A DNA stretch of 26,195 bases from a virus. The stretch is from IMG/VR virus record IMGVR_UViG_3300027881_000065, positions 1 through 26,195 of that record; one strand, 5' to 3'. The first letter of the stretch is position 1. Each line of letters starts with the position of its first letter. Positions 1 through 26,195 of the stretch are shown piece after piece. The notes beneath the pieces are model-generated. The model worked only from the letters and a program-made list of their open reading frames with translations. It was not told the DNA's origin and made no database searches. The translations under genes and the position numbers were made by a program.

Positions 1-1
1 G

Positions 2-853
2 CACGGGGCGTTCTACGGTGCCTCGGCTGACGGCAAGATGCAGATCACGATCCCCTTCGAGATCGAGAGCTCGCAGGCCGTGGGCGGAGACCCGACTACC
101 TTCGTGGGCACCTGCTTCGACGGCCGGCCCATCAAGGTCAGCGTGCAGCCGAACATCCAGGTCCCCATCGGCAACGACGACACGCTGCTCATCCCGGACA
201 GCTGGCAGTGGCTTCCGCTGGATGGCGCCGAGTCGGTCACTCTCCTGGGTGGCGAGGAAGAGGAGGGGACCGAGCAGATTCAAGACAAGGCCGCCTCGCT
301 TCAGATCCGATCTGACGGCTCGAGCTTCTCCTTTGCTGGGCCCCCGGTGGAGAAGCTGTCCTACGATGAGAAGAGCTACCTCGACGTTGATCGGTCTATG
401 CTGCTGATGGCCGGCTTGGGTGTGCACCAGGTACGTGGTGCCGAGAAGCTGGCGGAGGCCATAACGGGTGGCCGGGTAGCCACCATCGCTGCCAAGCACC
501 AGCTCGAGCTCGACGATGACATGCGCAAAGAGGCCGATGGGCAGCGCGCCTACCTTCAGACCATCATCGACAACCACATCAAGAAGCCCGGCCTGGTGAA
601 GGAAGCGGCTACCATGCCCGATCCCACCACCGTCGACACGGTTCTCAGTCTCGGGTTCGTCAACCCGGACAACATCATGAACTACGTGTCGTACCTGCCG
701 GACATCGAGGACTCGCAGAGCAAGATGTGCGAGCTCCTGTTCGGTGTGCGCCTCGGCCTGAGCAACGTGCCTCAGTCCTCACTCGAGCGGGCCATCCGTT
801 CCCTCGAGGAGAGCATCGAGGGGTTGAAGGTCCTCGCCTTCCAGGGCTCCTGA
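2..853 (+). CDS. C-terminal part of an unrecognised, probably virion-associated protein (5' end outside window)
   Basis: The reading frame is open to the left edge and reads naturally before the first ATG at 38 (HGAFYGASADGK), so I treat the gene as truncated rather than starting at 38, where no convincing ribosome-binding site is seen. The N-terminal part looks beta-rich (QITIPFEIESS, IKVSVQPNIQVPI). The second half is helical and contains QDKAASLQ, MRKEADGQ and VKEAATMPD, loose forms of the K-x-A peptide found in the scaffold-like proteins downstream. I do not recognise the family. A structural role is inferred from that peptide and the position beside the packaging genes. It could be the end of a larger structural protein, including an unrecognised portal, but nothing shows that directly. 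It is followed by a hairpin and converges on the minus-strand lipoprotein gene. Confidence 0.7.
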   Translation, partial: HGAFYGASADGKMQITIPFEIESSQAVGGDPTTFVGTCFDGRPIKVSVQPNIQVPIGNDDTLLIPDSWQWLPLDGAESVTLLGGEEEEGTEQIQDKAASLQIRSDGSSFSFAGPPVEKLSYDEKSYLDVDRSMLLMAGLGVHQVRGAEKLAEAITGGRVATIAAKHQLELDDDMRKEADGQRAYLQTIIDNHIKKPGLVKEAATMPDPTTVDTVLSLGFVNPDNIMNYVSYLPDIEDSQSKMCELLFGVRLGLSNVPQSSLERAIRSLEESIEGLKVLAFQGS

Positions 854-869
854 TTCGGGGCTAGGAGAA

Positions 870-895
870 GCAGCCCACTGGTTCGTGTGGGCCGC
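870..895. terminator. Hairpin between convergent genes, possible terminator
   Basis: GCAGCCCAC at 870-878 pairs with GTGGGCCGC at 887-895, giving nine positions with one mismatch and an 8-base loop. On the minus strand the hairpin is followed by TTCTCCT, which is moderately U-rich, so it fits best as a terminator of the minus-strand lipoprotein gene. On the plus strand it is followed by TACTCC, so it would be a weaker terminator of the first gene. The 67 bases between the two stop codons otherwise hold nothing I can identify. Confidence 0.45.
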
Positions 896-920
896 TACTC
901 CGAAGAGCTGGACCCAACCC

Positions 921-1343
921 TTACAGGTTGATTCCAAACTCTGCCGCGTACTTGCCCAGTGGCTTGTACAGCGGCTTGTATGCTGGCTGAGGCTGTGAGC
1001 CCTTCGCCTCTGCCGTTGCTACTTCCTCACTACTCTTCTCCGCCACGGTGGCGGGAAGGTTGTCGTCCGACACAGTTGCTTCGTAGCACTGCGTGTACCT
1101 TGTCGAGGACAAGAATCCGGTGTCCTCCTCGAACGAGACGCACACCATGCGGGCAATGCTCGCGGGGTCTGCCTTCTTGTACGAGCGTACGGCCACGTCC
1201 GAGTACCCCGCCGACTCGTACTTGGCAAGGAGCTCCGAGCGGAAGTTCAACGAGTCCGTGGGCAGGAAGTCTTCTCGCTCACAGCCAAGAGCCAGCAGAG
1301 CAACGAACAACGTGATGAGACACATCTTGATCTGGTTCATCAT
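921..1343 (-). CDS. Phage-encoded lipoprotein, about 140 residues
   Basis: I chose the start at 1343 (an ATGATG doublet) because GGAAAGGA lies about 8 bases upstream. A longer frame reaching 1445 has no such site and would bury the signal peptide. The protein begins with a short basic stretch (NQIK), a hydrophobic core, and the lipobox LALGC with Cys at residue 21, so it should be exported, lipidated on Cys and cleaved by signal peptidase II. Glu follows the Cys, which by the Lol rule of Gram-negative bacteria favours the outer membrane. The mature part has two more cysteines and a C-terminal YKPLYKPLGKY repeat. Lipoproteins in phage late regions often block reinfection at the cell surface, and that is my inference here. 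A role in lysis is an alternative. It has its own upstream motif at 1366-1379. Confidence 0.72.
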   Translation of the reverse strand: MMNQIKMCLITLFVALLALGCEREDFLPTDSLNFRSELLAKYESAGYSDVAVRSYKKADPASIARMVCVSFEEDTGFLSSTRYTQCYEATVSDDNLPATVAEKSSEEVATAEAKGSQPQPAYKPLYKPLGKYAAEFGINL

Positions 1344-1365
1344 GGCAAAAGTCCTTTCCTTCTCC

Positions 1366-1379
1366 ACTTCTTTTATGCC
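1366..1379 (-). promoter_or_regulatory. Candidate phage-specific promoter motif, copy 1
   Basis: Read on the minus strand this is GGCATAAAAGAAGT, 22 bases before the ATG of the lipoprotein gene at 1343. The same 14 bases recur upstream of the next minus-strand operon (2110-2123), and a close relative lies before the HTH gene (6357-6371). Recurrence only in front of minus-strand genes, in a GC-rich genome, suggests a promoter element for these cassettes. No host-type -35/-10 pair was identified with confidence. Confidence 0.5.
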
Positions 1380-1404
1380 CTGAACCATCACGTTTTGGCG
1401 GACG

Positions 1405-1590
1405 TCAGCGTCGTTCTGCACACCGCTTGACCGTTTCCTCAGCAACGACTCGATCTATGTTGCACTTGCCGTAGGAGGCGTTGCACTCGCGGAGTTGTTT
1501 CTCCAACCTCTTGATCCTTACTTCGTTCTCACTGTCGGGCATCTCGCAACCGATGATGAGCAGAATAGCGAGACACAATAGGTTCTTCAT
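1405..1590 (-). CDS. Small lipoprotein, 61 residues
   Basis: The start at 1590 is set by a strong AAGGAGG site a few bases upstream and by an ATGA overlap with the stop codon of the preceding gene, so the two are probably translationally coupled. The peptide begins MKNLLCLAILLIIGC, a short lipoprotein signal with Cys 15 as the likely lipidated residue and Glu at +2, which predicts outer-membrane location in a Gram-negative host. The mature 47 residues are charged and probably form a coiled coil (VRIKRLEKQLREC), with three further cysteines. Its size resembles outer-membrane spanins, but it is not proline-rich and no inner-membrane partner lies beside it. A surface-exclusion role is equally possible. 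Confidence 0.68.
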   Translation of the reverse strand: MKNLLCLAILLIIGCEMPDSENEVRIKRLEKQLRECNASYGKCNIDRVVAEETVKRCAERR

Positions 1591-2072
1591 GGCCTTTCCT
1601 CCTTGAGTACCGGACCACGCTTGAACTCGCACGTGGTGAAGTACTCTTCGTAGTCATTGAGGTCCCGCAGGCGAAACTCGATGGAGTCCTTCAGGTGTTC
1701 GGTTAGGTAGGCCGTCAGTGCCTCGCTAGCCTTTGTACCTCCGCAGTTGCACCAGCGCACAACGCCCTCCACTGCGCGTGCGAGGGGCTTGTCCTCGTTG
1801 TGCACGGCCATTCCGGCTAGGATGTATCCGACTCGATGCAGGAGGTCGTCGATACCAGCCTCCTTGTTGTCCCACGCCCATCCGAGGAACATGGGCTCCA
1901 ATATCTCGCCCATCCTGAGCGTGATGAACAGCTTGGCCTGCATCTCTTCCTTGCCCTGGAAGTCCATGTTGTGCCACTCGAGCTCGGGCACCTCGTACTC
2001 GTCTGTATCCCAGTGCGCAGCCTCGCAGAGCGCACGAACGTCCTTTTCAGCATCTGGATGAATCAGAAGCAT
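1587..2072 (-). CDS. Hypothetical protein, 161 residues, first gene of a minus-strand operon
   Basis: The start ATG at 2072 is preceded by AAAGGAGAGATC, a good ribosome-binding site. The protein is acidic, soluble and mostly helical by composition, with no signal peptide or membrane segment. A WCNCGG segment near residue 105 holds two cysteines but no full zinc motif. I do not recognise the family. Its stop codon overlaps the start of the small lipoprotein gene in an ATGA junction, so the two should be co-transcribed and coupled. The upstream motif at 2110-2123 is the likely promoter. The cassette sits in the opposite orientation between virion and packaging genes, as expected for an accessory insertion that is not essential for virion assembly. 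Confidence 0.7.
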   Translation of the reverse strand: MLLIHPDAEKDVRALCEAAHWDTDEYEVPELEWHNMDFQGKEEMQAKLFITLRMGEILEPMFLGWAWDNKEAGIDDLLHRVGYILAGMAVHNEDKPLARAVEGVVRWCNCGGTKASEALTAYLTEHLKDSIEFRLRDLNDYEEYFTTCEFKRGPVLKEERP

Positions 2073-2109
2073 GATCTCTCCTTTGAGCGGGTTGGTTCAG
2101 TTCCCTCTC

Positions 2110-2123
2110 ACTTCTTTTATGCC
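2110..2123 (-). promoter_or_regulatory. Candidate phage-specific promoter motif, copy 2
   Basis: On the minus strand this reads GGCATAAAAGAAGT, identical over 14 bases to the copy at 1366-1379, with matching flanks (TCAGG before, G-rich after). It lies 37 bases before the ATG at 2072, with the ribosome-binding site in between. Its position upstream of a minus-strand operon supports a promoter role. Confidence 0.5.
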
Positions 2124-2176
2124 TGAGAAGACCAACTTCTTGACTGTCTCCACAACTTGAGACAACTTCCTGAGGG

Positions 2177-3139
2177 ATGATTCGGCGCAGCCCGGCTGAG
2201 TTCTACATCAAGTACCTCCTCGTTCACCCGGACGGGTACAGCGATGAGGACGTCGAGCAGACCTTGAAAGAGCATCAGCTCGACAACCCCGGGGGAGGGT
2301 ACTTGCCGCGTTTGCGCAAGCGGTTGAAGGTGCCCACGCCGTTCTATCCGTACAACGATCAGCACCCGTTCTCCTGGCGCTTCTTGATGCGGGAGAAGCT
2401 CTTCCCGCTTTTCCATCCGGACCACCGGATGCTCAGCGCGCTGAACATCTTGCACAAGCCTCGAGCTAAGGAGGCGGTGGAGGCCATGACGTTGGTGAAC
2501 GACCCACCGGCGCTCATCTGCCACCGGCTGCTGTCGCTGGGTGTGAGGATCGACGTCAAGGACCTGCAGCGCTACCAGCACTTCTTCTGGAACACCCAGC
2601 TCGTGGACTCCACGGAGATGCGAGCTCTGCTGACCGTTCGTGTGGACGAGATGTTCCTCGACGGTGAGGACGCTGCCAACCAGGTCCGCGCCGGCGCCAT
2701 GAAGCAGGCCAACTACATCGACCCCAGGTGGCTTGCTGCTCGCTCACCAATTCCAGCGGTGGCAGCGTTGCTGAACCAGATGCGCTTCGGCTACATGCCA
2801 GACCGCATCGACCTGGCCCGCCTGGTCAACGCTGCTGCGTCTACTGCAGCCGTACGCGTGCTGGAAGAGCTTGGTTCGGCCCACCCCATGTCCGGGAAGA
2901 ACGCCCATCACTTCAGCGATGTAGCCACCAACATGTTCAACATGCTCGAGCTCATCGGCAGCCCAGATGAGGACTTTAGGAAGAACCTCACGGTCCTGGG
3001 CTTGGAGACCGAGGAGTTGGAAAACGTGAAGACTGTTGAAGCCGTTACGGATGGGCAGTACACGTCAGATATGCAGCTATTGACAGAAGGGACTACGGAA
3101 GATGTCGGAGAGAGTAGTAGCCAGCCCGATCCTAAGTGA
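2177..3139 (+). CDS. Unrecognised protein upstream of the terminase, 320 residues
   Basis: The frame is closed by a TGA at 2171, so ATG 2177 is the earliest possible ATG. A GAGGG run lies directly against it with no spacer, so initiation may be leaderless or inefficient. The N-terminal 75 residues (SPAEFYIKYLLVHPDGYSD, then an Arg/Lys-rich LPRLRKRLKV) look compact and could bind DNA. The rest is helical. The last 20 residues are acidic and Ser/Thr-rich. The protein lacks the KTA peptide of the virion proteins. Its position two genes before the large terminase suggests a packaging partner such as a small terminase subunit, but I see no diagnostic motif and 320 residues is long for that family. 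It overlaps the next gene by 38 bases. Confidence 0.75.
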   Translation: MIRRSPAEFYIKYLLVHPDGYSDEDVEQTLKEHQLDNPGGGYLPRLRKRLKVPTPFYPYNDQHPFSWRFLMREKLFPLFHPDHRMLSALNILHKPRAKEAVEAMTLVNDPPALICHRLLSLGVRIDVKDLQRYQHFFWNTQLVDSTEMRALLTVRVDEMFLDGEDAANQVRAGAMKQANYIDPRWLAARSPIPAVAALLNQMRFGYMPDRIDLARLVNAAASTAAVRVLEELGSAHPMSGKNAHHFSDVATNMFNMLELIGSPDEDFRKNLTVLGLETEELENVKTVEAVTDGQYTSDMQLLTEGTTEDVGESSSQPDPK

Positions 3140-3578
3140 GGACGACAGCCCCAAGCAGTTCGGTCATGCCATGGGGCAGCAGGCCGATATGGCGCTGTCC
3201 CCAAAGGCTATCGAGTTCAAGGTGGCGGAGTACGAGAACTTCAGGGTGGAGTACGCGATGGTGGACGACGACTTCATCATTCACTTCTTCATCACCCCTC
3301 GTCAGATCCAGATGTGGAGCGAGCCCGAGCTCGAGCACTGGTGGCTCAACGACTTTGCTCAGGTGATGGATCGGGTGGCGCAGGAGTACTTCGACGCTGG
3401 TCCTCCTCGGCTGCAGGCGAAGTACACTCGGGAGGTTGCGTCGTGGTGGTTGAAGGCGCAGGGCTACGGGCACTTTGTATCGCCCGAAGCCTTTCTACTC
3501 GGCTTCTTCGAGCAGCTTGACGGTACTTTTCTGAAGTACGCCGATCCTCCTCCTGCTTCCACAGGGGCCATGGGCTGA
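3102..3578 (+). CDS. Hypothetical protein, 158 residues, between the 320-residue gene and the terminase
   Basis: The start at 3102 is the first ATG after an in-frame TGA at 3081. Purine-rich AGAAGGGACTACGGAAG lies just upstream. The protein is rich in aromatic residues (YENFRVEYAMVDDDFIIHFF, EHWWLNDF, ASWWLKAQGYGHF) and reads as a small alpha/beta domain followed by helices. No known motif was identified. The 38-base overlap with the preceding gene suggests translational coupling, and both may serve packaging. Its 3' half is overlapped antisense by the read-through tail of the minus-strand gene that begins at 3843. Confidence 0.72.
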   Translation: MSERVVASPILSEDDSPKQFGHAMGQQADMALSPKAIEFKVAEYENFRVEYAMVDDDFIIHFFITPRQIQMWSEPELEHWWLNDFAQVMDRVAQEYFDAGPPRLQAKYTREVASWWLKAQGYGHFVSPEAFLLGFFEQLDGTFLKYADPPPASTGAMG

Positions 3579-3843
3579 GCGTCATACCCATCGAGTTCTT
3601 CGTGAACTTGACGCCCTTTGCCTTCCAGCCGCACTGCTTCATGAACAGCCGCACGAACTTCGGCAGGCACCGTTTGGCACCGTCAGGCAGGTCCCCGTTG
3701 TGCTCGAGGTACCCGGTGGACTCCTCGGTCATGCCGTGGTCGATGGCCCACTTGCCAGTGAAGTGCGGGCCACCCGCGGCCAGCCACGCGAACATCCTTC
3801 CCAGCGCCTCCTGGGGATCTGCTGACTCCTGAGGATCTTCCAT
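3346..3843 (-). CDS. Antisense hypothetical gene, 165 residues, only the first ~95 convincingly coding
   Basis: Between 3843 and about 3560 the minus strand reads like real protein (HFTGKWAIDHGMTEESTG, KFVRLFMKQCGWKAKG), and codons end almost always in G or C, as in neighbouring genes. No plus-strand gene covers 3579-3841. Downstream of about 3560 the frame runs opposite the plus-strand gene ending at 3578 and becomes low complexity, so the last ~75 residues may be a read-through tail after loss of the native stop. The first ATG shares a CCATGG palindrome with the terminase start. A second Met at 3795 follows GGAAGG and AGGAGG and could be the true start. None of the AAAAGAAGT motifs lies upstream. 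The function is unknown. Confidence 0.5.
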   Translation of the reverse strand: MEDPQESADPQEALGRMFAWLAAGGPHFTGKWAIDHGMTEESTGYLEHNGDLPDGAKRCLPKFVRLFMKQCGWKAKGVKFTKNSMGMTLSPWPLWKQEEDRRTSEKYRQAARRSRVERLRAIQSARSPAPSTTTTQPPECTSPAAEEDQRRSTPAPPDPSPEQSR

Positions 3844-5635
3844 GGCGGAACCTGCAGTAGACCTGACTCAGCTGCCGGACACTGAAAACCCGTACGACGA
3901 TACATGGTACGAGGAACAGGTCTGGTGTCCAGAGCCTAAGCTCCAGGAGAGCCCGCTAGTTCTATCGCTAGCGAAGCAGAAGCTCCCCAAAGTACCGAAG
4001 CTGAAGCCCTCTCAGTTCACCGAGCGGGTGTTCATGATGCCCAAGGACGAGGGCACGGGCTTCGACCACTTCTCCTTCGAGGGGCGTGAGCACCTGAAGA
4101 GGATCTACAACACGCCCAGCCGCCGGGTGTTGTTGTGCTGCGGCCGACAGGTGGAGAAGAGCACGCTGCTCGGCAACATCGGGCTCTGCTACATGAGTCT
4201 CGTAGCAGCGATGAGGATCCTCTACGTGAGCCCCTCGGCCACGCAGACGAAGACGTTCAGCAACGACCGCGTGAAGGAGCCCATTGAGACGAGCCCGATG
4301 CTCAAGCGGTTCACGACGAAGATGCTCTCCCAGAACATCTTGGAGAAGCAGTTCATCAACCGCAGCAAGCTGACACTCCGCTACGCGTTCCTCAACGCCG
4401 ACCGTACTCGAGGCATCCCGGCTTGGAAGCTCATGATGGATGAGCTCCAGGACATCCTCCGGGACAACATCCCGGTCATTGAGCACTGCACCTCACATGC
4501 TCCTGACCAGTGGAAGAGCTACACCTACGCCGGCACACCAAAGAGCCTGGACAACATCATCGAGGAGTACCGTTCCAACAGGTCTACTCAGGGTGAGTGG
4601 GTGGTGCCCTGTGACCACTGCAACAACTGGAACGTGCTGGGCGAGAAGAACATCGGGTTGAAGGGCCCCATCTGCGCCAAGTGCGGCGGTGACATCAATC
4701 CGCAAGACACGAAGTGTCAGTGGGCCTGGATGGTGGAGCCCGATGAGGAGCGCCTGGTAGTCCCGTGGGAGAGCTACCGCATTCCTCAGATCATGGTGCC
4801 GTGGAAGATCCGCAACTGGAATGAGATCTTGCATGACTACGAGCACCACCCTCGAGGAAGGTTCTTCAACGAGTGCTTGGGTATCAGCTACGAGTCTGGC
4901 CTACGTCCGCTCACCACCTCTCAGGTACGTGCGTGTTGCAGGGAACACATCTCGATGGCAGATCTGGAGAAGAGCCGCTCGCTGGCTCTGGGTCAGCCGT
5001 TCTTTGCTGGAGTGGACTGGGGCACGGGCGACAATAGCTACACCGTGCTCACCATTGGTACGTACATCGAGATGAAGTTCCGGGTGCTCTACATGCACCG
5101 GTTCGTTGGTGAGGAAGCCGATCCTGAAGTTCAGATCGAGCGCATCATGGAGATATGCGAGAGGTTCAGCGCTCGCATGATTGGAGTCGACTACGGCTTC
5201 GGCTTCGGCTTGAACGGAAGGCTCATCCGTAAGTTCGGTGCCCAACGCGTGCAGAAGTTCCAGTACATGGCCCAGATGAAGGGCAAGCTCATCTTCGACA
5301 ACAAGCTCATGCGGTGGAAGGTGCACCGCACTGAGGTCATGAGCGCCATCTTCGACGCCATCAAGAAGCAGAAGTGTGAGTTCCCCAAGTGGTCAGAGTT
5401 CCAGAGGCCCCACGCTCAGGACTTCACCAACATCTACTCGGAGTACAATGAGAAACTGCGAATGGTCATGTATGACCACAAGCAGGGCAACCCGGATGAT
5501 TCATTCCACTCGTTCCTGCTGTGCTGGCTGTCGTCCATGCTGCTGATTGCCCGTCCCGACATCCTCAACCCGAGCAGGGAGACCGCAAGTGGTCAGCCAA
5601 TCAGTGAGTATCAGGGGCCGTACAACCAGGGGTAG
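3842..5635 (+). CDS. terL: Terminase large subunit (ATPase and nuclease), 597 residues
   Basis: This is the motor that cuts concatemeric DNA and pumps it into the prohead. The N-terminal ATPase has a Walker A-like GRQVEKST at residues 101-108, where the usual Gly before Lys is Glu, a Walker B KLMMDE at 196-201 with catalytic Glu 201, and a coupling-type YAGTP at 229-233. Residues 257-281 hold two CxxC pairs (C257, C260, C278, C281), a zinc-ribbon insertion. The C-terminal RNase H-like nuclease shows VDWGTGD (Asp 392), GVDYG (Asp 450) and GNPDDSFH (Asp 552/553), the expected acidic triad. The length suits the family. The start is set by GAGGATCTTCC before ATG 3842. The last 35 bases overlap the convergent HTH gene. 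Confidence 0.95.
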   Translation: MAEPAVDLTQLPDTENPYDDTWYEEQVWCPEPKLQESPLVLSLAKQKLPKVPKLKPSQFTERVFMMPKDEGTGFDHFSFEGREHLKRIYNTPSRRVLLCCGRQVEKSTLLGNIGLCYMSLVAAMRILYVSPSATQTKTFSNDRVKEPIETSPMLKRFTTKMLSQNILEKQFINRSKLTLRYAFLNADRTRGIPAWKLMMDELQDILRDNIPVIEHCTSHAPDQWKSYTYAGTPKSLDNIIEEYRSNRSTQGEWVVPCDHCNNWNVLGEKNIGLKGPICAKCGGDINPQDTKCQWAWMVEPDEERLVVPWESYRIPQIMVPWKIRNWNEILHDYEHHPRGRFFNECLGISYESGLRPLTTSQVRACCREHISMADLEKSRSLALGQPFFAGVDWGTGDNSYTVLTIGTYIEMKFRVLYMHRFVGEEADPEVQIERIMEICERFSARMIGVDYGFGFGLNGRLIRKFGAQRVQKFQYMAQMKGKLIFDNKLMRWKVHRTEVMSAIFDAIKKQKCEFPKWSEFQRPHAQDFTNIYSEYNEKLRMVMYDHKQGNPDDSFHSFLLCWLSSMLLIARPDILNPSRETASGQPISEYQGPYNQG

Positions 5636-6338
5636 TAGGCATGAAACGAAGGATCCGCTTGTGAATGTCGGGCTCCAGGTGGGGGAACCTCCTGTATGCC
5701 TCACGCTTGCCGTCTCTGGCACACACGAAGTTGAAGACGACGTTCTCGAACTGCCCCCGGGCTGCCTGAAGCTCCGCCTGCGCGGTCGCGATCTCTATGT
5801 ACTCAAACAGCTGGGTACCAGTGCAGTTCTTCCGAAGCCGTTGGGCGGCCTCCCTGAATACTCTCCATGGCTCACGGTCTTCGGTATGGAGCTCGACGAG
5901 TTCCAGGAACTCCTGATGTATGCCGCGCAGGGTCTTGGAGAAGTCGAGGACGACCATGAACTCGCTAGTTGGGTCTCGAGCGAGGTCCTTGGCTGCCCAG
6001 TACACGGCGAGCACTTCGTCCTTCTCGTACGAAAGGATGGGGACATCCAGGTGGTTGACCGCTTCCACATGCCCTAGCCGCTGCTCGAGCGAGCTGCATC
6101 GCGCCTTGAGCTGCAAGATCTCAGCCAGTAGTCGTGGGAGGTCGAGCTTCCCGTCTAGGCCATCGAACGCTTCTTTCACTGCGTAGATCTGGTCCCGCCC
6201 GTACATCTTCTTGCGGCGGTTCCCATCGTGACTCGCGCTAAGCAGCCCTGAGTCGGTATACTGGTAGACGCGACGCTGCGTGCACCCAAGGATTTCAGCA
6301 GCTTCGGCGGCTGTGATGAGTCCCGCTTTTCTTCCCAT
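5601..6338 (-). CDS. MerR-like helix-turn-helix DNA-binding protein, about 245 residues
   Basis: The N-terminus (GLITAAEAAEILGCTQRRVYQ, then SGLLSASHDGNRRKKMYG) is a MerR/excisionase-type winged helix-turn-helix at roughly residues 6-52, so the protein should bind DNA. A coiled-coil stretch (LLAEILQLKARCSSLEQRL) follows and may mediate dimerisation. The remaining 150 residues are helical and not recognised. I prefer Met 6338 over Met 6353, because the putative promoter motif at 6357-6371 lies only 3 bases before 6353, which would leave no leader. It is a single minus-strand gene between terminase and head genes, probably a regulatory moron controlling phage or host transcription. Its 3' end overlaps the terminase stop region by 35 bases, so transcription of the two genes collides. 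Confidence 0.75.
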   Translation of the reverse strand: MGRKAGLITAAEAAEILGCTQRRVYQYTDSGLLSASHDGNRRKKMYGRDQIYAVKEAFDGLDGKLDLPRLLAEILQLKARCSSLEQRLGHVEAVNHLDVPILSYEKDEVLAVYWAAKDLARDPTSEFMVVLDFSKTLRGIHQEFLELVELHTEDREPWRVFREAAQRLRKNCTGTQLFEYIEIATAQAELQAARGQFENVVFNFVCARDGKREAYRRFPHLEPDIHKRILRFMPTTPGCTAPDTH

Positions 6339-6356
6339 GAGCTTTGACCCCATGCT

Positions 6357-6371
6357 ACTTCTTTTGTAGCC
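6357..6371 (-). promoter_or_regulatory. Candidate phage-specific promoter motif, copy 3
   Basis: On the minus strand this reads GGCTACAAAAGAAGT, sharing AAAAGAAGT and the GGC lead with the copies at 1366 and 2110. It fills most of the 34-base gap between the divergent HTH gene and the plus-strand gene at 6388. If it is a promoter, transcription starts within or just beyond it, favouring the HTH start at 6338. Confidence 0.45.
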
Positions 6372-6387
6372 ATCTCGCGAGGTTCTG

Positions 6388-7536
6388 ATGACCGAGTACG
6401 AACTTCCTCCGCAGACTCAGCTCCAGCAAGCGTCTGCGCGGCGGGTTTCCGGAGAGGAACTCGAGACTTTTGGCAAGAGCGCAGCGGCTCTCTTTCATCA
6501 GGGAGACGTCGACAACCTGAATGATGCCGTCGTCAAGACCATCAAGAAGGAGGCGCTCAGCCCGGAGCAGGTGAAGCGGGTCGTGGAGTTCACCAACACC
6601 CACGCGTTCATCGACGAGTTCAGGAAGGAGGGCGAGGCCACGAAGTACGTTCACTTCGAGCACGGCCCGGCCCACCCAGCGGAGGTCATCAAGGACCTGA
6701 ACGATGGGGGCGGCGGTACCGTCTTCGACACCGGAAACTTCGACTACTCTCACGAGCCCGCGGTAGTGAAGAAGGGTTCGGCTCAGGGGCTGTACGCCGG
6801 CAACCTCAGGAGCATGGAGAAGACGGCGGCCGACCCGAGTATGGGTCCCGCTCCTCCCCCTCCCGGTGCTGAGGAGATGCAGCTCGAGGCAATCCGGTCG
6901 GCGCTGGGCGAGCCGAGGTTCACACCGCAGGATGTTGCGGCGCTGCATCGTGCCCTTATATCTCAGCAGACTCCGCTACCCGTCGAGGCTCAGAAGCAGG
7001 CCGAGGCTGACGCAGTGCTGGCCGAGGCGTTCAAGACCGAACACATCTCGATCCCCTACGCGAATCCACTTCAAGATGTCGAACAAGTTCAAGACAAGCT
7101 CGCTACGGCCCGCGATGCCGCGACAGCGAAGATGTCTGAGCTCGAGGTCGCCCTGCTCGACATCAATAGTGATCTCTACCACCAGGTCAAACAGGCAGCA
7201 CTGGCAGAGGTACCGCTCGGTCATGTGCTGCAGGCATGGCACGAAGTCTTTCATCCTGATGAGGCCCTGGTGAAGGCGGCCTTCTCCTTGATCGGGCCCA
7301 GGTTGTACGCTGAGGGCATCTTCAACGCGGACCAGCTCGGGGAGTCCATGCAGAAGACGGCGGGGAGCATGATGCTCAACGAGGAGCATCCGATCATCAA
7401 GACGTTCGGTGCCTACACCGAGGCGATCACCAAGCTCGCCGAGCTGCGCGCGGCCAAGAACGAGCTCGAGTCCGGGCTGGAGAAGGTGCAGACCTTCAGG
7501 AAGATGGCCACTCAACACATGGAGCTGGCCCAATGA
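6388..7536 (+). CDS. Probable virion-associated helical protein, 382 residues
   Basis: The start ATG 6388 follows GCGAGG with a 5-base spacer. The protein is almost entirely helical, with a Gly-rich turn (NDGGGGTVFD) and a Pro-rich linker (GPAPPPPGAEE) separating N- and C-terminal halves. It contains MEKTAADPS near the linker and MQKTAGSMM near residue 330, two exact copies of the KTA peptide shared by the head-module proteins. The C-terminal 50 residues look like a coiled coil. I do not recognise the family. It occupies the position where portal genes often lie, between terminase and protease, but it is short for a portal and shows no portal-like features. The next gene starts inside its stop codon in an ATGA overlap. 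Confidence 0.75.
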   Translation: MTEYELPPQTQLQQASARRVSGEELETFGKSAAALFHQGDVDNLNDAVVKTIKKEALSPEQVKRVVEFTNTHAFIDEFRKEGEATKYVHFEHGPAHPAEVIKDLNDGGGGTVFDTGNFDYSHEPAVVKKGSAQGLYAGNLRSMEKTAADPSMGPAPPPPGAEEMQLEAIRSALGEPRFTPQDVAALHRALISQQTPLPVEAQKQAEADAVLAEAFKTEHISIPYANPLQDVEQVQDKLATARDAATAKMSELEVALLDINSDLYHQVKQAALAEVPLGHVLQAWHEVFHPDEALVKAAFSLIGPRLYAEGIFNADQLGESMQKTAGSMMLNEEHPIIKTFGAYTEAITKLAELRAAKNELESGLEKVQTFRKMATQHMELAQ

Positions 7537-8117
7537 GCAACCCCATCGACGATTTCCTCGAGCTGAAGAAGTCGGCTGCATCCCGTCCCATGCCAGGCGC
7601 CCATGCTCAGTTCGCCAATGAGCTCACCAGTCAGCTGACCAAGCGTCGGGTCGGCGACATCATGGAGGGCTCCGGCGGGTTCGGCCGTGGGTTCGGCCAG
7701 TCGTTCCGGGGCTCCGCCGGCGGCAGGAACTTGGCCAGCGCGCTGCTGACGGTGGGCGCGGGTGTGGGAATGGGCGTCGCCATCCCGGCGGCGAACAAGA
7801 TCATTCAGGCGGTGACGAAGCGACATGACTACCGCAGGATGATGGACCACAACGGAGATCTTGGTGGGTACAAGCAGGACAACCCGAAGTTGTTCCGGCA
7901 GGCGTACGACTCCTTGCGGCAGGCGAATCCTTCCTACGGTCGTGACCCACTCATTTCTGGGGCGCACATGCGGAAGATGATGGACAACCCTGAGGTGGTG
8001 GGGCTGACGTTGGCCGAGGCCATGAAGGAGCGGCAGGGAGGCCCCTCGGTAACGGTCAGTACACCAAAGGACATTGTTCCCTCCATGTCCATGCAGACGC
8101 CTCGCGGCGGGAAATGA
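7533..8117 (+). CDS. Small virion-type protein with hydrophobic Gly/Ala segment, 194 residues
   Basis: It begins MSNPIDDFLELKKSAAS, an N-terminal form of the F-x-E-L-x-K peptide seen in other head-module proteins. Residues 50-95 are Gly-rich and then hydrophobic (LASALLTVGAGVGMGVAIP), a possible membrane-inserting segment. The following part (NPKLFRQAYDSLRQANPSYG, DPLISGAHMRKMM) resembles, from memory, a conserved hypothetical protein of large phages, although I cannot name it. It overlaps its neighbours at both ends by ATGA junctions, so it is translationally coupled to the helical protein before it and the protease after it. An internal or ejected virion protein is my inference. Confidence 0.75.
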   Translation: MSNPIDDFLELKKSAASRPMPGAHAQFANELTSQLTKRRVGDIMEGSGGFGRGFGQSFRGSAGGRNLASALLTVGAGVGMGVAIPAANKIIQAVTKRHDYRRMMDHNGDLGGYKQDNPKLFRQAYDSLRQANPSYGRDPLISGAHMRKMMDNPEVVGLTLAEAMKERQGGPSVTVSTPKDIVPSMSMQTPRGGK

Positions 8118-9802
8118 TCAAGGTCAGTACATTCCTGGCCCGTAACGAGCTGGGGTACTCAGCGGTTCCGCTGTTCGGGCCTGCCGATTCTGAGTTCGAG
8201 AAGGTAGCTGCACCTTCTCTGCTGCCTCCGATCTTGCAGTACATCAAGGGCCTGCGCCCTCAGAACGATAGCCAGTACGTGCTGGTGAACGCCCTGGCCG
8301 CTGGGGAGTACTTCGGCTCGAACATCAACGGCGACCACTTCCCTGAGGCCGCGCTAATCCATGCTCCCAAGGGGTGGACTGGCAATCCGCTGGTGGACAA
8401 GGCACTGGCGAAGAACTGGCCGTACGGGTTCCCGACCTTCTACAACGCTCACCCCTTTGCTCATCACCGGAACAAGGACCCCAAGCGGGCCTACGGTGAG
8501 GTGGAGCTCGCGCTCTGGAACGACCACATGAAGCGGGTCGAGCTGGTGGTGCGGGTGGACCACGCCAAGTGCAAGGAGTTCGGTGGGATTCCAGTGTGGG
8601 ACAAGCTGCGCGTGGGGCAGTTCCCCGACGTCAGCATGGGCTCGAAGGTCCCCTACGACACCTCGAGCATCACGCTGGACTGGAAGTTGTACCGGGAGGC
8701 GCTCGACACCTTCGACCCCAAACGCCATCGGCACCCTGGCATCGCCGTGCTCGAGTTTCACAAGAAGCTCAAGGCGAAGAATGGCAAAGGGATCCCAGGT
8801 GTCAGCGTCACCCGGGACGACTACGACAAGTACTGCAAGGAGCAGATGAACCAGATCCTCCCCGACGGGATGAAGGTCTGGGTCTACAACGACTTCCCAC
8901 GCTTCTTCGACATCAGCTTCGTGTTCATTGGGGCTGACCGCACCGCCAAGGTGATGGTCTACATCGTGCGCAACGGGAGCTCCTTCAGCATTCCCTCCAC
9001 CAAGGTAGCTGAGGACCTGGGGTACATGGATGATGAGGACGGGGTGTACATGTCCAAGGCCGCCAGTGCCGAGGATCGGTTCCTCGAGGCATTGAAGACT
9101 GGTGCCGAGAGGAAGAAGGCGGAGATCAACAAGCAGGTCGTTCCTTCACAGATGGCGGGCAAGGCCGTACCGGTGATGAATCAGAACGAGAAGGACCTGC
9201 CGGACGACATTATCAACGCGTTGGGCTCGAGGACCCCGGAGGAGGCCCTGAGCACCAGCGGCGGGCTCGGCATCGTTCTTCGCCCGCGGGAGTTCCAGAG
9301 GATCACCATCATTCAGATGGGCTCCAAGCCTCTGGCCGACGCTCTCAACAAGGACGGCATCGTGTTTCCGAAGGTCGATGAGGTCGACGAGAGCACCAAG
9401 CTGGACACCGACAAGTTCCTGCCTTCATTGGCGAAAATGCTCGAGCCGCTGATGGAGGGACGCTCTTTGCTGGGGCCGTCCGTTGAACGGCGAGCTGTTA
9501 TGATTTCATGTAGCCCCAAGTCTGGTGAGGAGTCCAAGAAAGAGGCTTCTTCCCATTCGTCGGAGCTACTCCGTAAGATTGGAGCTGCGTACAATGGGTA
9601 CCGCGCCCAACTGATGGGATTCGTAGCCAACACTCAAGACCTCATGGACCGCGTCACACAATCCGAAGGGGACTTGAGCAAGTTGGCATCAGCGGAGCCC
9701 GAGCAAGTACTTACCCCACTCTCGTATCTCTACCTGAGGGACGCGTTCTTGAACGAACTCGTTGTTCCCAAAGGTGAGGAGGCGGTGGTAAAACATTCGT
9801 AG
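8114..9802 (+). CDS. Probable prohead (head maturation) protease with long C-terminal extension, 562 residues
   Basis: The first ~220 residues fit a phage serine prohead protease of the S77/S78 type. NINGDHFP at 70-77 matches the conserved N-x-N-G-D region. His 113 lies in YNAHPFAHH (catalytic His candidate, with 117/118 as alternatives), and Ser 174 in DVSMGSKV (nucleophile candidate). Between them GEVELALWND and RVELVVRVD form the expected beta strands. The protease would cleave scaffold and capsid proteins during maturation. The remaining ~340 residues exceed the usual length and contain MSKAASAEDR and LSKLASAEPEQ, so the extension may be a scaffold-like part that is itself processed. The start is in an ATGA overlap with the preceding gene. 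Assignment rests on motif spacing and context. Confidence 0.72.
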   Translation: MIKVSTFLARNELGYSAVPLFGPADSEFEKVAAPSLLPPILQYIKGLRPQNDSQYVLVNALAAGEYFGSNINGDHFPEAALIHAPKGWTGNPLVDKALAKNWPYGFPTFYNAHPFAHHRNKDPKRAYGEVELALWNDHMKRVELVVRVDHAKCKEFGGIPVWDKLRVGQFPDVSMGSKVPYDTSSITLDWKLYREALDTFDPKRHRHPGIAVLEFHKKLKAKNGKGIPGVSVTRDDYDKYCKEQMNQILPDGMKVWVYNDFPRFFDISFVFIGADRTAKVMVYIVRNGSSFSIPSTKVAEDLGYMDDEDGVYMSKAASAEDRFLEALKTGAERKKAEINKQVVPSQMAGKAVPVMNQNEKDLPDDIINALGSRTPEEALSTSGGLGIVLRPREFQRITIIQMGSKPLADALNKDGIVFPKVDEVDESTKLDTDKFLPSLAKMLEPLMEGRSLLGPSVERRAVMISCSPKSGEESKKEASSHSSELLRKIGAAYNGYRAQLMGFVANTQDLMDRVTQSEGDLSKLASAEPEQVLTPLSYLYLRDAFLNELVVPKGEEAVVKHS

Positions 9803-9822
9803 CAGGCGACAGCCGGCGTGGA

Positions 9823-9837
9823 GAGGGGATTCCCCTC
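9823..9837. other. Short perfect hairpin in the protease/scaffold gap
   Basis: GAGGGG at 9823-9828 and CCCCTC at 9832-9837 form a 6-bp stem with a 3-base loop in the 87-base gap between the protease gene and the next start. There is no U-run after it, so it is not a convincing terminator. It could tune readthrough or translation of the following gene. Confidence 0.3.
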
Positions 9838-9889
9838 GAGGAAGCGTGGATCAAGCGAACTGAAAGTCCAACCAGGATCAGGAGACGTC

Positions 9890-10717
9890 ATGAACCAGTA
9901 CCTCGCTGCCATGTACAACACCCACGGTGCCGGCGACGCTGCTCAGGAAGAGCGCGTCAAGGTCGCAAGTCTCGAGCTCTTCTGCAAAGCTGCTGCCGCT
10001 GAGGGGATCAACCTCACCGACCTTCCTCAGAACGAACGCGAGAATCTCTACACCGAGTTCATCAACAAGCTCGCCGCTGAAGGCGAGGAGGGTGGATCCT
10101 CGAAGTGTGAGAAGTGCGGCAAGGATCCGTGCGAGTGCAAGAAGGAAGAGTCCAAGGGTGAGGGCGACAAGGAAGCTGCTGCCAAGGCCGAGTACGAAGC
10201 CGGGCAGGAGACCCTGCAGAAGCGCGCCGAAGCCGACTTCCTCGGCCGTCAAATGGCCCACGCGTTCTGGGACGAGTTCAACTCCATCCAGAAGACCGCC
10301 GCCGAAGAGGAAGAGAAGAAGGACAAGGACGAGGAGAACGGCGACAAGGACAAGAAGAAGGACGAGGAGAAGAAGGACGAGAAGAAGGACGAAGGCAACG
10401 GCAACGGCGGCGGCGGTGGGCTTCCTCCGCAGCTGGCTGCCGCGATGGCCGCGAAGGAGGGCTCGGCGCCATTCGGCACCGCCTTCGACAAGCAGGCGTT
10501 CGCACGCGCCATCGCCATCGCCGAGTCCTCACCGAACATCGACACGGGAGAGGCAACGAAGAAACTGGCTGCGGTCGTCGAGCTCGGCGGTCCCGGCGAG
10601 AGCGAGAAGATCTCGCACACCAAGGGCGACTACGAGTTCGCCAAGAACGTCCGTGGTCTCGAGTATCTCGAGGCAGCGGGCTACCCGGTGGCCTGGGAAG
10701 AGGTGTTCAAGGGTTGA
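9890..10717 (+). CDS. Scaffold-like charged protein with CxxC...CxC motif, 275 residues
   Basis: I placed the start at ATG 9890, which follows AGGAGACGTC. The frame is open to 9818 but has no site there. Residues 20-66 carry several K-x-A peptides (ERVKVASLEL, EFINKLAAEG). Residues 73-83 hold four cysteines (KCEKCGKDPCEC), a possible small metal knuckle. AFWDEFNSIQKTAAE at 125-139 combines the F-x-D-E pattern with an exact KTA. Residues 138-170 are a Lys/Glu/Asp run, followed by a Gly hinge and a helical C-terminus. High charge, helicity and position between protease and capsid genes fit a scaffolding or inner-core protein cleaved during maturation. That role is inferred, because scaffold sequences are poorly conserved. 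Confidence 0.7.
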   Translation: MNQYLAAMYNTHGAGDAAQEERVKVASLELFCKAAAAEGINLTDLPQNERENLYTEFINKLAAEGEEGGSSKCEKCGKDPCECKKEESKGEGDKEAAAKAEYEAGQETLQKRAEADFLGRQMAHAFWDEFNSIQKTAAEEEEKKDKDEENGDKDKKKDEEKKDEKKDEGNGNGGGGGLPPQLAAAMAAKEGSAPFGTAFDKQAFARAIAIAESSPNIDTGEATKKLAAVVELGGPGESEKISHTKGDYEFAKNVRGLEYLEAAGYPVAWEEVFKG

Positions 10718-10723
10718 TGTCCG

Positions 10724-13702
10724 ATGCGGGAGCCAGAGAAAAGAGCTGCAGCCATGGGGTCGGCCTTGGTCGACCCCGTAGTTCAGCAGGCAACGATGGC
10801 TCCCGTGCCGAAGCCCGCAATTGCAAACAAGCCAGCCCCAGGTCGAACGGGCCCCGGTTCCAAGACCATGGGGATGTCGCCAAGAGCATCCTATTCACCC
10901 GCCCTGACAGGCACCCCGCGTACTCCTGATGCAGGTGCCGCGTCACAAAAGAGCGTTGCCCCACCAAAAGTAGCCCACCTGGAGATCCCGAACATGACCG
11001 TGTCAGAGATGAGCCGACCGAGCCTCAATGACCTGATCAAGGTGGCGATGGAGACCTCTGCAGCGAAGATTGACCTCTCGCTCGAGACTGCTCGCCAGCT
11101 TGGCAATGCAGGCGAGCCGCCGCCTCCCGAAGCGGAGAAGACGGCAGCCGCTGAAGATGACATCCCGCCCGAGTACATCGACAAGCTCGCGGCTGGGTGC
11201 CTCTACCTCGCCAAGGAGATGGACCCGAAGGTCGCCACCGTCGACTTCCCGGGTACGGAGAACGAACTCGGTCCCGGCAAGGGTCCGAACGCCTCCGACG
11301 TCTCGGCGGCACAGAGCGAAGAGCAGAACATCGCCGAGGCAGGCCAGATGGGCAAGGCCACGGATGCGAACACTCCTCCGCTCAACCCACCCACGCAAAA
11401 GGATCCCACTCGCTCGGCGGGCCCGGACAACCAGCTGCAGACCAACGACGACATGTCGCACCCGGAGCAGGGTGAGGAGCCGATCAAGAACGAGAAGGCT
11501 TCGCTCAGCAACGAGAGCGTCAAGGCCAGCGCGGCCTACGTGAACAACCTCATCGCAGTCGGTCTGGCCAAGGTGGCGGCTGATGAAAGCGGCGAGGTCG
11601 GTCTGGTCAGTGCCATCACTGGTCAGAAGCTGGCGTTCACGGTTGGAGATCCCGGGAGCTCTCCCCCGAAGGCGCCGAAGCGTGGCCTACCGGAGCGGAA
11701 GCCACAGGGTCCTAAGATGACGCTGAAGGACCCGGGCAAGCCGATGCGTCCGATCAAGGGCGGGAAGTACGCTGAGGCCACGCCGACCATTGGAGCCCCG
11801 CCGGGGCAGCCCATGGGTGGAAAGAAGGCTCCTCCCAACACGCCTCCTCCTCAGAAGCCAATCACCCCCGACTTCAGTGGGATGATGGGTGCGCCTCCCG
11901 AGGACATCTTCTCCAAGCTCAAGGAGAAGAAGGGCTCGGTGAACGAGCTCGACGCGGCGACCCTTCACAACCTGAAGGCACTCGGCCTGAGCAAGCAGGC
12001 GGAGGACGCCATCGCTCCGGCATCGATCAGCGGCGGCGCGGCGCCGGCGCAGGGCGCTACCCCTCCCCCGGGTGCGGCCCCGAGTGAAGAGGGCATCCCT
12101 CCGGAGCCCAGCGATGTCGACAAGCAGAAGAACAAGATGCTGCAGTCCAACCAGGCGGCCATCGACTACACGAAGAAGGACGCCAAGGGCGACCCCATCA
12201 CGGACGTGAACCAGGTGTTGAACGAGCCGGCGATGAGCGCCGCGCACGACAAGACCTTGAACAAGGTCTTGGATCACACCCAGGAGGCCGGGGCGAAGAT
12301 CTCCTCGGCGATGTCTTCAGCCATCAGGAAGATCGCCTCGGGAAAAGCACGTAAGGCAGCTCAGGGCGGCAGCCCTGAAGCTGCCGCCATGAACAAGCTC
12401 GCTCTCCTTGGTGCTCTGCCGGGCGCATCGGAGGCCCCCACCGGTCAGAAGCTACCGGGCGCCATCAGTGGCAGCGCCGGTAGTGCTGGTGGGGCACTTG
12501 CTGGTGGTCTAGGCGGTGCCGGTGTTGGCGCTGGCCTGGGCGGCCTGGCAGGTGCTGGCCTCGGTGCTTTGGGCGGTCTCGCCTTTGGTGGTGACCCATC
12601 GCAGTCGGCAATGCTCGGTGGGAAGATTGGTCTGGGCGCAGGTGCGCTCGGCGGCGCGGGCCTCGGTGGGTACTACGGTGCCGGCAAGGGCTACGAGGCT
12701 GCCATGCGTCCCTACGGTGAGATCGAGGCTCTTCGTGGTCAGAACATCGCCATGAAGGACTGGATCCAGGGAGCTCACCAGGCCGGCATGGACAAGGGCG
12801 GCTCGGCGAACTTCGGTGATCTCTCAGGCCGCACGCTCGCTCATGCCATGGCCAAGGTGGCCGCGCCAGGCGTTCGACGCGTGGCTGGTATCGGACAAGA
12901 GTTCCTCGAGGGAGCTCAGGATGTAGCTCAGGCAGGGAAGCGCAGTGCTCCCAAGATGCCGTCGGCCGCTAAGGCACCGGCCCCGGTGCATACTGCGCCT
13001 CGTCCTACACCTGCTGCTGCTCCAGCAGCTGCGGGAGCTCCTGCACCGGTACAACCCGGCATCTATGATGAAGCTGTGTCTGGTGCGAACATGAGTCCAG
13101 ATATGCAGGGTCTGCATGCAGACTTAGCACGGTTCAAGTCGGGCAAAATGAGTCCGCAAGAGGCGGCTGAGTTTCAGCTACGGGCTGGTCAAACTGGTGT
13201 GAAGCAGCAGCATGTACAGCGTGCTCAGGGTCAGGTAGCTGATGAGATGGCCGAATTGCAGAGCCTCATTGAGCAGAACATGGCTTCAGGCATGGGCAGA
13301 GAACAAGCCGTGGCTGCTGCACAAGAGGCTGTAGGCAAGGGCATGGGTACCGGTACAGCCCTGGCTGTCGGCGGTGGCCTAGGAATCGCTGGTCTTGGTG
13401 GTGCCGGCCTGGCCGCCGGGGCCATGGACGAGGGTGAGTATCCGATCTCCCCCGGTTACACCTCTCCGTACGTGGGTGCTGTCGAGAAGAAGTATCCTAC
13501 CCCCGGGAAGTACGCTTCAGCCAACCCTCTGAAAATGGCTGCGGCCCGCGCAGTTGTCAGTAAGTTGGGTGGGAAGAAGGAAAAGCGTTCAGCGGGGATG
13601 CCTACGGGTGCTGGCGCATCAGGAGGCGCTGGAACTGGTGAACAAGCGGGTGACACCGGAAGTGCGAATATGCCATCGGCGGCTTCTCCTCCTGGTATGT
13701 AG
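10724..13702 (+). CDS. Large low-complexity internal virion protein with glycine-zipper segments, 992 residues
   Basis: This is the largest gene in the window. Pro/Ala-rich linkers separate helical patches carrying K-x-A peptides (LNDLIKVAME, AEKTAAAEDD, EYIDKLAAG, AVGLAKVAADE, MAKVAAPG). Roughly residues 585-655 are almost pure Gly/Ala/Leu (AGLGGLAGAGLGALGG), a glycine zipper able to form packed membrane helices, and a second one lies near 872-902. It lies between the scaffold-like gene and the capsid gene, six bases after the former. The start is uncertain: ATG 10724 has only a distant AAGGG, and ATG 10754 is an alternative. From about 12890 codon use shifts to less GC at third positions. 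I infer an internal or ejected protein processed by the protease. No enzyme motif was recognised. Confidence 0.78.
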   Translation: MREPEKRAAAMGSALVDPVVQQATMAPVPKPAIANKPAPGRTGPGSKTMGMSPRASYSPALTGTPRTPDAGAASQKSVAPPKVAHLEIPNMTVSEMSRPSLNDLIKVAMETSAAKIDLSLETARQLGNAGEPPPPEAEKTAAAEDDIPPEYIDKLAAGCLYLAKEMDPKVATVDFPGTENELGPGKGPNASDVSAAQSEEQNIAEAGQMGKATDANTPPLNPPTQKDPTRSAGPDNQLQTNDDMSHPEQGEEPIKNEKASLSNESVKASAAYVNNLIAVGLAKVAADESGEVGLVSAITGQKLAFTVGDPGSSPPKAPKRGLPERKPQGPKMTLKDPGKPMRPIKGGKYAEATPTIGAPPGQPMGGKKAPPNTPPPQKPITPDFSGMMGAPPEDIFSKLKEKKGSVNELDAATLHNLKALGLSKQAEDAIAPASISGGAAPAQGATPPPGAAPSEEGIPPEPSDVDKQKNKMLQSNQAAIDYTKKDAKGDPITDVNQVLNEPAMSAAHDKTLNKVLDHTQEAGAKISSAMSSAIRKIASGKARKAAQGGSPEAAAMNKLALLGALPGASEAPTGQKLPGAISGSAGSAGGALAGGLGGAGVGAGLGGLAGAGLGALGGLAFGGDPSQSAMLGGKIGLGAGALGGAGLGGYYGAGKGYEAAMRPYGEIEALRGQNIAMKDWIQGAHQAGMDKGGSANFGDLSGRTLAHAMAKVAAPGVRRVAGIGQEFLEGAQDVAQAGKRSAPKMPSAAKAPAPVHTAPRPTPAAAPAAAGAPAPVQPGIYDEAVSGANMSPDMQGLHADLARFKSGKMSPQEAAEFQLRAGQTGVKQQHVQRAQGQVADEMAELQSLIEQNMASGMGREQAVAAAQEAVGKGMGTGTALAVGGGLGIAGLGGAGLAAGAMDEGEYPISPGYTSPYVGAVEKKYPTPGKYASANPLKMAAARAVVSKLGGKKEKRSAGMPTGAGASGGAGTGEQAGDTGSANMPSAASPPGM

Positions 13703-13724
13703 CGGCTAGCATGTAGAGGATCCA

Positions 13725-14099
13725 ATGAACGTGAACATGGAAAAGGCTGCAACGATGCTCGTGGACGCAGGGGTAACTCTGAAGAAGCAAGCGTCAAAGA
13801 TCTCCACCCTCAAGGACGAGCTTCAAGCAGAGCAAGAGAAGACTGCGATGCTCGAGAGGCGGATGGAGGCGGAGAAGATCGCGGCGGACATGCACGACAA
13901 GGGCGTCAACGTTGACGTCTCGTTCGACAAGCTCGCTGCCAAGCTCGAGGAGGAGCCCCCGAACCGCCTCGACGTGATCAAGGAGGCGCTTGCGATGCAG
14001 GCGCCCGACATGCTTCGGGGCGCACACTTGTCAGACTCTCCTGCGCCCGGAGGAGGAACTTCCGAGTTCGAGCGTTTCATCCTGGGAGACGTCGGCTGA
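13725..14099 (+). CDS. Small coiled-coil protein, likely scaffold or capsid-assembly factor, 124 residues
   Basis: The start ATG 13725 follows AGAGGATCCA. Residues 18-60 are a heptad-like, highly charged coiled coil (LKDELQAEQEK, MLERRMEAEKIAADM) containing one exact KTA. VSFDKLAAKLEEE is another K-x-A peptide. After a Gly/Pro hinge the protein ends with SEFERFILGDVG, a short amphipathic tail of the kind that scaffolding proteins use to bind capsid subunits. The first residues of the 759-residue protein at 17920 (SDFERFLRQDTS) resemble this tail. Size, coiled coil and place two genes before the capsid gene all suit an assembly scaffold. No family was recognised. Confidence 0.7.
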   Translation: MNVNMEKAATMLVDAGVTLKKQASKISTLKDELQAEQEKTAMLERRMEAEKIAADMHDKGVNVDVSFDKLAAKLEEEPPNRLDVIKEALAMQAPDMLRGAHLSDSPAPGGGTSEFERFILGDVG

Positions 14100-14135
14100 A
14101 ATCCGGCGCGACCATAGCCACAAGAGGAACCACCA

Positions 14136-14678
14136 ATGGCAATCGAGATCGAGAACTTCCGCCCGGTGACTGAACTCCTCCCGGTCGTGCGCCGGGATGT
14201 CGGACTGGAAGACAAGACTCTCGCCGACCCCAGCAACGCACTGACACTGGTGGACGGCGAGTGGATGGCTGTCAACGAGAACAACCGTGCCGAGCGCGCG
14301 GTTGACATTGCGTCAGCTGGCAACGAGCCGGTCGCGCTCAACACCTTCACGAAGTTGCTCTACCCCTTGTGGGCGGAGACCGGCCGTTTCGACGTGCAGG
14401 CCAACTACGAGAAGAAGACCCCGCTCATCTACTTGGGTGGCTACGAGTTCGAGACGCTCATCTTCGACCCGACCGTCACCATCGGCGGCGCCGGCGGTGC
14501 GGCCATCTCCAGCATTCACCAGCCGGTCAAGGTGGCCTCCATCGACATCGGCGGGAAGAAGCTCAGCGGGCTCGTTGGAGGCTCTGCCTCAGCGACGGGA
14601 ACCGTGGTCGGGTTCGTTACCCGGCTTCACACTGACAACGGCGGCTGGCTCCGCTTCCGCGGGGGCTTCGGCTGGTAA
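14136..14678 (+). CDS. Probable capsid decoration protein, 180 residues
   Basis: The start follows AGAGGAACCACCA. The protein is beta-rich with few charged helices (PLIYLGGYEFETLIFDPTV, VVGFVTRLHTDNGG, WLRFRGGFGW) and has two Gly/Ala/Ser-rich turns. It lies immediately before the major capsid gene, where many phages encode a head-stabilising decoration protein, and it lacks the KTA peptides of the internal proteins. These points support a structural part of the outer head, but I recognise no specific family. The 57-base gap to the capsid gene contains a 5-bp hairpin over the stop codon (CGGCT/AGCCG, 14669-14682) and a good ribosome-binding site, but no convincing promoter. Confidence 0.6.
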   Translation: MAIEIENFRPVTELLPVVRRDVGLEDKTLADPSNALTLVDGEWMAVNENNRAERAVDIASAGNEPVALNTFTKLLYPLWAETGRFDVQANYEKKTPLIYLGGYEFETLIFDPTVTIGGAGGAAISSIHQPVKVASIDIGGKKLSGLVGGSASATGTVVGFVTRLHTDNGGWLRFRGGFGW

Positions 14679-14735
14679 GCCGTAGGCCGTACACTAGAAC
14701 CCAGGCGAAGCCGCAAGGACGAAAGGGAACCCATC

Positions 14736-15857
14736 ATGTCAGGCCGCATGGTCAATGAACTCTTCAACACCCGCTTGAGCGAGCCCGGCGGGAAAGAGAA
14801 GCTGGCGCAGTTCGGTGGCTCGTACATCCGTGACCGTCTTCGCGAGGTCAGCTTCGTGCGCAAGATCCTGCCCCCAGAGCAGGTGACCCGCACGGACTGC
14901 CAGCGCTCGACCAAGCACGACACCCTCGTCAAGATCGTGGATGTCGAGCCCAAGTCCCGCGCCATGGCGATGACCTTCCGCGGTCAGCCTACGGCTCGCT
15001 TCATCCGGGGTCCACGTGCCGAGGTGGCGTTCTTCACCATCTCGTCCGAGGTCTTCCAGAAGACCGAGCAGGAGCTGCTGGCCTACGAGATGCCCATCAC
15101 CAAGATCATCGAAGAGAACTCGGTGAAGGACATCCAGGAGATCGAGGACCGCGAGTTCGTGTTCCACGTCGAGGCAGCGGTGCAGGCACTGCAGGCAGAA
15201 GCCAACAGTGTGGCAGCAGCACCGATCCTCAACTGGACCACGCTCGATGGTGCCACGCCTCCGGTGGAGTTCAGCGTACGCAAGGGCGAGCTGGCACGTG
15301 CGGCCGGTGCTGACGACGCGGTGGTCCGTCCCCTTCAGCGCAAGGACATCGTCGAGGGCTTCAAGCTCCTGGACGGTAACCGTCTGCGCTGCGAGCGGTG
15401 GCTGATCACCGAGGTGGACTTCGACGACCAGCTGTCGTGGACGGTCGAGGACCAGGGCGACAAGATCCAGTCGGAGACCACGGTCGACGGCTACAAGTAC
15501 AACACCCTGCTCGGGCGGCCCTACATCCGCTCGGTCAAGACGGACATCCTCCGTCCGGGCAACTTGTACTTCTTCACGTCGCCCGAGTTCTTCGGAAAGT
15601 TCTACGTCCTGAACCAGACGAAGTTCTACATCGACAAGGTCGCGAACATGATCACCTTCCAGGCGTGGGAGGACATCGCGATGTCGATGATCAACATCGC
15701 TGCGGCTCGAAAGATCGAGCTCTACTCGGCTGACGCGACCGAGAACGACGACGACACGCTGCGCGACAACTTCATCCCGGTGGCCGAGGAAGCCCTGGGC
15801 GCGGTGAACAACCGTGTGGACAAGGGCCTGAAGTTCCCGCAGATCGTCAACAACTGA
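14736..15857 (+). CDS. Major capsid protein, 373 residues
   Basis: The main shell subunit. The start ATG 14736 has AAAGGGAACCCATC upstream, a strong site fitting a highly expressed protein. The first 110 residues form an N-arm and strand region (GGSYIRDRLREVSFVRKILPP, then DVEPKSRAMAMTFRG), followed by a long helix near 125-160 and a beta-rich C-terminal half (YFFTSPEFFGKFYVLNQTK, MITFQAWEDIAMSMINIAA). That order is what I expect of an HK97-fold capsid protein of myophages. It is placed after protease, scaffold and decoration genes and is closed by the only strong terminator in the window, as is common for capsid genes. No KTA peptide is present. A propeptide cannot be defined from sequence alone. 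Confidence 0.87.
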   Translation: MSGRMVNELFNTRLSEPGGKEKLAQFGGSYIRDRLREVSFVRKILPPEQVTRTDCQRSTKHDTLVKIVDVEPKSRAMAMTFRGQPTARFIRGPRAEVAFFTISSEVFQKTEQELLAYEMPITKIIEENSVKDIQEIEDREFVFHVEAAVQALQAEANSVAAAPILNWTTLDGATPPVEFSVRKGELARAAGADDAVVRPLQRKDIVEGFKLLDGNRLRCERWLITEVDFDDQLSWTVEDQGDKIQSETTVDGYKYNTLLGRPYIRSVKTDILRPGNLYFFTSPEFFGKFYVLNQTKFYIDKVANMITFQAWEDIAMSMINIAAARKIELYSADATENDDDTLRDNFIPVAEEALGAVNNRVDKGLKFPQIVNN

Positions 15858-15892
15858 CCGACGCCCTAGGCGTAGTCTTTGTCGGCCCGGAG

Positions 15893-15926
15893 AGGGCACC
15901 GGCGCCCGGCGCTTGGTGCCCTTTTC
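15893..15926 (+). terminator. Rho-independent terminator after the capsid gene
   Basis: AGGGCACC (15893-15900) pairs perfectly with GGTGCCCT (15915-15922), and the loop can form an inner GCGC/GCGC stem. The right arm runs directly into TTTTC, giving a short U-tract. It lies 35 bases after the capsid stop codon, and the next gene starts about 25 bases later. It would separate abundant capsid message from the neck genes. Confidence 0.8.
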
Positions 15927-15950
15927 TGGTTTCAGGAGTAAGATTCAGTC

Positions 15951-16463
15951 ATGGCCAAGAAGACCCCCAAGAAGATCCCCCAGAAGATCTACCTCATCCA
16001 CAACACGACTCGCTCCCCGGCGACCAAGCTCAAGCGGATGCAATTGGCCGGCCCGGAGAAGAGCACCAAGAACCTGTCTCTCTGCGGCGGCACCGTCCGG
16101 GTCCTCCGAGGCCGGACTCAGCCAGTTGCAGAGTCGGTCCTGATCAGGTGGCTGGATCAGTTTGCTGACAAGGCGAAGAAGGGACTCCTTCAGGTCAGCC
16201 ACAAGAACAAGGTGGTCAACCTCGAGTCCCTCCGTGGCGCAGCCGCGAAGGCCGCGAAGGCTACAGAGGCCATGAAGTCCGTGGCGGCCAAGCCCGAGCC
16301 GGCCAAGCCCGAGCCCGAGCCGGAGAAGGATGATGATGGGCCGGAGCTCGATAACGCCCCGGTGACGGACGAGGACCTCGAGGAGATCGAGAACGCGTTC
16401 TCTGATGATGAGGACGAAGAAGAAGGTGAAGAGGAAGACGACGAGGAAGACGACGAGGAGTAA
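15951..16463 (+). CDS. Basic protein with long acidic tail, 170 residues
   Basis: The N-terminal 105 residues are basic (KKTPKKIPQKIYLIHN, LKRMQLAGPEKSTKNL) and look like a small folded domain (LCGGTVRVLRGRTQPV, LIRWLDQFADKAKKGL). A Lys/Pro/Glu linker leads to a C-terminal run of Asp and Glu covering the last ~35 residues. The acidic tail could mimic DNA or bind positively charged surfaces in the head. I do not recognise the family. AGGAG lies about 12 bases before ATG 15951, directly after the terminator. The next gene begins at GTG right after its stop codon. Position after the capsid gene suggests a head-associated function. Confidence 0.72.
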   Translation: MAKKTPKKIPQKIYLIHNTTRSPATKLKRMQLAGPEKSTKNLSLCGGTVRVLRGRTQPVAESVLIRWLDQFADKAKKGLLQVSHKNKVVNLESLRGAAAKAAKATEAMKSVAAKPEPAKPEPEPEKDDDGPELDNAPVTDEDLEEIENAFSDDEDEEEGEEEDDEEDDEE

Positions 16464-16970
16464 GTGGGAGAGGCACTCGAAGGCGTTCAAGCGCTGAGTC
16501 CGTCCATGCAGGCGTTCGTGCAACAGGTTCGCCTGTTCACGCGCGACCATCCGCAGCTCAACCGGCTCATCGCTGGCGAGGAGTCCGGGGACAGGATCAT
16601 CGCCTGGGCGATCATGGATGCCATCGCTGACTTCAACGGCACTCCGCACTTCACCACTTGGTCCATCGACACCTTTCTTCAGAAGAGCCAGCAGGCCCTT
16701 CTCACCCGCATGACGACGATCACTCTGCTCGAGTCAGTGGGTCTTCTTCAGACGCGCAACCACATCAACTACTCGAACGGCGGCATCAACGTAGGCGTGA
16801 ACGACAAGACATCGCTCATCATGAACTGGCTGCAGTACTTCAAGAGCTCGACGGAGCAGATGAAGCAGAAGGTCAAGGTGGCGGTGAACATCGAGTCGAT
16901 CCTGGGCCCTGGGAACCCAGGGATTCATTCAGAACTCTGGGCTGTGAACGCCTCCTACCTCTCGTACTGA
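16464..16970 (+). CDS. Probable head-completion/neck protein, 168 residues
   Basis: I accept the GTG start at 16464, which immediately follows the preceding TAA with GAGGAG just upstream. The alternative ATG at 16507 would remove 14 unremarkable residues. The protein is mostly helical with conserved-looking patches (LIAGEESGDRIIAWAIMDAI, DFNGTPHFT, LLQTRNHINYSNGGI) that match my memory of a small head-tail connector found after the capsid gene in large phages. It probably joins the portal ring to the tail. The exact family is not named. The next start codon lies 3 bases after its stop, so translation is probably continuous through the cluster. Confidence 0.65.
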   Translation: MGEALEGVQALSPSMQAFVQQVRLFTRDHPQLNRLIAGEESGDRIIAWAIMDAIADFNGTPHFTTWSIDTFLQKSQQALLTRMTTITLLESVGLLQTRNHINYSNGGINVGVNDKTSLIMNWLQYFKSSTEQMKQKVKVAVNIESILGPGNPGIHSELWAVNASYLSY

Positions 16971-16973
16971 ATC

Positions 16974-17435
16974 ATGCTCAAGATACTCCAGTTCGGTAAC
17001 CTGCGGCGCGTTGGATTCGTGCTCAACGGAGGTATCGCCGGTGGCAAGCGAGTCATCAACTCGGGCGGCAAGGTGCTCGGCTTGAATGGCAAGACCCTCA
17101 TCTTCACCACTCCAGCCGGCACGGTGACGTTCAGTGATACTGGTGGCACCGGTCTATCGATGGCAGACATCATCGCCGAGATCGTGGGCACCGGTGGACT
17201 GTCGGGTCTCAAGCCTGGCTTCAGCGATGGCTACTTGAATGTCATCGAGACTACGCCGACCAACGGTGTTGTTCTTGCCGGCACGGGTACAGCCAATGCG
17301 GCCTTCGGGTTTGGGAAGTCAACTGTGACCGGTCTCGTCTACGATCCGCCAGGCGGCTCTGCTCCACGGATGGTAGGTGGCATCCAGGTCCGGGCGCAGC
17401 TGGATGGTTACTACGTACTCGTGGAGCCGGCATGA
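16974..17435 (+). CDS. Beta-rich structural protein, first of two tandem paralogues, 153 residues
   Basis: Shared blocks with the next gene are GKVLGLNGKTLIF, GTVTFSD, IETTPTNGVVLAGTGTA, AFGFGK and APRMVGGIQ, in the same order, so the two arose by duplication. The same pattern (GL-x-G, TVTFSD, AFG-x-G) recurs in the tail sheath at 25172, suggesting a common small alpha/beta domain. The protein has no signal peptide or coiled coil. No ribosome-binding site is obvious before ATG 16974, three bases after the previous stop, so reinitiation is likely. It ends in an ATGA overlap with its paralogue. The likely role is a head, neck or decoration component. The precise location in the virion is unknown. 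Confidence 0.75.
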   Translation: MLKILQFGNLRRVGFVLNGGIAGGKRVINSGGKVLGLNGKTLIFTTPAGTVTFSDTGGTGLSMADIIAEIVGTGGLSGLKPGFSDGYLNVIETTPTNGVVLAGTGTANAAFGFGKSTVTGLVYDPPGGSAPRMVGGIQVRAQLDGYYVLVEPA

Positions 17436-17923
17436 TCAGTACACTACTAGCAGCAGACCTGTACATCATGCAGGACCTGATCAACGGGGCCATCTTCGGT
17501 GGGCGTAAGGCCGTTGGCACCACCGGAAAGGTGCTCGGGCTGCACGGGAAGACCCTCGTCTTCAACGACCCGTTGATTCCAGCCAACCCTCTCGGCACCG
17601 TGACCTTCGACAACCCTGGAGGGGCTGGTCTGACGCCGGAGGAGATCAACGATCAGATTCATGACGTTGGCAACCCCGGGCCTTTTCCATTGGCCATCTA
17701 CATGGTCACCTTCGCTGACAGGACAGCTCGCCTCATTGAGATCACCCCGACCAACGGGATCTTGCTGAAGGGCACCAGCACCGCCAGTCCAGTCTTCGGG
17801 TTCGGCAAGGAAGACGTCGCGACTGTGATCTACAACCCATTCGACGGTGTGGCGCCTCGAGTCATCGGTGTGCAGCCAACGGTAGAGATGGACAGTTACT
17901 ACGCTACAGTGGAGCTACCATGA
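17432..17923 (+). CDS. Beta-rich structural protein, second of two tandem paralogues, 163 residues
   Basis: It aligns over its whole length with the preceding protein: INGAIFGGRKAV with LNGGIAGGKRVI, then GKVLGLHGKTLVF, GTVTF, IEITPTNGILLKGTSTA, VFGFGK, APRVIGVQ and a final YYATVEL. An insertion (NDPLIPANPL) and a longer middle distinguish it. The two copies have diverged too much for a recent duplication, so both are probably retained for separate roles, for example as partners in a hetero-oligomeric ring. GGAG lies a few bases before its start, and it overlaps both neighbours by ATGA junctions. The GLHGKTLVF block resembles GLHGLPLVL in the sheath protein. Confidence 0.75.
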   Translation: MISTLLAADLYIMQDLINGAIFGGRKAVGTTGKVLGLHGKTLVFNDPLIPANPLGTVTFDNPGGAGLTPEEINDQIHDVGNPGPFPLAIYMVTFADRTARLIEITPTNGILLKGTSTASPVFGFGKEDVATVIYNPFDGVAPRVIGVQPTVEMDSYYATVELP

Positions 17924-20199
17924 GTGACTTCGAGAGGTTCCTGCGGCAGGACACGAGCATTCCCCTGACGGCTGCGTCCAACTACCTCTTGGAGCTCAAG
18001 AGCTTCCCGGAGAAGACAGCGGCGATGAACAAGACCGCTGGGTGGGACGACCCACCGGATGAGACCGGCTCCCTCGAGGGGCAGTTCGAGGTCCCGGTCG
18101 AGAAGGCTGTTCAGCTCATGGGCAACGTGGCGCACAAGGTGCTGCGGCTGATGAACGCTGGGTTGGTGTACAGCAACAGCGCGCGGGGTGAGTTCGCCAA
18201 GGACGTGAAGTGCGCGATCAGCCACGCCGAGTGGGACCACAAGGCATCCTTCGAGTGGCTGGTGGAGCGGATGACCGTACTGGCAGGGCCGCCGCACATC
18301 GCCGAGCCGGACATGCCTCCGGCGTCCACTCAGCCTATTGAGATCTGCAAGCGCATGCTCCGAGCTGAGCAGGAGCTGCTGCAGTGCTGGCAGGAGCTGG
18401 GTCTTGCTGCAGGTGAGAACGCGATGAAGGCCAGGGTCAAGCGCGAGGCTTCTTCGTGCCAGGAGCACCTGGACGCGTTGTGGAAGTGCCTGCCCGAGGG
18501 TGAGCGCCAGGCTGCTGCTGCACCTGCCATCACGGTTGCCCCGGAGGAAGCCGCCGCGCTCGAGCAGGCCGCCGCCGGCGGTGGTGAGGAGCCCCCTCCT
18601 GATCCTGCGGCCGGACCTGCGGCTCCGCCTGCGGCTCCGCCGGCCGCCCCCGGCGGCCCCCCGCCGCCCCCGGCCGCCCCCGGGGGGCCTGAGGTGAAAG
18701 CTGCCTCCATCAAGGAGGCCGCTGCTCGAATGGTGAAGTTTGCCCACTCCAAGAAGAAGGACGACGAGCTCGAGGATCCGTACGAGAAGGTGCAGGAGCT
18801 CGAGCAGAAGGGCAGGGAGAGCGCTGTGAGCGGGGCCTCCCGGGCGCAGCACATGTCCCGGCACCAGCGGGGCGAGCGGTTCGGTGACACCATGGGTCGG
18901 GTGCTAGGTACCCTGGCCGGCGCCAGCGCGGGCGCCGGGGTGTCCCCATCGTCGAAGGCCCTGGCCGGCGTGGGTGGCGGAGCCCTCGGCTACTTGGTTG
19001 GGGGCAAGGTCGGCAAGGAGCTCGGCAAGGAGAAGGACATCAAGCGGGAGAAGACCGCCTCCATCTCAGCTGCAGCGGCCAGGATGGTGGAGCGGGTGAA
19101 GACCGCCGAGGACCCTATGATGGCGGGAGAGCCCGCCGAGGCTCCCATGACGAGCCCCACGGACAATCCCGAGGCCATGCCGGCGAACTACCTCCAGGCT
19201 GAGGCCATCGGGCAGCAGCTGCAGGACCAGAACGAGGTGGGCTTCTACAAGCAGCGGGCGCGGGAGGCCGAGACGGCAGCAGCCACGGCCACCCAGCAGG
19301 CCGAGCAGCAGTCTGTGGCCATGCAGGAGGAGTCCACGATGCTCCAGATGCAGGCTGATGAGGCGGATGCCAAGATCCGCAACGCGCTGCAGCAAGCTGT
19401 GCAGGCTCGGGATGACGCGCTCAACTCCACCGAGATGGCGGCCAACCTCCGTATGGGCATTCAGCAGCAGCGCCAGCAGATGATGGAGCTGGCCTCCCAG
19501 GACCCGACCCAGATGGCCGCCGAGGCCCTGGGGCTCGGGCTGCAGACCCCGCCTCAGCCCCCGATGGAGGCCGGTGGCATGGCTCCTCCGGGCATGGACC
19601 CCATGAACCCAGGCATGCCTCCCGGCGGCGCCCCGCCCGGCGGCGACGCACCCGACGCTGGCATGGAGGCTCCGCCAGGTGCCACTGGGCCGGCTGGACA
19701 GGCTCCTCCGCCTGGCGGCGGTGCTCCCCCGGGATCGCCACCCGGCGGGCCGCCCCCGGGCGCAGCGGGCCCAACAGCGCCCGCGGGACCCCCTCCCGGT
19801 CCGGCTCCCCCGGAGATGGCCTCCCCGGCCGCGCCGCTCGCGCAGAACAAGCAGGCCAGCGTAGAGAAAACGGCCGCTCGGCCTAGCCGGGCAGGGTTCA
19901 TCGGTGCCGGGATTGGGGCAGGGCTGGGCGCCGGAGCTGGTCTCCTCTCATCGTATCGTGAGGCCAGCCCTTTTCGACATGAGCGTCTGCAGGACCGCCT
20001 GAGTGAACTCCAGCAGACGCAGGACGGAAGCTATGCGCAGGCGGCGCAGGTAGCCAAGGTGAAGAAGCAGATGGCCGAGTCCGAGCTCACGCAGCAGTTC
20101 CCCGGTCACGTGGCAGCGCGACGCGTTGCTGGAACGGCGCTTTCATCGGCGCTCAAAGGTGGCGCCATCGGCGCGGGTTTGCAGGCACTGTTGAGGTAA
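17920..20199 (+). CDS. Large modular virion protein with ferritin-like helical domain, glycine zipper and collagen-like region, 759 residues
   Basis: The start overlaps the previous stop (ATGA) and has GGAG upstream. Modules in order: an N-terminal SDFERFLRQDTS and two KTA peptides (30-42); a helical domain at about 55-192 that resembles a ferritin-like four-helix bundle (SHAEWDH with E104/H107, LRAEQELL with E150, CQEHLDAL with H183); a Pro/Ala/Gly linker (205-245); two related repeats (SIKEAAARMVKFAH and SISAAAARMVERVKTA) flanking a glycine-zipper stretch; a Gln/Glu-rich coiled coil (about 425-530); a collagen-like Gly/Pro region (about 545-645); and a short second zipper (IGAGIGAGLGAGAGLL). 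It carries five exact KTA peptides. It is likely an internal or ejected structural protein. The ferritin-like call is tentative because several metal ligands are missing. Confidence 0.75.
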   Translation: MSDFERFLRQDTSIPLTAASNYLLELKSFPEKTAAMNKTAGWDDPPDETGSLEGQFEVPVEKAVQLMGNVAHKVLRLMNAGLVYSNSARGEFAKDVKCAISHAEWDHKASFEWLVERMTVLAGPPHIAEPDMPPASTQPIEICKRMLRAEQELLQCWQELGLAAGENAMKARVKREASSCQEHLDALWKCLPEGERQAAAAPAITVAPEEAAALEQAAAGGGEEPPPDPAAGPAAPPAAPPAAPGGPPPPPAAPGGPEVKAASIKEAAARMVKFAHSKKKDDELEDPYEKVQELEQKGRESAVSGASRAQHMSRHQRGERFGDTMGRVLGTLAGASAGAGVSPSSKALAGVGGGALGYLVGGKVGKELGKEKDIKREKTASISAAAARMVERVKTAEDPMMAGEPAEAPMTSPTDNPEAMPANYLQAEAIGQQLQDQNEVGFYKQRAREAETAAATATQQAEQQSVAMQEESTMLQMQADEADAKIRNALQQAVQARDDALNSTEMAANLRMGIQQQRQQMMELASQDPTQMAAEALGLGLQTPPQPPMEAGGMAPPGMDPMNPGMPPGGAPPGGDAPDAGMEAPPGATGPAGQAPPPGGGAPPGSPPGGPPPGAAGPTAPAGPPPGPAPPEMASPAAPLAQNKQASVEKTAARPSRAGFIGAGIGAGLGAGAGLLSSYREASPFRHERLQDRLSELQQTQDGSYAQAAQVAKVKKQMAESELTQQFPGHVAARRVAGTALSSALKGGAIGAGLQALLR
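18644..18683 (+). repeat. Three direct copies of CCGCCCCCGG
   Basis: The decamer occurs at 18644-18653, 18664-18673 and 18674-18683 within the Pro/Ala-rich linker of the 759-residue protein. The last copy runs into GGGGG, so strong C/G hairpins can form. Such runs are prone to slippage and to sequencing error, so the linker length should be treated with care. Confidence 0.7.
19560..19850 (+). repeat. Collagen-like Gly/Pro-rich coding region
   Basis: This part of the 759-residue protein reads as imperfect Gly-Pro-Pro style triplets (PGMPPGGAPPGGDAP, GATGPAGQAPPPGGG, GPPPGPAPP). Phage collagen-like segments usually act as flexible or trimeric spacers. Here the Gly spacing is irregular, so a flexible linker is at least as likely as a true triple helix. 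The minus strand is also open here, which is a by-product of composition. Confidence 0.55.
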
Positions 20200-20201
20200 T
20201 C

Positions 20202-22094
20202 ATGTTGGACAGATTCGTAGAAGTCTTGGTCGAGCGTGAGAAGAAGGCGCAGGTCACTGACGAGATCACCGAGATGCTGAAGAAGCTCCCGGTGGATGAG
20301 ATCTCAAAGGTCGCCTGCGGTGATGTTCCCAGCGGCAAGACCTGGCTGACGAAGTACGAGGGCACGCCCTTGTACGACCAGGCCGTCGCCCTCGAGGAGA
20401 GCAAGCTGCAGCTCGAGGCCAAGTCCATCGAGCGTCGGATGCAGCGGAGCCAAGAGCGTGCGCAGGAGCGTATGCAAGAGGCGGCCGAGCCCGACACCTA
20501 CGACCAGAAGGACATGATCCGCTTGAAGCAGCGGCTGCTCGACCTCGATCTCTCCAAGCAGAATCTCACCGGTGGTGCTCCTGCGCCGGTGGAGGAAGCT
20601 GAGGAGGACGAGGGTGAAGTTGCGCCGGACATCAACGGTCCCGAGCAGGTGCCCATGGAGGCGACGGCCAGCGCCAACTTCGTTCGGGACATGGCCAAGG
20701 AGGCTCAGGGGGAGCAGGCGTACTACCCCCAAGAGCAGCAGTACTATCCGCAAGAGCAGCAGCAGTACTACCCGCAGGAGCAGGAGTACCAGGGCTACGA
20801 TCCTCGGTTGTACGGACTGGGTGGCGCAGCTCTTGGTGCTGCCGCAGGCATTCCGTTTGGGGGAATGGGCATAGATACCGGCTTGGCCGGTGGTCTGGGT
20901 GCCTACTACGGCGCCAAGCGCGGTGGACCAGTAGGTCGTGCTGGCGAGGGTGCAGCTCGAGGTGGTGGAGGTGCAGCTGCAGGCACCGTTGGTGGCGGAG
21001 CCCTCGGTATGCTCGGTGGTGGTGCACTCGGCGCCGGCGCTGGGTACGGCCTCAGCAAACTGCTAGGCATGGATCCCCTCTCTGGAGCTGGTGTTGGTGG
21101 AGCTGTTGGAGGCGGCGCCGGTCTACTTGGCGGCGCTATTCTCGGTGGCCGCAAGGGCTACGACTTGGCCACCCGTGGCCTCGATCAGCCGAAGCAAGCT
21201 GAGGTCACCGACCCGGCGGGGATTGCCAAGGCTGTGCACGCTCTCTCAGCCAAGACGGCTGGGGTGAAGTTGGTGAAGGAACCGAAGCCACCGGCGCCCA
21301 AGAAGGATTGGACTGTCACCGAGGGGCCCAGCACTCTGAAGATCTTCCCCAGGAAGGGAAAGAAGAAGGAGGGCTGCGGTACCAAGACGGCCGAGGCCAT
21401 CGTGTCCGAGTACTTGGAGAAGCAGGGTGAGAGGGAGCAGTACAACCTCGCTCAAGGCGGCATGATTCCAGCAGATATGCGCCCACCTACCAAAGCTCCT
21501 ACCTCATCACCAGAAGCCTTCATGCCCAAGTTCAAGGGCACCTCTAGCAGTCCGAGGTTCTCGCACGCTATCGACTCGGGGACCAAGGAGCCCTTCCTTC
21601 GTGAGAGTCCGACCCATGGAGGTGGTGAGCCGCAGAAGTTCCCGGGTGCAGGCAACGTTCCCATTGAACGGAGTCCAGATGTTTTCTGGGATCGTCCAAG
21701 AGACACAGATGTTCCTCGTCCCCCGGGGACGAAATCGAAGACAACATCGAAGACTGGGTCAGCTATTGACCTCAGCAAGCTGGCCAAGAAGGACAAGGAC
21801 GAGAAGCCCAAGAAGAAGGGCAAGCCGCAGGTCGACACCAAGTGGCGTCCGCCCAGCCTTCCCACTCCAGACTACGTCGGTGACGCTGACGTGTACGCCA
21901 AGCGCCTGGTGAACAAGGCCGTGCACAACGTGCTCAGGGGCATGAAGAAGACCGAGACCAAGGCCAAGCGTGGTGCCCGCAAGGTACTGGGCAAGGAAGG
22001 CTCGGTTCAGAACGTTCAGGTTCTCTTCGAGAAGAACGGCACCGCTTTGTTCAGCACCATGGCGAGAGGTACTTCTCCTCCCCCAAAAGTCTAA
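20202..22094 (+). CDS. Large virion-type protein with extended glycine-zipper region, 630 residues (zero-frame product)
   Basis: ATG 20202 follows GAGGTAATC, two bases after the preceding stop. The N-terminal 110 residues are helical (DRFVEVLVEREKKAQ, IERRMQRSQERAQERMQ). A linker carries three Tyr-Tyr-Pro-Gln-Glu-Gln repeats. Residues about 205-325 form a long Gly/Ala zipper region (GALGMLGGGALGAGAGYG, AVGGGAGLLGGAILGG). Two exact KTA peptides and EYLEKQGERE follow, then a Lys/Pro-rich basic segment (KKDKDEKPKKKGKPQ) and a helical C-terminus. The frame ends at TAA 22092-22094, immediately after a canonical -1 slippery heptamer, and the -1 frame stays open to 22411. A longer 736-residue product is therefore likely. 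Role inferred: internal or ejected membrane-active virion protein. Confidence 0.75.
   Translation: MLDRFVEVLVEREKKAQVTDEITEMLKKLPVDEISKVACGDVPSGKTWLTKYEGTPLYDQAVALEESKLQLEAKSIERRMQRSQERAQERMQEAAEPDTYDQKDMIRLKQRLLDLDLSKQNLTGGAPAPVEEAEEDEGEVAPDINGPEQVPMEATASANFVRDMAKEAQGEQAYYPQEQQYYPQEQQQYYPQEQEYQGYDPRLYGLGGAALGAAAGIPFGGMGIDTGLAGGLGAYYGAKRGGPVGRAGEGAARGGGGAAAGTVGGGALGMLGGGALGAGAGYGLSKLLGMDPLSGAGVGGAVGGGAGLLGGAILGGRKGYDLATRGLDQPKQAEVTDPAGIAKAVHALSAKTAGVKLVKEPKPPAPKKDWTVTEGPSTLKIFPRKGKKKEGCGTKTAEAIVSEYLEKQGEREQYNLAQGGMIPADMRPPTKAPTSSPEAFMPKFKGTSSSPRFSHAIDSGTKEPFLRESPTHGGGEPQKFPGAGNVPIERSPDVFWDRPRDTDVPRPPGTKSKTTSKTGSAIDLSKLAKKDKDEKPKKKGKPQVDTKWRPPSLPTPDYVGDADVYAKRLVNKAVHNVLRGMKKTETKAKRGARKVLGKEGSVQNVQVLFEKNGTALFSTMARGTSPPPKV
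20721..20789 (+). repeat. Tandem repeats encoding Tyr-Tyr-Pro-Gln-Glu-Gln
   Basis: Three in-frame units encode YYPQEQ, YYPQEQQ and YYPQEQE, in a row after GEQA. DNA copies are 18-21 bases and differ only at a few third positions, so the array is repeat-generated. It sits in the linker before the glycine-zipper region. The tyrosines and glutamines suggest a sticky, disordered segment. Confidence 0.8.
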
Positions 22095-22128
22095 GCAAGG
22101 AAGCGGCTAGCCCACTGCATCCCTTGCT
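22082..22128 (+). promoter_or_regulatory. Candidate programmed -1 ribosomal frameshift signal
   Basis: The heptamer CCCAAAA (22082-22088) is in the exact X-XXY-YYZ phase relative to the 630-residue gene (C CCA AAA). Five bases later AGCAAGG (22094-22100) pairs perfectly with CCTTGCT (22122-22128), a 7-bp stem with a 21-base loop. This is the textbook spacing for -1 frameshifting. The zero-frame stop codon lies just 3 bases after the slippery codon, inside the start of the stem region. Confidence 0.6.
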
Positions 22129-22411
22129 CGGAGGAATCTACGGGGCGATCAAGGCACCCTGGGGGAAGAAGCTCAAGGGCGCCTGGGAAGCTGGCAAGGG
22201 CGCCACGGTCCAGGGGACCAAGGATGCCCTGGTGGACGCTGGCGTTGGTGGAGGCATAGGTGCCGCCGGCGGAGCTTTGGCCGGGGGTGTCGGTGCACTT
22301 CCTGGGGCGGCTGGTGGGGCAGCTACTGGGTTGATCACCGGTAGTGCCATCGGTGGTGTTCAGGGTGCTCGGGAGGCCGTTAAGCGGATGCAGCAGCAGG
22401 GCTGGAGATAG
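22088..22411 (+). CDS. -1 frame extension (107 codons) with KEAA peptide and glycine zipper, probably fused to the 630-residue protein by frameshift
   Basis: After a -1 slip on CCCAAAA the ribosome would read SLSKEAASPLHPLLGG and continue to TAG 22409-22411, giving a fusion of about 736 residues. The extension has a K-x-A peptide (SKEAASP), a basic helix (KKLKGAWEAGKGATVQ) and a glycine zipper (AGVGGGIGAAGGALAGG), the hallmarks of this protein class. As a separate gene it would need a TTG start at 22124 with no good ribosome-binding site. GGAGGA at 22130 has no start codon at a suitable distance. Alternatives are a one-base assembly error in the C/A run or a recently broken gene. The next gene starts right after the TAG. 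Confidence 0.6.
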   Translation, partial: SLSKEAASPLHPLLGGIYGAIKAPWGKKLKGAWEAGKGATVQGTKDALVDAGVGGGIGAAGGALAGGVGALPGAAGGAATGLITGSAIGGVQGAREAVKRMQQQGWR

Positions 22412-23362
22412 ATGACCGAGTGCCCCGACGAGACGTTCGACTTCAACAGTCCCTCCTGCAAGATCCAACTCGTGAACTTGCGGGTGTTGTCGTTGAGCGT
22501 CGACTACAACGAGGTGTTCTGGGACGTCCACGACACGGCTGAGGACGTTCTCGACTACACCTTCCAGGTTCTTCGCAGTGAGGCACCCGCTGGTCCGTGG
22601 GAGGAGCTCTCCCCCGAGATGAGCGACCAGTACGTGTTCGTCGACAACAAGGTGAAGGTCGGCAACATCTACCGGCAGTGGCACTACATCGTTCGGGTCA
22701 AGCACAACATCACGGGTGAGGTGAACGACTTCGGGCCAGTGGATAAGGCTCCGGAGCCTGACCTTGTAGCGGTTGAGCTGCGCAAGCACCTCAACCTGTT
22801 GTTCATGGAGTTCGCCGGCAGGCAGTGCTGGCTGCTCCCCGCCCGCACGTTCGGTCAGCGCTGCGCTGACTGCTGGAACCCCCGGCTGCAGAAGCAGACG
22901 CGTTCTGGCTGCCGCACCTGCTACGACACCAGCTTCGTCCGCGGCTACCACCGGCCGATTGAGATCTGGATTCAGTTCGATCCGATTCCGAAGGACGAGC
23001 AGCCGTCCAACCAGGGCAGGCTGCAGCAGAGCAGCACGACGGCGAAGATGAGCGCGTTCCCTCCGCTCAAGCCGGACGACCTCATCATCGAGCCGGAGAA
23101 CCAGCGGTGGGTAGTGCGCACAGTGAGCACCACGCAGCAGGGCCGTGCTCCGGTTCTTCAGAACATCGGACTACACTTGGTACCGACCACTGACATGGAG
23201 TACCGGGTCCCGCTCGAGCTCAACCGGGCGCTCAAGGACCTCTCGTTCAACCCCACCCGCAACTACGTGAATCCTCAGCACCTCGGCAATGACCAGGTGA
23301 AGGACATCGACTTCCCGCTCATCTACCAGCTCTACTCCAGCAACTACCCGCCGATCAAATGA
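22412..23362 (+). CDS. Neck/head-tail protein with FN3-like N-terminus and zinc-binding CxxC pairs, 316 residues
   Basis: The start ATG 22412 follows GGAGATAG, directly after the preceding stop. Residues 20-98 look like a fibronectin III-type sandwich (VLSLSVDYNEVFWDVHD, YTFQVLRSEAPAGPWEEL, YRQWHYIVRVKH). Residues 148-172 have GQRCADCWNP and SGCRTCYDT, with C151, C154, C167 and C170 as a likely zinc site, followed by a GYHRPIEIWIQFDP strand. Small proteins with this cysteine arrangement before the tail genes recur in large phages, as I remember them, and are usually annotated as structural. A head-closure or neck role is inferred. No KTA peptide is present. Its stop overlaps the next start (ATGA). 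Confidence 0.72.
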   Translation: MTECPDETFDFNSPSCKIQLVNLRVLSLSVDYNEVFWDVHDTAEDVLDYTFQVLRSEAPAGPWEELSPEMSDQYVFVDNKVKVGNIYRQWHYIVRVKHNITGEVNDFGPVDKAPEPDLVAVELRKHLNLLFMEFAGRQCWLLPARTFGQRCADCWNPRLQKQTRSGCRTCYDTSFVRGYHRPIEIWIQFDPIPKDEQPSNQGRLQQSSTTAKMSAFPPLKPDDLIIEPENQRWVVRTVSTTQQGRAPVLQNIGLHLVPTTDMEYRVPLELNRALKDLSFNPTRNYVNPQHLGNDQVKDIDFPLIYQLYSSNYPPIK

Positions 23363-24237
23363 ACGAGCACATCATTCATGGCTTCTTCGATGAGCTGACG
23401 AAGATCGGTCAGGAGCAGGACGACTACGCCTTGTATCGAGAAGCCTACGGAGAGCCCCACCCGTACGAAGCCAACCTGTCTCAGCAGCTGTCTCCGGAGA
23501 TGCTTGCGGTGATGCAGGGTCAGAGGCAGAAGGACAAGGAGCGGACGTTTGCTATTCTTACTCAGCCTGAGATCGAGCAGGCTGAGCAAGAAGCGGGAGA
23601 GCCGAGCTACCCGGACTTCCCAGTGTCCGATCCCAAGTGGGGAGGCAAAGCTGTGGGCGGCGCTGTAGGTGCTCTTGGTGGAGCAGGAGCAGGATTGCTG
23701 CTAGGCGGCGACGCTGTTGGTGCCGGGCTCGGTGGGCTCCTAGGTGGAGCCACCGGTCTTGCAGCAGGTGATGTTGTAGACGCCGTGCGCGAGCGGAAGA
23801 CTGAACAAGCCATGATGCCAGCGTATGAGAGGGCATTTGGTAGAGCGGACAAGAAGCACTGGCAGAACATTGGGTCCAATGTACTTGGGCAGCTGGGACA
23901 AGGTCAGCAGTTGTCACCCAAGGGAATCTACCCGTCGGACTGGGATTCTCAGAAGACTGCGGCAGCCAATCCTCAGTCGGTTCTTCGTCCGTACGTCAAG
24001 GGTGTGGCCGGTATGGGTATCGGCTCTGGAGTTGGCTGGTTGGGCATGGCGATGGCTGACAAGGCGCACCGGAGTGCGACCGGCAAAGGACTTCCTCGAG
24101 GACTGAAGGCGGCCATCCCCATCGTGGGTGCAGTGAGCGGGTTCATTTCAGCTGCGCTACAGGACAAGATGTTCAGCAAGGCCAAGAAGGAGCTGAACAA
24201 GGGCATGAGCTATGGCGGCCAAAACTCCAGAGACTGA
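23359..24237 (+). CDS. Glycine-zipper virion protein with N-terminal FFDELTKIG peptide, 292 residues
   Basis: The protein starts MNEHIIHGFFDELTKIGQEQ, the clearest N-terminal form of the F-x-E-L-x-K peptide. Residues about 98-145 are a glycine zipper (AVGALGGAGAGLLLGG, GAGLGGLLGGATGLAAGD). WDSQKTAAANPQ near 195 has an exact KTA. A third hydrophobic Gly-rich segment (GVAGMGIGSGVGWLGMAMA) and a final one (AAIPIVGAVSGFISAAL) could also insert in a membrane. It is coupled to its upstream neighbour by ATGA and overlaps the downstream gene by 26 bases. Codons end in A or T more often than in the flanking neck genes. I infer an internal or ejected membrane-interacting protein. No family is known to me. 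Confidence 0.75.
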   Translation: MNEHIIHGFFDELTKIGQEQDDYALYREAYGEPHPYEANLSQQLSPEMLAVMQGQRQKDKERTFAILTQPEIEQAEQEAGEPSYPDFPVSDPKWGGKAVGGAVGALGGAGAGLLLGGDAVGAGLGGLLGGATGLAAGDVVDAVRERKTEQAMMPAYERAFGRADKKHWQNIGSNVLGQLGQGQQLSPKGIYPSDWDSQKTAAANPQSVLRPYVKGVAGMGIGSGVGWLGMAMADKAHRSATGKGLPRGLKAAIPIVGAVSGFISAALQDKMFSKAKKELNKGMSYGGQNSRD

Positions 24238-25141
24238 GCCTACCCCGCTATTCCCGGGTAGCTTCAGGTACACGCCGCTGCAGGCCCTGCGTGAGCTCTT
24301 CATCGGGTTCCTCCACGGGTTGTTCAACGGTGCGCCCAAGGGCGCGTACCACTGGGAAGAGTCCGACGACACGACGGAGATCTTCATCCGGGATGAGGCG
24401 ACGGTGGCGGAGGAGACCCTGGGTGGTCGTCCACTCATCACCATCGTGCGCGGGCCCATCCAGTTTCACTCCCTCGGCCTCGACGACATGTTGAAGTACG
24501 AGGCGGACATCGACAAGAAGACCAAGACGGTTCTTGTTCCCGGCACGATGACCCTCAACTGCTGCTCGAGGGTGTCACTGGAGAGTGAGCAGATTGCCTG
24601 GGTGGTGATGGAGCACATCTGGATCCTTCGAGAGAAGCTGATCGGGAACCAGCTGTTGTTCGATACTGGGCAGCGTCCTCAGATGGGCTCGCCTTCACCC
24701 GCCGGCTCAATCATCGCGGACGGCAAGGGCAAGGAGTGGATCTGCACCCCGGTGTCCTTCCCGTTCCAGATGTACCGTACTTCTTCGTTCACTCCTCTCG
24801 GTCTTCAGATCGTGAGAAGTATCGAGAACCACATCGATTCTAGGCTTTACAGAATGCGGAACCTCGGGCCCCCGGCCATCACGCACGAGGTGCCCGTAGG
24901 GATACATGAGTGCCCGCCGCCCCCGGTCACTGCAGCCTCTGATGAGCGAGGAATGTCTCCAGACCCCGGGGGACGACGTCAGTACTTCTTGCCCAAGCAG
25001 CCACACCCCCTCAACCCAGCTAAGACGGTCACGGTGAGAACAGTCCGGCCATTCAGACCGGGCCTTAGACCATTTGTGGGAGTTCGCCCCGGTGCAGTTC
25101 CCATACCAGACCCCTGCGTGAAAGAATCTGAGTCGACGTAA
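24212..25141 (+). CDS. Probable neck or tail-completion protein upstream of the sheath, 309 residues
   Basis: AAGGG lies about 9 bases before ATG 24212, which is inside the previous gene (26-base overlap). The first 200 residues form a mixed alpha/beta domain (TTEIFIRDEATVAEE, PLITIVRGPIQFHSLGLDD, GTMTLNCCSRVSLESE, IAWVVMEHIWILREKL). The Arg-Gly-Pro strand followed by Leu-Gly-Leu-Asp-Asp and the Asn-Cys-Cys-Ser patch look conserved, and I associate them with proteins just before the tail sheath in large myophages. The last 90 residues are Pro/Arg-rich and disordered. The likely role is joining head to tail or capping the tail. The family is not named. No KTA peptide is present. Confidence 0.68.
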   Translation: MAAKTPETEPTPLFPGSFRYTPLQALRELFIGFLHGLFNGAPKGAYHWEESDDTTEIFIRDEATVAEETLGGRPLITIVRGPIQFHSLGLDDMLKYEADIDKKTKTVLVPGTMTLNCCSRVSLESEQIAWVVMEHIWILREKLIGNQLLFDTGQRPQMGSPSPAGSIIADGKGKEWICTPVSFPFQMYRTSSFTPLGLQIVRSIENHIDSRLYRMRNLGPPAITHEVPVGIHECPPPPVTAASDERGMSPDPGGRRQYFLPKQPHPLNPAKTVTVRTVRPFRPGLRPFVGVRPGAVPIPDPCVKESEST

Positions 25142-25171
25142 CCGTCAGGTTTCATCATAAGGAGCGCGTAC

Positions 25172-26195
25172 ATGGCCACGGCCCTCAATTCACTACCGCG
25201 CCCAGGCGTCCAGGTAATCCAACAGTTCCGGGCCCAGACCCCCACGATCATCACCCCGACCCTCGTTCCGAACGTGGTGGGCGTGTGCAAGCAGATCGTT
25301 GAACTACTGGTGAGCGATGGTGCCGGCGGACAGCTCTTGAACACCGATGCTGTGATCATCATGCCGGCGTTCTTCCTAGCCAAGGAAGGCAGTGGTGATC
25401 CCAAGCGCTACTTCGGCCTGCACGGCTTGCCGTTGGTGCTCAGCGTCAACAACTCGCCGGATGTCACCGTGACGTTCAGTGACCTCGCAGCTGGTGGCTT
25501 GCTCCCGTCTTCCATCGTGGAGCAGGTGCGTGCTGCCTTCGTGGCTCAGAAGATGACCGCAGCTCTGGCCGAGACGGTTGGCGACGACCAGTGGCAGCTC
25601 CGTACAGTTGGCACCGGCATCTTCCAGACCATCAAGATCCAGAGCACCACCAGCTCGGTGGTGGCGGACGCCTTCGGCATTGGTATCGGAAAGACCTACT
25701 ACGGTCTGACCGCGTACAACCAGCGGGACGTCCTCATTCCTCCGATCTCCTTCCCGGACCCTCGAGGGAACCTGAGTGAGCTCGCCTTCGAGCAGGACAG
25801 CCTGCGCGTCTGGCTCTCCTTGGGCAGCGGCACGGACATCCGTGAGGCCCTGCGTGACGAGGCCCTGCTGCAGTACGGCAACCCGAGCGAGCAAGCGGTT
25901 GTTCTGAGCGACAACGACGAGATCATCGACGGCACGATCACCTACCCCACCGATGTACAGGGCAAGAGTCTGTTCCTGAAGATCGATGGAGGTGCCGAGC
26001 AGGCGGTGGCCATCAGTGGAAGTCCAGCCACCGCCGGCGCGTTTGCGGCCGAGCTCGACTCTCTCATCCGTGGCGCCGTGGTGGACATCGTGGTCGTGGC
26101 AGGTGGAGACCAGGGCAAGCTGCGCATCACCAGCAACAAGGTGGGCGCGAGCTCCAAGGTGGAGATCACCGGCGGCACGTTGCTGGCCACGGTCA
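25172..26195 (+). CDS. Contractile tail sheath protein, N-terminal 341 residues (runs off right edge)
   Basis: AAGGAG lies 7 bases before ATG 25172. The N-terminus (LPRPGVQVIQQFRAQTPTII) is the PGV-x-V arm typical of tail sheath subunits, followed by TLVPNVVGVCKQI and an assembly domain. Two inserted alpha/beta domains follow, one with TVTFSDLAAGG and AFGIGIGK, the other with GKSLFLKIDGG, ATAGAFAAELDSLI and KLRITSNKVGA, a type common in phage sheaths. The sheath contracts around the tail tube to drive DNA delivery, so this gene identifies a myovirus-type tail. No stop codon occurs before the window end. It is the first gene after the neck cluster and probably precedes the tail tube gene. Confidence 0.82.
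   Translation, partial: MATALNSLPRPGVQVIQQFRAQTPTIITPTLVPNVVGVCKQIVELLVSDGAGGQLLNTDAVIIMPAFFLAKEGSGDPKRYFGLHGLPLVLSVNNSPDVTVTFSDLAAGGLLPSSIVEQVRAAFVAQKMTAALAETVGDDQWQLRTVGTGIFQTIKIQSTTSSVVADAFGIGIGKTYYGLTAYNQRDVLIPPISFPDPRGNLSELAFEQDSLRVWLSLGSGTDIREALRDEALLQYGNPSEQAVVLSDNDEIIDGTITYPTDVQGKSLFLKIDGGAEQAVAISGSPATAGAFAAELDSLIRGAVVDIVVVAGGDQGKLRITSNKVGASSKVEITGGTLLATV

Follow-up and report, generated by a model that had tools for sequence, protein, structure and literature searches.

Does the stop codon of gene P1 mark the end of a single product, or do some ribosomes pass it in another frame? The question arises in a 26,195-nucleotide stretch of viral DNA (IMG/VR record IMGVR_UViG_3300027881_000065), the whole of which is referred to here as the window. 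The 3′ end of P1 reads ACT TCT CCT CCC CCA AAA GTC TAA in the zero frame. A sequence-only reading had proposed a programmed −1 frameshift from an in-phase CCCAAAA heptamer, a 5-base spacer, a 7-bp stem and a 107-codon −1 frame with no good start codon of its own. This layout is present (Table 1), and comparison with relatives gives the claim strong support. Judged from these sequences, the site is very probably a genuine case of −1 programmed ribosomal frameshifting, which would yield a 630-aa form alongside one of ~736 aa.

The shift site and its putative stimulators

The spacer between heptamer and stem is GTCTA (22089–22093, 5 nt). The −1 frame has no stop between 21890 and 22411, 107 of its codons lying beyond the heptamer, and its translation past the P1 site, SLSKEAASPLHPLLGG..., includes the glycine zipper. 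Codon usage favours the zero frame up to the heptamer and the −1 frame beyond it.

Table 1. Position of the P1 shift site, its surrounding signals and the neighbouring head-module genes in the window.
Feature	Position	Strand	Remarks
Major capsid protein	14736–15857	+	phrog_2522 major head protein (6e-7); anchor for relatives
Upstream gene P3	17920–20199	+	759 aa, one ORF in the window
Zero-frame gene P1	20202–22094	+	630 aa; helical N-terminal domain, glycine-zipper region, Lys/Pro-rich C-terminus ...TSPPPKV*
Shine-Dalgarno-like GAGAGG	22064–22069	+	12 nt 5′ of the heptamer; duplex energy −7.1 kcal/mol
Slippery heptamer C_CCA_AAA	22082–22088	+	In phase with the zero frame
−1 frame extension	22088–22411	+	107 codons, SLSKEAA..., glycine zipper; putative fusion ~736 aa
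Zero-frame stop TAA	22092–22094	+	One codon after the heptamer
3′ hairpin	22094–22128	+	AGCAAGG 22094–22100 / CCTTGCT 22122–22128, 7 bp
Downstream gene P4	22412–23362	+	Neck/stopper-like head-completion protein (Foldseek)

In the mechanism we propose, ribosomes would decode CCA-AAA (22083–22088) while a fraction of them is held by the internal Shine-Dalgarno-like pairing behind and the hairpin ahead. Tandem slippage of tRNA-Pro and tRNA-Lys would move both back by one base to pair with CCC-AAA, from where translation would follow the −1 frame up to 22411. One gene would give the short form and the long form (joined at a K629-S junction) at a set ratio, the latter adding a C-terminal module of K-x-A plus glycine zipper. 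The purpose of the two forms may be to equip a minority of the subunits of a head-internal or ejection protein with this zipper module, and the extension may act in assembly or membrane passage.

Bacterial −1 shift signals often, but not always, include a Shine-Dalgarno-like element on the 5′ side and an RNA structure on the 3′ side. The signals around the heptamer are of uneven strength. A Shine-Dalgarno sequence 9–14 nt upstream is a known −1 stimulator (PMC5009743), and across 16 sites both the anti-Shine-Dalgarno pairing 6–22 nt upstream (combined p 3e-9) and, with moderate enrichment, the downstream folding energy (p 7e-4) are better than in controls, taken within the genes for the pairing, although these p-values are optimistic because the 16 sites are partly related and not all independent. 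GAGAGG in the window ranks among the best 7% of in-gene control positions, and a good element of this kind is absent at the P1 sites of L104 and L069. Individual hairpins range in z from −3.3 to about 0; that of the window is ordinary in stability (z −0.57, with 47 of 200 shuffles folding equally well).

Recurrence of the arrangement among relatives

Relatives were found with P4 and the major capsid protein as queries, which yielded more than 160 IMG/VR loci, many being duplicates of one record. These relatives are metagenomic and uncultivated, and several records reach 185–191 kb. Direct scans with P1 and its extension (P0001, P0002) found no relatives, as close ones have no exact seed peptide in common. 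A search for exact DNA matches to the window site gave no hit and no near-identical relative, and blastn of the P1 gene against cultured phages likewise gave none.

The survey set consisted of 48 distinct homologues of P1 that are followed by P4. A single ORF extends up to the P4 start in 36 of them, and two forms are therefore dispensable across the family; the other 12 stop early. In 10 of these 12, a slippery heptamer lies 0–2 codons before the stop and the −1 frame reaches the P4 start. The heptamer is CCCAAAA in the window, L007, L043, L076, L103 and L104, CCCTTTA in L069, L072 and L065, and CCCTTTC in L136, all three being sequences that are shift-prone in E. coli (PMC4066793). When mapped onto a tree of P4, the frameshift state requires at least 6–7 changes, 5 of which are forced by well-supported branches.

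The extension of the window is homologous, beyond what composition would give, to the frameshift extensions of L007 (z 14) and L065 (z 10.9), and also to the C-termini of single-ORF homologues (L001, z 9.4; L017, z 6.2). The continuation of the zero frame, used as a negative control, has no such homology to relatives. The homologous part begins at residue 1 of the extension in the window, at about residue 53 in L065 and at 203 in L007. The place of the shift site within the protein therefore varies, which suggests separate origins or movement of the site. The glycine-zipper character claimed by the sequence-only reading is borne out in the window and its closest relatives and fails in L043, L076, L103, L069 and L072, where the appended part is dissimilar.

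The upstream gene P3 has the same frameshift arrangement in six homologues (L069, L072, L049, L083, L112 and L020). CCCTTTA lies 4 codons before the stop in L069, L072 and L049 and 7 codons before it in L083, and CCCAAAA lies 6 codons before the stop in L112 and L020. At the same place, L083 has CCCTTTA and L112 has CCCAAAA: both are slippery, yet the encoded residues differ. The appended parts share homology with the C-terminus of P3 in the window, where P3 is a single ORF (z 3.2 to 12.5). We tentatively propose that in two adjacent head-internal genes the ratio of short and long forms is set by parallel frameshift signals that have been repeatedly gained, moved, fused or lost. If so, frameshifting would be a general way of attaching C-terminal modules to ejection or core proteins.

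Several further loci show variants of these sites. P1 of L049 (14974–17369) has CCCTTTT where L069 has CCCTTTA; with this one extra T the long form is in frame as the default and a −1 slip would hit TAG immediately, which may be a natural reversal or an indel error. The continuation of the P1 homologue in L066 (17340–17376) is open in the +1 frame, and its site, CGT CCC TTT CAC CGC TGA, would permit a +1 shift giving ...RPF-TAEKTAG. In L052, other genes (3045–3615 and 4941–6429) carry GGGAAAG or CCCAAAG 1–2 codons before the stop.

Chance, error and competing explanations

The background frequency of the heptamers was obtained by counting in-phase CCCAAAA and CCCTTTA in 839 non-redundant genes (258,542 codons). 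Of 21 occurrences, 12 lie 1–7 codons before the stops of P1 or P3, where these counts lead one to expect ~0.6 near all gene ends. By this measure a chance origin of the sites is very unlikely.

Selection on the two frames was assessed in pairs of relatives. Between L076 and L103, the differences at codon positions 1, 2 and 3 number 4, 4 and 26 upstream of the heptamer when read in the zero frame, and 16, 5 and 54 downstream when read in the −1 frame. L069 and L072 show the same switch at the heptamer in both P1 and P3. Both parts are therefore maintained as protein, with the heptamer marking the change of frame. It is the site, the homology of the extension, this protein-level selection in relatives and the recurrence of the arrangement that sequence comparison establishes; we infer frameshifting in cells, as well as its efficiency.

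Among the competing explanations, the one that survives best places a mistake of assembly or sequencing, or else a true inactivating indel, in the C5A4 run. P1 would then be a single ORF in the living phage, as it is in the majority of homologues; the homopolymer is present in the window, whose site was recovered in one assembly only. Against this, nine other distinct relatives have a like heptamer 0–2 codons before the stop, and the CCCTTTA sites among them lack a long homopolymer. Identical early-stopping sequences were recovered from separate metagenomes (L007/L008/L009 and L043/L044), and in relatives the heptamer stays constant while the flanking sequence varies. We regard sequencing error as a very unlikely origin of these sites, and an error or inactivating indel in the window as improbable.

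Slightly less probable still is that the extension forms an independent gene, whose translation begins at a start of its own or is coupled to termination at the upstream stop. Exactly this state is found in L135 and L139 (L135:3252; L139:3105), where the C-terminal portion of P1 is encoded by a separate gene whose ATG overlaps the stop (TGATG), an arrangement that can be seen as a third state of the P1 locus; in P3 of L049, moreover, an ATG stands 12 nt before the heptamer end, behind GGAGG. In the window, by contrast, the sole early start in the −1 frame is a TTG at 22124, 36 nt on and without a Shine-Dalgarno sequence, and P3 of L020 has no start within 150 nt. A separate gene would also give no reason for the heptamer to be retained, and the −1 frame of L103 opens only at the heptamer. 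The sequence-only reading had named clearly separate genes in relatives as one of the findings that would overturn it. They do exist, but the split is only one of three states and occurs in distant relatives, and the frameshift reading therefore stands.

Transcriptional slippage, in which RNA polymerase would stutter at the run, could draw on the C5A4 run of the window but is highly improbable, as bacterial polymerase is known to slip at runs far longer than the 3–4 A or T present here, and CCCTTTA has only three T.

Gene context and known frameshift systems

The N-terminal domain of P1 is conserved in 41 sequences and predicted to be all-helical (mean pLDDT 83). Pfam, PHROGs and NCBIfam hold no family for P1, and a fold search with the N-terminal domain gave no match, nor did a solved relative turn up, so that the role of the protein rests on gene position. 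The major capsid protein also matches an HK97-fold capsid family of NCBIfam (3.6e-11, below the curated cut-off). Foldseek matched P4 to the neck and stopper proteins of phage 812 and to neck proteins of SaPI1, lambda and FCWL1, and in Gordonia phage Stormageddon the P4 homologue lies just before the tail sheath, with the chaperone after the sheath. This places P1 between capsid and neck genes, and its products are therefore most likely head-internal or ejection-type structural proteins. The terms 'internal virion protein' and 'membrane-active', as applied by the sequence-only reading, derive from this position and from the sequence and are best taken as putative.

A tail assembly chaperone frameshift of the lambda G/GT type, although the commonest phage frameshift, is scarcely credible for P1. 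The two resemble each other in that a −1 slip shortly before the first ORF ends puts a C-terminal part on a fraction of the product, but they differ in gene position and protein. P1 lies upstream of the neck gene and a putative sheath, with no adjoining tape measure gene, and not between tail tube and tape measure genes; the gene order of Stormageddon places the chaperone elsewhere, and the tail module of relatives contains another frameshift candidate. In this tail-module gene (L171:17232–18572, plus strand; L173, minus strand, 16471–17763 of the reverse complement), GGGAAAT or AAAAAAT stands one codon before the stop and is followed by similar −1 extensions of ~140 aa. In these phages this gene is likely to carry the frameshift of the tail assembly chaperone.

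The sequence-only reading considered frameshifting of a virion protein unusual, phage frameshifts being best known from tail chaperones. This is too strong, as head-protein frameshifts are known from T7/T3, A2, PSA, A118 and A500 (PMC5009743). As proposed for P1, a structural gene of T7/T3 (gene 10), Lactobacillus phage A2, Listeria phages A118/A500 (−1) and PSA (+1) gives a short and a frameshift-extended form, and in-frame and frameshifted versions of one kind of extension coexist in those systems, as they do here (PMC5009743). In those phages it is the major coat protein that is extended, mostly by Ig-like domains, whereas here two non-capsid head-module genes of an uncultivated family are concerned and the extensions are partly glycine-zipper modules. 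P1 is not the major capsid gene, as it would be in a system of the T7 10A/10B type, and its extension, a Gly/Ala-rich sequence of apparent zipper type, gives no Pfam hit that would indicate an Ig-like fold. The mixture of in-frame, frameshifted and split versions seen here resembles that of the Ig-like extensions of phage structural proteins, whose placement in or out of frame has been attributed to non-homologous recombination (PMC5009743). With dnaX and IS-type signals, the site shares an X_XXY_YYZ heptamer, a Shine-Dalgarno-like stimulator on the 5′ side and, putatively, a stimulatory hairpin on the 3′ side (PMC5009743, PMC4066793); the heptamer there is AAAAAAG in place of CCCAAAA or CCCTTTA, and the dnaX shift shortens the product where that of P1 would lengthen it.

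Relative to the open-licence literature, these sites would add two neighbouring head-module genes to the cases of phage structural frameshifting, beyond tail chaperones and major capsid proteins. One gene that occurs as a single ORF, with a frameshift and split in two provides a natural series in which to test why phages choose frameshifting over fusion. There is also a practical consequence: automatic annotation would take the zero-frame stop as the end of these genes and miss their conserved C-terminal modules.

Several head-module proteins of the window (38–853, 6388–7536, 10724–13702 and 13725–14099) contain the tripeptide K-x-A more often than their shuffled sequences do. It also stands near the start of many extensions and is perhaps a processing or packaging signal.
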